Assembly: GCA_947491475.1 (NCBI GenBank)
Contig: CANLKN010000008.1
Location: 1 to 55,195, forward strand
Direction: 5' to 3'
Length of the DNA: 55,195 nt
From: Akkermansiaceae bacterium
GTDB taxonomy: Bacteria; Verrucomicrobiota; Verrucomicrobiia; Verrucomicrobiales; Akkermansiaceae
Position numbers and translations under genes: made by a program. The notes under the pieces are model-generated. The model ran no database searches and had not been told where the DNA came from. It saw only the letters and a program-made list of their open reading frames with translations. Every line of letters starts with the position of its first letter. Position 1 is the first letter of the stretch. Below are positions 1-55,195 of the stretch, in pieces.

Positions 1-1146
1 AACCTCTCCGCCGATGCCAACCTCTGGTATGCGAAAATCGTCGATCCCACCGTGGCGGTCTCGCTGAAAAACGGCGGCGGCATCCGCAACTCGATCGGCT
101 CCGTCAGCCCGCTCGGCGTCCCGCTGCCAACCGCGGCGAACCCCTCGGCAGGCAAGCTGGCCGGCGACATCTCCCGCCTCGACGTGGAAGATTCGCTCAA
201 GTTCAACAACGCTCTGACCTCGCTCACCGTCACCCACGCTCAGCTCAAGCTCCTGCTTGAGCACGGCGTGGCGGGCAGCAACGGCACCGGCGCGGCGAAC
301 AATACCCCCGGCCAGTTCTGCCAGCTCGGCGGCATCATGGTTGTAGCCGATCTCGCGGAAACCCCGATCAGCTACACCTCTGCTGCCAATGTCATCAGCG
401 CCGTCAATGGCGGCACCCGCATTCGCTATGCAGCCCTTACCGATGCCAACGGCGACCCGACCACGGTCATCGTCAATAACGGCGAGCTCGTCACTCCGAA
501 CGCCGCCGTCCGCCTCGTCACCCTGACCTTCCTCGCCAATGCCGGTGCGGTCGGTTCCGACTTCGGCGGTGATAACTACCCCATCCCGTATCTGGCCCGC
601 CTCAACGGCGTGCCATTCGCGAACCGGGTGGACATGACCACGGACGCCAGCGCCAACGCCTTCACCTTCGCCGCTGCCGGCACCGAACAGGACGCTTTCG
701 CCGAATACGTGAAAGCCTTCTACGCCACGACCGGCTACAGCACGGCGGACACCCTCGTCGACCTCGACCGCCGCATCCTCCAAGGTGCCACCGACAGCGA
801 CCTCGACGGTCTCAGCAATGCCATCGAAGTCGCCTCGCTCGGCCTCGATCCCGATGTCGCCAACACCGGCTCGCAGATCAATGCCGCGCTGCTTGGCCTG
901 CGCACCGCCGGCCGTGCCGACGTGACCTCCAACCCTTCCGCCTTCAGCCTCTACACCGCCAGTTCCATCCAGGATCTGCGCGGCGCGGGCAACCTGCTTG
1001 TGCAGGCCCAAGGTGGAAGTGTCACACTCAGTCTGCCGGTGCAAAAATCCACCACGCTCGACTCATGGGAAACCTTTGGTCAAATCGACACCACCTTCGA
1101 TAAATTCGAGGACAAGGAGTTCTATCGACTAATCCTCCCGGAATAA
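1..1146 (+). CDS. 5'-nucleotidase-like secreted protein, C-terminal part (partial)
   Basis: The reading frame is open from the first base of the window, so this is the 3' end of a longer gene and the real start lies to the left. Early residues carry the SLKNGGGIR signature of the 5'-nucleotidase C-terminal domain, which forms the substrate-specificity pocket of UshA/CpdB-type enzymes that hydrolyse nucleotides outside the cytoplasm. That domain runs over about the first 240 residues shown. It is followed by a D-rich stretch (TDSDLDGLSNAIE, about residues 260-275) resembling thrombospondin type 3 or dockerin-like calcium-binding repeats. The last residues end in EFYRLILPE, a tail I associate with exported verrucomicrobial proteins. 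A strong terminator follows. The catalytic metallophosphatase domain would lie outside the window, so the exact substrate cannot be told. Confidence 0.8.
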   Translation, partial: NLSADANLWYAKIVDPTVAVSLKNGGGIRNSIGSVSPLGVPLPTAANPSAGKLAGDISRLDVEDSLKFNNALTSLTVTHAQLKLLLEHGVAGSNGTGAANNTPGQFCQLGGIMVVADLAETPISYTSAANVISAVNGGTRIRYAALTDANGDPTTVIVNNGELVTPNAAVRLVTLTFLANAGAVGSDFGGDNYPIPYLARLNGVPFANRVDMTTDASANAFTFAAAGTEQDAFAEYVKAFYATTGYSTADTLVDLDRRILQGATDSDLDGLSNAIEVASLGLDPDVANTGSQINAALLGLRTAGRADVTSNPSAFSLYTASSIQDLRGAGNLLVQAQGGSVTLSLPVQKSTTLDSWETFGQIDTTFDKFEDKEFYRLILPE

Positions 1147-1183
1147 GATCCAAACGGTTGTTCGCGTTTGAGACATGGCAAGG

Positions 1184-1218
1184 CCCCGTCCGGATTCGTC
1201 CGGGCGGGGTTCTTTTTT
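1184..1218 (+). terminator. Rho-independent terminator after the nucleotidase gene
   Basis: An 11-bp stem (1184-1194 with 1199-1209, one G-T pair) encloses a TTCG tetraloop and is followed by a T-rich run. It lies about 40 bp after the stop codon. Confidence 0.88.
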
Positions 1219-1424
1219 GCATTCGTAAGGACTAAGACATTATGATCCGGTTGCCTGAAATCCCTAATTTTGCGTGGGGAACGCGAAAACGGCTTGGCAT
1301 TTCTGCAGGGCAAAGACGCGGCATCATGCCAGCCCGACCCAACGGGCTGGGATTCCTGCAAACTGATGATTCGAGCACCCCGGGGCGGTTGACAGCGCCA
1401 GCGCCCGCCGCTTTGCTCACCGCG
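1219..1424 (+). other. Leader region upstream of the permease pair
   Basis: This 206-bp stretch can be read in frame with the downstream permease, but its translation does not look like the family and the family N-terminus fits the ATG at 1425. It contains a perfect 8-bp hairpin at 1329-1350 that overlaps a small palindrome at 1320-1330. A TTGACA hexamer sits near 1389. I do not recognise a known riboswitch. Confidence 0.35.
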
Positions 1425-2411
1425 ATGTCGCCCGACTCCCAACAGGACTTCGCGCTTGCCTTTCTGAGCATCCTCTTCGAGGGCGCTCCCTTCATTCTGT
1501 TAGGCACGCTGGTCAGTGGCTTCATCGACATTTACCTGCCGGCCGGCACGATGGACCGCTTCCTGCCGAAAAACCGCAATCTGGCGGTGGTCGTGGCCGG
1601 GCTGCTGGGCGCGGTGTTTCCCGTCTGCGAGTGCGCGGTGGTGCCGGTGATCCGCCGCTTGGTCAAAAAAGGCCTGCCGGTTTCCTGCGCGATCACCTAC
1701 ATGCTCGCCGCGCCGATTGTAAATCCGATCACCGCGTTGAGCACCTGGAAAGCTTTCCAAGGCCAGAACGCGGCGATGATGACATGTTCGCGGCTGTTGT
1801 TAGGTTTTCTCATCGCGGTGGCGGTGGGGCTGATCGTTTCGCGGTTGCCACTTGCGATGGTGCTGAAGGACCGCTTGCTCAAGTCGCTGGACGAGCCGGA
1901 TAAAAATCATGCTCACGGTGATTGCGGGCATGAGCATGGCGCTTGCTGCGGCCATCATCACGCCAGCGACGGTCATGGGCATGCCGATCAGGACAACCGC
2001 CTGGTGGCGGCGTTCCGCTCCGCGCAGAAGGATTTCGTGGATGTGGGTGTGTATTTCGCCATCGGCGTCTCGATCACGGCACTCTTCAACACCGGCATTG
2101 CTCCGGGTGCGGTATGGCTTGATGGCTTGGCCGGCAGTGTGGTGGGCGCGCCCGCCGCGTTGATGGCGCTGGCCTTCATCCTCAGCCTGTGCAGCACCTC
2201 GGACGCCTTCATCGCCGCCACCCTCGACAAGTTTTCGTGGGGCGCGAAACTCGCATTTCTGACATTCGGTCCGATGATGGATGTGAAGCTCATCTTCCTC
2301 TATCAAACCGTGATGCGGAAAAACTTCATCATCGCGCTGGCTCTCGGTTTGTTCCTAGCCATCGGCGGCATCACCATTTTCTGGCAACACCTCATGTTCC
2401 AAGCGCGATGA
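1425..2411 (+). CDS. DUF318-family permease with His-rich cytoplasmic loop
   Basis: This is a polytopic membrane protein of the permease family PF03773 (DUF318, YraQ/ArsP-like), about 328 residues from the ATG chosen at 1425. An in-frame ATG at 1242 would add 61 residues with no family character. Family features are the CECAVVPV motif in an early helix, the PIVNPIT segment, and a repeat of the fold in the second half (LSLCSTSDAFIAATL). Between the halves is a long loop with over ten His and several Cys, which suggests binding of zinc or another soft metal. It overlaps the next gene by ATGA, and the pair is a recurrent two-gene module. The transported substrate is not established. Metal or metalloid efflux is inference. 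Confidence 0.85.
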   Translation: MSPDSQQDFALAFLSILFEGAPFILLGTLVSGFIDIYLPAGTMDRFLPKNRNLAVVVAGLLGAVFPVCECAVVPVIRRLVKKGLPVSCAITYMLAAPIVNPITALSTWKAFQGQNAAMMTCSRLLLGFLIAVAVGLIVSRLPLAMVLKDRLLKSLDEPDKNHAHGDCGHEHGACCGHHHASDGHGHADQDNRLVAAFRSAQKDFVDVGVYFAIGVSITALFNTGIAPGAVWLDGLAGSVVGAPAALMALAFILSLCSTSDAFIAATLDKFSWGAKLAFLTFGPMMDVKLIFLYQTVMRKNFIIALALGLFLAIGGITIFWQHLMFQAR

Positions 2412-3226
2412 ACCCCAAACTCCGTCGCATCCTGTTTTCGCTGGCCGTGCTCTTCTGGAGCGCGGTGCTGCTGTATTTTCATGCCACCGGCCGCATCAAC
2501 CAATACCTTGCGCCGGATTTCCGGCCGATTGCATTTGTCGGTGGTCTGGGACTCGCGGTGCTCGGCCTCTTCAATCTTCTCACCGCCGGCCAAACCGCTG
2601 ATTGCGGCCATGATCACGGCGGTGATGCGAACGCCCATGATCATGAAACCAGTGACATCCATCCGCTTGCGGCGCTGTTGCTGATGGTGCTTCCGGTCGC
2701 CTGCTCGGTGGCATGGACCAAGGACAAATACTCCGAAGCCGCACTCTCGCGCAAGGGGCTCTACGACTCGCCCTCGGACATGAACACCACGTTTCTCGCC
2801 GCTGCGATGCCTCCGCTCACCCGCGAGATGATCGAGCAAAGCCACCGCAAAACGCCGGACGGTTATCTCGAATTCAACCTCATGGAATTGTTCTTTGCCA
2901 CCGGTGACCGCGAAATGCAATCGGTCATCGACGGACTTAAGATCGAGACCGAAGGCCGCTGGATCGAAGAGAAGATGCGCAATCCCAACGGCACCCGCAA
3001 ACGCCTCTACCGGCTCTTCATGACTTGCTGCGCCGCCGACAGCCGCGCGATCCCGATCGTGCTCGAATTCGGAGAAACGCCGCCCGAGCTTCCGGAAAAC
3101 GGCTGGGTGAAAGTGGCAGGCACCATGCGTTTTCCGTTAGAGGAGGGAGTCATTCATCCGGTGTTGCAAATTGATCGAGCGCTCGCCGCGGAGCCGCCAT
3201 TCGAAGAGAGCTTCATGCGCAAGTGA
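2408..3226 (+). CDS. TIGR03943-family (DUF1980) putative permease subunit
   Basis: About 272 residues, starting at the ATG that overlaps the permease stop codon. The N-terminal half has three to four predicted membrane segments and a short His/Asp stretch (CGHDHGG, then AHDHE) between them. The C-terminal half is soluble, extracytoplasmic or cytoplasmic, and contains the FMTCCAADSR motif with adjacent cysteines followed by a beta-rich domain. This is the architecture of TIGR03943 proteins, which are found next to a DUF318 permease. The tight overlap implies translational coupling and a two-component membrane complex. Both partners carry potential metal-binding residues, so a role in metal handling is plausible but not demonstrated. 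Confidence 0.85.
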   Translation: MNPKLRRILFSLAVLFWSAVLLYFHATGRINQYLAPDFRPIAFVGGLGLAVLGLFNLLTAGQTADCGHDHGGDANAHDHETSDIHPLAALLLMVLPVACSVAWTKDKYSEAALSRKGLYDSPSDMNTTFLAAAMPPLTREMIEQSHRKTPDGYLEFNLMELFFATGDREMQSVIDGLKIETEGRWIEEKMRNPNGTRKRLYRLFMTCCAADSRAIPIVLEFGETPPELPENGWVKVAGTMRFPLEEGVIHPVLQIDRALAAEPPFEESFMRK

Positions 3227-3314
3227 ACCAGGACACATTTCCATTTTTCCGCTTGCTGCCGCAGCATGGTCTGGCTGCGCTTTCACGCCGAGCTGGGCTT
3301 GGCGTTCCCGGGTG

Positions 3315-3354
3315 TTTTTAAAAAAGAGGCGCACGGGTAAACCGCGCGCCTCTT
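3315..3354 (-). terminator. Terminator of rhaA
   Basis: On the minus strand a 9-bp GC-rich stem (3324-3332 with 3346-3354) is followed by a run of six T. It lies just after the rhaA stop codon, in the convergent gap with the permease pair. Confidence 0.8.
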
Positions 3355-3376
3355 GGATTTGTCTTGTGGCAGATGG

Positions 3377-4642
3377 TCAGCGATTCGAGAGCACGGCGGC
3401 TTCGTATTTCTTGACCTCCGCGAGCCAATCGGTGCCGGCCGGGACGTTTTGCGATTCGCAGTAGGCGTCCCAAACCGCGCCCCATGGCAGGCCTTTGACT
3501 TCTTCCATGAGGGCGAGGCGTGAGGTGAGATCACCGGATTTCTCGGAATCGCGCAGGGCGGCGGGTTCGAGCAGGGCGATGAGCAGCGCGCGCAGGGTGT
3601 TGCGGGTGCCGATGGTCCAGGCGGCGATGCGGTTGATGCTGGCATCGAAGAAGTCGAGGCCGATGTGGGTGCGCTTGTAGAGATTGTTGCGCACCAACTC
3701 GGTGGCGATCGACTGCAGCGCGTCATCGAGGATGACGACGTGGTCGGAGTCCCAGCGCACGCCGCGGCTGACGTGGAGGAGGATTTCCGGCACATACATC
3801 AGGACGGAGGAAATCTTGTCGGCGATGCCCTCGGTGGGGTGGAAGTGGCCGGCGTCCAGGCAGAGGAGTTTCTGGTTCTTGATGGCATAGCCCATGTAGA
3901 ACTCGTGCGAGCCTACGACATAACTCTCACTGCCGATGCCGAAGAGTTTGCACTCCACGGCGTCGAGGTTGTGTTTCGGGCTGAGCGGCTTGGCGAAGAC
4001 CTTGTCGAGCGAGTCGGCGAGGCGCTGGCGTGGGGCGAGGCGGTCCGCCGGTGTGTCCTTGTAGCCATCCGGGATCCAGATGTTGGTGACGGTGGCGGAG
4101 CCAAGAGCCTTGCCGATGGCGGCACCGATTTCACGCGAGCGGATGCAGTGCTCGATCCAGAAATCACGGATCGCTTTTTTCGAGTGGGAGAGGGTGAAAC
4201 CATCGTCCGCTTTTGGGTGGGAGAAGCAGGTCGGGTTGAAATCCATGCCCATGCCGTTGGCTTTGGCCCAGTCGATCCAGCCCTTGAAGTGCTTGGCTTC
4301 GATCTGGTCGCGATCGACCTTTTTGCCGCCGAACTCGCCGTAGAAGGCGTGCAGGTTGAGGCGGTGCTTGCCGGGGATGAGTGCAAGCGCCTGGTCGAGG
4401 TCGGCGCGGAGTTCATCGGGAGTGCGGGCCTTGCCGGGGTAGTTGCCGGTGACGGCGATGCCGCCGCTGAGGCCTTCGCCGGTGTTTTCGAAGCCGCCGA
4501 CGTCATCGCCCTGCCAGCAGTGGAGCGAGATCGGAATTTTGGTCAGCGCGGCCATGGCGGCGTCGGTATCGACGCCCATATCGGCGTAGCGTGCTTTGGC
4601 GGATTGATAGGATTGGGCGATGGATTTCGAGGGTTTGGCCAT
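3377..4642 (-). CDS. rhaA: L-rhamnose isomerase
   Basis: 421 residues, the usual length for RhaA. The enzyme interconverts L-rhamnose and L-rhamnulose, the first step of the isomerase route for rhamnose breakdown, with divalent metal cofactors in a TIM barrel. Family features include [14 protein letters not shown] near residue 38, [11 protein letters not shown], the metal-site segment [13 protein letters not shown], and [10 protein letters not shown]. The start [12 protein letters not shown] fits the family. No kinase or aldolase gene (rhaB, rhaD) is adjacent, so the rest of the pathway must be elsewhere. The gene has its own terminator and is probably transcribed alone. Confidence 0.95.
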
Positions 4643-4774
4643 GGTTTGATGGGATTGCAGTTGAGTTCGCGGATGCGTGGCAGCGGGTTAGCTCAAAATC
4701 CGCGCATGTGTAATCAAAAAAAACGCGTGAAGGCAGGTTTGGTGACATGTTTCGCGGATTCGCTGGAAATCGCA

Positions 4775-5800
4775 TCAGGCTTTGACGGCCCAGCGCAGTT
4801 TGGCGGGGGAGCTGCGCGGGTTTTGGTGGCGCTCGGCGGGGCTGGCGGTGATGACGTTTCTGCTGACTTCTTTGAAGAGGCCACTGTGCAGTCCTGCTTG
4901 GAAGGCTTTTTTGACACGGCGGTCCTCGCCGGAATGGAAGGTGAGAATGACCGCCCGGCCGCCGGGTTTCAGGCAGTCCGGCAGCACGCGCAGGAAGGTT
5001 TCCAGTGCGGTGAATTCCTCGTTCACGGCGATGCGGAGGGTTTGAAACACGCGCCGCAGCGTGAGTTCTGCATCCTCGGCACGAAGGCCGGGTGTGGCCA
5101 TGATGGAGGCGGCGAGTTCGAGCGTGCCGCTGAATTCGCGGCCCGCGAGGTGGTTGGCCAGCAGTTCGGCGCGCGGCTCGTCGGCGTGTTCCCACAGGGC
5201 GCGGGCGAGTTTGGCCGGAGTGATGCGGGCCAACCATTCGGCGGCCGACAAGGCGCGGGTCGGGTTCATGCGCATGTCGAGCGGTCCGTCGTGCTTGAAA
5301 CTGAAACCACGCGTGGGGTCGTCGAACTGCATCGATGAGCAACCGAGGTCGGCGAAGACGAAATCCACACCCTCGAGGCCGCGTTGGGCTAGCACTTTGG
5401 AGATGCCGGCGAAATTCGAGCGCACGGCCTCGAAACAATCCTGGCTGAAACCGGCCTCGCGCAGGCGGCGTTCGGTTTTCGGCAGTTCGAGCGGATCCTG
5501 GTCGAGGCCGATGAGTTTGCCGCCAGGCAGGACTTTCCCGAGGATTTGGCGGGCGTGTCCGCCATAGCCGAGGGTGGCGTCCACGCCTGTGATGCCGGGT
5601 TGCAGTTCGAGCGCATCGAGGCATTCACCGACCATGATGGGCAGGTGGGAGCCGGCGGGTGTTTTGCCGGAAGCGATGACCTTGGCGACGGTGTCCGGAT
5701 CAAGGGTGGGATCGAGTTCCTTGTATTTCTCCTCAAAGCGCCGCGGATTTTTACCGCTGTAGCGTTTGCGGCGCGGTGGCCGGGGTTCTTGCGGATCCAT
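4775..5800 (-). CDS. rsmH: 16S rRNA (cytosine-1402-N4)-methyltransferase RsmH
   Basis: RsmH (MraW) methylates N4 of C1402 in the decoding centre of 16S rRNA. The protein shows HLPIMVGECLDAL, the SAM-binding DATLGYGGHA motif, DLGCSSMQFDDPTRGFSF and the closing ILTFHSGEDRRVKKAF motif, all typical. I take the ATG at 5800 (341 residues). An upstream ATG at 5875 is open but would add 25 atypical residues. An Arg/Lys-rich N-terminal extension of about 40 residues precedes the core. In many bacteria rsmH leads the division and cell-wall cluster next to mraZ and ftsI. Here it stands alone, flanked by rhaA and a divergent TauE-like gene. Confidence 0.94.
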   Translation of the reverse strand: MDPQEPRPPRRKRYSGKNPRRFEEKYKELDPTLDPDTVAKVIASGKTPAGSHLPIMVGECLDALELQPGITGVDATLGYGGHARQILGKVLPGGKLIGLDQDPLELPKTERRLREAGFSQDCFEAVRSNFAGISKVLAQRGLEGVDFVFADLGCSSMQFDDPTRGFSFKHDGPLDMRMNPTRALSAAEWLARITPAKLARALWEHADEPRAELLANHLAGREFSGTLELAASIMATPGLRAEDAELTLRRVFQTLRIAVNEEFTALETFLRVLPDCLKPGGRAVILTFHSGEDRRVKKAFQAGLHSGLFKEVSRNVITASPAERHQNPRSSPAKLRWAVKA

Positions 5801-5942
5801 GAATGACGGACGATGTCTGGCACGATTGAAACGATCCGTCAAAATCAGGTTTTTTACGGTGGCGGATTTTTTCATCGCTGGTTGGCGGACGGCTGGCTAT
5901 GGGTGCCGCGAGGCAGGGGTTGGCCCGCATGCCATTTCCACC

Positions 5943-6305
5943 ATGAAACTCGCGCTGATCGCCATCGTCACCGGACTTACAGCAGGCTTGCTGGGCGCGC
6001 TTTGCGGTGTGGGCGGGGGGATCGTGATGGTGCCGGCGTTTGTGGCGCTGCTCGGCCTGGAGCACAAGCGGGCGGTGGCGACCTCGTTGGCGGTCATCAT
6101 CCTCACCGCCATCGCCGCCACGCTCAACAATACCCGCGCCAACAACCTGATCGATTGGAAAATCGTGATCATCGTCGGTGCGGCGTCGGCGGTGGCGGCG
6201 TGGTTCGGCAGCGACCTGATGCGCAGCCTCAGCAACCAGACGCTCACCCGCATTTTTGGAGCGTTGCTGCTGGTCTTCGGGCTGCGGATGTTGTGGAAGG
6301 CGTGA
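5943..6305 (+). CDS. Half-length TauE/SafE-family membrane protein
   Basis: 120 residues with about four hydrophobic segments, starting with MKLALIAIVTGLTAGLLGALCGVGGGIVMVP. The GxLGALCGVGGGxxxVP segment is the TauE/SafE (PF01925) signature, and AVATSLAVI is the matching second motif. Typical members have two such halves in about 250 residues, so this one is a single half and probably works as a dimer. Such proteins are thought to move sulfite, sulfonates or other organic anions across the inner membrane, but this substrate is unknown. It is divergent from rsmH and convergent with the acyltransferase fusion. Confidence 0.8.
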   Translation: MKLALIAIVTGLTAGLLGALCGVGGGIVMVPAFVALLGLEHKRAVATSLAVIILTAIAATLNNTRANNLIDWKIVIIVGAASAVAAWFGSDLMRSLSNQTLTRIFGALLLVFGLRMLWKA

Positions 6306-6318
6306 AATTTTCCGCCAT

Positions 6319-8916
6319 CTAACCAATGAGGAATCCGCCGTCGTCGAGTTTGACTTTATCCGGCAGCGGCAGTCCCTGCGGCGGGGCTGCCGGGCCATGG
6401 GCGTGGTGGTCCAGCAAGAACCATCCGGGCAGCAGTTTGCCCCATGATTTTGGCTTGTGACCGGGCTGGGGGTCGAGCCCTTCGGCCGTGGATTGCGGCG
6501 GGTGCGGCATCGACATGGCGACCACCGCGCCATCGATGGCGAGGCATGGGCAATGGCACAGACCGGCGCGTTCGAGCGGTTTGAGCGCCTCGGTACCGAA
6601 GTCGTAAAACACAAGAGCGCCGGCGGTGATTTGAGAGTAATTGATTTCATGGCGCAACAGATCGCCGCCCACCCAGATGGCATCGTGATCACCATCGAAG
6701 TGCTCGCGCAGGACCAGCGGCGCATGGAACAATGCGGCAAACGCCGCGGTGAGTCCGGGGATTTGCGTGATGAGCGGATCACTTGCCAGCATTTGGAAAC
6801 TGTGGCGGCGGGGCAGCGCGTTGACCATGCCGATCTGATGGCCGTTGGCCCACCAACTGCGGCGTTGTGCGGGGTCTGCGCTGCGGAATGAGGCGGCGGC
6901 CGGGTTTTTCGCACGCGGCTGGCGGATGGCCCACAAACGTCCGGCGTAGCGCACGGCGATGGCCTGCGCGGAGGCTGTGAGAATGCCGTGGCGCACGCTG
7001 GCGATGCTGGCTGCCGAGGGGTCGATGGCTGCTCCATAGGCGACCACCAAGCCTTTCACCGGGCGGTTTGGAATCTTGCGAAAAAAGCGGTTTCGCTCAA
7101 AGGAAAATACCGATCCCCACGAACCGTCGCACCACACAGGAATGAGCGGGTGACCGGCCTTTCTGGCGATGAGTTCGAAGCCGCGCTGCAGCGTGCAGAG
7201 CGTGCCGGTGCGCGTGAGTTGCCCCTCTGGGAAAAGGCACACCACATCGCCGTTGTTGAGTGAGTTGATGACTTCCCGGATCGCTTCCAGCGGTTGCTCG
7301 CGGCGGATGTTCACTGTGGCGAAAATCGAGGTGAACACTCGGATGGCACGGTTGGCGGTAAATGCCTCGTCCATCACAAAACGCAGCGGGCGCGGACAGG
7401 CGGCGGAGAGGAAGAAGGCGTCGGCGAAGCTCACGTGGTTAGGCAGCAGCAGCACGCCGCCCTTGGCTGGGACGCGCTCTCCATGCACCGCGCGCACCCG
7501 ATAGAAGGCGTGGATCAATCCCACCCCGAGCATGCGAATGAAGTCCGCCGGCAGCACGCGGATGATCAGCACGGTGGCCACCATGCAGGTGGCGGCAAGG
7601 AACCCCATCTGCATCCGGAAACCCGCCAACGCCGAAATTCCGAGCGCTTTTGCAAGAGCCCCGAATCCCACGATCAAGGCCACTGCCAGAATGCCAGCCA
7701 GGCAGTCCTGCAGGTTCACCGCGGCCTGCAATTCGCCGCGTTTGGCTGATGGATAATGATCCTGCAGCCAGGCGTTGAGCGGCGCGAGAAAGACCGCCGA
7801 GGAAAAAGCCAGCACTCCCAGGATTGTTAGAAACAGGGCCTCATGGGGCGAGTGGCAGATAAAGGATACCGGATCGGTTTCCAAAAGGTGAAGGTAGGAG
7901 GCCGCCGTTCCGGTGGGGCAGAATGTCAGCGCCAGCGCGCTGAGTGACATCATCAGTCCGGCCAGGGGCACCCAGCCGAGTTCGATGCGCCGCCGCAACA
8001 GGAACGAGGCATGGCCGAAACCCGCCGCCATGCCCAGCGAGGCCGCCGCCATGAAGATGGATGACAAGGTGCCGAAGCCCTCTCCTCCACCGGTGATTTC
8101 CTTGGCCAGTTTCACCGACCACAAGTTAATAAAGCCACCGAATCCCCAGAAAAACGCCACCCCAAGCGATGCGTGGCGCAGCGGCGCTTCACGCCACAAA
8201 TCCTTCAAATGCACGAAGTGGCTGCCCAGCACCTTGGCGCTGAATTTTTCACCACCCTGCGATGGCACCCGCGGAATGATCCACGCGAGCAACAAGGCCG
8301 GCACTGCGCACAGCGTGAGCACCAACAGCGGCCCGTATGCCGCCTGCCATGCCAGAGCCGGATCACCGCCGAGCGCGTGGTAGCGGCGGTCGAACAACCA
8401 GCCGGCGATGATTTGGCCCACGAGGATCGCAAGCATCGCCATCATCTGCTGGATCGAACTGGCAAATCCGAGATGCCGCGAGCCGAGCAGTTCCTTGTTG
8501 ATGCCGATTTTCGCCGGGCTGAAAAACGCCGACTGCGCTGCCAGCATGAAAAACCCGAACAAGGCGAGCGGCAGGTGTTTCATCCACACCGCGCCGCAAA
8601 TCCAAATCAACACCAACAATTGCAGCACGGCGCAGGCAAACATCACATCGCGCTTGGAAAAGCGGTCGCTCAGCCAGCCAGCCAAGGGCGCGAACAGCAC
8701 GAAAGGCAGCGTGATCATCAATCCGGCTGCCGATTCGACCGCCAGCGTCGCCCCGCCGCCCAGCGGCATCGAGTAGGCCACCGCCCCGGCCAGCGGGATC
8801 AGGACAAACTGCGCCATCTTGTCGTTAAAAGCATTCTGCGTCTGCTGGACGATCATGCTCCAGTAGCCGGTCCATTGGCGGCGTGTGGGTTCGAATACCT
8901 GTGACTCCCGGTTCAT
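6319..8916 (-). CDS. MFS transporter fused to PlsC-type acyltransferase and a vestigial C-terminal domain
   Basis: About 865 residues from the ATG at 8916. Residues 1 to about 430 form a 12-helix major-facilitator domain like the lysophospholipid flippase LplT. A PlsC/AGPAT domain follows: NHVSFAD (catalytic HX4D) near residue 495 and FPEGQ near residue 565. The arrangement matches LplT-Aas type fusions, which flip and re-acylate lysophospholipids at the inner membrane. In those the third domain is an AMP-dependent acyl-ACP synthetase. Here only about 180 residues remain, without an ATP-binding P-loop. They include segments reminiscent of the family (VVAMSMPHP, then SWGKLLPGW). I infer a degenerate or shortened synthetase domain. 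Transport and acyl transfer look intact. Confidence 0.85.
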   Translation of the reverse strand: MNRESQVFEPTRRQWTGYWSMIVQQTQNAFNDKMAQFVLIPLAGAVAYSMPLGGGATLAVESAAGLMITLPFVLFAPLAGWLSDRFSKRDVMFACAVLQLLVLIWICGAVWMKHLPLALFGFFMLAAQSAFFSPAKIGINKELLGSRHLGFASSIQQMMAMLAILVGQIIAGWLFDRRYHALGGDPALAWQAAYGPLLVLTLCAVPALLLAWIIPRVPSQGGEKFSAKVLGSHFVHLKDLWREAPLRHASLGVAFFWGFGGFINLWSVKLAKEITGGGEGFGTLSSIFMAAASLGMAAGFGHASFLLRRRIELGWVPLAGLMMSLSALALTFCPTGTAASYLHLLETDPVSFICHSPHEALFLTILGVLAFSSAVFLAPLNAWLQDHYPSAKRGELQAAVNLQDCLAGILAVALIVGFGALAKALGISALAGFRMQMGFLAATCMVATVLIIRVLPADFIRMLGVGLIHAFYRVRAVHGERVPAKGGVLLLPNHVSFADAFFLSAACPRPLRFVMDEAFTANRAIRVFTSIFATVNIRREQPLEAIREVINSLNNGDVVCLFPEGQLTRTGTLCTLQRGFELIARKAGHPLIPVWCDGSWGSVFSFERNRFFRKIPNRPVKGLVVAYGAAIDPSAASIASVRHGILTASAQAIAVRYAGRLWAIRQPRAKNPAAASFRSADPAQRRSWWANGHQIGMVNALPRRHSFQMLASDPLITQIPGLTAAFAALFHAPLVLREHFDGDHDAIWVGGDLLRHEINYSQITAGALVFYDFGTEALKPLERAGLCHCPCLAIDGAVVAMSMPHPPQSTAEGLDPQPGHKPKSWGKLLPGWFLLDHHAHGPAAPPQGLPLPDKVKLDDGGFLIG

Positions 8917-9015
8917 CCGCGCGGAGACTAGACGGAGGATTCTAAAATGGGTAAGCAAAATTCTCACATGCAGCCCGCAAGTTTGCAGCTGATGGCTGGC
9001 GCGAGGGCAAGGCGA

Positions 9016-12000
9016 TCACGCCAGTGGAGCCAGCAGATGTGAGAGCGTCTCGGCATCGATGCGCAGTTTGCTGGTGTCCTCGGAGAGCAGGGCCTCCACG
9101 AGGGCGGATTTCTTTTTTTGGAGATCGAGGATGCGGTCCTCGATGGTGCCGCGGCAGACGAGTTTGTGGACGAAGACCGGTTTGGTCTGGCCGATGCGGT
9201 GGGCGCGGTCGGTGGCCTGGTTTTCGGCAGCTGGATTCCACCATGGGTCGTAGTGGATCACGGTGTCCGCGGCTGTGAGATTGAGCCCGGTGCCGCCGGC
9301 CTTGAGCGAGATGAGGAAGATGGGGATCCCGCCGGATTGGAATTTTTTGACGAGCTTGGCGCGCTCCTGGGTTTGGCCGGTGAGTTTGAGGAAGGGGATG
9401 TCCTCGAGTTCGAGATGTTCCTCGATGAGTTCGAGCATCGAGGTGAACTGCGAGAAGAGCAGGATGCGGCGGCCTTCCTCGATGAGTTGGGGCAGCAGCT
9501 CGCCTGTGAGGAATTCGAGCTTGGCGGATTCGGTCACGCGCTGGGCGGCATCGCTCTTGAGCAGTTGCGGGTGGCAGCAGATCTGGCGCAGCTTGAGCAG
9601 GGCGTCGAGCACGATGATGTGTGACTTGGCGAGGCCCTTGTCGGCGATCGCTTCGCGGACGCGCGCGTCCATGGTGGCGCGCACGGATTCATAAAGGTCA
9701 GTTTGCTTTGGCGCGAGGTCGATACCGTGGATGATCGTGGTTTTCTCCGGTAACTCGGTGGCCACCTGGTCCTTGGTGCGGCGCAGGATGAGCGGCGAAA
9801 CACGGCGGTTGAGCGCGATCTGGGCGTCGGTGGAATGGTCGCGCTCGATCGGTTTGCGCAAGAATGCATTGAAGGATTTTTCGTCGGCGAGGAAACCTGG
9901 CATCAGGAAACGCATCAGGCTCCAAAGTTCGCCAAGGTGGTTTTCCATTGGCGTGCCGGAGAGGCAGAGTCGGTGGCTGGCCTTGAGTTTGCAGGCGCTG
10001 TAAGCGGTGATGGATTTCGGGTTCTTGATGTATTGCGCCTCGTCGAGCACGAGCGTGTGCCAGTGGTGTTTGGCGAGTTCGTCGAAATCGCGCACCAACA
10101 GCGGGTAGGTTGTTAGAACGAGGTGGTGATCTGAGATTTTCTCGAAGTGATCGGCGCGTTCGCCCCCGTGGAGGACGAGCACCTTGAGATGTGGTGCGAA
10201 TTTTTCCGCTTCGGCGGCCCAGTTAGGAACCACCGAGGTGGGCGCGATGACGAGCGACGGTTTGTCCGGAAATTTCGCGGTCTCAGTGGCGAGATGCGCG
10301 AGGGTTTGCAGGGTTTTTCCGAGGCCCATGTCATCGGCGAGAATGCCGTGAAGACCGTGGTTGGCGAGAAACTGCAGCCAGCGGAAGCCATCGATCTGAT
10401 AATGGCGGAGATCCGCCTTGATGGTGGCCGGCACCTCGGCGGGCGGCAGACCTTTGATGTCGCGCAGATTGCGGCCGAGCTCGGCAAGCGCGCGGGTGGT
10501 TTCCGAGCTTTCGATGGCGAGCGAGTCGGCCATGCCGGCGGCGCTGAGACGATCGAGGCGCAGCGGACCACCGCTGCCATCCTTGCCGTGGAACAAGTGG
10601 CGGACCTGATCGACCATATCGAGGAAACGCTGGGCGGGAAAACGGATGTGGCCATCGGCAGGATCATCACAGGGAAGAGTCAAGGTTTCCGGGATGCTCT
10701 CCGGATCTTTGTAACGCTCGTGCCAGTCCTCGGCGATCGCGCGGGCAATCTGCGGAATCAGGCTCACCCGCTTGCCGCCGAACTCTCCCGTGACATCGAA
10801 GCGGAACCAGTCGATGCCATGGTCAGGATCCGCCTCGATGGCGGGAAAGAAGTCGGTGAGATCGTGGACGGTGAGCCCGAGCTTGGGATCGCTCCCGATG
10901 ATCCAGCCGGCGGCCTTGATGGCTTCACACTCGTCACTTGTTAGAAAATCAAGCCAGTCGGCGGCGGTCGCCAGGAGACCGCCGAGCACCACCGAGTGGC
11001 GGTTCTTGTCGTTGAGTTCGCGGTCCGGGTAAAAGACATTGACCGGCTGCAGGCCGGCGTCTGCTAGGGATGCAAGCAAGGCTTTTTCCGCGGCGACGTC
11101 GCGCTGGAGGATCATGCGCTTGTCGCCTTCCACCCATGAGGTTTGAGACAGGGCATCGGTGGCGAGCGGAGTAAGGACCGGGCATCCGGGATATTGGAAT
11201 TTCAACAAGCCGCCGATGTGGCGTTTCTGGAAGATGCCACAATGCACCCAGGTGATGTGAAGCATGGGGACGGGCGTGAGACCTGATAGAATCTGGGCCG
11301 GTTTTTCAGCGGGTGTGGGCAGCGGCGTGGCGGTGGGAATCGCCCGGAGTTCGGTATTGATCTCGGGCACCCGCTCGGCGGGGATGACCGGCCCTTCCGG
11401 CCAGACAGCCAGAATTTCGTGGGGCGTCTCACTTTGCACAGGCCCGAGGGTGAGCTCGGCGGTATCGATGTAGCGCAGCGGTTCGGTGGGAATGATGACG
11501 ATGGTGTCGGACGGCAGCTTGAGGATCGGATGCGCGGAACCGTCATCCAAGAGTTCCCAACCCGGCTCGACGTTGAGTGGCGGTCCTTCCTTAAGCGGTT
11601 GATAGATATGCGAGGCACGCGGGGAGGACGAAAGCTGCGAGTAAAACAAGCGGTCGGTGGCAAGCGCGGCATGTAGGATAATCTCCCAGTCGGGGCCGCC
11701 GATCGTCAATCCAGCCCCCCAGGAACCGGTCTTGCGTCGGCGGGCGTGGTAAGCCGCGCAGATTGCCAGATCCTCGGTGGCCATGTATTTGGGTGGATTG
11801 GTCGGATCAGCGGTGGCGTTGCTGGCATCGATGCTGTAGCCGCCGGATTTGTTGCGGCTGCCGATGTGAATGCCGAAGTATGCCTTTACCCCTGCGCCAT
11901 AATAGCGGTCTTCGCGGAACTCGATGCAGTAGGCGAGAAACTTGTTGTAGGGCTTGGCGGGTTGGGAAGCACGCTTGGCGTTGACGGTGACGCATTGTTC

Positions 12001-12423
12001 CGCATTGCGGATCAATGCCAGCCAGCGGTCGATCTCGGGATTGGCGGGTGATTTCTTCGCCGGGCTGGCGGTGGCTGCGATGGAGGACAAGAACTCCAGC
12101 GTGGCGGCGGCATGGCGGCAGGTGTAGCTATGATCGCACGAGCAGTCGGAGGAGAAATCAACGGGATATTCCTGGTCATCAGGATCGATGTAAAACGACA
12201 GCGCAGTGCGGTGACGCCTGCCGGTCGGCTCACGCACTTCGGAGCCGATCAGAAAAGTTGGATCATCAACTGCTTCCTCTTCATCCAGAAACTTGAGCGT
12301 GGAAATCGTCAGGCTAGCGGTCTTGAGATCGGAGTGCTCGAAATTGTCCTTCCATGCGCCGGAGACAAGCCACGGGATCAGGTGGCTGAATTCGGATAGA
12401 TCGGACAGGGTGACCGAAATCAT
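9016..12423 (-). CDS. SWIM zinc-finger SNF2-family helicase/ATPase
   Basis: 1135 residues. A SWIM zinc finger lies near the N-terminus (Cys94, Cys96, Cys102, His104, within SCDHSYTCRHAA). A long middle region follows, then a complete SNF2 ATPase: Walker A DDMGLGKTLQT near residue 694, the DEAQ box near 790, LSGTPMENHLGELW, and the C-terminal helicase lobe with GGTGLNLTAADTVIHYDPWWNPA and QATDRAHRIGQ near 1075. Such proteins are ATP-driven double-stranded DNA translocases. In bacteria their role is poorly defined: DNA repair, removal of bound proteins, or, in other contexts, phage defence. The neighbours are lipid and membrane genes, not nucleases or methylases, so there is no support here for a defence island. 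Confidence 0.93.
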   Translation of the reverse strand: MISVTLSDLSEFSHLIPWLVSGAWKDNFEHSDLKTASLTISTLKFLDEEEAVDDPTFLIGSEVREPTGRRHRTALSFYIDPDDQEYPVDFSSDCSCDHSYTCRHAAATLEFLSSIAATASPAKKSPANPEIDRWLALIRNAEQCVTVNAKRASQPAKPYNKFLAYCIEFREDRYYGAGVKAYFGIHIGSRNKSGGYSIDASNATADPTNPPKYMATEDLAICAAYHARRRKTGSWGAGLTIGGPDWEIILHAALATDRLFYSQLSSSPRASHIYQPLKEGPPLNVEPGWELLDDGSAHPILKLPSDTIVIIPTEPLRYIDTAELTLGPVQSETPHEILAVWPEGPVIPAERVPEINTELRAIPTATPLPTPAEKPAQILSGLTPVPMLHITWVHCGIFQKRHIGGLLKFQYPGCPVLTPLATDALSQTSWVEGDKRMILQRDVAAEKALLASLADAGLQPVNVFYPDRELNDKNRHSVVLGGLLATAADWLDFLTSDECEAIKAAGWIIGSDPKLGLTVHDLTDFFPAIEADPDHGIDWFRFDVTGEFGGKRVSLIPQIARAIAEDWHERYKDPESIPETLTLPCDDPADGHIRFPAQRFLDMVDQVRHLFHGKDGSGGPLRLDRLSAAGMADSLAIESSETTRALAELGRNLRDIKGLPPAEVPATIKADLRHYQIDGFRWLQFLANHGLHGILADDMGLGKTLQTLAHLATETAKFPDKPSLVIAPTSVVPNWAAEAEKFAPHLKVLVLHGGERADHFEKISDHHLVLTTYPLLVRDFDELAKHHWHTLVLDEAQYIKNPKSITAYSACKLKASHRLCLSGTPMENHLGELWSLMRFLMPGFLADEKSFNAFLRKPIERDHSTDAQIALNRRVSPLILRRTKDQVATELPEKTTIIHGIDLAPKQTDLYESVRATMDARVREAIADKGLAKSHIIVLDALLKLRQICCHPQLLKSDAAQRVTESAKLEFLTGELLPQLIEEGRRILLFSQFTSMLELIEEHLELEDIPFLKLTGQTQERAKLVKKFQSGGIPIFLISLKAGGTGLNLTAADTVIHYDPWWNPAAENQATDRAHRIGQTKPVFVHKLVCRGTIEDRILDLQKKKSALVEALLSEDTSKLRIDAETLSHLLAPLA

Positions 12424-12441
12424 GCAATCAAGTTCCGGATG

Positions 12442-13050
12442 TCAGCGCAGGTATTTGAGCAGGACAAAGCCACCAACGAGCATGGCGGTGCCGGCGATGA
12501 AGCACCATTCGAGGTGTTTTTCGATGAAAGGCCTGACCTTGAGGCCGAAGACGCGGATGATGGCGGCCACCACAAAGAAGCGCAAGCCGCGGCCGAGGAC
12601 GGAAGCCACGATGAGCAGCGGCAGGTTGTAGTGCATCATGCCCGAGAACACGGTGAAGACTTTATACGGGATCGGCGTGATGGCGGCGATCAGGATGCCC
12701 CAGAAACCATAAGCGGCATACCAGACTTCGATCTTGTCGCGGGTGAGGCCAGTGGGATCGAAGACGCCAAGCAGCGGCAGTGCCACCGCGTCACGCAAGC
12801 CCCAGCCGATGAGCCAACCGGCCACGCCTCCAAGCACCGAACCGACGGTGCAGACGAGCGCGTATTTAAAGGCCTTTTCGCGTTTTCCGAAACACAGCGC
12901 CATCAGCAACACATCCGGCGGAATCGGGAAAAACGACGACTCGGCGAAGGACAGCCAGAACAGAGCGTGGGTGCCGGCCTTGTGGTCGGCCCAGGAGACC
13001 GTCCAGTTGTAAAGGCGGCGGATCAGGCCGGGTGGTTTTTCGGAGTTCAC
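12442..13050 (-). CDS. DedA/YqaA-like (SNARE-associated) inner-membrane protein
   Basis: About 202 residues from the GTG at 13050, which lies 14 bp after the gpsA stop codon. The translated sequence before this GTG is not hydrophobic and overlaps gpsA in another frame, so I reject a longer start. The protein has several membrane segments and FAESSFFPIPPDVLLMAL, the acidic, proline-containing motif of the YqaA branch of DedA proteins, with ITPIPYKVFTVFSG as the second-half counterpart. DedA proteins are linked to lipid-carrier recycling and proton-dependent envelope homeostasis. Location directly after plsY and gpsA fits an envelope-lipid operon. Confidence 0.82.
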   Translation of the reverse strand: MNSEKPPGLIRRLYNWTVSWADHKAGTHALFWLSFAESSFFPIPPDVLLMALCFGKREKAFKYALVCTVGSVLGGVAGWLIGWGLRDAVALPLLGVFDPTGLTRDKIEVWYAAYGFWGILIAAITPIPYKVFTVFSGMMHYNLPLLIVASVLGRGLRFFVVAAIIRVFGLKVRPFIEKHLEWCFIAGTAMLVGGFVLLKYLR

Positions 13051-13064
13051 TGAAGGATATGGTG

Positions 13065-14069
13065 TTAACTGTTTTCCGGACGCGGATCGCGGTCGAGCAG
13101 TTCGCGCATGGCGTCCGACGCGGGCTTGTTTTCGTAAAGAATTGCATACATCGCATCGATGATCGGGGTGCGCACGCCCACCTTGCGGGCGGCATCGTGG
13201 ATGGAGAGCGTGTTTGGCACGCCCTCGGCGCACATGCCGAGCGAGGCCACGGCCTGTTCCAGCGACTGGCCTTTGCCCAGTGCGAGGCCCACGCGGTGAT
13301 TGCGCGAGTGCTCGGAAAAACAGGTGACAATCAGATCGCCGACACCTGAGAGCCCGGCGAAGGTTTCCTTGCGACCGCCGAGCGCGATGCCGAGGCGGGT
13401 CATTTCCGCCAGCGCGCGGGTGACCAGCGCGGCCACCGCATTATCGCCCAAGCCGAGGCCGTGGGCCATGCCGGCGGCGATGGCATAGACGTTCTTGACC
13501 GCGCCGCCGAGTTCCACGCCGGCGACGTCGTCGCTGGTGTAAACGCGGAAATGCGGCAGGCTGAACAGTTCCTGCAAGGCCTCTGCAAGCTGCGGGTTTT
13601 CCGAGGCCACGACGGCACAGGTGACAAGTTCCTTGGCGATTTCCTCGGCGTGGTTGGGACCGGTGAGGATGCCGATGGGATTGTGCGGGAAAACCTCGCG
13701 CAGGATTTCACTCATGCGCTCGCCAGTGTTGCGCTCGATGCCCTTGGTGCAGGACAAGAGCGGAGTGTCCACAGGCAGGCCGAGGGCGGCGAGTTTTTCC
13801 GCTTCGGATCGCACGCCCACGGTGGGCACGGCGAAGATGACCAGCGGCATGCCGAGCGCCTCGCGGTGATCACCGGTGGCGCGGACGTTATCGCCGAGGG
13901 AAATATCCGTGAGGTATTTCGGATTGCGGTGGTCGCGGTTGATGCCGTCCACGCACTCCTGTTCGATGGAAACGAGCAGGACGGATTCAAGCTTGGGCGC
14001 GAGGAGTTTTGCAAGGGCGGTTCCAAGGGAGCCGGCACCGAGAATGGCTGCGGAGGTGAATGGTTTCAT
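13065..14069 (-). CDS. gpsA: Glycerol-3-phosphate dehydrogenase (NAD(P)+)
   Basis: 334 residues, normal for GpsA, which reduces dihydroxyacetone phosphate to sn-glycerol 3-phosphate, the backbone of phospholipids. The N-terminal Rossmann motif is ILGAGSLGTALA. LLSCTKGIE, ILTGPNHAEEIAK and VELGGAVKNVYAIAAGM (with the catalytic lysine) follow, and FAGLSGVGDLIVTC is the family signature. It lies 56 bp downstream of plsY on the same strand, so product supply and first acylation are encoded together. The short gap before its ATG contains five GTCTT repeats and no clear ribosome-binding site. Confidence 0.95.
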   Translation of the reverse strand: MKPFTSAAILGAGSLGTALAKLLAPKLESVLLVSIEQECVDGINRDHRNPKYLTDISLGDNVRATGDHREALGMPLVIFAVPTVGVRSEAEKLAALGLPVDTPLLSCTKGIERNTGERMSEILREVFPHNPIGILTGPNHAEEIAKELVTCAVVASENPQLAEALQELFSLPHFRVYTSDDVAGVELGGAVKNVYAIAAGMAHGLGLGDNAVAALVTRALAEMTRLGIALGGRKETFAGLSGVGDLIVTCFSEHSRNHRVGLALGKGQSLEQAVASLGMCAEGVPNTLSIHDAARKVGVRTPIIDAMYAILYENKPASDAMRELLDRDPRPENS

Positions 14070-14070
14070 A

Positions 14071-14112
14071 AAGACTCAAGACTGGAAGACACAAGACGCA
14101 AGACAAGAGAAG
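14071..14112 (-). repeat. Five GTCTT repeats immediately upstream of gpsA
   Basis: Read on the coding strand, the plsY-gpsA gap is a pyrimidine-rich series of GTCTT units spaced about seven bases apart, ending one base before the gpsA start codon. Confidence 0.6.
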
Positions 14113-14125
14113 ATGTGCGAATCAT

Positions 14126-14821
14126 TCATACACGTTTCCTTTCGAATCGGTTTTCAGTGCCGTTGATCAGTCGCTGGATGTTGGAGCGGTGTTTCCAGAC
14201 GGCGAGGAAAGCAATGATGAGGGTGAAAATGAATAGCGATTTGTTCCATGTGCCGTCTTGAATCTTGCCATGAAACCAAGAGCCCCAAAGCATCACCAGC
14301 GGTAGCGCCAGTGCGGCAATGATGCTGGCGAGCGAGACATAGCGGCTGATTAGAAAAACCAGCAGCCATACCACGAGCAGGATTACAATCGCGGCAGGCA
14401 TCAGCGCGATCAGCACTCCGGCGGATGTGGCGATGCCTTTACCGCCCTTGAAGCCGACCCATGGGGAATAGTTGTGGCCCAGAATGGCACACAAGCCGGT
14501 GATTACTTGGAATATCTGCGCGGTGAGCATCGGAAACTCACCGGCTTGGGATGCGAGTCCCGCGATGCTCATCGGATTTTTCGAGCCCTCGAATTGAATC
14601 AGCGAGATTGCGAGCACCACCGGGATGAAACCCTTGAGCATATCTAACAACAAACAGGGAATGCCGTATTTTTTCCCCATCACGCGCAGCACGTTGGTGG
14701 CACCGATGTTGCCGGAGCCGTGGGCGCGGATGTCGATGCCCCGGGATTTGGCCATCAGCAGCCCGAAGGGAATGGATCCCAACAGAAACGCGAGCAGCGG
14801 ACAGAACCAGAGTTGCATCAA
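14126..14821 (-). CDS. plsY: Acyl-phosphate:glycerol-3-phosphate acyltransferase PlsY
   Basis: 231 residues with five or more membrane segments. PlsY moves the acyl group from acyl-phosphate to glycerol 3-phosphate, the first acylation of phosphatidic acid synthesis. The diagnostic motifs are LLGSIPFGLLMAK, HGSGNIGATNVLR and the glycine-rich segment GHNYSPWVGFKGGKGIATSAGV. It precedes gpsA on the same strand. PlsY needs PlsX, which is not in the window. The protein is slightly longer than the about 205-residue norm because of an insertion around SLIQFEGSKNPMSIAG. Confidence 0.95.
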   Translation of the reverse strand: MMQLWFCPLLAFLLGSIPFGLLMAKSRGIDIRAHGSGNIGATNVLRVMGKKYGIPCLLLDMLKGFIPVVLAISLIQFEGSKNPMSIAGLASQAGEFPMLTAQIFQVITGLCAILGHNYSPWVGFKGGKGIATSAGVLIALMPAAIVILLVVWLLVFLISRYVSLASIIAALALPLVMLWGSWFHGKIQDGTWNKSLFIFTLIIAFLAVWKHRSNIQRLINGTENRFERKRV

Positions 14822-14849
14822 GATGAGTGATGGGAGCCGGAAACCACGC

Positions 14850-15491
14850 TCATTCGATGGTGGCGGAAGTGATCACCACGTTTTGGGCGGGCACGTCCTG
14901 CGATGGCATTTCGAGCGCCTCTCCAGTCGCGGGGTGGCGCATCGACAGTTGTGAGACGCCGGTTTTTGCCGCCTTGATCTTGTCCACCACGTCCATGCCT
15001 TCGATGACCTTGCCGAAGACCGCGTAGCCGCCATTGCTGGGGAAGTTGAGCATGGCGTTGTCCACCACGTTGATGAAGAACTGCGCGGTGGCGCTGTCCG
15101 GATCATTGGTGCGGGCCATGGCGATGGTGCCACGCTCGTTTTTGAGGCCGTTCTGTCCCTCATTCTTGATGCCCTTGCCGGAGGCTTTCTCAACGAGCTT
15201 GCCATCCGTGACGGCAAACCCACCGCCTTGGATCATGAAACCGTCGATCACCCGGTGAAACACGGTGTTGTCGTAGTGTTTCTTTTTCACATAGCCGAGG
15301 AAGTTCTCGACGGTGATCGGGGCTTTCTCAGCATTGAGCTCGAGCACGATGTCGCCCATGGAAGTCTTGATGCGGACTTTCGGGGCTTTTTCCGCGGCAG
15401 CTGCAGCGGGTTTTTCAGCTTCCTTGGCGGGTTCGCACGAAGCGAAGGCGGGAAACAAGGCGATGGCGAGGAGAGCGAGGTGTCGTTTCAT
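14850..15491 (-). CDS. Cyclophilin-type peptidyl-prolyl isomerase, probable lipoprotein
   Basis: 213 residues from the ATG at 15491. The first 18 residues form a signal sequence ending in FAS-Cys, which looks like a lipobox, so the protein is probably a lipid-anchored periplasmic enzyme. A short Ala/Lys/Glu linker follows, then a PpiA/B cyclophilin fold: [14 protein letters not shown], the signature [14 protein letters not shown], and a catalytic core with [10 protein letters not shown]. Cyclophilins catalyse cis-trans isomerisation of prolyl bonds and assist folding. It lies just upstream of plsY on the same strand but the gap and unrelated role make co-regulation uncertain. Confidence 0.9.
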
Positions 15492-15564
15492 CGGGGAGCT
15501 TCCTAGGGCAGTCCGCGAAGGAGCGCAAGAACCGGATGCGGCGGAATTTCGGGGATAGCCGCAA

Positions 15565-16350
15565 TCAGACGCCCGGCGCAGCCTGAATGGCGTGCACGCT
15601 GAGCCGTTCCCAGTAGGCGCAGTCGCGCCAGTCGTTGAAGCGCTCGCGGAAGGGAATGAGGCGGCGGCGCGTGGCGACGGTATCGCCGGCCACCAGCACC
15701 TCATTCATGGCCTCCGGGGATTTGATGGAGCGCACCGATGCAAAGTGTCTGGTGAGGACGCTGCGGGTGAGCGATTGCATGGCGCGGTGGCCTTTGCCGG
15801 TGACGAGGTTGACGGCCAGCGCGCCGCCCGGGGCCACGGCGCGGCGCAGGTTTCCGAGCAGGGCGGCATCCCATGCTTGCGGGCGGAAAACATCGGTTTT
15901 TCCTGCTAGATAGATATCATCGATCACTGCATCGAAGGTCCGGCGGTTCGCGGCAAGCCATGGGTAGGCATCGCCGAGGATGATTTCGATGCCCAGCGCA
16001 TCGAGGGCCATGTGCTGGCGAGCGAGCGCGACGATTTCCTCATCGATGTCGATGGCGGTGAGGCGGCATTCAGGCAGCAGGTGGCGCAGAATGCGAAAGG
16101 CGGTGCCGCCGGCGAGGCCAAGCATCAGGATCGAGCGTGGCGGTTGGTTTGCGGCGAGCAAGGGCGCGGCGGCGATCATGTCCCATGCCAGCCCGGTGAG
16201 ATAGCGCTTGCGGTGATGCCATGCGTGGATTGCACCGGCCACGCGAAACTCGGTGGCAAGATCGGATTTCCAAATTTCCAGCGTCTGGTGGCGGGTGCGA
16301 ACGATTTCAGTGCGGCGCATCCGGCCACCGTGCCGGACAGATGATGCCAT
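15565..16350 (-). CDS. Spermidine-synthase-like SAM-dependent protein
   Basis: About 261 residues if started at the ATG at 16350; an upstream ATG at 16413 is also open. The core is a Rossmann methyltransferase-like fold: [19 protein letters not shown] (nucleotide-binding loop), [14 protein letters not shown] (acidic residue at the end of strand 2), then [12 protein letters not shown] and [17 protein letters not shown]. This is the layout of spermidine synthase and its relatives. The acidic residues of the polyamine pocket are not clearly all present and no S-adenosylmethionine decarboxylase is nearby, so true aminopropyl transfer is doubtful. Many bacteria have such spermidine-synthase-like proteins of unknown substrate. 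Confidence 0.7.
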
Positions 16351-16488
16351 TGCAACGCCGACCCGTGTTTGGAGGAGCGCGGCGTGCAATCGAGATTTTG
16401 CATCGGTGTCCAAAAGTCCTGATTAATACTTGGCGTAGATGAGTTGCAGGCGGGCTGCCGGAGGTGTCGGGTAAAGGTAGAGACATGG

Positions 16489-16504
16489 ATTTTTTCGAAA
16501 AAAT
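16489..16504. repeat. AT-rich 16-bp perfect palindrome
   Basis: Six-T and six-A arms meet at a central CG. It lies between the divergent methyltransferase-like and Ig-like genes and could be a protein-binding site. Function unknown. Confidence 0.4.
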
Positions 16505-16560
16505 CGTAGCTTCTGCGTCAAGGGTTATTTCAGCCAATCTGAGGCGTTTTTAGCCAAAAA

Positions 16561-17652
16561 ATGACCTTGAACGACCTAACGAAAAGAAGGCTCGTCACTG
16601 CCGCGCTGCCCACCCCCCAGATCTCCGGCATCAAGGAAGTCAGCGGGCATAACAAAAGCGCCGCGCTCGTGTTCACACACCCTGCGAACAGAAGCGACAT
16701 CACGGAATCGCTCTGGATCGCCCACAACGGCCCCGTCACCGCCGCCCCCGTCATCACCCTGCCACCAACTAGCCAGACGGTGAACATCGGTGCCCGTCTC
16801 GCCCTGCGCGCTCTCGCCACCGGCGGTGGCCTCACATGGGAATGGCGGCGCGGCGGCACGCTCATCAGCACGGCCACGCACGGCGAACTGGTGCTCGATC
16901 CCTGGACCGCCGCCGATGCTGGCGCGTGGACGGTCACCGTTTCCAACACCTCGGGCTCCACCTCCGCCAACTTCACCCTGACAGCGGCCACCACCCAGAT
17001 CACGCCACCATCTTTCATCGCGCAGATACCCTCGCGCCATGTGCTGCCCGGCATCAGCGTCTTATTCACAGCCAGCCTCATCGTCCACCCTGGCGGCGCG
17101 GTGGTCAGCTACCAGTGGCTGAAAAACGGCATCCCCGTCCCCGGTGCCACCGCTTCCACCTACAGCCTCGGTGCCGTCAACGCCAGCCATGTCGGCGCCT
17201 ACAGCGTCGTCGTCACCAACGCCGCCGGCTCCGTCACCTCCAATGTCGCGCAACTCACCGTCGGCTTGACCGCCGCCGCCCCTCCGCCACTCTCCATCAC
17301 CCAAACCGGCAGCGACCTGCACCTCTCCTTCCCCGGCGTGAATGGTCGCACCTACCGCCTTGAGGAAAGCACCACACTCACCGGCTGGACCCCCGTGGAA
17401 TCCTTCCCCGGCACCCCGAAGGCATGGACCTACCCGATCGGCACTGGCAAACACTTCTACCGCGTAGTGGACACCACATCCAGACTGAGATTCGCGAGAC
17501 ACCCACAGTGGATGCCGCTTCGACGTAGGTGCATGCCTCGGCGATCTTCTCCACAACCGCTCGATGCCGCCGATCCGTTCTCATGGACAGAAAACTACCC
17601 CAAAGACGCTCTGGCGTCCATCGCGCGCGGCGGGGCGCGCGGGCGTCGTTAA
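16561..17652 (+). pseudogene. Ig-like-domain surface protein, truncated at both ends
   Basis: The frame encodes two Ig-like domains of the type common in verrucomicrobial cell-surface proteins (about residues 60-145 and 147-240; ADAGAWTVTVSN and HVGAYSVVVTN are the paired strand motifs). A short beta domain ending in GKHFYRVV follows, the usual end of such proteins. There is no signal peptide and the first 55 residues are not domain-like, so the 5' part appears lost. From base 17472 the frame runs into a 272-bp block that occurs again at 20142, adding about 60 basic, low-complexity residues before a stop. I read it as a remnant whose 3' end was disturbed by the integration beside it. Confidence 0.6.
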
Positions 17653-17743
17653 GAAGCGCCAAAAAACCACCCTCCATTGACCATCCTGTTTTCGATGCGC
17701 TTTCGTGCTCTTTTTTGCACTTTTCCAAGGATGCTCAAACGCT
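17472..17743 (-). repeat. 272-bp direct repeat, copy 1 (HTH-like gene fragment)
   Basis: This block matches 20142-20413 with three substitutions and no gaps. On the minus strand an open frame begins at a TTG near 17728, with an internal ATG at 17584. Its end, VVEKIAEACTYVEAASTVGVSRISVWMW, looks like a helix-turn-helix of the homeodomain/terminase-small-subunit type. In this copy the frame runs on without a stop into the antisense of the Ig-like gene. Both copies lie directly downstream of a tRNA-Arg 3' end. Confidence 0.75.
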
Positions 17744-17782
17744 TTGTTTTATCTTAACTTTCTTATTTAAGAGCTTTAAGCG

Positions 17783-17829
17783 TGGTGCCCCGGACGGGAA
17801 TCGAACTCATATTTAAGGTTTAAGAAACC
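17783..17829 (-). repeat. attachment site: 3' fragment of tRNA-Arg(CCU)
   Basis: These 47 bases repeat the tRNA-Arg 3' half including CCA (20454-20500) with two differences. One difference changes the anticodon triplet from CCU to CUU, the other is in the T stem. The 5' half of the tRNA is absent, so it is not a functional gene. It lies 82 bp before the integrase, as expected for an att site of a tRNA-targeting tyrosine recombinase. Confidence 0.85.
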
Positions 17830-17911
17830 GTCGGAAGCCCTTGTTTTAATAGGCAAAAGGCTTCACCATCCACTTACCATCCAAAAACGACCTTGACGCA
17901 AGGCGGCGCAA

Positions 17912-19174
17912 ATGGAAGAAAATAGGCGCATGAAGAAACCCAAGGCGAGATTATGGACGGACCCGAAAACCGGCAAGCAGTATCTCCGGGTCCGCAGCAC
18001 GGATGCCAATGGCAAGTCGGTTGCCCGGATGTTCACCGAGCAGGAGGACGCCGATGAATACATCGCAACGCTGGTCAAGGAGCGCAAACGCCATGGGGCG
18101 GCGGCAGTGAACAGCGATGAGATCGACGCGCTCCGGGTCTGGCGGGAATATGTCTCGAAGGAACATACAGCCGGACGGGATGCGCCTGCCCTTCGTGATG
18201 TTATCCGGGGAACCATCGAGCGCCTGTCCGTGGGCACATCGACCGCCGCGCTCAGTGATCTTCACAAGAAGTTCAGGGATAGCCGCGAGAAGGCCGAGCT
18301 TTCGGCCAGCCATGTTTCCGGCCTGAAATACCGGCTCAAGCGATTTGTCTCCTATTTCCCGAAGGATGAGGCGGCAGGCAACATCAACACGGAAGCAATC
18401 GAGCGGGCGCTTTCTTCGATGCGGGCGGGCGGACTGACGGCGCAGACCGTGAAAGGGATTCGGGGTGCCGCCCATGCGATGTTCGAGTGGGGCGTGGACC
18501 GTGGCTTAGTTGGCAGCAATCCGGTATCCCGCAGCAAAGCGCCCAAAGTCACCCAAGGCGAGGTTGGCACCATCACCGCCTCGCAACTCAAAGGGCTCTT
18601 GCGCACGGCGCTCAAGACCAACCCGCAGATGGTTCCGGCGCTGGCGACATGGGCATTCACCGGAGTTCGTCGCGCCGAACTCTGCCGCCTCCGCTACGAC
18701 GACTTCGACCACGCCCGCAAGGAGTTACGGGTGAGCGCCGCAGCGGCCAAGACCGGCACGGCCCGGTTCATCCCGATCCCGCCATGCCTCAAAGAATGGC
18801 TGGATGCGGCCAAGGCTGCGGGCGTGCTGCCGGTGGGCAAGATCATCCCCGGCGATACCGACATGCTGGCCGAGGCGTGGCTGAACCGGGAGTTCTTGAG
18901 CGTAAAGGCCGATGCCGGACTCACGGAGTGGCCGCAGAATGCCATGCGCCACAGCTTCGCTTCCCATGCTTCGGCGAAGTTCGAGGACTTCGGCAAGGTC
19001 GGCGCATGGATTGGACACGCTCAGGATGCCGGCTTGCTTATCCAACGCTACCGCCATGCCGTGCGGAAGTCGGAGGGCGAGGCGTGGTTTGAGGTGCTTC
19101 CCAAGGACAAGCCAGCCAAGAAGGCCGCCAAGAAGGCCGCCCAAAAAACACCTGCCAAGCGAAAAGCAGTCTGA
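17912..19174 (+). CDS. Tyrosine recombinase / site-specific integrase
   Basis: 420 residues. The N-terminal part is a basic DNA-binding region, a core-binding SAM-like domain spans about residues 105-200, and the catalytic domain follows. Visible catalytic residues are Arg in TGVRRAEL (about 252), Arg in NAMRHSFASH (about 347), His in WIGHAQ (about 369) and Tyr in LIQRYRHAV (about 379). The first His of the canonical HxxR box is replaced by Asn, a variation I believe occurs in other integrases. The C-terminus is a Lys/Ala-rich tail (KKAAKKAAQK), unusual and perhaps DNA-binding. It begins beside the tRNA-Arg fragment and likely catalysed insertion of the element. Confidence 0.92.
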   Translation: MEENRRMKKPKARLWTDPKTGKQYLRVRSTDANGKSVARMFTEQEDADEYIATLVKERKRHGAAAVNSDEIDALRVWREYVSKEHTAGRDAPALRDVIRGTIERLSVGTSTAALSDLHKKFRDSREKAELSASHVSGLKYRLKRFVSYFPKDEAAGNINTEAIERALSSMRAGGLTAQTVKGIRGAAHAMFEWGVDRGLVGSNPVSRSKAPKVTQGEVGTITASQLKGLLRTALKTNPQMVPALATWAFTGVRRAELCRLRYDDFDHARKELRVSAAAAKTGTARFIPIPPCLKEWLDAAKAAGVLPVGKIIPGDTDMLAEAWLNREFLSVKADAGLTEWPQNAMRHSFASHASAKFEDFGKVGAWIGHAQDAGLLIQRYRHAVRKSEGEAWFEVLPKDKPAKKAAKKAAQKTPAKRKAV

Positions 19175-19191
19175 AACGCCATCGCCCGAAC

Positions 19192-19206
19192 TCATACTAA
19201 GTATGA
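19192..19206. promoter_or_regulatory. Palindromic operator upstream of the toxin-antitoxin pair
   Basis: A 15-bp perfect inverted repeat (TCATACT-A-AGTATGA) lies 36 bp before the toxin GTG and 18 bp after the integrase stop codon. HigA-type antitoxins repress their own promoter through such sites, so this is the likely operator. Assignment by position and symmetry only. Confidence 0.65.
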
Positions 19207-19242
19207 CCTTGCGCAACATGAAATCCCCGGTAGAATCCCACC

Positions 19243-19548
19243 GTGACCTTTGAGGAAGATCCCGATTTCACCGAAAAAGCCCTCCGCCTGATCGGTGACG
19301 ATGGGATTTTCGCGATCCAGATGTTTTTGATGCAGCAACCCGACGCCGGTGACATCATTCCCGGTTCCGGTGGCTGCCGCAAACTCCGCTGGGCTGCCAA
19401 GGGCCACGGAAAACGGGGCGGCGCTCGCGTCATCTACTACTGGTTCACCGACGATCACCGCATCCTGCTTCTCGACCTCTACGCCAAGAACGAAGCGGAG
19501 AATCTCAGTCAAGCCCAATTGAAGGAACTTAAACGCAAGAAACCATGA
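19243..19548 (+). CDS. RelE/HigB-type toxin
   Basis: 101 residues from a GTG start. It has the RelE-superfamily layout: an N-terminal helix region, then a beta sheet with CRKLRWAAKGHGKRGGARVIYYW, LLLDLYAKNEAENLS and a basic C-terminus. The GGARVIYYWF...LLLDLYAKNE stretch is the strongest marker of HigB-like (PF06296/RelE) toxins, which cleave mRNA on the ribosome. It precedes its antitoxin, the order typical of higBA, and overlaps it by ATGA. The basic residues needed for catalysis appear present, so the toxin may be active. Confidence 0.87.
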   Translation: MTFEEDPDFTEKALRLIGDDGIFAIQMFLMQQPDAGDIIPGSGGCRKLRWAAKGHGKRGGARVIYYWFTDDHRILLLDLYAKNEAENLSQAQLKELKRKKP

Positions 19549-19931
19549 AAGCCAACACCACCAAGACCGCTGACAACCCTCCAGCCGCATCCGCGCTCAA
19601 GGCCAAGAAGGACGCGCTGATGAAGGGCGAGCGCGCTCCCTCTAGGGTTTTTCGCATCGTGCAAAACTCTGATGGAAGCTTCTCCCGCGTGGCCGTGAAT
19701 CCCGAATCCCAACGCCGCAGAACCGCCAAGACATGGGAAGCCAAGAGCGAAGTCGCCAAAGTCCGCCAGTCCCTCGGACTCACACAGGAAGACTTCGCCG
19801 GGTTGCTCGGAATCGGCCTCAGCACGCTCCGCAGTTGGGAGCAAAACAAGCGCGAACCCTCCGGCGCGGCCCGCATGCTTATCACCATCGCCCTCAAACA
19901 TCCCGAAGTGCTGCAAGAAGCAGTGGCTTGA
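19545..19931 (+). CDS. HigA-type antitoxin, XRE helix-turn-helix
   Basis: 128 residues. The C-terminal half is an XRE/Cro-type HTH (about residues 73-113: VRQSLGLTQEDFAGLLGIGLSTLRSWEQNKREP). The N-terminal about 70 residues are Ala/Lys-rich and probably flexible, the part that would wrap around and neutralise the toxin. The start codon overlaps the toxin stop by ATGA, so the two are translated in step. The protein should bind the palindrome at 19192. I infer that the pair stabilises the small element by post-segregational killing. Confidence 0.87.
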   Translation: MKANTTKTADNPPAASALKAKKDALMKGERAPSRVFRIVQNSDGSFSRVAVNPESQRRRTAKTWEAKSEVAKVRQSLGLTQEDFAGLLGIGLSTLRSWEQNKREPSGAARMLITIALKHPEVLQEAVA

Positions 19932-20141
19932 TGGCATGACCACTTCCCCATTCGTCATTCTACACTCCTCCGTCAGGCGGCCGCTGGTGGCGGCGGCGAG
20001 GACGGATTGCCGCCCGATCCCTTGCCCGACGGCGGCCGCAAACCTCGAAAAGGGTGCCGAAGCCAAAGACGGAAGGTCCGCTCCTCCTTGCCTGCTTCAC
20101 GCGCCGCCGCGACTTTCTCCCGGAATTCAGGGCAGGCTTGG
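19932..20141. other. Non-coding stretch after the antitoxin
   Basis: About 210 GC-rich bases with no credible gene or RNA. Together with the following repeat it makes a gene-free interval of about 520 bases before the tRNA. Confidence 0.5.
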
Positions 20142-20413
20142 CACCACATCCAGACTGAGATTCACGAGACACCCACAGCGGATGCCGCTTCGACGTAGGT
20201 GCATGCCTCGGCGATCTTCTCCACAACCGCTCGATGCCGCCGATCCGTTCTCATGGACAGAAAACTACCCCAAAGACGCTCTGGCGTCCATCGCGCGCGG
20301 CGGGGCGCGGGGGCGTCGTTAAGAAGCGCCAAAAAACCACCCTCCATTGACCATCCTGTTTTCGATGCGCTTTCGTGCTCTTTTTTGCACTTTTCCAAGG
20401 ATGCTCAAACGCT
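20142..20413 (-). repeat. 272-bp direct repeat, copy 2 (HTH-like gene fragment)
   Basis: Nearly identical to 17472-17743. The minus-strand frame (TTG near 20398, ATG near 20254) is the same, but a substitution turns the CGA codon of copy 1 into a TGA stop at 20162-20164. The product would end at AASAVGVS, in the middle of the HTH. Between the block and the tRNA lie about 40 bases that are not conserved between copies. Confidence 0.75.
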
Positions 20414-20453
20414 ATATTTTCTCACAAGTTGCTTATCTTAAGCGTTTTAACCG

Positions 20454-20528
20454 TGGTGCCCCGGACGGGAATCGAACCCATATTTAAGGTTTAGGAAACC
20501 TCCGTTCTATCCATTGAACTACCGGGGC
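20454..20528 (-). tRNA. tRNA-Arg (anticodon CCU)
   Basis: A full cloverleaf is readable on the minus strand: 7-bp acceptor stem (GCCCCGG with CCGGGGC), D stem GUUC/GAAC, anticodon stem GAGGU/ACCUU with loop UUCCUAA, a four-base variable loop, and a T stem AUGGG/CCCGU with loop UUCGAUU. The CCA end is encoded. It reads AGG codons. The 3' half is duplicated at 17783-17829, which marks it as the integration site. Confidence 0.96.
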
Positions 20529-20567
20529 GTGGCTCAGTGGGTAAACTCCGCACTGGCTGCTGGCAAG

Positions 20568-21830
20568 TCACTTGTCGCGGTCGAAAGCGCGGAATTTCGG
20601 CACGGCGAGGCGTTGTGCGGCGTAGATGCCGGTGTGTCCGCTGAAGCGGTAGGCGATGATGCAGGCGGTGGCGAGATAGAGACCGTTGCCCGCGCCGAAG
20701 AGCTCCATGCCGAGCAAGGTGGAGGCCAGCGGAGTGTTGGTGGCACCGGAGAAAATGGCCACGAACCCCAGCGCCGCGAAGAGATCGACGGGCGCCCCCA
20801 CCGCTACTGCCAGCGTGTTTCCCAAGGCCGCGCCGATGAAGAACAAGGGAGTGACTTCACCGCCTTTGAAGCCGGCGGACAGTGTGACCACGGTGAAGGC
20901 GAGTTTCCAAATCCATGCGTTGGCCGGGATGTCCGCCGAGGTGAACATGGCGGGCAGGGTGATCGCATCGGGCCGGTTTCCCAGCACGCCAAGCCCGAGG
21001 TAATCCGGCGTGCCACATAGAAAAAACATGCCGATCACCAGCACGCCGCCTGCCACCGGGCGGAACTCGGGACGCGGGATGAAGCGTTTGAAAACCTCGG
21101 ACAGCTTGTGCGAACACAACGCAAAAAATCCACCTGCCAGGCCGAAGGCAATGGCCGCGAGGATGACTTTTCCAAACAACATGAAATCCGGCTGCGCACA
21201 TACACTGGCCACCGCCACATGATAATGCGTGTGATGGATTCCCCATGCGGCGCAAGTCCAGTCCGCCACCAGCGAGGCGATGAAACACGGGATCAAGGCA
21301 TCATATTGCATCCGGCCGATGACCAACACTTCCAGTGCGAACACCGCGCCGGCGATGGGCGTGCCGAAGACCGAGCCGAAACCCGCCGCCACTCCGGCCA
21401 TTAGCAACAACCGCACGCTGGCGGCATCCAGTTTCAATAGCCGCGCGAAGGTGGATGCGATGCCGCCGCCCATCTGCAGCGCGGTGCCTTCTCGCCCGGC
21501 CGAGCCGCCGAAGAGATGCGTGACCAGCGTGCCTAACAGAATGAGCGGAGCCATCCGCCGCGGCACTCCGGCGCCGGGTTGGTGGATTTCATCAATGAGC
21601 AGGTTGTTTCCACCGGCTGCGGATTTGCCGTAATGATGATAGACCCAGCCGATCGCCAACCCGGCCAGCGGCAGCAGCCAGAGCAGCCACGCGTTAGCAA
21701 AACGCACATGGGTGAGCGCATCCAGACTCCACAGGAAAAACGCCGATGCCGAGCCGATCAACATCGCCATGGGAATGAGCACCACCAGCCATTTAGCGGC
21801 GGCCAAAAAGCGAATGGGGGCTTGAGTCAT
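20568..21830 (-). CDS. CLC-family channel/antiporter, fluoride type (EriC-F like)
   Basis: About 420 residues from the ATG at 21830, five bases after the yicC stop codon. It is a ten-plus-helix CLC protein. GGSAGREGTALQMGG carries the GREG(P/T) gating-glutamate motif and GSVFGTPIAGAVFALEV is the conserved helix. Instead of the chloride-type GSGIP filter it reads AAGGNNLLIDEIH. GREGT and the NNLL variant are, as I recall, characteristic of the CLC-F subfamily, which exports fluoride in exchange for protons and protects against fluoride toxicity. No fluoride riboswitch is visible, because the gene directly follows yicC. Confidence 0.82.
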   Translation of the reverse strand: MTQAPIRFLAAAKWLVVLIPMAMLIGSASAFFLWSLDALTHVRFANAWLLWLLPLAGLAIGWVYHHYGKSAAGGNNLLIDEIHQPGAGVPRRMAPLILLGTLVTHLFGGSAGREGTALQMGGGIASTFARLLKLDAASVRLLLMAGVAAGFGSVFGTPIAGAVFALEVLVIGRMQYDALIPCFIASLVADWTCAAWGIHHTHYHVAVASVCAQPDFMLFGKVILAAIAFGLAGGFFALCSHKLSEVFKRFIPRPEFRPVAGGVLVIGMFFLCGTPDYLGLGVLGNRPDAITLPAMFTSADIPANAWIWKLAFTVVTLSAGFKGGEVTPLFFIGAALGNTLAVAVGAPVDLFAALGFVAIFSGATNTPLASTLLGMELFGAGNGLYLATACIIAYRFSGHTGIYAAQRLAVPKFRAFDRDK

Positions 21831-21834
21831 CGGC

Positions 21835-22710
21835 TCACTCCACGTTCTGGACCTGCTCGCGGATTTTCTCCAACTCGGTTTTGGCTTCGACGATGGTTTG
21901 GGCGATGCCTGCGTCGTTGGCCTTTGAGCCGATGGTGTTGAACTCGCGGAAAAGCTCCTGACAGAGGAAATCCAGCGCGCGGCCCGGAGGTTCGGCGGCA
22001 TCGAGGTATTCGCGGAATTTCACGAAGTGGGAATCGAGCCGCGTGAGTTCTTCGCTCACATCGCAGCGGTCGGCGAATAGCGCGAGCTCGCGGAGCACGC
22101 GTTCGTCGGCGGGATCGAGGTCGAGCCCGGCGTCGCGCAGGCGTTTATCTAACAACTCGCGCTGACGGACCGGCCGGGCGGGTGCATCGGCGGTGATTTT
22201 GGCGACGTATGCGGCAAGCGCCTCAAGTCGTGCGAGCAGATCCTGCATGAGGTGGGAGCCCTCGGTTTCGCGCATCATGGCAAGGGCGGCGAGTGCCTCA
22301 TCGAGTGCGGGTTTGATGGTTTGCCAGGCATCTTCCGCATCGATGTCCGCTGTCCCGGTGTTTAGAATGCCCGGTTGGCGCAGGTAATCGGCGGCGGTGG
22401 GCGTCACCTCTTGGCCGATGGCTTGGCCGAGTTCGACAAAAGCCTGGTGAAATGCCTGCGCCAGCATCTTGTCCACGCGGATGGATGCGAGCGAGCCCTG
22501 GCCGCGCTCCAGGTTGATGGACACCTGAATGCGGCCGCGTGAGACGACGCCGAGCACGGCCTTGCGGATGCGGCCGTCGAGTTCCGAGAGTTCGCGTGGA
22601 GCCTGCACGACCACTTCGGCCTGCTTGCGGTTCACTGCGCTGATTTCCACGGCGGCGTGCCATGTTTCCGAGGTCGCAGAGCCGCGGCCGAATCCTGTCA
22701 TCGAATGCAT
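21835..22710 (-). CDS. YicC-family stress-associated endoribonuclease
   Basis: 291 residues from the ATG at 22710 (MHSMTGFGRG, the conserved N-terminus of YicC proteins). The C-terminal DUF1732 region contains RLDSHFVKFREYL and GRALDFLCQELFREFNTIGSKANDA, ending in the acidic KTELEKIREQVQNVE helix, all typical. YicC is reported to be an endoribonuclease acting on small RNAs in stationary phase. In many bacteria it sits next to gmk and rpoZ. Here it is followed by the CLC gene with a four-base gap and is divergent from ispD. Confidence 0.92.
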   Translation of the reverse strand: MHSMTGFGRGSATSETWHAAVEISAVNRKQAEVVVQAPRELSELDGRIRKAVLGVVSRGRIQVSINLERGQGSLASIRVDKMLAQAFHQAFVELGQAIGQEVTPTAADYLRQPGILNTGTADIDAEDAWQTIKPALDEALAALAMMRETEGSHLMQDLLARLEALAAYVAKITADAPARPVRQRELLDKRLRDAGLDLDPADERVLRELALFADRCDVSEELTRLDSHFVKFREYLDAAEPPGRALDFLCQELFREFNTIGSKANDAGIAQTIVEAKTELEKIREQVQNVE

Positions 22711-22842
22711 GGGCGGAAAGCTAAGCATCCGGGTTCGCGATGAAAAGCATTCATCCTGCCCGACATTCCCGCTGAGCTGGATGCCTGCCCATGAATGCGC
22801 TTCCCCACGCGGGCCGCGGGCTGTAAGCAATCGCCGCCTGCC

Positions 22843-23532
22843 ATGCAATCCGCCACCAGTCATCCCCAATGCGCTGCCATCATCGTGGCGGCGGGCTCCA
22901 GCCGTCGTATGGGCATGGACAAGCTGGCATGGCCGCTGGCCGGCGTGCCGGTGCTGCGCCGCACGCTGCAGGCGTTTCTGAATGCGCAGTCGATTCACAC
23001 GTTGGTCATCGTTTGTCCGGAGGAGCGGTGGCAGTTGTTAGAAGATATGGATTTCAACAAGCCCGTGCTTCGGACTGACGGTGGAGCCGAGCGCCAGGAG
23101 TCGGTGATGAGAGGCCTCGCGGTGTTGGATGATGCGATCCGATTGGTGGCGGTGCACGATGGCGCGAGGCCGCTGGTTTCACCTGCGGACATCGACGCCT
23201 GTGTGGGCGCCGCCGTCGTGCATCGCGCGGCGGCCCTGGCCCGGAGGGCGACCGAAACGATGAAACGCTCGGATGACGGCGGCTTCTGCTTGCAATCGGT
23301 GAGTCGTGAAAACCTTTGGTGCATGGAGACACCGCAGGTTTTTGAAACCTCCTTGCTACGTGAGGCATATCATCATGTTGGCACTCTGGGGTTGGTGGTG
23401 ACGGATGAGGTCTCCGCAGTGCAGCAAACCGGTGTGAACGTGAAATTCATCGAGCCGATGCATCCGAATTTGAAAATCACCACCCCGGCGGACTTGGCGT
23501 TGGCGCAGGCCATGATGGAGCAATCACGATGA
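22843..23532 (+). CDS. ispD: 2-C-methyl-D-erythritol 4-phosphate cytidylyltransferase
   Basis: 229 residues from the ATG at 22843. IspD makes CDP-methylerythritol from MEP and CTP in the non-mevalonate isoprenoid pathway. The N-terminal nucleotide-binding motif is AAIIVAAGSSRRMGMDK, with AVHDGARPLVSPADID, METPQVFETSLL and VTDEVSAVQQTGVNVKFIE following, and NLKITTPADLALA closing, as expected. The two residues that anchor CTP (Arg, Lys in the first loop) are present. The gene overlaps the M16 peptidase by ATGA, so the two are co-transcribed. IspF is not adjacent. Confidence 0.94.
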   Translation: MQSATSHPQCAAIIVAAGSSRRMGMDKLAWPLAGVPVLRRTLQAFLNAQSIHTLVIVCPEERWQLLEDMDFNKPVLRTDGGAERQESVMRGLAVLDDAIRLVAVHDGARPLVSPADIDACVGAAVVHRAAALARRATETMKRSDDGGFCLQSVSRENLWCMETPQVFETSLLREAYHHVGTLGLVVTDEVSAVQQTGVNVKFIEPMHPNLKITTPADLALAQAMMEQSR

Positions 23533-24764
23533 AACAAGCAACTTACGATTGGCGGCGGATTCCTAACGGCCCGCGCCTGGCGGTGGCCACACTTCCGGAT
23601 TCGGAATGTGCCACGCTCACCATCCACATTCCGGCCGGCAGCCGCGACGAGCACGGACTTCCCGCCGGCTTGGCGCACTTCGTCGAGCACATGGTCTTCA
23701 AGGGCACAGCCCGCCGCAGTGCGCGCGAACTGAGTTTCGAAATCGAAAACGCCGGCGGCCAGATCAATGCCTGCACCTCCGAGGACCAGACGGTTTACGA
23801 AGGCCGCGGTGAGGCGGAACTGCTGCCGGTGCTCGCCGATGTGCTCGGCGACATGGTTTGGAACGCGACCTTTCCCGAGCCGGAAATCGAGCTCGAGCGC
23901 GAAGTCATCGGCGAGGAAATCACGATGTATCGCGAGTCGCCGGCCGATCACATCGGTGACTTGATTTCCAAGGCAATGTGGGGCGATCACCCGCTCGGGA
24001 ATCCGATTTCGGGATCTTTGGATAGCATCGCACAAATCAGCCGGGAAACCCTGCTGCAATTCCGCATGCGCCATCATTTCCGCGATGATCTGGTGATCGC
24101 CGCCGCCGGGCCGTTCACTGCGGATGAAGTGATGCGCGTGATCACACCGCACCTGCCGGGCTCTTTCCACTCTGGCTGCGATCCGCTGCCCTTCGACCGC
24201 AGCCATGCAGCAGCGTGTTCTCTAACTGAAAATCGCGAGACCGATCAACTCCAGCTATCACTCGCCTGGCACACTCAGGGGCGTCATGCCGCCACGCGCC
24301 ACGCGCTGCGCCTGCTCAGCCTGATGCTGGGGGAAACCGCCAGCTCGCGCTTGTTTCTGGAGCTGCGCGAAGAACGCGGTTTATGTTATCAGATCGGCAG
24401 CGATGTATCACTGTTCCATGAGACAGGAGCGTTTGAAATCAACGCCGGCCTCGATCCCGAAGCGCGCGGGGAAGCCATCGCCTGCATCGAGCGCGAGATT
24501 CACGACCTGGTCACCCATGGCCCCAAGCCCGGCGAGCTCGCCCGTGCAAAGCGCCTTGCCATTGCCCAGAGCAAACTTGCCTTCGAATCCACCTCCGCGC
24601 ACGCCGCATGGGTGGGCGAGGGCGTGCTCGATTTCGGCCGCATCCCCTCGCGCGACGAATGGCGCGACCGCGTGCTCTCGGTCACCGATGACGAAATCCA
24701 GGTGATCGCACGCGGTGTTTTCCAGGATCAAAAACCAACCATCGCCGAGATCCGGCCAGTCTGA
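23529..24764 (+). CDS. M16-family zinc metalloprotease
   Basis: 411 residues, a single-chain M16B peptidase. The inverted zinc motif HFVEH lies near residue 54 in GLAHFVEHMVFKGT, and the third ligand glutamate is in the downstream helix (ELEREVIGEEI). The second, structurally equivalent half has RLFLELREERGLCYQIGS, which is the R-Y pair used for substrate binding. Members process peptides in the cytoplasm or envelope. No signal peptide is seen, so it is probably cytoplasmic. The start overlaps ispD by ATGA. There is no obvious functional link. Confidence 0.92.
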   Translation: MKQATYDWRRIPNGPRLAVATLPDSECATLTIHIPAGSRDEHGLPAGLAHFVEHMVFKGTARRSARELSFEIENAGGQINACTSEDQTVYEGRGEAELLPVLADVLGDMVWNATFPEPEIELEREVIGEEITMYRESPADHIGDLISKAMWGDHPLGNPISGSLDSIAQISRETLLQFRMRHHFRDDLVIAAAGPFTADEVMRVITPHLPGSFHSGCDPLPFDRSHAAACSLTENRETDQLQLSLAWHTQGRHAATRHALRLLSLMLGETASSRLFLELREERGLCYQIGSDVSLFHETGAFEINAGLDPEARGEAIACIEREIHDLVTHGPKPGELARAKRLAIAQSKLAFESTSAHAAWVGEGVLDFGRIPSRDEWRDRVLSVTDDEIQVIARGVFQDQKPTIAEIRPV

Positions 24765-24788
24765 TCCAGCGCGGCGGCAGTGGGCTGC

Positions 24789-24798
24789 GGGGGGGGGG
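24789..24798 (+). repeat. Run of ten G
   Basis: A homopolymer in the convergent gap, one base after the last position of the protease stop codon (minus strand). It does not touch a coding frame. Confidence 0.8.
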
Positions 24799-24799
24799 C

Positions 24800-25744
24800 T
24801 CAATGGCGGCGGCTTCTTCCCAGCGCAAAAAGTCCGGCCAATGCGACCAGAGTGAAAGCTCCCGGCTCGGGCACGCCGGTGATCGCGTAAATCTGGTTTT
24901 TGTAACTGCTGATGCGTGTTGAATAAAAACCGCTCGGCACCGGTTGCCCATCGTCCGCAACCAGCGTCCAGCCGGAAGAGTCGTAACCCATATACATGCC
25001 ACGCGCGTCGTAGAGCGCGGCTTGAAACTCATTGGTGTCAACCACATAATTGTAGTCCCAAGCGCTATCGACGGCGAAATTGATGCCGGCCAATTTCCAC
25101 ACACCGCCATCGTTGATGAAAACGGCGCCACCCGAATCACCAGACGACAGGTGCGCCTCGTCCCCGCCCACGCCGGCGTCGAGAGTGGCATAGAGGTAGT
25201 TGGCACCACTTAGGAAAAGGGTGGCAGCCACCTGATTGGTGCCCCAGCGTGCCTTTTGATCGGCGGTGCCCCAGCGCCAGCCGATGTCATTGCCGGCGAG
25301 CGTGACGGTGGCTCCGCGCTGGGTGCCACGGCCCATCACCACGAGGTCCTTGCCCGCCTCGTTGCTGGCGGTGTAGAGCGGCGCATAGGATGCAAATGTC
25401 CCGGTGATCTGGAAAATCCGCAGATCGGTCCCGGCGATGTTCGAATAACCGAGGCCACCGTTGAAGGTGGTGTCGATAGGGAAGGTGATGTCGGAGCCGC
25501 CGTTGAAGTAATTTTTGGATACGAAATTGGAGGACGCAACACCCACATGGGTGGCGGTGATAAAGTGATTGGGGGAAATGGCGGTGCCCAGGTAGCTGCC
25601 AAACAGCCCCTGATACTGCCAGCCCGAACCGGCAAGCGCTCCGCCCGGAGCCGTCTCGCGGTTATGCGCCGGATCAGCGGTGTTGAAAAAAATCACCGCC
25701 CACGCGGATGGAGAGAGAAGCAGCAGTAAAAAGATCGATCTCAT
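24800..25744 (-). CDS. Trypsin-like serine protease with PEP-CTERM anchor
   Basis: 314 residues from the ATG at 25744. A signal peptide (MRSIFLLLLLSPSAWA) leads into a chymotrypsin fold: ITATHVG (catalytic His), GTDLRIFQI (catalytic Asp) and SSGDSGGAVF (catalytic Ser). The C-terminus is VPEPGAFTLVALAGLFALGRSRR, a PEP-CTERM sorting signal: PEP motif, hydrophobic helix, basic tail. The protein is exported and processed by an exosortase not seen in this window. It is a likely envelope or exopolysaccharide-associated protease. The triad is complete, so activity is expected. Confidence 0.93.
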   Translation of the reverse strand: MRSIFLLLLLSPSAWAVIFFNTADPAHNRETAPGGALAGSGWQYQGLFGSYLGTAISPNHFITATHVGVASSNFVSKNYFNGGSDITFPIDTTFNGGLGYSNIAGTDLRIFQITGTFASYAPLYTASNEAGKDLVVMGRGTQRGATVTLAGNDIGWRWGTADQKARWGTNQVAATLFLSGANYLYATLDAGVGGDEAHLSSGDSGGAVFINDGGVWKLAGINFAVDSAWDYNYVVDTNEFQAALYDARGMYMGYDSSGWTLVADDGQPVPSGFYSTRISSYKNQIYAITGVPEPGAFTLVALAGLFALGRSRRH

Positions 25745-25825
25745 GGTTTGCCCAAAATCCGGGATGATTGAACGCCGCAATGCTACGGAACACTGGGATA
25801 TTCGACCAAACCCCAGTTCGATGCA

Positions 25826-25877
25826 AGAGAGAAGTTTCAGAGAGAAGTTTCAGAGAGAAGTTTCAGAGAGAAGTTTC
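25826..25877. repeat. Four tandem copies of a 13-bp unit
   Basis: The unit AGAGAGAAGTTTC is repeated four times without error, about 80 bp upstream of the PEP-CTERM protease start and 110 bp before the TIGR02206 gene. The purity suggests recent slippage. Confidence 0.9.
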
Positions 25878-25989
25878 AATGAGTGATGGCTCTTGCGGCC
25901 AAAGCGGCGATGCGCTCTTCTTGGCCACCCCATTTGATGGCATGTCTTGCGCATCCGCGAGCTCCTGAATCCATGATTGGGTGATCGCC

Positions 25990-26682
25990 ATGCCGTTCCA
26001 ACCATTCAGCAACGAGCATTTTTCAGCCCTGATCGCCGGCTGTGTGACAATCGCCGCATTTTTGTGGGCGGGCAGACGCGGCGGAAGAAGCCGGCTGCTG
26101 GCCACCGCGCTGCTTGCCTTTATCAACCTGATGGCTTTTCCGCTCAACCAGGCGGCATGGATGACCTTGGGAAGATCGTTGCCGCTCGATAACATCCTGC
26201 CGCTGCACTTGTGCGACATCGCCGCGATGACCGCCGGTTTCGCGTTGCTCACCCGGCGTCCGGTGCTCTGCGCGCTGACGTATTTCTGGGGGCTTGCAGC
26301 GACCTTGCAGGCGCTGCTCACGCCGGCGATCGGTTTGGGATTTCCCTCATGGCCGTTTATCATGTTTTTCATCCAGCACTTCGCCATCGTCGCCGCCGCG
26401 CTTTACCTGCCGGTGGTCGATGGCTGGCGGCCGCAACAACCGCTGTGGAGCGATCCACTGCGCGTCTTTGGCTGGTCGGCCGCCTATCTGGTTTTCGCGC
26501 TGGGCATCAACTCGCTGCTCGGCACCAATTTCGGCTTCGCCTCGCAGCCACCGGAAAACCCAAGTATCATCGACCACCTCGGGCCGTGGCCATGGTATCT
26601 TTTTTCAATGCAGGCGATCGGCGTCGTGCTTTTCCTGTTGCTGGCGCTGCCACTGAGGCGGCGCGAAAAAAAGCCCGGCTGA
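25990..26682 (+). CDS. TIGR02206-family (YwaF-like) membrane protein
   Basis: About 230 residues from the ATG at 25990; an in-frame GTG nine bases upstream is also possible. It has six to seven membrane segments and the family motifs LPLDNILPLHLCDIAAM near residue 65, PSWPFIMFFIQHFAIV, and GPWPWYLFSMQAIGVVLFLLL near the end. Proteins of this family (PF14808, YwaF) have no known function. It is divergent from the PEP-CTERM protease across the 13-bp repeat and convergent with the MFS gene. Confidence 0.8.
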   Translation: MPFQPFSNEHFSALIAGCVTIAAFLWAGRRGGRSRLLATALLAFINLMAFPLNQAAWMTLGRSLPLDNILPLHLCDIAAMTAGFALLTRRPVLCALTYFWGLAATLQALLTPAIGLGFPSWPFIMFFIQHFAIVAAALYLPVVDGWRPQQPLWSDPLRVFGWSAAYLVFALGINSLLGTNFGFASQPPENPSIIDHLGPWPWYLFSMQAIGVVLFLLLALPLRRREKKPG

Positions 26683-26694
26683 TGCTTTTGCTTT

Positions 26695-28068
26695 TCACGT
26701 CTCGGGTGCCACGTAGTTTTCGTGTCCGCCGAGTTGCAGGAAGCGCCGGTAGGTGACGGTGAATGCCGCCACTCCCAGCAGCGCAATGCCTCCGGAAACG
26801 AAGAAGGTGATGTGGTATTGGTGGCCGATTGCATCGAGCACCAGTCCCATGGTGGGCGTGATGACGATGTATCCCAGCGCGAACATCAGACCCCAGGCCG
26901 AGGCGAACTGCGCGAATCTCAGCTTCGGATAGAGCCGCTGGCCCAGCGAGGCGCACACCGTCATGTAGGTTCCTGATAACACGCCGTGCGCGACGAAGAA
27001 AATCATGAACGTGCGGGCATCATCCACCACCATGCCGGCCCACAGCATCACCACGCCATAGAGGCAGGTGGTCCAGAGCCCCAGACGCAGCGGATGCAGG
27101 CGGTCGGCCAGCGAGCCGAGCGGATAGGCCAGCACCAGCGAGAAAACATAAGTCAACGCAATGCCTTTGCCATAAGTGTCCATGCCCATTTCCAGGCTCT
27201 TGGCGTAGAACACGCTGAAACTGTTCACCGGCGCGTTGGCCAGCATGCCGCAGGTGGCGGCCAGAAACAACCAGCGGTAGAAGCCGTTGCTGTAGCACTC
27301 GCGGAAATACACCAACACCGGCTTGAGCGGATTGGCCTGCCTCTCCTTTTGCTCCACCGGTGGATAGTCGCCCTCCTTGACGCGGCAGCACATGATCGCA
27401 AAGCAGATGCCATAAATCAGGCCGATGCCGATGAAGATTTCCAGATAATGGCTCTCGGCATGACCCATGATCGAGTAGTTGAAAACGATGCCCGCAAGCA
27501 GCCCGACCGCGCGGAACAAGCCGAAAAACCGTCCGACGAGCTGCGTCGGGACCACGTCGTTGATCAGCGCGCCGAAAATCACATTGGCCACCACCGTGAA
27601 GACCTCGAAGACAAACCAGAAGATGATGAAGATCCCGATGCCGAGAAACGAGCGCCCGGGCGATTCCGGCCCCAGAGCCTCGTGCAGCAAGTCCGTCAGC
27701 ATCGGCGTGAAACCCAGACCCGCCATGCCCAGCACGATGAACGGTGTGGGAATCAGCAGGTAGGGAATCCGCCGTCCCATGCGACCGCGGTGGCGGTCGG
27801 ATTTCACACTGACGATCGGGCCGATGATCATTCCCAGCGCGGCGGGCAGCGAGCCGATCAACAGGCCGACCATGAAATCCGACGCCTCCAGATTGCGCAG
27901 CATCAACTGGGCCACCGGGATGACCGCGCGCTCCTTGAGGTTCCATGCGAAGTCTCCGCCGAGCAACCACATGAACAAACAGGCCAGCCCGCCGGAGGTA
28001 TAGACCAAGGTCCCGACACGCCACGTCTTGCTGCTTTGGTTCTCAGGAAGCGGCGCTGACTCTGTCAT
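26695..28068 (-). CDS. MFS transporter, sugar/glycoside type
   Basis: 457 residues, twelve membrane segments. Family features are SDRHRGRMGRRIPYLL, the cytoplasmic loop 2-3 motif of the GPH/SLC45-like MFS branch, with LADRLHPLRLG in the second half. It is encoded 28 bp downstream of a Gfo/Idh/MocA oxidoreductase on the same strand. Such pairs take up and oxidise sugars or sugar acids in verrucomicrobial polysaccharide use. The specific substrate cannot be read from the sequence. Confidence 0.83.
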   Translation of the reverse strand: MTESAPLPENQSSKTWRVGTLVYTSGGLACLFMWLLGGDFAWNLKERAVIPVAQLMLRNLEASDFMVGLLIGSLPAALGMIIGPIVSVKSDRHRGRMGRRIPYLLIPTPFIVLGMAGLGFTPMLTDLLHEALGPESPGRSFLGIGIFIIFWFVFEVFTVVANVIFGALINDVVPTQLVGRFFGLFRAVGLLAGIVFNYSIMGHAESHYLEIFIGIGLIYGICFAIMCCRVKEGDYPPVEQKERQANPLKPVLVYFRECYSNGFYRWLFLAATCGMLANAPVNSFSVFYAKSLEMGMDTYGKGIALTYVFSLVLAYPLGSLADRLHPLRLGLWTTCLYGVVMLWAGMVVDDARTFMIFFVAHGVLSGTYMTVCASLGQRLYPKLRFAQFASAWGLMFALGYIVITPTMGLVLDAIGHQYHITFFVSGGIALLGVAAFTVTYRRFLQLGGHENYVAPET

Positions 28069-28096
28069 GAATGATGGGGTTTATCAGCTTTGAAAT

Positions 28097-29284
28097 TCAA
28101 TCGGCGGGAAGCGTCTTGAAATCCTCGGCTCTCAGCAAGCGGTTGTTTTCAAAGGCCTCGCGCAAGGATTTCTCCAAGGCCGGTGCCTCTACCCAGTGCG
28201 AGGAATTGCCGTGCGCGTCCTCCGTGGCGTGCTTGTGGATGGCGGAGGATGGCAATTGTTGGATCTCCGTGGCGGCATGGGCCAGCGCGGTGGCGCGGAC
28301 CTGGGCCATCGCTTGTGCCGCTGTGAAAACCGGCACATCCGCGCCGCGTGCTTTTTCGATGATTCTGCGGATGGCGGCCTTGCGGAATTCCGAGGACAAG
28401 CCTGCCGGATGACGCAGGGTTTCGTGGCCATCGCGGCGCATTTCCCAGAAATCATCCATCTTCCAAAACACCTGTCCCGCACTGCCTTCGATGATGATCT
28501 CGGGATGGATTTGAAGCGATGTCAGGTGGGAAAACCACACGCCCACCTCCACACCGGAGTCCGTCTGCCAGCGGATCGCCGCGGTGTCGCAGGATTCGAT
28601 GTAGTGCCCGCGGAACAAGGCCCCCTCGGCGGAAAGCGGAGTGGCGGGATCATCCACATCCGTGCCTGCCAGGAAGAGCGCCATATTCACATAATGGGCC
28701 AGCGCGTTGTTGAACGGGGAATCGAAAACCGCCGTGCCGTGATGACTCAGTTTTCCTGCCCAGGAATTCCGCTGATAGTATCCGAGCGGGCGGCCCCAGA
28801 TGGCGAAAGACTTGATGCTTTGGAGCGTCCCGATGGCACCGGAGCGAATGACTTTTTTGATCTCATGCGCGGTTTCCCCATACATGTCCTGATAGCCGAC
28901 CGCCACGAAATTGCTGCTGCGCTCCGCGGCCTCGACGATGCGCAGGCCGTCCTCCACGGCTCCGCCGAGCGGTTTTTCCACCATCACATTCCAACCCGCC
29001 TCCAGCGCCGCAAGCGTGAACTGCGCGTGATAGGGAATGCCAATCGGCAGCACCATCAGGTCGAGCGTCTCTCCCGCCGCGCACAGGCTTTGCCAGTCCG
29101 GATAGATTCGTGCGTCTGGTGCCTGTTCCTTGAGAAAAGAGAGGTGCGCGGCATCGGCCACCGGATCCACCACCACCGCCGCAGCGATTTCCGCAGTGCC
29201 GGCCTGTTTTCCCTCTAACAGATTCTCCAGCAAGACTCGACCGTAACCGCCGATTCCGACAATTCCAACTCTGGCGGGGATCAT
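28097..29284 (-). CDS. Gfo/Idh/MocA-family oxidoreductase
   Basis: 395 residues. The N-terminal Rossmann fold starts VGIVGIGGYGRVLLENL, with a canonical GxGxxG loop, and VEKPLGGAVEDG contains the EKP motif with the lysine that takes part in catalysis. The C-terminal alpha/beta domain includes FDSPFNNALAHYVNMALFLAGT. Members oxidise sugars, inositols or related alcohols with NAD(P). The linked MFS transporter suggests catabolism of an imported sugar derivative. Confidence 0.85.
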   Translation of the reverse strand: MIPARVGIVGIGGYGRVLLENLLEGKQAGTAEIAAAVVVDPVADAAHLSFLKEQAPDARIYPDWQSLCAAGETLDLMVLPIGIPYHAQFTLAALEAGWNVMVEKPLGGAVEDGLRIVEAAERSSNFVAVGYQDMYGETAHEIKKVIRSGAIGTLQSIKSFAIWGRPLGYYQRNSWAGKLSHHGTAVFDSPFNNALAHYVNMALFLAGTDVDDPATPLSAEGALFRGHYIESCDTAAIRWQTDSGVEVGVWFSHLTSLQIHPEIIIEGSAGQVFWKMDDFWEMRRDGHETLRHPAGLSSEFRKAAIRRIIEKARGADVPVFTAAQAMAQVRATALAHAATEIQQLPSSAIHKHATEDAHGNSSHWVEAPALEKSLREAFENNRLLRAEDFKTLPAD

Positions 29285-29400
29285 GGGCTTGCTGGGAAAG
29301 TGAAATGGCGGCGGTTATGCGCCCATGCAGTGGACCTGCGGCGTGGCAGGAATGATTTCGGGAACCGGCATGATTTACCGATTCCGGATATCGCGCGGGC

Positions 29401-29826
29401 TCAATGCGAGCAACCGCAGCCACCTTCGTTGCAGCAGCCGCCGCCGGTTTCGGCAAGCTCATCGGCGTTGGGCACTCGGCCAAGCTCGAGGGTCATGCCG
29501 ACGTATTTGGAAATTTCCTTTTGCAGTTTCTCCAGTTGCTCGCGGGCGGTGAGGAATTCCCGGGCGATCTCGTTATCAAACAGCGCCTCGCGGGCGGCTT
29601 CAAACTCGCGGATTTCCGCCGCACCAAGCTGGATGCCGGCATGCTGCTTTTGATGCAGCTCCTCTCCGCGCTCATGCACGCTCTGGTATTGGAGGCGAGC
29701 ACCCTCGTCAGAGAGGAAACGCTCGACACTCTGCTGAAGGCTCAGAAACTTCGGATCACTGGCGATCTGGCTGCATAGCTCGCGGGTTTTGACAATGACG
29801 GCGGAATCTTCGGCGATGATGGACAT
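29401..29826 (-). CDS. YlbF-family protein with cysteine-rich C-terminal tail
   Basis: 141 residues. Residues 1 to about 120 are a helical YlbF/YmcA (Com_YlbF, DUF964) domain: ITVKTRELCSQI-like first helix and the AREQLEKLQKEISKYVG helix. In Bacillus, YlbF and YmcA form a complex with YaaT that carries iron-sulfur clusters and modulates RNase Y. This protein ends in GGGCCNEGGCGCSH: four Cys and a His in eleven residues, a possible metal or Fe-S ligand set. No YaaT or YmcA gene is adjacent. It is divergent from trpA. Confidence 0.8.
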   Translation of the reverse strand: MSIIAEDSAVIVKTRELCSQIASDPKFLSLQQSVERFLSDEGARLQYQSVHERGEELHQKQHAGIQLGAAEIREFEAAREALFDNEIAREFLTAREQLEKLQKEISKYVGMTLELGRVPNADELAETGGGCCNEGGCGCSH

Positions 29827-29952
29827 GCGCGCTGCTTAAACGCTGCGTAAGGATCTGGTAAAGGTATTTTCCGAAAAAAATTTCGCCAAACTTCGGGATT
29901 GGACCTTGGCCCGTTCATCCCCTAAGCAAGGCCACGCAACGCGCCGCCACCC

Positions 29953-30747
29953 ATGACTGACCGCCTCACCGCTACTTTTGAAAACCTCCGCGCCCGCGGC
30001 AAAAAAGCCTTCGTCGCCTACATCGCCGCCGGCGATCCGGACTTCGGGCGCTCGCTCGAAATCATGAAAACCCTCGCGGATCTCGGCGCGGACATCATCG
30101 AGCTCGGACTGCCGTTTTCCGATCCGCTGGCCGATGGCATCGTCAACCAAATGGCCGCCGACCGCGCGCTCAAGTCCGGCATGACCACGCCCCGCGTGCT
30201 GGATCTGATCCGCGAATTCCGCGAAACGCACGAGACGCCCATCGTTCTCTTCACGTATCTCAACCCGGTGTTCACTTATGGTTTCGAAGCCTTCCATCAT
30301 GATGCCGCCGAAGCCGGCACGGATGGAATTCTTCTGTTAGACCTGCCGCCTGACGAGGCAGCGCTCAATACCGACCTCGCGATTGGTGCGGGCTTGAAAC
30401 ACATCCGCCTGATCGCGCCCACCACTCCGCCGGAGCGGGTGAAGCTGCTGGCGCAATCGTCGGAAGGATTCATCTACGCCTTGTCGCGCACCGGCGTGAC
30501 GGGTGCCCACGGCGGGCCCTCCGCCAACATCGCGGAGCTGGTTTCATCGATCAAACAACACACCGATGTGCCGGTCTGCGTCGGCTTCGGCATCAGCACA
30601 CCCGAGCAGGCGGCGATGGTCGCTGCGGCGGCGGACGGCGTGATTGTCGGCTCCGCCATCGTCAAGCAGGTGGAGCTTCATCTGGAAAACCCGGCACAGG
30701 CGGTTAAGGATTTCACCGCGCCGTTGATCGCGGCGGTGAAGAAATAA
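29953..30747 (+). CDS. trpA: Tryptophan synthase alpha chain
   Basis: 264 residues. TrpA splits indole-3-glycerol phosphate into indole and glyceraldehyde 3-phosphate within the alpha2-beta2 complex. Catalytic Glu lies in DIIELGLPFSDPLADG (about residue 50) and catalytic Asp in LLLDLPPDE (about residue 130). YALSRTGVTGAHG is the conserved loop after the active site, and VGFGISTPEQA is the phosphate-binding motif. TrpB is not adjacent, so the trp genes are dispersed here. A tryptophanase-type gene lies 18 kb away, which would degrade the product. Confidence 0.96.
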   Translation: MTDRLTATFENLRARGKKAFVAYIAAGDPDFGRSLEIMKTLADLGADIIELGLPFSDPLADGIVNQMAADRALKSGMTTPRVLDLIREFRETHETPIVLFTYLNPVFTYGFEAFHHDAAEAGTDGILLLDLPPDEAALNTDLAIGAGLKHIRLIAPTTPPERVKLLAQSSEGFIYALSRTGVTGAHGGPSANIAELVSSIKQHTDVPVCVGFGISTPEQAAMVAAAADGVIVGSAIVKQVELHLENPAQAVKDFTAPLIAAVKK

Positions 30748-30751
30748 AGCC

Positions 30752-33169
30752 ATGAACCATCCCACGCGCCTGCTGCCCGCAGCTCTTGCCTGCCTGTGGT
30801 CCCTCGCCGTGGCAGCCACCGTGCCGCCTGCCGAATACAACGTCGTGTGGGACAGCCCGAGCAAGGATTCCTCGGAGTCGATGCCCGCCGGCGGTGGTGA
30901 CATCGGGCTCAATGTGTGGGTCGAAAACGGCGACATCCTTTTCTACATCCAGCGCAGCGGCAGTCTGGCGGAGACCAATGAATACCTCAAGCTCGGCCGC
31001 GTGCGGCTGCGGCTGGAACCAAATCCGTTCACTGCGGAAAACCTCCGTTTCCGCCAGGAACTGAAACTACGCGAGGGCTTCGTAGAAATCCATGGCAGCG
31101 CCCCGGACGTGGATGGTGGAGCGCTCGATGCCACCATACGCGTCTGGGTGGAGGCGCTCCGTCCGGTAATCCATCTCGAAGTGGAGGCCAGCCGCGAAAT
31201 CACGGCCACAGCCAGTTATGAAAACTGGCGGCTTGAGGACGAGATGATCCCTAACAACGGCCGACGCCGCTCATCATTCACCCTCGCCGACTACCCAGGC
31301 AAGGTGAAGCTCACCCGCGATCACATCGCTCATGCGCAGGACGGCGTGATCTTTTACCACCGCAATCCCGGCGGAGACTCGCTTACTGAAATGTTGATCC
31401 GCCAGCAGGGGCTCGATGCCTTCCGCGATGAAATCACCGACGACCTCCGCAATCGCACTTTCGGCGGATTGATGGTGGGCGATGGGTTTCTGGCATCTGG
31501 CGAAGAGGACGGAAAATACCAGGTCACTGCTTTCCGCGCGTGGAAACTCCGTTCGGAAAAACCGGCGCGCCGCCATCACTTGCGCGTCGTCACACACATC
31601 GCCCAGACCGACACGCCGGAAGCATGGAAGGAAGCGCTGCTCGCCACCGCAGCCGCCTCCGCCGGTGATCCCACCGAGGCGCGGGCCAAGACCCAGGCAT
31701 GGTGGGTCGATTTCTGGGACCGCAGCTGGATCGTCATCCAACCCACCGAGCCCGACCCATCCAACAGGGAGTGGCGTGTGGGCCGCAACTATGCCTTGTT
31801 CCGGTATCAACTCGGCTGCAATGCCTTCGGCGAATACCCGTCCAAGTTCAACGGCGGCAACTTCACCTACGATGCCAACCTCGTAGGCGGTGGCGGAGCG
31901 ACCTTCGGCCCGGACTGGCGCGACTGGGGCGGCGGCGTGTTCACCGCGCAAAACCAGCGGCTGCTTCATTGGCCGATGCTCAAGGCCGGCGACTTCGACG
32001 CCATCCTCCCGCAGTTTGAACTCTACCGCAAGGCACTGCCCGGCGCACGCGCCAGGGTGCGCGCGCACTTCGATCACGACGGCGCGGTTTATAGCGAATA
32101 CATCGGCGTGCCGGGAGTCGCCCTGGGGGCCGGCTACGGTTGGGCAGGTGGCAAGCGCAAACGCGGCACCGAAATCCCCTTCGGCGATCCTCGCGCCGAC
32201 GCCAGCCGCAGTTATAACAACCTCGTCGAAAAAGGTGTCATGGCCAACGGCGCGATCGCCTATCACTGGGAATCCCAGCTCGAACACGCGTGGATGATGC
32301 TCGAATACCACCGCTTCACCGGTGCGGACATTTCCCAATACATGCCATTCATCGAGGAGGCCGTGATCTTTTTCGACGAGCACTACCGCAAGCGCGAGAA
32401 AATGCGCTCCGGCCGCGAGCTCGATGCCAACAACCAACTCGTCATCTATCCCTCGACCGCCTGCGAATCCTACCGCGGTGCCAAAAACCCCGCCGATCTC
32501 ATCGCCGGACTGCAGGCCTGCCTCCGGGCCATGCTGAACCTCGATCCATCGGCCCTCAAACTACGTGATCAGGATTACTATCGCGCATTTCTCCAGTCCC
32601 TGCCGCCCTTCAGCTACGGCGAGGTCGAGGGCGACCGCATCTTCAAGCCGGCGAAAAGCTGGAAACGCTATCAAAACGTCGAATGCCCGCAGTTTTATCC
32701 GCTCTTCCCCTTCGATCGCTTCAATCTGTCAGGTGAAAACCGCGATCATCTCGAAATTTTCCGCAACACCTGGAAACACGGTGATTTCCCCAAGGACAAC
32801 ATCATCAGTTGGCACCAGGACGGCATCTTCTTCGCCCGCATGGGCCTCACCGCCGAGGCTGCGGACTTCAACTCGCGCAAGCTCGATGACAGCCCGCGCC
32901 GTTTCCCCACCTTCTGGGGGCCCGGCCACGACTGGGTGCCCGACCACAACTGGGGCGGCAGCGGCATGATCGGCCTGCAGGAAATGCTCATGCAAACCCT
33001 CGGCGACGAGATCCGCCTGCTGCCCGCATGGCCGATGGAATGGGATGTCGATTTCAAACTCCACGCCCCGCGCCAGACCATCGTCGAAGGCCAGGTGCGC
33101 GACGGCAAACTCATCAACGTGAAAGTCACCCCCGAGTCCCGCCGCAAGGATCTGGTGATCGGCGGGTGA
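30752..33169 (+). CDS. DUF5703-type glycoside hydrolase, secreted
   Basis: 805 residues with a signal peptide (ALACLWSLAVAATVPP). It starts four bases after trpA. The N-terminal beta-sandwich has PAGGGDIGLNVWVENGDILFYI, the DUF5703 domain seen with GH95-like enzymes. The rest is an (alpha/alpha)6 barrel: QLGCNAFGEYPSKFNGGNFTYD, YHWESQLEHAWMMLEYHRF, and YPSTACESYRGAKNPADLI. The organisation resembles alpha-L-fucosidase/galactosidase families. The substrate is likely a plant or algal polysaccharide side chain, but I cannot say which. Being secreted, it is functionally unrelated to trpA. Confidence 0.8.
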   Translation: MNHPTRLLPAALACLWSLAVAATVPPAEYNVVWDSPSKDSSESMPAGGGDIGLNVWVENGDILFYIQRSGSLAETNEYLKLGRVRLRLEPNPFTAENLRFRQELKLREGFVEIHGSAPDVDGGALDATIRVWVEALRPVIHLEVEASREITATASYENWRLEDEMIPNNGRRRSSFTLADYPGKVKLTRDHIAHAQDGVIFYHRNPGGDSLTEMLIRQQGLDAFRDEITDDLRNRTFGGLMVGDGFLASGEEDGKYQVTAFRAWKLRSEKPARRHHLRVVTHIAQTDTPEAWKEALLATAAASAGDPTEARAKTQAWWVDFWDRSWIVIQPTEPDPSNREWRVGRNYALFRYQLGCNAFGEYPSKFNGGNFTYDANLVGGGGATFGPDWRDWGGGVFTAQNQRLLHWPMLKAGDFDAILPQFELYRKALPGARARVRAHFDHDGAVYSEYIGVPGVALGAGYGWAGGKRKRGTEIPFGDPRADASRSYNNLVEKGVMANGAIAYHWESQLEHAWMMLEYHRFTGADISQYMPFIEEAVIFFDEHYRKREKMRSGRELDANNQLVIYPSTACESYRGAKNPADLIAGLQACLRAMLNLDPSALKLRDQDYYRAFLQSLPPFSYGEVEGDRIFKPAKSWKRYQNVECPQFYPLFPFDRFNLSGENRDHLEIFRNTWKHGDFPKDNIISWHQDGIFFARMGLTAEAADFNSRKLDDSPRRFPTFWGPGHDWVPDHNWGGSGMIGLQEMLMQTLGDEIRLLPAWPMEWDVDFKLHAPRQTIVEGQVRDGKLINVKVTPESRRKDLVIGG

Positions 33170-33174
33170 AATCG

Positions 33175-33549
33175 TCAGATTCTCACAGAAAGCCAGTCGC
33201 CGCTTATGATGCGGCGGCTTTCATCCACCGGTCCCAGCCATTCCCAGACCCAAGCGGAAAACGGCGACCGGTGATCACCGCCGCATCGCACCTGCGCCAT
33301 GACTCGGCGGTATTCTGGTCCCTCAAAATCATCGAGGCTCTCTAACAAGCTCGCGGAAATCTGATAGACCTCGCCGGTGATTTCATCCCCCGAGTCATCC
33401 GCTACCAGGCCCGGATACCAATCGATGCCATAGAGCCTGCCGCGCACGGTTCCAGCCGCGATAAACTCCGCACCCGCCATGCGGAAATGCTGCGAGCCGC
33501 CGCGACGCAGCGTGCCATAGACAAAGACAGGTGTTTCAGCAGTGATCAT
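33175..33549 (-). CDS. Gamma-glutamylcyclotransferase-like (AIG2/GGCT) protein
   Basis: 124 residues from the ATG at 33549. PVFVYGTLRRGG is the substrate-loop motif of the GGCT superfamily. GLVADDSGDEITGEVYQIS and LLESLDDFEGPEYRR follow, with a conserved Glu in the second. Members cyclise gamma-glutamyl amines to 5-oxoproline. It converges with the DUF5703 gene; the two stop codons are only a few bases apart. Confidence 0.87.
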   Translation of the reverse strand: MITAETPVFVYGTLRRGGSQHFRMAGAEFIAAGTVRGRLYGIDWYPGLVADDSGDEITGEVYQISASLLESLDDFEGPEYRRVMAQVRCGGDHRSPFSAWVWEWLGPVDESRRIISGDWLSVRI

Positions 33550-33615
33550 TCGTGGGAGAAAAAACATGACGATCACATGCCGCCCGGTCAACGGCTTTGG
33601 GCATCTCAGTGGCAC

Positions 33616-33634
33616 CGACGGTCATAGACCACCG
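33616..33634. repeat. Possible REP-like hairpin
   Basis: An imperfect 8-bp inverted repeat (two G-T pairs, three-base loop) within 220 bp of non-coding DNA before hpt. Similar in form to the arms at 34339-34365, but only a suggestion. Confidence 0.3.
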
Positions 33635-33769
33635 CTACAACGCATCTCATGGACATGCGACAGTTGTTGTTGCGCGCGCACCAACCGCACCGTGTGTGCA
33701 AAAATCCACCGTGGAGTTCATGCCTGATTGGCGCTTGGCAATCTGTGAGGGAGGCATTATCTGCCGGTC

Positions 33770-34306
33770 ATGCGCAATGACATCGAACGGGTATTGATCG
33801 ACGAGGAAGTGATTGAAAAGCGGCTCGATACGATGGCGGCGGAAATCGAGCGGAATTTCCCGGAAGGCCCGTTGGTGGTGATCATTCTGCTCAAAGGCGC
33901 GCTGGTGTTTGCCGCCGACCTGCTGCGGCGCGTGCCGCGGGTGCTTGAGATCGAGTGCCTGAATGTGGCGAGTTATCACGGCGGGGTGGAAAGCTCCGGC
34001 CGAGTGGATTTCCTCGACCGTCATTTTCCCGAAGTGCGCGGGCATCATGTGCTGTTGCTCGATGACATCCTCGATACCGGCCGCACGCTGCATGCGGTGA
34101 AGGAGCGCTTGCTGGAGGAAGGAGCGGAGGCGGTGCACACGGCTGTGCTGCTGGCCAAGGACAAGCAGCGCGCCGAGGAGGTCAGCGCGGATTATGTCGG
34201 CTTTGAGATCGGCGACGAGTTCGTGGTCGGCTATGGCCTCGATTATCAGGGGAAATACCGCAACCTGCCCTATGTCGGCGTGCTCAAGCTGTCTGTCACG
34301 CATTGA
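33770..34306 (+). CDS. hpt: Hypoxanthine phosphoribosyltransferase
   Basis: 178 residues. Hpt salvages hypoxanthine and guanine to IMP and GMP using PRPP. LLKGALVFAADLLRR is the first pyrophosphate-binding loop. HHVLLLDDILDTGRTL is the 13-residue PRPP signature with both acidic residues. The region DYVGFEIGDEFVVGYGLDYQGKYRNLPYVGVL contacts the purine and closes the family. The gene converges with dnaE, and a REPIN-like element fills the gap right after its stop. The substrate PRPP is made by prs at 47806. Confidence 0.94.
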   Translation: MRNDIERVLIDEEVIEKRLDTMAAEIERNFPEGPLVVIILLKGALVFAADLLRRVPRVLEIECLNVASYHGGVESSGRVDFLDRHFPEVRGHHVLLLDDILDTGRTLHAVKERLLEEGAEAVHTAVLLAKDKQRAEEVSADYVGFEIGDEFVVGYGLDYQGKYRNLPYVGVLKLSVTH

Positions 34307-34308
34307 CT

Positions 34309-34334
34309 CTCAATCGCCGAGCCAGCGGTCGAGC
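34309..34334. repeat. 26-bp direct repeat flanking the REPIN, left copy
   Basis: Identical to 34486-34511, which is the last 24 bases of dnaE plus its flank. This copy starts three bases after the hpt stop codon. It does not belong to a gene and looks like a duplication of the dnaE end. Confidence 0.9.
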
Positions 34335-34338
34335 AAAC

Positions 34339-34477
34339 CGTGGCGCGGGCGTCTCGCCCGCCGCCATATCAAGCATGCGGCTGCTGGCCTGAGAGCTCAT
34401 CAATCGGTGTGTCACGTGTCATCTTGTAGATAGTAAGAGATTGTCAGAAAGGCGGCGGGCGAGACGCCCGCGCCACG
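34339..34477. repeat. REPIN-like element (paired inverted REP sequences)
   Basis: A 139-bp block with perfect 27-bp inverted termini (34339-34365 and 34451-34477). Each terminus contains its own hairpin: GCGGGCG, loop TCT, CGCCCGC. Such REP doublets in inverted order are mobilised by RAYT (Y1 transposase-like) proteins. The central 85 bp is not coding. The element sits between convergent hpt and dnaE and is flanked by a 26-bp direct repeat. Confidence 0.88.
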
Positions 34478-34485
34478 TCGCGATG

Positions 34486-34511
34486 CTCAATCGCCGAGCC
34501 AGCGGTCGAGC
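34486..34511. repeat. 26-bp direct repeat flanking the REPIN, right copy (dnaE end)
   Basis: Same sequence as 34309-34334. It contains the dnaE stop codon and the codons of its last seven residues. Confidence 0.9.
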
Positions 34512-37500
34512 GAGGATTCGAGTTCCTGGCTGCGCTTGACATTGAATGATTCGTTAGCGGCCACGGTGACGCGGCGGCCGGCGCTGTTTTGAAAATGCAA
34601 CAGCACCGGTGTGGGCCCTGGATGCCTGGAGAGCGCGTTGCGGATTTCCAGCAAGTCCATCTCGCTGTGGCGGGTGGTCCAGAGCATCAGTTCGAGCGGT
34701 CCCTTGCCATTGGATGAAGCGCGCTTGGGCTTGAGCTCGCTTAGCTCATAGCCGGTCAAGCGGCGGCCGCCGGTGCGGTCGTCCACCTGCACCGCGCACT
34801 TGAGCTTGATGATCTTCCCTGCTTCTAACAACCCTGCCTCGCGTGCGGGCACGAAGGTTTCGCCCCACAGCATGATTTCGGCGTTGCCGGTGAAATCCTC
34901 GATCACCATCACGCCGAAGGGTTTGCCAGTCTTGGTGACCTTGGACTCTACCGAACGGATCATCCCGGCGAAGGGGAAACGCTCGCGCGCGTTTGAAATG
35001 TCCAGATCATCGAGAAGTCCGAGCCGTTTGTAGCGCTCCGAGTCGATCACGCCGCGGAATTTGTCCAGCGGGTGGCCGGTGACGTAAAAACCTAACAGTT
35101 CCTTCTCATGGACGAGGCGGTCGTCCTTGCTCCATTCCTCCACCGGTGTCTCGTTGGCAGTCGATTTAGCGGACTGCGCGGGTGCTGCAAACTCCATCGC
35201 ATCGAACAAGGAAACCTGGCCGGCGGCCTTGTCGCGCTGTGCCGACGAGGCGGAGGCCACCACTTGTTCGAGGCGGTTGAACATGCCGGCGCGGGTTTCC
35301 CCGGTCCAGTCGAGCGCGCCGGCCTTGACCAGGTTTTCGAGGATGCGCTTGTTGACGACCTTGGAATCGAGCCGGGTGGAGAAATCCTCGATGGAGGAAA
35401 ACTTGCCGTGGATTTCGCGCTCGGCGATGGCGGCGGCCATCGCTCCCTCACCGCAGTTTTTAATGGCGGCCAAACCGTAGCGGATGCCTTTCACTCCATT
35501 GAGCGCGACTTCCGGTGTGAAACGCAGTTGTGAGGCATTGAGATCCGGCGGCAGGATCTCGATGCCCATGCGGTGGCACTCGGAAACAAAGACGCCGATC
35601 TTGTCGGTGTTGTGAATTTCGTTGGACAGCAATGCGGCCATGAACTCGACCGGATGGTTCGCCTTGAGATAAGCCGTCCAATACGAGATATGCCCATAAC
35701 AAGCCGAGTGGGATTTGTTGAATCCATAGCCCGCGAACATTTCGATCTTGTCGAAAATCTGTGCGGCGAGTTGCGCGCCGATGCCGTTGGTTTTCGCAGC
35801 GCCTTCCACGAACTTGCCGCGTTCCTCGGCCATTTTCTTCGGGTCCTTCTTGCCCATCGCTCGGCGCAGCAGGTCCGCTCCGCCGAGCGTGTAGCCAGCC
35901 AGCAGTTTCGCGGCGTTCTGGACCTGTTCCTGATAGATCATCACGCCGTAGGTGTTGCCGCAGACCTGTGCTAACAACGGATGCTCGAACATCGGCTTCT
36001 TACGGCCCTTTTTCACCTCGATCATCTGGTCGATGAACTGCATGGCGCCGGGACGGTAGAGAGCGAGCAGGTCGATGATGTCGTCGATCTTCTCGATCTG
36101 GTATTTGCGGCAGGTTTCGACCATGCCGCCGGATTCGAGCTGGAACACGCCCATTGTCTCGCCGCGGTTGAGGATTTCAAAGGTCGGCTGGTCATCGAGC
36201 GGCACTTTTTCAATGGTGAAATCCGGCTTGTGTTTGCGGATGTGCTGCACGGCCTCGTGGATGACGGTGAGGTTGCGCAGGCCGAGGAAGTCCATCTTGA
36301 GCAGGCCCACCTCGGTGATGGCTCCCATGTCATATTGGGTGACCACTTCGCCCTCGTTGCCGCGGGTGAGCGGCACGTGCTCATCGAGTTCCCGGTCGCC
36401 GATGACGATGCCCGCGGCGTGGATGCCGACGTTGCGGTTGAGTCCTTCGAGCGTGAGGGCGTAGCGCCAGAGTTCCTGATAGGTGGTGGATGCCCCGACC
36501 ACATCGTGAAGCTCGGTGTTCTTATCGAACTCACGGCGCAGGATGGAGGATCCGTATTTCTCCTTGTCCTCTTTTTCGTTGGGCTTCGGATCGATGAGTT
36601 TCGAGAGTCGGTCGCCATCGCCATAGGAAAGGCCCATCACTCGGGCGACGTCGCGCACCACACTCTTCGCTCCCATGGTGCCATAGGTGATGATGTGGGA
36701 AACACTGCGGTCGCCGTATTTTTTCCTCACATAATCGATCACCTCGGCGCGGCGGGACTGGCAGAAGTCGATATCGACGTCGGGCGGGCTGACGCGCTCC
36801 GGGTTGAGGAAACGTTCGAACAACAAGCCGAACTCCAGCGGACAGATATCCGTGATGCCCATGGCGTAGGAGACGAGTGAACCCGCCGCGGATCCACGGC
36901 CGGGGCCGACCGGGATATCGTGATCGCGCGCCCACTGGATGAAGTCCGCGGTGATGAGGAAGTAGGAGGCGAAGCCGAGTTGGTTGATGGTGCCGACTTC
37001 GAAGATGAGGCGTTCCTGGATGTCCGGGCGCACGGCTTTTTCCGCGCCGTAGCGCCTGATGAGCCCTTCCTGGCAGACGCGCATCAGGTATTCCTCGCGC
37101 GGGCTGCCATCCGGTGTGCCGAATTGCGGGTATTTCTCGGACGAGGTGGAGTCGAGCTTGAGTTCTACGTTGCAGCGCCCGGCAATCTCCAGCGTGGCAT
37201 CGCAGGCACCGGGCACATCCGCGAAGATGGAGCGCATTTCCTGCGGGGATTTGAAATGCACTTCCGGGGTGTAGCGCATGCGGTTTTCATCGACGAGCTG
37301 GTGGCCGGTGCCGATGCAGATCATCACATCGTGCGCCTCGTGGTCTGCGCGATCGAGGAAATGCACATCGTTTGCCGCCACGGTTTTGAGCCCGAATTCG
37401 GAGGCCAGTTTGAGCAGGCCGGGGCGGATGCGGCGCTGCGGTTCCATGTCGTGGTTATGGATTTCCACGTAGGTGTTTTCCCGGCCGTAGATGTCGATCA

Positions 37501-37993
37501 GTTCTGCGAGTGTCTGGCGGGCCTTGTCCTCGTCGCCCGCGAGCAACCACTCGTTCACCGGGCCGGAGATGCAGCCGGTGAGGCAGATGACGCCTTTTGA
37601 AAACTCGCGCAGCGCCTCGCGGTCCACGCGTGGCTTGCCGTAGTAGAGACCTTCGAGGTGGCCTTTGGAAACGAGCTTCGAAAGGTTGTTCCAGCCTTCG
37701 GTGGTCTCGGCCAGCAGCGTCATGTGAGTGGCGCGCTTGCGGCCGATGAGGTCCTTCTTTTCCGTCATCGACTGCGGTGCGAGGTAGATCTCGCAACCGA
37801 GAATCGGCTTCACTCCCGCTTTTTTGCAGTTTTGGTAAAAATCGACGGCCCCGTAGAGGTTGCCATGGTCGGTCATCGCCACCGCCGGCATGCCGAGTTG
37901 CGCCGCGCGTTTGGCCAGATCCTTGGTGCGGATCATGCCGTCGAGAAGGGAAAACTCAGTGTGGACGTGGAGGTGGACGAAGGAATCGGACAT
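34487..37993 (-). CDS. dnaE: DNA polymerase III alpha subunit
   Basis: 1168 residues from the ATG at 37993 (an upstream in-frame ATG at 38032 is not family-like). DnaE is the replicative polymerase. The N-terminal PHP domain starts FVHLHVHTEFSLLDGM, retaining the HxH of an active or metal-binding PHP. The catalytic aspartates are in PDVDIDFCQSRR near residue 405. The palm, fingers (YKNQ-like GYGFNKSHSACYG) and helix-hairpin-helix (LEALLKAGALD-like region around residue 900) follow. The OB-fold is near 1000 (FAGMIRSVESKVTKTGKPFGVMVIEDF). This is a DnaE1-type subunit. The stop codon lies within a 26-bp repeat beside the REPIN. Confidence 0.97.
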   Translation of the reverse strand: MSDSFVHLHVHTEFSLLDGMIRTKDLAKRAAQLGMPAVAMTDHGNLYGAVDFYQNCKKAGVKPILGCEIYLAPQSMTEKKDLIGRKRATHMTLLAETTEGWNNLSKLVSKGHLEGLYYGKPRVDREALREFSKGVICLTGCISGPVNEWLLAGDEDKARQTLAELIDIYGRENTYVEIHNHDMEPQRRIRPGLLKLASEFGLKTVAANDVHFLDRADHEAHDVMICIGTGHQLVDENRMRYTPEVHFKSPQEMRSIFADVPGACDATLEIAGRCNVELKLDSTSSEKYPQFGTPDGSPREEYLMRVCQEGLIRRYGAEKAVRPDIQERLIFEVGTINQLGFASYFLITADFIQWARDHDIPVGPGRGSAAGSLVSYAMGITDICPLEFGLLFERFLNPERVSPPDVDIDFCQSRRAEVIDYVRKKYGDRSVSHIITYGTMGAKSVVRDVARVMGLSYGDGDRLSKLIDPKPNEKEDKEKYGSSILRREFDKNTELHDVVGASTTYQELWRYALTLEGLNRNVGIHAAGIVIGDRELDEHVPLTRGNEGEVVTQYDMGAITEVGLLKMDFLGLRNLTVIHEAVQHIRKHKPDFTIEKVPLDDQPTFEILNRGETMGVFQLESGGMVETCRKYQIEKIDDIIDLLALYRPGAMQFIDQMIEVKKGRKKPMFEHPLLAQVCGNTYGVMIYQEQVQNAAKLLAGYTLGGADLLRRAMGKKDPKKMAEERGKFVEGAAKTNGIGAQLAAQIFDKIEMFAGYGFNKSHSACYGHISYWTAYLKANHPVEFMAALLSNEIHNTDKIGVFVSECHRMGIEILPPDLNASQLRFTPEVALNGVKGIRYGLAAIKNCGEGAMAAAIAEREIHGKFSSIEDFSTRLDSKVVNKRILENLVKAGALDWTGETRAGMFNRLEQVVASASSAQRDKAAGQVSLFDAMEFAAPAQSAKSTANETPVEEWSKDDRLVHEKELLGFYVTGHPLDKFRGVIDSERYKRLGLLDDLDISNARERFPFAGMIRSVESKVTKTGKPFGVMVIEDFTGNAEIMLWGETFVPAREAGLLEAGKIIKLKCAVQVDDRTGGRRLTGYELSELKPKRASSNGKGPLELMLWTTRHSEMDLLEIRNALSRHPGPTPVLLHFQNSAGRRVTVAANESFNVKRSQELESSLDRWLGD

Positions 37994-37999
37994 CGGGCT

Positions 38000-38575
38000 G
38001 CCGGACGGTAGCGGAGCCGCGGCCGAGGGCAAGCGGTGGGTAAATCCGGCGGGTCTTTTCCTGCTCCCTCTGGGGTGAACTTACCGAAGCATGGGAAGAC
38101 GAGGCATCCTGGCTTTTTCGCAGTTCGGGCTTCCAGCGTGGCTGGCTGCAGGAAAAAATGGCCATGGGATTCAAGATCCAGCCTTCGCTCAAAAGCTACG
38201 GCGGACAAGTGCCTGCCGTCTGAGACGGCTTGGAAACCGATCCTCCGTTTTTGTGTGGTTGCGGTCATTCAACGGTGCGGCCAAGAGGCCAACCGATGTT
38301 GATCGCCAGTGAAAATCGGTCAATTTTCCCCTTGCGCCACGGGCAGACTGCCGCTTGGTTTTCCATGCTACATCTGTAGCCGAGCCCCCAAGTGCCGTCA
38401 TTCGGCGCTTTCCATCCACGTGATCCAGCCTGCTGGATCACGCGTCTGACGCCTTCCATCAACCCAAACCCACAGAACCCGCCTTATACGTGCATCCCGG
38501 CGCTTACCGCCGTAAAGCAAACGCCGCCCGTCTCCCTAGCCGGCTTCTTCAAACCCAAAAACCTGACCACAACCC
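38000..38575. other. Gene-free interval between dnaE and the autotransporter fragment
   Basis: About 580 bases with no convincing gene on either strand. It contains the dnaE promoter region and the 11-bp-arm palindrome at 38419-38442. I see no RNA gene. Confidence 0.5.
38419..38442. repeat. Perfect hairpin with 11-bp arms
   Basis: CGTGATCCAGC and its complement GCTGGATCACG are separated by only two bases. There is no T run, so it is not a classical terminator. It lies about 135 bp upstream of the autotransporter fragment. Confidence 0.75.
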
Positions 38576-38866
38576 ATGAAAAACCATATCCATATCCACA
38601 CCTCACGCGCCCTGCGCCTCGCCGCATTGGCTGCGCTCCTCACCGGCCCCGCCGTCTTCGGCCAGACCACATGGAACGGCACCACCACCGGCAACTGGAA
38701 TGTAGCCGGCAACTGGATCGGGGGGGTGTTGCCCGCGTCAGGTGCCGACATCGTTTTCTATTCCAGCTCAGCCAACCTTTCCAACACGTCCACCTTCATG
38801 GGGACCAGCAACCGCAATGTCGGCAACCTCACCTTCAATGCCAATGGGCCGAGACAGGTTGGATGA
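38576..38866 (+). pseudogene. Autotransporter-type beta-strand protein, 5' fragment
   Basis: The first 96 residues begin with a signal peptide (LAALAALLTGPAVFGQ) and then TTWNGTTTGNWNVAGNW, the opening seen in autotransporter-associated beta-strand repeat proteins of Verrucomicrobiota, which are normally many hundred to thousands of residues long. Here the frame stops at NGPRQVG. The SurA-like gene follows on the other strand within 45 bp. It is a truncated remnant. The signal peptide makes it likely that the protein fragment would be exported if made. Confidence 0.75.
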
Positions 38867-38909
38867 CTGTCCTCCATTTGGCGCAGGTGATCGAGAAGAC
38901 GTTTGGGCT

Positions 38910-39923
38910 TCAAGCCTTGATGTCGATCATCGCGCGCTTGCGGCGGGTTTCGATCCAGCGTTCGTATTGGGCGGAGGTTTTTTTCCTGCGGACGCGTTCC
39001 TCGATCATCTCGCGCACTTCTGACAGCGGCGGGGCGGGGCCGTATTGGATTTTGACGGGTTTGACGATGGTGAAGCCTTGCGGGTCCATCAATGGGCCGA
39101 CGATTTTTCCCGCGGGCGATTCGAAGATGATGGCGGCGAACTCCGCGGAGAGGTCGGTGCGCGGGATGTTTTCCTGAAGCCCGCCTTCCGCGGCGTAAGC
39201 GTCCTTGGAGTGGGCCTTGGCGAGTTCCGTGAAATCCTTGCCGGCGGCGAGTTGGCTGGCGATGTCCTCGGCGAGTGAAAGCTGGGTTTCCGGAGTGGCG
39301 AGCGGATTTTCGGGATCGGTGGCCGGGATGAAGATTTTCTGGAAAGTCATCACATCCTTGGAGACATCGCGCAGGGTGTTGCGGATCTCGTTGTATTCCT
39401 GCTGGATTTCGTTGGGCAGTGGTGGCGGCGCGTCCGAGAACTGTTGGGCGCGCATTGCCTGGACGACCATTTTTTCGCGGGTCATCTCGCGGTATCCCTC
39501 CATGGTGAGGCGGCTGCGTTTGAGTTCCTCGCGGAATTTCACCTCGTCGCCGTTGTAGAGTTCGCGCATCTGGCGCTTGATTTCCTCATCGATGAGGTGG
39601 GGTTTGATGGAAGCACCGAGTTGTTTGAACTCATCGAGGATGATTTGCCGGTCCACGAGTTCCTGAATGACGTTGGCTTTTGCTTTGTTGAACTCGGTCT
39701 CGAACTGGGGTCCGCGGCGCGGGAATTGGGCGGAGAGCTGGGCGTAGATGGGCGCCAGCATGAAGGAGACTTGGTTCTTGGTAATCACGCGGCCGTTCAC
39801 CTTGGCGGCGATGCCATTGACCTCGATGGCGCCGCCTGCAGCGGCTTGGGCGCGGCTGGTGGGCGCGGTGGAAAAAATGGCAGCCAGCGCGGTGGCCAGG
39901 GAAATGGCGAAAAGCGGTTTCAT
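38910..39923 (-). CDS. SurA/PpiC-type periplasmic peptidyl-prolyl isomerase
   Basis: 337 residues from the ATG at 39923. A signal peptide (LFAISLATALAAIFSTAPTSRAQA) leads into a SurA_N helical chaperone domain with VNGRVITKNQVSFML and ELVDRQIILDEFKQLG. A parvulin (PpiC) domain follows with LAKAHSKDAYAAEGGLQENI and FESPAGKIVGPLMDPQGFTIVKP. It helps outer-membrane proteins fold in the periplasm. Only one parvulin domain is seen, whereas E. coli SurA has two. It stands alone, without lptD or pdxA as neighbours. Confidence 0.9.
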   Translation of the reverse strand: MKPLFAISLATALAAIFSTAPTSRAQAAAGGAIEVNGIAAKVNGRVITKNQVSFMLAPIYAQLSAQFPRRGPQFETEFNKAKANVIQELVDRQIILDEFKQLGASIKPHLIDEEIKRQMRELYNGDEVKFREELKRSRLTMEGYREMTREKMVVQAMRAQQFSDAPPPLPNEIQQEYNEIRNTLRDVSKDVMTFQKIFIPATDPENPLATPETQLSLAEDIASQLAAGKDFTELAKAHSKDAYAAEGGLQENIPRTDLSAEFAAIIFESPAGKIVGPLMDPQGFTIVKPVKIQYGPAPPLSEVREMIEERVRRKKTSAQYERWIETRRKRAMIDIKA

Positions 39924-40032
39924 GGATTGAGTGTTCGGAAATCGTGTGGCCGTGTTTTCAGTGGCTTGGTGACAGCATTTCCACGGCAATGGGCGGATTG
40001 CAAGCGGGGAAACCCGTCGAGATCGCTGAGTT

Positions 40033-41313
40033 TCACGCTGCCGGCGGCCGGGCGGCAGCCAATGCGCGCAGTCGCTCGACCAGCGGCGGGTGTGAGTAGT
40101 CGAGCCAGACGCGCAGCGGGGCGGGGGACGGGTGGGCAAGATGGTCGCTGGTCATTTTGCGCAGTGCATCGGCCAGCGGCGCACCATCGCCGGTGACTTG
40201 CGCGGCGTAGGCGTCGGCCTCGAACTCGTGGCGGCGCGACCACGCGTTGAAAAGCACGCCGAGCGCACGGCTGGCTGGTTCCAGCAGGATGAAGAATAGC
40301 ACCAGTCCGACGTGTGGCGAAATTTTCTCCACCCCGAAGGCATCGAAGAGCAGACGCGCGAAACGGCCGTCCGGATCCGTAGCCAGACCCAACAGGAAAA
40401 ACACGGCGGCGGATTGTGCGATGCCGGCGGTGAGCCGTTGTTTGATATGGCCGCAGCGGAAGTGGCCGATCTCGTGGGCGAGCACGCCGAGCAATTCCGG
40501 AGTGCTGCTTTTTTCCACCAGAGTGTCGAACAGTGCGATTTTCTTGCGCTTGCCAAGGCCGGTGAAGAAGGCGTTGGCCTTGGTGGAGCGTTTGGAGCCA
40601 TCCATGATGAAAACGCCGTCGAGCGGGAAGCCACAGCGGGTGCCCAGCCCTTCGATCTGTTGTTTCAGCTCACCATCCGGCATCGGGGTGAACTTGTTGA
40701 ACAAGGGCATGATCAGCGAGGGCGCGAGCCAGGTGAGGAGCAGTTGAAAAGCGGTGACCACCAGCCATGCCCAGAGCCAGGCGTGGCCGACGTTAACAAA
40801 AATCCACAACACTGCCGCCGCGAGCGGCAGACCAATCAATGCGGCCAGGACAAGACCCTTGATGCGGTCCATGGCAAAAGTGGCCGGGGTCACGCGGTTG
40901 AAGCCGAAGCGGTTTTCGATCACGAAGGTGTCATAAATCGAGAATGGCAGCGAGATGAGCGATTGTCCGAGAAAGATGGCGGATAGGAAAACCAAGCCCG
41001 CCGCGACCTCGCCGGAAACGAGTGAGCGGGCGAGCGCATCCAGCCAGGTGAAACCGCCGGCGAACCAAAATGCCAGCAGCACCATCAGTGAGGCTACCGA
41101 TTGAGCTATGGCGAAACGTGCGTTGACGCCGAGGTATTGGCGGCCGCGCTCGAGATTTTCGGCGTTCATTAGTCCGGCGAGTTCATCCGGCACTTTTTCC
41201 GGATATGCCCGCAGGTTGAGCAGCGTGGCTGCAAACTCCAGTTTCCATAGCAGGAAGAGAGCCACCACAATCAAAACCGTCATGAAATTCCAATCGTCCA
41301 TCGCGGCCATCAT
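40033..41313 (-). CDS. Ste24-like M48 zinc metalloprotease, membrane
   Basis: About 426 residues; the start at 41313 gives MMAAMDDWNF, and the ATG at 41301 is equally possible. Six to seven membrane segments carry the Ste24 (CAAX prenyl protease 1) organisation: RFGFNRVTPATF in the loop, the zinc motif HEIGH in LLGVLAHEIGHFRCGH near residue 280, and the third ligand in EFEADAYA near residue 360. Bacterial members degrade or process membrane proteins and are unrelated to true CAAX removal. It is divergent from the penicillin-binding protein. Confidence 0.92.
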   Translation of the reverse strand: MMAAMDDWNFMTVLIVVALFLLWKLEFAATLLNLRAYPEKVPDELAGLMNAENLERGRQYLGVNARFAIAQSVASLMVLLAFWFAGGFTWLDALARSLVSGEVAAGLVFLSAIFLGQSLISLPFSIYDTFVIENRFGFNRVTPATFAMDRIKGLVLAALIGLPLAAAVLWIFVNVGHAWLWAWLVVTAFQLLLTWLAPSLIMPLFNKFTPMPDGELKQQIEGLGTRCGFPLDGVFIMDGSKRSTKANAFFTGLGKRKKIALFDTLVEKSSTPELLGVLAHEIGHFRCGHIKQRLTAGIAQSAAVFFLLGLATDPDGRFARLLFDAFGVEKISPHVGLVLFFILLEPASRALGVLFNAWSRRHEFEADAYAAQVTGDGAPLADALRKMTSDHLAHPSPAPLRVWLDYSHPPLVERLRALAAARPPAA

Positions 41314-41518
41314 GCATGCGGGCCTGCCTGCGGCAAGAGTGCTGGCCGTTTGTTTTTCGTTCGCTTCACCCGGCTGCATGAGATTGGCGGATAGGTATAT
41401 TTATCTGCAAGCCGGGATCGTCCGGAACATCCCCCAATCGCCTGCGGATTGGGACGAGACGGGCTGTGATTGATCGTTGCACAGGGCCCGATCCGCAGCT
41501 AGTTTCCGGCCCACGCAC

Positions 41519-43669
41519 ATGGTGACGCCCACGTTTCTACGCCGATTTTCACTGGCCATGCTGGTCGCCTGCGCGCCAGTCCACAGCCAGCAAGCGGCCG
41601 CGCCAGCACTTGTCAGCAGCAATCCCGGCGCGGACTTGCCGAGCACCGCGCCGGTAGCCCGCGGGGCTGCGGACGGTTCCATCAGCACTCGCCGCGACGC
41701 TCGCACCATCACGCTCAGGATTCCGGCGCCGCGCGGCATGATCGTGGACCGCGTGGGCGAACCGCTGGCGCAGAACCAAGTGGTCTATCAAGTCGCGCTG
41801 CAATATCCGCAATTTGAAACCGCCGACCGCGCATTCGTGCTCAACTGGGCGCGCATGCGGCTCAACGCGCTTCAGCCACTGGTGGGAACCATAAACTCTT
41901 TCACGGACGACGAGTTGTTCGATCACTACCGCCACCGCCGCTGGCTGCCCTTGTTGGTCACCGGCCAGATTGGGGAAAATGAGTCGCGAGACTTGGAATC
42001 CAAGCTCACTTCGGGCCTCATCCTGCATCCGGTTTACCGCCGCTACTATCCCCACGGCGAGGTGGCGGCGCACATAATCGGCTACACCGGCAGCGTCGGA
42101 AAATTGCCCACCGGGCCGATTAATATCAACGAGCCGCTGTGGGAAGAGTCCGAGGGTCGCACCGGTTTGGAAAAACTTTTCGATTCCCAGCTCGCCGGCG
42201 AGCCGGGCATGAAAAAAATGCTCTTCGATGAGGCCGGCAACAAGCTGCTCGAAGAACAGGTCAAACGCCCGCGGCCGGGTGGCACGCTGGTTTCCACGCT
42301 CGATCTCAAGTGGCAGTTGCTCGCGGAAAAAACCCTGCGCGAGGGATGCCAGCGCGGGGCCTTCGTGGTGATCGATGTGGTCACCGGCGAGGTGCTGGTG
42401 ATGGCGTCCCGCCCGTCATTCGATCTCAACCGTTTCATCCCCGGCATCAATGATGTGGAGTTCAAGGCACTCAACGAGGATCCCGCCACGCCGCTGTATG
42501 GGCGCGCCTTCCAATCGGCCTACCCCCCGGCATCCTCCTACAAGCCGATTGTCGCGCTCGCCGCGCTCAACAGCGGCGTGGTCACCGAGGACTCCACCAT
42601 TTACTGCCCGGCGGCCATCGCCATTGGCAACCACGTTTTCAACAACTGGAACAAGACTCCCGAGGGTGACATCAACGTGAAACGCGCCATCGCCCGCTCG
42701 TGCAACACATGGTTCTATCAGATCGGTATCAAGACCAAGCCGTCGGTTTTCCTCGCTCTCTCCAGACAGCTTGGCTTTGGCGAACGCACCGGATTGCCAC
42801 TCGTCGGAGAAACTCCGGGGCTGGTTCCCAATGACGAGTGGATGCTCACCAATGAGAAACGACGCATCCTTGATGGAGATACCGCCAACCTCTCGATCGG
42901 CCAAGGCAGCCTGCTCGCATCGCCGCTGCAAGTGGCGCAGGCGATGGCGGGCATCGCCAACGGCGGCGCGCTGCCCAAGCTGCATCTGGTCCGCCAGGTG
43001 CAGGACACCCGCGGCCGCGTGATCCAGGCACCCATTCCGGAACGCCGGAACTGGCTGGGCGTCGATCCGCATGCGGTGGAGGTCGTGCGAAAGGGGATGT
43101 CGGACACCGTCAACGGTGGTGGCGGCACCGGCCGTAGTGCGGCGCTGAGTTATACCAAACTTTGCGGCAAGACCGGCACCGCACAATGGGGGCCAAAATC
43201 GAAAAACCAGCGACTCGCGTGGTTCGCCGGATTCCTGCCCGAGGACAACCCGCGTTATTCGTTCGCCGTGCTCTACGAAGGCCGCCCCAATGAAAAAGTC
43301 TCCGGTGGCCGGAAGGCCGCACCGATGGTCAAAAAGTTTTTCGAAGGCATCAAGGACGACATCAAAGACACCATCACTCCGCCGCAAAAGGCCCTGGTCG
43401 TCATCGACGAATCGGAAGGCGTGGTGGCTCCAGTAGCGGAAATCGCACCCGAGGACGCGGACCTCGCCACTGAGGGCTACACCCGCCCGCCCGGCAATGA
43501 CGCACCGCTTAGAGCATTGCCCGTCGCGCCTCTTGATCTTGGAATCGAGGAGGAGCGCCCGGAACTGGATGACTATCGCGAAGAGGAACCTGCGCCGGCC
43601 CCGCGTGCGATCCGCGCGATTCCGGTGGAGACCGACGAGGTGATCGAGGGCGAGGTGGAGGAGCCGTGA
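41519..43669 (+). CDS. Class B penicillin-binding protein (transpeptidase)
   Basis: 716 residues from the ATG at 41519. The N-terminal FLRRFSLAMLVACAPVHSQ looks like a cleavable signal peptide, not a typical membrane anchor. The PBP dimerisation domain (RGMIVDRVGEPLAQN) and linker follow. The transpeptidase domain has SSYK (in PASSYKPIVALA, the catalytic Ser near residue 355), SCN (ARSCNTWFYQ) and KTG (CGKTGTAQW). These correspond to the SxxK, SxN and KTG motifs. It resembles PBP2 (MrdA), the elongation transpeptidase. The C-terminal about 90 residues are very acidic and Pro-rich and are not part of the family. No rodA, mreC or mreD is adjacent. Confidence 0.88.
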   Translation: MVTPTFLRRFSLAMLVACAPVHSQQAAAPALVSSNPGADLPSTAPVARGAADGSISTRRDARTITLRIPAPRGMIVDRVGEPLAQNQVVYQVALQYPQFETADRAFVLNWARMRLNALQPLVGTINSFTDDELFDHYRHRRWLPLLVTGQIGENESRDLESKLTSGLILHPVYRRYYPHGEVAAHIIGYTGSVGKLPTGPININEPLWEESEGRTGLEKLFDSQLAGEPGMKKMLFDEAGNKLLEEQVKRPRPGGTLVSTLDLKWQLLAEKTLREGCQRGAFVVIDVVTGEVLVMASRPSFDLNRFIPGINDVEFKALNEDPATPLYGRAFQSAYPPASSYKPIVALAALNSGVVTEDSTIYCPAAIAIGNHVFNNWNKTPEGDINVKRAIARSCNTWFYQIGIKTKPSVFLALSRQLGFGERTGLPLVGETPGLVPNDEWMLTNEKRRILDGDTANLSIGQGSLLASPLQVAQAMAGIANGGALPKLHLVRQVQDTRGRVIQAPIPERRNWLGVDPHAVEVVRKGMSDTVNGGGGTGRSAALSYTKLCGKTGTAQWGPKSKNQRLAWFAGFLPEDNPRYSFAVLYEGRPNEKVSGGRKAAPMVKKFFEGIKDDIKDTITPPQKALVVIDESEGVVAPVAEIAPEDADLATEGYTRPPGNDAPLRALPVAPLDLGIEEERPELDDYREEEPAPAPRAIRAIPVETDEVIEGEVEEP

Positions 43670-43707
43670 GGGTTTATCCCAAGGAACGCCAAGCCCCAGC
43701 TTGGCGG

Positions 43708-43755
43708 GAAAAATTGAGGGTGGAGCAGGGTCCACCCGGACCCGTTGCTCCACCC
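43708..43755 (-). terminator. Terminator of smc
   Basis: A large hairpin (10-bp arms 43718-43727 and 43746-43755, plus an inner 6-bp stem) followed on the minus strand by AATTTTT. Confidence 0.85.
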
Positions 43756-43765
43756 CCGGTTTCCC

Positions 43766-43788
43766 TCTCCTGTCTGGAGAATTTTTTT
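43766..43788 (+). terminator. Terminator of the penicillin-binding protein gene
   Basis: A 5-bp stem (TCTCC and GGAGA) with a five-base loop followed by seven T on the plus strand. Short but well placed, 100 bp after the stop codon. Confidence 0.65.
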
Positions 43789-43798
43789 GCCGATCAAC

Positions 43799-46700
43799 TC
43801 ACGCGTCGAGACTGAGGGCGGCCTTTTGCGCGGCGGATTTGTTTTCCTTGCCTGATTTCGATTCGTCCGCGCTGGTGAGGCGCATGCCGACCGGCTTGGA
43901 AACTCCGAACTCCTCCATGGTCACGCCATACATCACGTCGGCGCGGCTCATGGTGCGCTTCGAGTGGGTGACGATGATGAACTGCGAGCGGTCGATGAAG
44001 CGGTCGAGCACCTTGATGAAGCGGCCGATGTTGGACTCGTCGAGCGGGGCGTCGAGCTCGTCGAGCACGCAGAACGGGCTGGGCTTGATCATGTAGATCG
44101 AGAACAACAGCGCAACGGCGGTCATTGAGCGCTCGCCACCGGATAGAAGGGTGATCGACTGGAGTTTTTTTCCTGGAGGCTTGGCAATGACCTCGATGCC
44201 GCTTTCCAGCGGATCGCTTTCATCGAGCAGCGTGAGGTCGGCCTGGCCTTTTTCACCGAAGAGCTCCTTGAACATCTCCTGAAAGTTGATGCGCACTTGG
44301 GCGAAGGTCTCGGCGAACAAGCGCTGGGTTTCCTCGTTGATGCGTTCAATGACTTCGAGCAGTTCGGTTTTGGAAGCGACGAGGTCGTCGTGCTGGTTGC
44401 GCAGGAAGTTATATCTTTCCTCAAGTTCCTCGAACTCCTCGATGGCGTCGAGATTCACGGGGCCCATCGCATCAAGGCGGCGCTTGATGTCGGTGACGAT
44501 CATTTCCACGAAACTCCAGTCGGGTTCGCCGGTCATGTCGCCGGGGATTTCGAGGTCGTCCTCACTGGTGCCATCGACCACCATGGTGGGGATGTCGTCG
44601 TCGTCGGATTGGCCATTGGCGTCTCCGGAGTTCACGGATTCATCGGCGGAAACAAGCACCTGCCTGCCGCTGCGTGCTTGCAGGGATTTTTGCGAGGCGA
44701 TGCTGGCGAGCAAGGCGTGGGCATCGGGTTCGAAAGTGGCGAGATCGAGTTGATAGCGCTCCTGGATCATGTTGGTCAGGTTTTCCAGGCGCAGATCGAG
44801 CTTGGTGGCGGAGACTTCCTCACGGCCTTTCTGCTCGGCGATCTTGGCATGGTCGCGGCGGACGGCGGCGAGTTGGGTCTCGGCTGTTTCGATGGCTTCC
44901 AACAACTCGGCGCGGCCGGCGGCGCGGGACGCGATTTCCACTTCGAGGTCCTGCACTTCGAGGCGGTGCGTTTCGCATTCTTCGGCGAGGCGGTTGTTTT
45001 CGGCGGTGGCTGCTTCGATCCGCTGGTTGAATGATTCGATCTCGGCCTCGCGGCGGATGGAAACCTCGCGCAGTTCCGAAAGGCGGGCCTCCATCGGTTT
45101 TTGTTGTTCTTCGGCGGCCTGCTTGGCGCGGCGTTCGACTGCGAGCTCGGTGCGAAGTTCGTTGAGAATCGAGTTGAGATCCTGTTCGCGGCGGACGGCG
45201 GAATCCGATTCGGATTGCAGCCTGCGTGCTTCGTTTTCCAGGGCTTCGAGGCGTTCGCGCGATGAGGAGAGTTCGCCTTCCATTTGCTCGCGCCCTTCGG
45301 CGGCGGCCCGCTCGCGGTTTTCGAGTTCGCCACGTTCCCAGCGGACGTTTTCGGCTTTGGTCTCGAAATTCTCGACCTCGCGCGTCGCCAGGCTGAGCTG
45401 GCCTTGCAGCGTGGAGAGTTCGACTTTCTGGCGTTGCAGGCGTTCGCGTGAAACTTCGACTTCTTCGCGGAGGCGTTCGAGCTGGCTTTCAAGTTCGCCT
45501 ACGCGGTTGCGGGCGGCCTCGTCGGCGGCTGTTAGAGAGGCGACTTCCGCTTCGAGTGAGCGCAGTTCGTTGCGCAGTTCGAGCACCGAGGTGGAGCCTT
45601 CCTTGGAAGATCCGCCGCGCAGCATGCCTTCGCCGCTGAGCATCACACCGGCGAGCGTGACGAAGGTGACGCCGGGATGATTTGCGCGCAGGCGCAGGGC
45701 GGTGCTCAGGTTTGGCACGATGAGCACTTTTTCCAACAGCCGCTCGATCACTCCGGAAATTTTGCGATCGGACTTGATGCGGTCGAGCGCCCATGCGGTG
45801 GCACCTTCGGGCAACGACTCCATTTGCGTGCCCTTGGCATGGGGGACGAAGGATTCGGGCAGAATGGCGGCGACGCCGAGTTGTTTCTCGGTGAGCCGTT
45901 CGATGATGGCCTCGGCGGAGGCTTGGTCTTGCACGAGCACGGCATGAAGATGAGTGCCGAGCGCGGCTTCGATTGCGCGGGCGCAGCTGTTGTCCGCCTC
46001 GATGAACGAAGCGAGCGCGCCATGGATGCCGGGTTTGAACTGCTCCGGATCACCGAGGCCTTTGAGAACGTTTTGGGTACCTTTTTCAAAGCCCTCGCCG
46101 CTTTCGACCAGCTGACGGACGGCACCGAAACGCGCCGAACGCTGGGCGAGGATCTTGTTCGATTCGATGGCTGCGGTGCGCGCCGCATCGAGGTCGCCGC
46201 GGGTGTGTTGGTATGAGCGTTCAGCGCTGCGGAAGGCTTCTTCGAGCTCGGCGAGCTGCGAGCCGGTGCTCTCGACTTCGCCTGCGATGCGTGACTGTTC
46301 GGCGCGGAACTCTTCGAGTTCAAGATTGAGGCGCTGTTCTTCATCGGCAAGCTGGCGGGCGCGCTCGCGGGTGCCTTCGAGTTGGGAAAGCGCGCTCTCG
46401 ATCTTCGCCTGGAGCGTGGCAATGAGCGTTTGAGTGCGGTTTGCCTCGCCGCGGGTTTCGCGCAGCGCGGACTCGATGCGTTCGCGCTCCTCGCGGGTGC
46501 CCTGGGTGCGGGTTTCCTGCTCGGCAAGTTGCAGTTCCTTTTCCGCGATCAAGCGGCTGAGTTGGTCAAGCGACTCGTTGGCGGCGATGAAATCGAACTC
46601 CTGCTGGGCGAGTTTCTCGCGGGTGCTGAAAATGTCCTCGTGGTTCTGGCGGATGCGGCTATCGAGCTCGGCCTTGCGCTCCTCGTTGAAGGCCATGCGG

Positions 46701-47605
46701 CCTTCGGCGGAGTTGAGCGCGTTGCGGTGCTCGTTGAGGTGGCCGCGCAGCTCGGCGAGCTCGCCCTCAAAGGTGCGGGCGGCGGCGCGGGCGGTGGCTA
46801 CTGCTTCCTCTTTCTTGGGCAGCATCATTTCCAACTCGGTATCGCGCACTTCCAGTCCGCGGATGGAAACCGTCAACTCGTCGCGCTCGGCGGTGAGTTC
46901 GACATACCGGCGGTGGCTAAGATGGGTGTCGAGCACGCGGGTGTCGGCGGCCAGCGCCTGATAGCGGCGGGCCTTGGCGACCTGGCGCTTGAGTGAGTTC
47001 ATCCGGCGCTCCTGCTCGGCGAGCACGTCGGACACCCGCAGCAGATTGGCTTCGGTGTATTCGAGTTTGCGCAGCGCCTCTTTTTTCTCGCGCTTGAATT
47101 TCGTGATGCCCGCCGCCTCCTCGAACACCGCACGGCGTTCCTCCGGCTTTGAGGAAAGAATCTGGTCGATCTGCCCCTGCGCCATGATCGAGTAGGCAGT
47201 GCGTCCGATGCCGGTATCCATCAGCATGTCATGGATGTCCTTGAGGCGGCAGAGCGTGTTGTTGATCCGGTATTCCGACTTGCCGTCGCGGAAAACCCGG
47301 CGGGTGATGGCTACTTCGTTGAAATCCACTTTAAGCGGTCCTTCGCAGTCGGCCATCGTCAAGGTGACTTCCGCCATGCCGAGCGGCTTGCGCTTTTCGG
47401 TGCCGTTGAAAATGACGTCCGCCATTTCACCGCCGCGCAGCGCCTTGGCAGAGGTCTCGCCGAGCACCCAGCGGATGGCATCGACGACATTCGATTTGCC
47501 GCAGCCATTCGGGCCGACAATGCCGGTGACGCCTTCGGCGAATTCAAAGACGGTCTTGTCCGCGAAGGATTTGAAACCGTGGATTTCCAGAGTTTTGAGA
47601 TACAT
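43799..47605 (-). CDS. smc: Chromosome segregation protein SMC
   Basis: 1268 residues. SMC dimers form the condensin that compacts and separates sister chromosomes. The Walker A (GPNGCGKSNVVDAIRWVLGE) is near residue 32. Two long coiled coils flank a hinge (about residues 520-640: GIHGALASFIEADNSCARAIEAALGTHL). The ABC signature LLSGGERSMTAVALLFSIY and the Walker B FCVLDELDAPLDESN are near residues 1155-1190. Compared with typical SMC (about 1170-1190), there is an acidic insertion of about 50 residues (SGDANGQSDDDDIPTM) before the C-terminal head and a Lys/Ala-rich tail. ScpA and ScpB are not in the window. Confidence 0.97.
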   Translation of the reverse strand: MYLKTLEIHGFKSFADKTVFEFAEGVTGIVGPNGCGKSNVVDAIRWVLGETSAKALRGGEMADVIFNGTEKRKPLGMAEVTLTMADCEGPLKVDFNEVAITRRVFRDGKSEYRINNTLCRLKDIHDMLMDTGIGRTAYSIMAQGQIDQILSSKPEERRAVFEEAAGITKFKREKKEALRKLEYTEANLLRVSDVLAEQERRMNSLKRQVAKARRYQALAADTRVLDTHLSHRRYVELTAERDELTVSIRGLEVRDTELEMMLPKKEEAVATARAAARTFEGELAELRGHLNEHRNALNSAEGRMAFNEERKAELDSRIRQNHEDIFSTREKLAQQEFDFIAANESLDQLSRLIAEKELQLAEQETRTQGTREERERIESALRETRGEANRTQTLIATLQAKIESALSQLEGTRERARQLADEEQRLNLELEEFRAEQSRIAGEVESTGSQLAELEEAFRSAERSYQHTRGDLDAARTAAIESNKILAQRSARFGAVRQLVESGEGFEKGTQNVLKGLGDPEQFKPGIHGALASFIEADNSCARAIEAALGTHLHAVLVQDQASAEAIIERLTEKQLGVAAILPESFVPHAKGTQMESLPEGATAWALDRIKSDRKISGVIERLLEKVLIVPNLSTALRLRANHPGVTFVTLAGVMLSGEGMLRGGSSKEGSTSVLELRNELRSLEAEVASLTAADEAARNRVGELESQLERLREEVEVSRERLQRQKVELSTLQGQLSLATREVENFETKAENVRWERGELENRERAAAEGREQMEGELSSSRERLEALENEARRLQSESDSAVRREQDLNSILNELRTELAVERRAKQAAEEQQKPMEARLSELREVSIRREAEIESFNQRIEAATAENNRLAEECETHRLEVQDLEVEIASRAAGRAELLEAIETAETQLAAVRRDHAKIAEQKGREEVSATKLDLRLENLTNMIQERYQLDLATFEPDAHALLASIASQKSLQARSGRQVLVSADESVNSGDANGQSDDDDIPTMVVDGTSEDDLEIPGDMTGEPDWSFVEMIVTDIKRRLDAMGPVNLDAIEEFEELEERYNFLRNQHDDLVASKTELLEVIERINEETQRLFAETFAQVRINFQEMFKELFGEKGQADLTLLDESDPLESGIEVIAKPPGKKLQSITLLSGGERSMTAVALLFSIYMIKPSPFCVLDELDAPLDESNIGRFIKVLDRFIDRSQFIIVTHSKRTMSRADVMYGVTMEEFGVSKPVGMRLTSADESKSGKENKSAAQKAALSLDA

Positions 47606-47805
47606 GATGACAGGAGTTGGGAATTCCGCCCGAGAGGGAAGTGGGCGTTCCGCAACCTAGCCCCGATACCAGCCATCCGCAATGTGCCTGACCGAATAGC
47701 ACTTGATGTGGTATGGAAAACAATCCTGAACCTCCATATATTGAGGTTTTGGGTATTTTGGAAATCCTAAATACTTTGTAGGCGGCACGACCAGGCAAGC
47801 TGGCC

Positions 47806-48732
47806 TCAAACCGCAAACAGCGTGGTGATCGAGTGCCCGCTGTGAATGCGCCGAATCGCCTCGCCCAGCATCGGGGCGATGCCCACGACGTGGACTTTCG
47901 GTCCGGCCGCCTGCGGCACGGAATCGGTGGTGATGACTTCCTCAATGGCCGAAGCGGCGATCCGCTCGTGGGCGATCTCACCGAGAACGGCGTGGGAAAC
48001 TCCGGCAAAAATCCGCCGTGCGCCGTGCTTGTGGAGAATTTCCGCCGCCGCCATCAGCGTGCCCGCGGTTTCCGTCATGTCATCGACCAGCAACACATCG
48101 CGGCCATCGACGTCGCCAATCACATTCATGGCTTCGACGCGGGTGGCGCTGACGCGGTGCTTGGCGACTATGGCGAGTTCCGCGCCAAGTGCCTCGGCAT
48201 AGGCGCGGGCCATTTTGACGCCGCCGACATCGGGCGATACCACGGTGAGATTCGAGGTCTCGGGCAGGCGTTCCCGGAGGTAGCCGATCAGCGCGGGCTT
48301 GGCGTAGAGATGGTCCACCGGGATATCGAAGAATCCCTGGATTTGCGGGGCGTGGAGGTCCATGGTCAGCACCCGGTTCACGCCGGCGGAGGTGATCAGG
48401 TTGGCCACCAGTTTGGCCGTGATAGGAACCCGCGGCTGGTCCTTGCGGTCCTGGCGCGCGTAGCCGAAAAACGGCATCACCGCGGTGATCCGCTCGGCGC
48501 TGGCGCGGCGCGCGGCATCCACCATGATGAGCAACTCCATGATGTTGTGGTTGGTCGGCGGGCAACTCGGCTGGATGATGAAAATGTCCTCGCCGCGGAT
48601 GTTTTCATTGATTTTGACAAAAGTCTCACCATCGGGAAACGCGGTGACTTGCACGTCCGCCAGAGGCTGGCCAAGGTTTTCGGCGATGCGCTCTGCGAGC
48701 GCACGGTGAGCGGTTCCACTAATGATTTTCAT
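47806..48732 (-). CDS. prs: Ribose-phosphate pyrophosphokinase
   Basis: 308 residues, normal length. Prs makes PRPP from ribose 5-phosphate and ATP, supplying nucleotide, His and Trp synthesis. FPDGETFVKINENIRGEDIF and FGYARQDRKD contain ATP-binding residues. The metal-binding motif is HAPQIQGFFDIPVDHL, and the PRPP loop is DVLLVDDMTETAGTL. It is a class I enzyme of the hexameric, allosterically regulated type. The user hpt is at 33770 and trpA at 29953. A 200-bp gap with weak AT-rich inverted repeats separates it from smc. Confidence 0.96.
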   Translation of the reverse strand: MKIISGTAHRALAERIAENLGQPLADVQVTAFPDGETFVKINENIRGEDIFIIQPSCPPTNHNIMELLIMVDAARRASAERITAVMPFFGYARQDRKDQPRVPITAKLVANLITSAGVNRVLTMDLHAPQIQGFFDIPVDHLYAKPALIGYLRERLPETSNLTVVSPDVGGVKMARAYAEALGAELAIVAKHRVSATRVEAMNVIGDVDGRDVLLVDDMTETAGTLMAAAEILHKHGARRIFAGVSHAVLGEIAHERIAASAIEEVITTDSVPQAAGPKVHVVGIAPMLGEAIRRIHSGHSITTLFAV

Positions 48733-48834
48733 GGGAGGTGGGCAATGGGAGGCGGCGGCGCGCGGATTCTTTACGGCCCCGGGCGGGACGGCAACACTTT
48801 GCTTTTAAAACATGGCACCCAGCCGCTGGAGTCG

Positions 48835-48873
48835 AAAAAAATTCAACCACCACCGGCGAACCGGTGGTGGTTG
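48835..48873 (-). terminator. Terminator of the tryptophanase-family gene
   Basis: On the minus strand a perfect 13-bp stem (48844-48856 with 48861-48873) closes a TTCG tetraloop and is followed by AATTTTTTT. Confidence 0.92.
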
Positions 48874-48900
48874 TGGCTCATCCTATGATCCCCCCCGGAA

Positions 48901-50370
48901 TCACAGGCTTTCGCCAAAGTCTTTGCGAAACTTCGCCATGAGCTTCACCGGCCAGTCGGAAACAGGCTCCAACCTACCTAGGAAAAACCGCAGAACAGCG
49001 GGTTCGTCTGTAAATTTCAATCCACCGACCAGTTCGCGGTTTTCATAAAGCCACTTCATGCGGTCGGCCACATACATGATTTGTGAGAGGGTGAACACGC
49101 GGCGCGGCAGGGCGAGGCGGAGCAGTTCGACATCGGCGAGGATGTCGTTGCCATTGGCATCGCGGACGCTGGAAATCGTGCCGCGCTCCATGCCGCGCGC
49201 GCCGGAGATGATGAAGAAAGCTGCGGCCAGGGCACCTGCCGGATATTCCGTTTGCGGCACGTGCGGAAGGAAGGCACCGGCATCGATGTGGGCGCCGAGT
49301 CCGCCCGCCGGGGTGACCACCGGAACGCCTGCGGCGTCGAGATCATCGACGAGGTATTTGATGAACGCGGGCGACTGCCCGACCATCGCCTCGTCGGTGG
49401 TTTCGCGCAGGCCCACGGCCATGGCTTCGATCTCGCGCACTGACATGCCGCCGTAGGTGAGGAAGCCTTCGTAGAGCGGAACCAGGTCCTTCATCTGATT
49501 GAAGAGGTCGAGGTTGTTGGTGGCGATGCCGCCGCCGCGCGTGCAACTCACCTTGCGGCTGGAGAAATAGATGAGATCGCTGAGCGAACACATTTCCAGC
49601 AGGATGTCCTTGATCGAGGCGGTCTCGTAGCCGGGTTCGCGTTGTTTGATGAACCATGCGTTCTCACCGACGAGGCTGAAGTCGAGCAGCACCATGATGC
49701 CGTGCTGTTTGGCCATCGCATGGACTTCGCGCAGGTTTTGCATCGAGAACGGCTGCCCGCCGATCAGATTGGTGGATGCCTCCATGCGGACGTAGGGAAT
49801 TTTCGAGGCACCGTATTTTTCGATGACGGCTGCGAATTTGTTGAGGTCGAGATTTCCTTTGAACGGGAAGTCGCTCTTCAGTTTGAGTGCCTCTTCGGTG
49901 TAGATTTCGAGGATCTGGCCGCCGTTGATGTCGATGTGCGCCTTGGTGGTGGTGAAGTGATAGTTCATCGGCACCACGTCGCCGGGTTTGATGAAGGTTT
50001 TGGAAATGATGTTTTCCGCCGCGCGGCCCTGGTGGACGGGAAGGATGTGCTGCATTCCGAAGACCTCGCGCACGGCATCCTGCATGCGGGTGAAGCTGGC
50101 GGAACCGGCATAGGCGTCATCGGCCACCATCATCGAGCCGATCTGCTGGTCGCTCATCGCGTTGGTGCCGCTGTCGGTAAGCATGTCGAGAAAGACATCC
50201 TGGGTGGTCAGAAGGAAGGTGTTGAAGCCGGCTTCCTCCATCGCCTGCTTGCGGCGCTCGATCGGACGCAGGTGGAGTTTCTGGACGACGCGAACTTTGT
50301 GAAGCTCCAGCGGAATTTCCTGGCCGCTGTGGAACTTGACTTGTGGCGTGCGGGATGGGGTTTCCTTCAT
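48901..50370 (-). CDS. Tryptophanase / tyrosine phenol-lyase family beta-eliminating lyase
   Basis: 489 residues from the ATG at 50370. PLP-dependent enzymes of this family (PF01212) split tryptophan to indole, pyruvate and ammonia, or tyrosine to phenol. N-terminal landmarks are LLTTQDVFLDMLTDSGTNAMSDQQ and the cofactor-contacting AYAGSASFTRMQDAV, with HQGRAAENI following. The PLP-binding lysine appears in FSSRKVSCTRGGGIA. E. coli TnaA and TPL have two consecutive Lys here; this one has Arg-Lys. The C-terminal DIDAGAFLPHVPQTEYPAGAL-like region aligns with the family. No tnaC-like leader peptide or tnaB transporter is seen. Whether Trp or Tyr is the substrate cannot be decided. Confidence 0.85.
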   Translation of the reverse strand: MKETPSRTPQVKFHSGQEIPLELHKVRVVQKLHLRPIERRKQAMEEAGFNTFLLTTQDVFLDMLTDSGTNAMSDQQIGSMMVADDAYAGSASFTRMQDAVREVFGMQHILPVHQGRAAENIISKTFIKPGDVVPMNYHFTTTKAHIDINGGQILEIYTEEALKLKSDFPFKGNLDLNKFAAVIEKYGASKIPYVRMEASTNLIGGQPFSMQNLREVHAMAKQHGIMVLLDFSLVGENAWFIKQREPGYETASIKDILLEMCSLSDLIYFSSRKVSCTRGGGIATNNLDLFNQMKDLVPLYEGFLTYGGMSVREIEAMAVGLRETTDEAMVGQSPAFIKYLVDDLDAAGVPVVTPAGGLGAHIDAGAFLPHVPQTEYPAGALAAAFFIISGARGMERGTISSVRDANGNDILADVELLRLALPRRVFTLSQIMYVADRMKWLYENRELVGGLKFTDEPAVLRFFLGRLEPVSDWPVKLMAKFRKDFGESL

Positions 50371-50433
50371 GTGTTGTGTGTGAGTTTCGTGCAAAATCGG
50401 GCAATAGCCCGTTTTGTTGCTCCGCCTCACGTC

Positions 50434-52605
50434 TCATTCGCCGCGCATTTCTGATGATCGGAACGGCCAGCGCCGGATTTCGAAATCCGGGAAACACGCC
50501 CCGGCACGCCAGGAGCCCGGATGGCCGGTGAAGAGCGCGGTCTTGAATCCGAGAGCGGCGGCGGGCTCAATGTCGTGCAGGGGATCGTTGCCGATGTGGA
50601 GGGTCTCGCCGGGTGTGATGCCGCGCTTGGCGAGATGCTCGGCAAGCCGATGAAACAAGGTGGGCGAGGGCTTGGCGATGCCGTGTTGATAGGACAGAAT
50701 GGTTAGATCAGGCGTGAAGAGTTTTGTCAGAGAGCCCAGCGAAGGCAGGGTGTTGCACTGGGCGTTGGAGAGGATGCCGAGCGGAATACCGGTGGCGGAA
50801 AGTTTTTCCAGCGTCTCCGCGACGCCAGGCATGAGCTGCGCGGGATGCCAAGCGGCTTCGGTTTCGATGACAAGGGCGTTGGCGTCATGATCGTGCGGCA
50901 GTTCCAGCACTTCCCGCCACAGGACGCGCAGATCGACTTCCGGAAAGGGTGTGTCTGCATTCAGGTGATGACGGAGCACGGCGGCATGAAGTGCTGCGCT
51001 GGGTGAGTCCGGTGGTTTGTGGCCGTGTTGTATGATGATTTTTCGCAAGAGTGGATCCGCTGTGGGATCGGGTTTCACTCCACCAGCGTGAGCGTCCAGC
51101 AAGGTGCCATAGACATCGAAGATCACCGCACGGAATGATTTCAAATCCGGCGCGGGTCGGGCGGGTGGGGGAGCGGTGAGGAAGTGGAAATTTTGCGGAG
51201 TGAGGTAGGAATCGAGGATGCGTTCGGGATCCAGTGCGGTGGGGGTCTTCGGCGTGGTTTTTGATAGATTCTGATAGATCGATCGCAATCGGAGCCAATA
51301 TGCCTGTGGCGACCATGGCGCGAGTTGCTCCCTGGTTGCGGCAGGTGTGCTTGTGACAAGTGCATGTGCAAGCCATGTGCGCGCGGCTTGCAAGCCATCT
51401 GCTGTCGTCACTTGCAAAAGGTCGGAATTTTCCGGTTGCATGACTTGGCGGATGACATGCTGCTGGAGGAACTCGGGCAGGTTTCCGAAGTCGGCATGGT
51501 CCGTCATGTCTTGTGTCCTGGCGCTGGATGTTGTGGGAAGCTCGCGGTTCCAGGCGTGCCATGTTTTTTGCATGGTTTGCGTGAGGCAGGCATCGAAGAC
51601 GTCATGATCAAGCCATTGCATCGGCACCAAGATTCTTTGATACCTCGATCCGCTGCGGATGCGGTGTCCGGCGTGATCGTTTTCCAAGTGTGGCAGCGCG
51701 CGGCCGAGCAGCGGTTTTTCCCATGCGATGGATTCGAGAAACACCAGCCCGAATCCTTCGGAAACCGAGGTGCTGGTGAGGTGGGTGGCATGAGCCAGCC
51801 ATTCATGGAAACTGGTGCCCGCACCTTGCACCGGTGATTCGCGATCCACCACATCGAAGGAGACCGGCAGCTGCATTTCCGCAGCAAAGCGCCGCCAGCC
51901 ATCATGGATTCGCAGCGCCTGCGGATTGCGCGGGGCGCGGGTGATGGCGAAGCGGGTTCCGGCCGGTGCCAGCGTGGCGAGCATAAGGATTTCACCGAGG
52001 TTTTTGCGACGGATGCCGCGCACCGGATAAAGCACCAGTGGTGAAGTCAGCGGCGATCTCGCAGCTGGTTGTGCATCGATGGGATTGGCTATCAGGTGGG
52101 CCTGCGCGGCTGGCAGCCCGGCAGCGAGAAAACGCGAGTGGTCGCGCGAGTTGAGAAACGCATAGTGCACATGCGGTGCCATCGGATAGGGCAGGGGACA
52201 TGCTCTGAGGCAGTCGGCGTTTTCCGGGCGACCGTCCTCGGCGAGATCGTGAATGTGCAGCAGCAGGCGCTTGCCGGCAGCGGCAAGTTGTTCAACAAGC
52301 CGTGAGAAAGCCGGGTTTTTCCCGAGCGAGTGATTGTGGAAATGCCAGACGTCCGGATTGGTTCCGAGCGCCTCGCAGGCGGTGGAATGAAGTCGGTCTA
52401 ACAGATCGGAATCAGTTTCCGCCGTGTGGGAATAACCGAGTCCATCGACCACACGAAGTGGTAAACCCGGCGGCGGATCATCCGCGCAAGCCCCGGCAAG
52501 AATGACATGGGGGATGCCCCGCCGTGTCAGCTCGCGCGAGGTGGCGGCGATGACTTGAGTGACGCCGCCAGCCCCGAGGTGATAGTGAACAATGGCGATT
52601 TTCAT
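50434..52605 (-). CDS. Glycosyltransferase-HAD phosphatase fusion
   Basis: 723 residues. The first part (about 1-380) is a GT-B glycosyltransferase of the GT4 type: an N-terminal HYHLGAGGVTQVIAATS nucleotide-fold entry, then SVSEGFGLVFLESIAWEKPLLGRALP near residue 295, an E-x7-E donor-sugar motif. A 100-residue helical linker follows. The C-terminal part (about 497-715) is a HAD-superfamily phosphatase: FDVYGTLLD (catalytic Asp motif I), ILSNAQ (motif II), KPSPTLFHRL (motif III Lys), and HIGNDPLHDIEPA (motif IV). Fused transferase-phosphatase pairs occur in sucrose, glucosylglycerol and mannosylglycerate synthesis, where the sugar-phosphate product is dephosphorylated. I infer a comparable two-step role. 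The substrate is unknown. Confidence 0.87.
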   Translation of the reverse strand: MKIAIVHYHLGAGGVTQVIAATSRELTRRGIPHVILAGACADDPPPGLPLRVVDGLGYSHTAETDSDLLDRLHSTACEALGTNPDVWHFHNHSLGKNPAFSRLVEQLAAAGKRLLLHIHDLAEDGRPENADCLRACPLPYPMAPHVHYAFLNSRDHSRFLAAGLPAAQAHLIANPIDAQPAARSPLTSPLVLYPVRGIRRKNLGEILMLATLAPAGTRFAITRAPRNPQALRIHDGWRRFAAEMQLPVSFDVVDRESPVQGAGTSFHEWLAHATHLTSTSVSEGFGLVFLESIAWEKPLLGRALPHLENDHAGHRIRSGSRYQRILVPMQWLDHDVFDACLTQTMQKTWHAWNRELPTTSSARTQDMTDHADFGNLPEFLQQHVIRQVMQPENSDLLQVTTADGLQAARTWLAHALVTSTPAATREQLAPWSPQAYWLRLRSIYQNLSKTTPKTPTALDPERILDSYLTPQNFHFLTAPPPARPAPDLKSFRAVIFDVYGTLLDAHAGGVKPDPTADPLLRKIIIQHGHKPPDSPSAALHAAVLRHHLNADTPFPEVDLRVLWREVLELPHDHDANALVIETEAAWHPAQLMPGVAETLEKLSATGIPLGILSNAQCNTLPSLGSLTKLFTPDLTILSYQHGIAKPSPTLFHRLAEHLAKRGITPGETLHIGNDPLHDIEPAAALGFKTALFTGHPGSWRAGACFPDFEIRRWPFRSSEMRGE

Positions 52606-52622
52606 CTCGGAGGATCAGGGGC

Positions 52623-54521
52623 TCAGGAAGCCACCGCCCGCAGGGCTTCGAGTTGTTCCCAGCGCTCATACAAGCGGGCGACGGCTGTTTTTGCCTGATC
52701 GAGATCGATGACGAGGGCCGGGATTTCGGCGAAGTTTGTTGCCTGGAAATCCGGGTCGTTGAGGCGGATTTCCAGCATTTCGACTTCCTGCTCGGCGGCG
52801 AGGATGGCGCTTTCGATGCCATCGAGTTCGGTGCGTTCCTTGAGCGTGAGCTTGCGCGGCTTGGCGGGATTTTCCCCTGCCTTGCGGCGTATGGAGGCCT
52901 CCCTTGCAGCGGCTTGCGCCTGAATTCGCTGTGCTGCCTCGCGGGCGTGGCGCTTTTCCAGATAATAGGAATAGTTTCCCGGCTGCACAAATACGCCGCC
53001 CTCTTCGAATGCGATGACTTGGTCGCAGATGCGGTCGAGGAAATAGCGGTCGTGGGAAACGCAGATCACCGAACCATCGAAATCCGCGAGCGCCTCTTCC
53101 AGCATGCGCAGCGAGGGCAGATCGAGGTCGTTCGTAGGCTCGTCCAGCACGATCAGATTCCCGCCGTTCTTGAGCACTTTGGCGAGCATCAGCCGGGCGC
53201 GTTCGCCGCCTGATAGAAGATCTACCCGTTCGTTAATGCGCTGGTCGTTGAAGAGGAAGCGCCGGAGGTAGGCACGCGCGCCGAGCGATTGATCGCCGAA
53301 CATGAGTTTTTCATTGCCATCTGAAACCTCCTCTAACAGCGAGCCCGTGCCATCGAGTTGCATGCGTGTCTGGTCGATGTAGTTCACCTTCACGCGTTTG
53401 CCGATGACGGCTCTGCCTTCGGATGGGGGGATTTGTCCGAGGCATAATTTCAGCAAGGTAGTCTTGCCGACGCCGTTTCTGCCGACGATGCCCGTGCATT
53501 GGCCGGGCTCTAACTTGAGTGTGAGATGCCTGAACAACCAGCGCGGATGTGCCGCCGTGCCGACGTTCACGCCGGCGTTCTCCAACTCGACGACAATGTC
53601 CCCGAGCTGGGGCGGGGGAGGGATGAGCAGGTCCATTTCCCGTTCTTCGGGCGGCGCCTCCATGCCCTCGATTTCATGAAATTTGTCCAGCCGGTGGCGT
53701 GACTTCGTGCCGCGTGCCTTCACGCCGGAGCGCACCCATTCCAGCTCCTCGCGCAGGAAGCGCTGGCGGCGGCGCTCGGTTTGTCCGGCGATCTGTTTTC
53801 TAACAGCCTTGGCTTCCAGAAACGCGGTGTAATTTCCCGGATGGGAAAACGCCCGGCCTTCGTCGATCTCGATGATGCGGGTGGCGATCACATCGAGGAA
53901 ATAGCGGTCGTGCGTGACGAAGATCACCGCGCCTGGAAAGCCGCGCAGGTAGTCTTCCAGCCAGGAGATGGATTCGGCGTCGAGGTGGTTGGTTGGCTCG
54001 TCGAGCAGCAGCAGATCCGGTTGGCAGGCCAGCGCGCGGCACAACGCCACCCGGCGTTTTTCGCCGCCGGAAAGCGGCGCGGTGGGCGCATTGAGCGACG
54101 GCGCGCCCAGCGCGGTGACGGTGGACTTGATACGCGCTTCCAGATTCCAGCCGTCGGCGTGGTCGATCAGATGCAGCAAGTCTTCGAGTTCCGCCTCGCT
54201 GCCATCGCCGGATTCATAGCGCCTGACTGCCTCCACAAGGTCGGCCGCGCCGGCGGCGATGTTCTCGCCCACACTGAGCTCCGTATCGAGCTCGAATTCC
54301 TGCGGCAGGTAGCCGATCCGCAGTCCGCGCCGGACGGCGATTTCGCCTGAATCCGCAGCGCTTTGGCTGCTGAGAATCTTTAAAAGCGAGGTTTTTCCGC
54401 ATCCATTCCGGCCCACCATGCCGATCTTCTCGCCCGCGCCGATCGCCAGCGTCACGCCGTCGAGCAGAGTCTGGTAGCCATAGTTCAGGCGGATTTCGGT
54501 GGCGGAGAGCAAAGCGGACAT
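52623..54521 (-). CDS. ABC-F family ATPase (Uup-like)
   Basis: 632 residues from the ATG at 54521. Two ABC domains without membrane segments: Walker A VGRNGCGKTSLL near residue 40 and VGRNGVGKTTLL near 370; signatures PLSGGEKRRVALCRAL and LLSGGERARLMLAKVL; and Walker B LLLLDEPTNHLD and LIVLDEPTNDLD. The linker between the domains is charged, and the C-terminus (about 560-630) is a coiled coil like the DNA- or ribosome-binding CTD of Uup. ABC-F proteins act on the ribosome to rescue stalled complexes. The gene lies 17 bp upstream of the GT-HAD fusion, so they may be co-transcribed. Confidence 0.92.
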   Translation of the reverse strand: MSALLSATEIRLNYGYQTLLDGVTLAIGAGEKIGMVGRNGCGKTSLLKILSSQSAADSGEIAVRRGLRIGYLPQEFELDTELSVGENIAAGAADLVEAVRRYESGDGSEAELEDLLHLIDHADGWNLEARIKSTVTALGAPSLNAPTAPLSGGEKRRVALCRALACQPDLLLLDEPTNHLDAESISWLEDYLRGFPGAVIFVTHDRYFLDVIATRIIEIDEGRAFSHPGNYTAFLEAKAVRKQIAGQTERRRQRFLREELEWVRSGVKARGTKSRHRLDKFHEIEGMEAPPEEREMDLLIPPPPQLGDIVVELENAGVNVGTAAHPRWLFRHLTLKLEPGQCTGIVGRNGVGKTTLLKLCLGQIPPSEGRAVIGKRVKVNYIDQTRMQLDGTGSLLEEVSDGNEKLMFGDQSLGARAYLRRFLFNDQRINERVDLLSGGERARLMLAKVLKNGGNLIVLDEPTNDLDLPSLRMLEEALADFDGSVICVSHDRYFLDRICDQVIAFEEGGVFVQPGNYSYYLEKRHAREAAQRIQAQAAAREASIRRKAGENPAKPRKLTLKERTELDGIESAILAAEQEVEMLEIRLNDPDFQATNFAEIPALVIDLDQAKTAVARLYERWEQLEALRAVAS

Positions 54522-54529
54522 GGGCGGGC

Positions 54530-54629
54530 GGGTTTGTTGCCTATCCCGGGGGAAACGTCCATACCACAGAAGTTGATCTTCAATGCAACGCTGCGCTTCT
54601 GCGGACAAGCGCAATTCGTATTCAGTCAT
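54530..54629 (-). pseudogene. RelE/ParE-like toxin N-terminal fragment
   Basis: Starting at an ATG at 54629 the frame reads MTEYELRLSAEAQRCIEDQL, which resembles the first helix pair of RelE/ParE toxins, then loses similarity after about 25 residues and runs into the ABC-F gene in frame. It is a likely remnant of a toxin gene. Confidence 0.4.
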
Positions 54630-54679
54630 TGTTGGCTTTTTTGGCGCGCTTGCTGTATCTGCCAATCACCTTCTTCGCT

Positions 54680-55026
54680 TCCCCTTCTCGATCTCCTCCG
54701 TCTGCAACCCGGTGATCTCCGACTCCAGTTTCTCACGTTGTCCGGCGGTGATCCTCTCGATCACGGATTCGTCCTGCCAAGGTGGTGCGTTTCCGCCGGG
54801 AGCGCACGCCAAAGGAAAGCGAAAAAAAGTCCAAGCTCCGACTTCCCGGCGTTCCTTGGCATCAAACTTTCTCCCCGCTTTGTCATGCGGCCTGCGGCGA
54901 GGCCGCTCCACCATATCGCAAAACGCCGGGCCAAGCCTTGGTTGAGAATGAAGACCTGCGGGGCACGGGCGATCGCGTTCCAGCATCTCGATGTCGCCCC
55001 TTTTCCTTTTCGCAGGTCTGCTAGTT
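54680..55026. other. Unassigned region next to the window edge
   Basis: A minus-strand frame (54666-54986) ends in a helical, charged segment (VIERITAGQREKLESEI, then EEIEKGKRRR) directly before the toxin-like fragment, so it could be a partner antitoxin remnant. The rest of the frame is low-quality. I do not call a gene. Confidence 0.3.
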
Positions 55027-55194
55027 CTACTTAGTTAAATTTCGAAATTGTTTCAGCCCTGGTTTGTGCCGCTTGCGTCTATCAATATCACGCTGCCTTG
55101 CTGCATGCCGCTTTTTAAGCTGTTCATGAACTTCATGTTCATCCCGGTTTCGCCGGGGCAGATAATAGTCAAGCAGCTCAACAATATCCCGGCA
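55027..55194 (-). CDS. Unidentified protein, C-terminal 55 residues (partial)
   Basis: The minus-strand frame enters from the right edge and ends at a TAG at 55027-55029. The residues seen are strongly charged and helical: LLDYYLPRRNRDEHEVHEQL, then RQRDIDRRKRHKPG and LKQFRNLTK. GC content is visibly lower than in the rest of the window and codon use is unlike the neighbours, suggesting foreign origin. I do not recognise the family. Confidence 0.5.
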   Translation of the reverse strand, partial: CRDIVELLDYYLPRRNRDEHEVHEQLKKRHAARQRDIDRRKRHKPGLKQFRNLTK

Positions 55195-55195
55195 G

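Follow-up and report, generated by a model that had tools for sequence, protein, structure and literature searches.

In the window, the whole stretch of 55,195 nucleotides of Akkermansiaceae DNA, an hpt-like phosphoribosyltransferase gene and dnaE converge on a short intergenic segment that holds a palindromic element and two copies of the last bases of dnaE (Table 1). The element lies between the stop codons of the two genes and outside both of them, and its two 27-nt arms, separated by 85 nt, are 100% complementary. The flanking 26-bp copies, each comprising the last dnaE codons, the stop codon and 1 bp further, are identical at 26 of 26 positions, with a start-to-start spacing of 177; they are set off from the arms by 4 bp on the left and 8 bp on the right, and the 151 bp enclosed between them contain no open reading frame (ORF) of at least 100 aa. 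With up to 3 mismatches allowed, the 26-mer occurs at only these two sites in the window and at none in 100 shuffles.

Table 1. Features at the hpt-dnaE junction (window positions)
Feature	Positions	Strand	Remarks
hpt-like phosphoribosyltransferase gene	33770..34306	+	stop codon 34304-34306; Pfam Pribosyltran, 99.5 bits
Left (distal) 26-bp copy of the dnaE 3' end	34309..34334		starts 2 bp past the hpt stop
AGCAAAC, outer-arm remnant	34332..34338		3-base overlap with the left 26-bp copy (microhomology)
Left 27-bp arm	34339..34365	+	REP unit GTGGC-GCGGGCG-TCT-CGCCCGC at 34340-34361
85-bp spacer	34366..34450		between the two 27-bp arms
Right 27-bp arm	34451..34477	-	inverted REP unit at 34455-34476
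8 bp TCGCGATG	34478..34485		no match among the other copies' arms
Right 26-bp copy, the intact dnaE end	34486..34511		identical to the left copy
dnaE, DNA polymerase III alpha subunit	34487..38032	-	Pfam DNA_pol3_alpha, 314 bits

Folded as single-stranded DNA, the 139-nt element is far more stable than its shuffled versions (z = -9.18; 0 of 200 shuffles as stable), and each arm also folds alone, at -13.0 and -13.4 kcal/mol, with 0 of 200 shuffles as stable for either; the 8 bp TCGCGATG pair partly with the adjoining bases and contribute a 5-bp stem to the fold. The first-pass annotation had described the perfect arms, their separate folding, the position between the hpt and dnaE stops and the two identical copies of the dnaE 3' end, and all of these descriptions hold. 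Each arm consists of a GTGG tag, 1 nt, and a 7-bp stem, GCGGGCG/CGCCCGC, closed by the loop TCT, and the two inverted REPs are arranged head to head with the tags pointing outward, the 85-bp spacer falling within the 20-100 bp range of such pairs. The element is thus, with little room for doubt, a REPIN, a gene-free unit of two GTGG-tagged REP hairpins placed head to head.

The same REPIN call had been made in the first-pass annotation, which named a lack of other REP copies in the genome as the finding that would count against it and proposed a search for REP doublets and for a RAYT gene; the genome turned out to contain numerous REP sites, convergent doublets, 12 of which were examined, and 17 matches to the Y1 transposase domain. 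In the own genome, the 22-base REP unit is found 39 times when up to 2 mismatches are tolerated, against 0 for a reversed-pattern control; for the 17-base palindrome, with at most a single mismatch tolerated, the corresponding figures are 33 and 1. Among the 73 genomes of the genus that were searched, 16 contain matches to the 22-base unit, the own genome included (15 of the 72 others), with G089 ranking second after the own genome with 14 sites. When the 139-bp element was used as the query, 72 matches were obtained, mostly to single arms; the full length could be aligned at five other places, with 75-83% identity, and no donor copy closer than 83% was found in the assembly. A second arrangement of REPs is also seen, in which GTGG-tagged hairpins stand back to back, approximately 20 bp apart, around a common GCCACGTGGC center, mostly with the loop ATCCTG or ATTCTG (G000:C1:66689-66731, C16:6455-6496 and C35:24167-24208, among others; G000 is the own genome). 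In one case, a REP palindrome appears by eye to lie in frame within a Clp-ATPase-like coding sequence (L009, G000:C56:7606-7622).

Of the 17 Y1_Tnp matches in the own genome, 16 score above the Pfam cut-off, and three scanned proteins match REP_Tyr_transpos at 60-75 bits, below the cut-off of 80. The REPIN is presumably moved by an enzyme of this RAYT/Y1 kind. The GTGGC..GGGC..GCCC motif is absent near the Y1 genes at all 17 own-genome loci. The Y1 locus in ispG (C136) is the sole one of the 17 with tagged hairpins on both sides, in inverted orientation, each with a GTGG tag and a stem of at least 7 bp that differs from that of the window REPIN; single GTGG-tagged hairpins were detected at L127, L128 and L134. 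Closer to the hairpins of the window are the GTGGC-tagged ones that accompany a metH-embedded Y1 domain of G085.

The ispG locus belongs to a broader set of observations. Here, a RAYT-like Y1/HUH domain is located, in frame and free of stop codons, inside IspG (L119, G000:C136:1314-1949), within an 883-aa open frame that matches ispG_gcpE above the cut-off (463.6 bits) and REP_Tyr_transpos below it (75.4 bits). The IspG-type Y1 domain is matched at E <= 1e-20 in at least 61 of the 73 genomes of the genus, in many of them within open frames of 800-1460 aa. Pfam-confirmed Y1_Tnp domains are also found within MetH (G004, and G085 with two stretches in one frame), LeuS (G018, G072) and an Eco57I-type methylase (G075), and a match below the cut-off within an HsdR-like frame (G031); several of the embedded domains have paired REP-like hairpins on both sides. 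The transposase domain is thereby placed within housekeeping enzymes in an intein-like manner.

Comparison with the other copies of the family indicates where the window REPIN departs from them. Many copies extend past the core into a second inverted repeat, approximately TGAGCCGTAACCATGCAGTAGGATAGCAAACC on one side. In other copies, GCCACGGTTTGC is followed by about 25 bp of further sequence (TATCCTACTGCATGGTTACGGCTCA or a variant of it), whereas the window copy switches to the dnaE tail sequence right after GCCACGGTTTGC; read on the minus strand, the arm of the other copies continues GCCACGGTTTGCTATCCTACTG, while the sequence in the window copy is GCCACGGTTTGCTCGACCGCTGG and ends in dnaE tail. 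Only AGCAAAC is left of the outer arm on the hpt side, and nothing on the dnaE side. The AGC at the inner edge of the left 26-bp copy, together with the following AAAC, is found in the outer arm of other element copies as well, such that the arm breaks off where 2-3 bases match the dnaE tail, a coincidence with a chance of approximately 1/16 to 1/64. Among the nine other arms displayed, again on the minus strand, eight share GC and four share GCT. In several copies (for example, C13, C29 and C5; by eye), the first bases of the outer arm, TGA, coincide with the stop codon of the preceding gene.

The long flanking duplication, which the first-pass annotation had associated with REPIN insertion, is present at only one of the 12 doublets. 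Exact direct repeats were sought within 150-bp flanks on each side of the REP sites, and the idea that the family generally makes target duplications was rejected: among 12 doublets of the own genome and 28 single or back-to-back sites, a long repeat is found solely at the window copy. The longest exact repeat at the other 11 doublets is 13 bp (C92:12766, its two copies lying 43 bp ahead of the core and 79 bp behind it), and several other REP sites in the genome show repeats of 9-11 bp. In the relatives, 28 loci with a REP match yielded 5 distinct convergent pairs, of which four have no direct repeat of at least 11 bp and one has an 11-bp repeat at the outer ends that is partly the element's own arm (L354, G073:C283:3550-3682). 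A lone flanking duplication is therefore a poor guide to REPIN movement, given that the other 11 doublets have none comparable.

The scarcity of such repeats bears on the possibility that the REPIN inserted into a tight convergent hpt-dnaE pair, with 3 bp between the stops, where fill-in of the 26-nt ends of a staggered break produced a target duplication. A perfect 26/26 repeat does enclose the element, and the copies leave 2 bp to the hpt stop and reach 1 bp past the dnaE stop, as selection on both genes would require: with the genes so close, both would be spared only by an insertion with duplication or by a hit in the 3-bp gap. Against this stand the other 11 doublets without such a repeat and the 8-9 bp beside the right arm, which are left unexplained. 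Furthermore, target duplications are not known as products of Y1 HUH enzymes. The genomic neighborhood adds to these difficulties: a REPIN-free hpt-dnaE pair is found at none of the 50 other hpt loci, and no empty site was detected among either the hpt flanks or the dnaE flanks. Taken together, these points make a staggered-cut insertion possible but rather unlikely.

The junction itself is rare in the genus. dnaE is located within 1.4 kb downstream of hpt at one of the 51 hpt loci, that of the own genome. The 51 hpt flanks fall into 34 gene clusters and 26 dnaE flanks into 16, with the own locus the sole member of its cluster in both cases; hence gene order past hpt and dnaE appears to be poorly conserved and the ends of these genes seem to have been re-joined often, and the hpt-dnaE join may itself be recent. 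Nor did any locus show the converse state, with the window REPIN adjoining dnaE but not hpt. In the close relative G073, hpt adjoins xylA, and xylA was considered as the reciprocal breakpoint and rejected: the 4.3-kb xylA locus of the own genome contains no remnant of the REPIN, hpt or dnaE, so that no reciprocal scar was found there.

The first-pass annotation had offered a template switch or a staggered cut as the origin of the repeat. The former remains our best guess, the latter being kept as a rival; we put the chance that the 26-bp repeat is the scar of template-switch repair at about even. Under this scenario, the REPIN, presumably copied earlier by a RAYT (a Y1 HUH transposase) acting in trans, would either have been located beside dnaE beforehand or have arrived in the same event, and the occasion would have been the joining of the hpt and dnaE ends at a REPIN or the insertion of the REPIN between them. 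Minus-strand synthesis would have proceeded out of dnaE, across the REPIN and into the outer arm (..GCCACGGTTTGCT), slipped back to the identical two or three letters in the last dnaE codons, copied 23-26 bp a second time and then continued at the hpt 3' flank, yielding the order dnaE end, REPIN, second dnaE end, hpt. What is observed is the structure of the element, its REP family, the lack of such repeats at the other doublets, the arm truncation, the few shared bases and the rare neighborhood; the switch itself is what we infer from them. A few letters shared at the point of template change fit template switching and are, taken alone, weak evidence for it; the lack of an outer arm on the right side and the unexplained 8 bp imply that more than one step would be needed. 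The failure to find a donor copy closer than 83% or a reciprocal scar at xylA likewise counts against the scenario. If correct, the repair reading would let this locus serve as a compact and legible case of gene order being re-joined at gene ends in the genus.

Gene tails are also duplicated around inserts of other kinds. In the own genome, the tail of a cysN-like gene is present twice (G000:C13:32583-32686 and 33387-33490, L005/L317; 104 bp, 94%), with VapB/VapC-like ORFs between the copies and a REPIN after the far copy. The hpt tail is duplicated in G073 (L221; 168 bp, 91.7%) around ParD and PemK-like ORFs, and in G014 (L222; 116 bp, 81.9%) around ORFs matching Unstab_antitox and ParE. The dnaE tail is duplicated in G069 (L185; 275 bp at 97.1% and 123 bp at 95.9%), with PIN-like ORFs below the Pfam cut-off, in G092 (L186; 112 bp, 76.8%), with an ORF lacking a Pfam match, and in G060 (L188), where the copy was found at the protein level near HicB/HicA-like ORFs on a contig other than that of dnaE. 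Toxin-antitoxin matches thus exceed the Pfam cut-off at four of these six loci, with one below it and one without a match. The first-pass annotation had held that the repeat should be missing from relatives without the REPIN, an expectation that is borne out in part: in 28 other loci with a readable dnaE end, the downstream sequence, covered over 71 bp to about 1.5 kb, repeats no 12-mer of the dnaE tail, whereas the longer dnaE-tail duplications, with other inserts, occur in three genomes (G069, G092 and G060) out of the 68 that have a dnaE match. A mechanical scan for tail duplications produced 10 candidates in 855,195 bp of the own genome and 11 in 400,000 bp of G069; many of these are low-identity or intragenic repeats, and accordingly no rate is claimed. 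Elsewhere in the window, a 359-bp direct repeat (17472-17829 and 20142-20500; 95.5%) encloses a tyrosine-recombinase-like ORF (17912-19174; NCBIfam match below the cut-off) and RelE-like and HTH-type ORFs (19243-19931), and this region is probably an integrated element.

These duplications, in the own genome and five congeners, raise the possibility that the window repeat, too, arose by insertion with a long target duplication, whereby foreign DNA bearing a copy of a gene 3' end joins there and the old tail is left behind. The fit is poor, however: the copies measured at the DNA level span 104-275 bp and have diverged by 3-23%, whereas those of the window are 26 bp long and identical, and the 151-bp insert contains neither an ORF, in place of the gene unit between direct repeats of about 100 bp that defines this class, nor the recombinase gene expected of an element integrated at a gene 3' end. 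We therefore consider this origin improbable and, given the differences in length and divergence, treat the tail duplications as a rival class and as a lead. A broader and equally doubtful idea is that gene 3' ends are a general capture site in the genus, with a single replication-repair process recopying the last bases of a gene while pasting in DNA, such that the host gene stays whole. If so, the captured DNA would have been a REPIN at dnaE here and, elsewhere, toxin-antitoxin cassettes at cysN, hpt and dnaE; the smallest member would be the 26-bp case, and REP hairpins would be the start points of the switch.

A metagenome bin may also contain assembly or amplification artefacts, and the join or the repeat could be one of them. 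The window is an entire contig of a 182-contig genome, and two other contigs end inside copies of the element (L011, at the end of G000:C76, and L017, at the start of G000:C119; the two may be neighbors in the chromosome), so the element family does break the assembly. Nevertheless, hpt and dnaE are both intact, and no other copy is more than 83% identical to the 139-bp one, so that the element is unlikely to have mediated a false join; an artefact thus seems very improbable.

With respect to further study, the in-frame Y1/RAYT-like domains and the tail duplications around toxin-antitoxin genes are stronger leads than the REPIN repeat. No description of either was found in the literature searched, which is not proof of absence.

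Among known systems, the closest counterparts of the window element are the REPINs (Bertels and Rainey 2011, PMC3116915), with which it shares two inverted REPs forming a short mobile unit, a high copy number and RAYT-type genes; it differs from the REPINs described there in the GTGG tag, the stem, the spacer, the host phylum and the 26-bp direct repeat. The insertion of a restriction-modification unit with a long target duplication, cited in PMC3874152, likewise places an insert between direct copies of the target, but there about 100 bp surround a gene unit, compared with 26 bp around a gene-free REPIN in the window. REPs have been delimited as hairpins that have a stem of at least 7 bp and a loop of 2-5 nt and that follow a GTAG or GTGG tag at a distance of 0-2 nt, and REPs bearing a 5' GT[AG]G tag stand on either side of the TnpAREP genes of subclasses 2.7 and 2.8 (Quentin et al. 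2018, PMC6006769), an arrangement that the GTGG-tagged hairpin pair of the ispG Y1 domain resembles. In GTAG-tagged head-to-head (HH) REP dimers, the tag is on the outside, the stems are mostly 6-9 bp and the hairpins are mostly 20-100 bp apart, and in the GTAG-20 elements of the verrucomicrobium Opitutus terrae the tag is mostly GTGG (Di Nocera et al. 2013, PMC3733652). Some of those dimers lie inside larger palindromes, as is the case for the outer arms of the window family; no description of a direct duplication around a dimer was found in that work, from whose main text the word "duplication" is absent, whereas the window copy has such a duplication. The window REPIN adds a GTGG-tagged family in the Akkermansiaceae to the known REP families.
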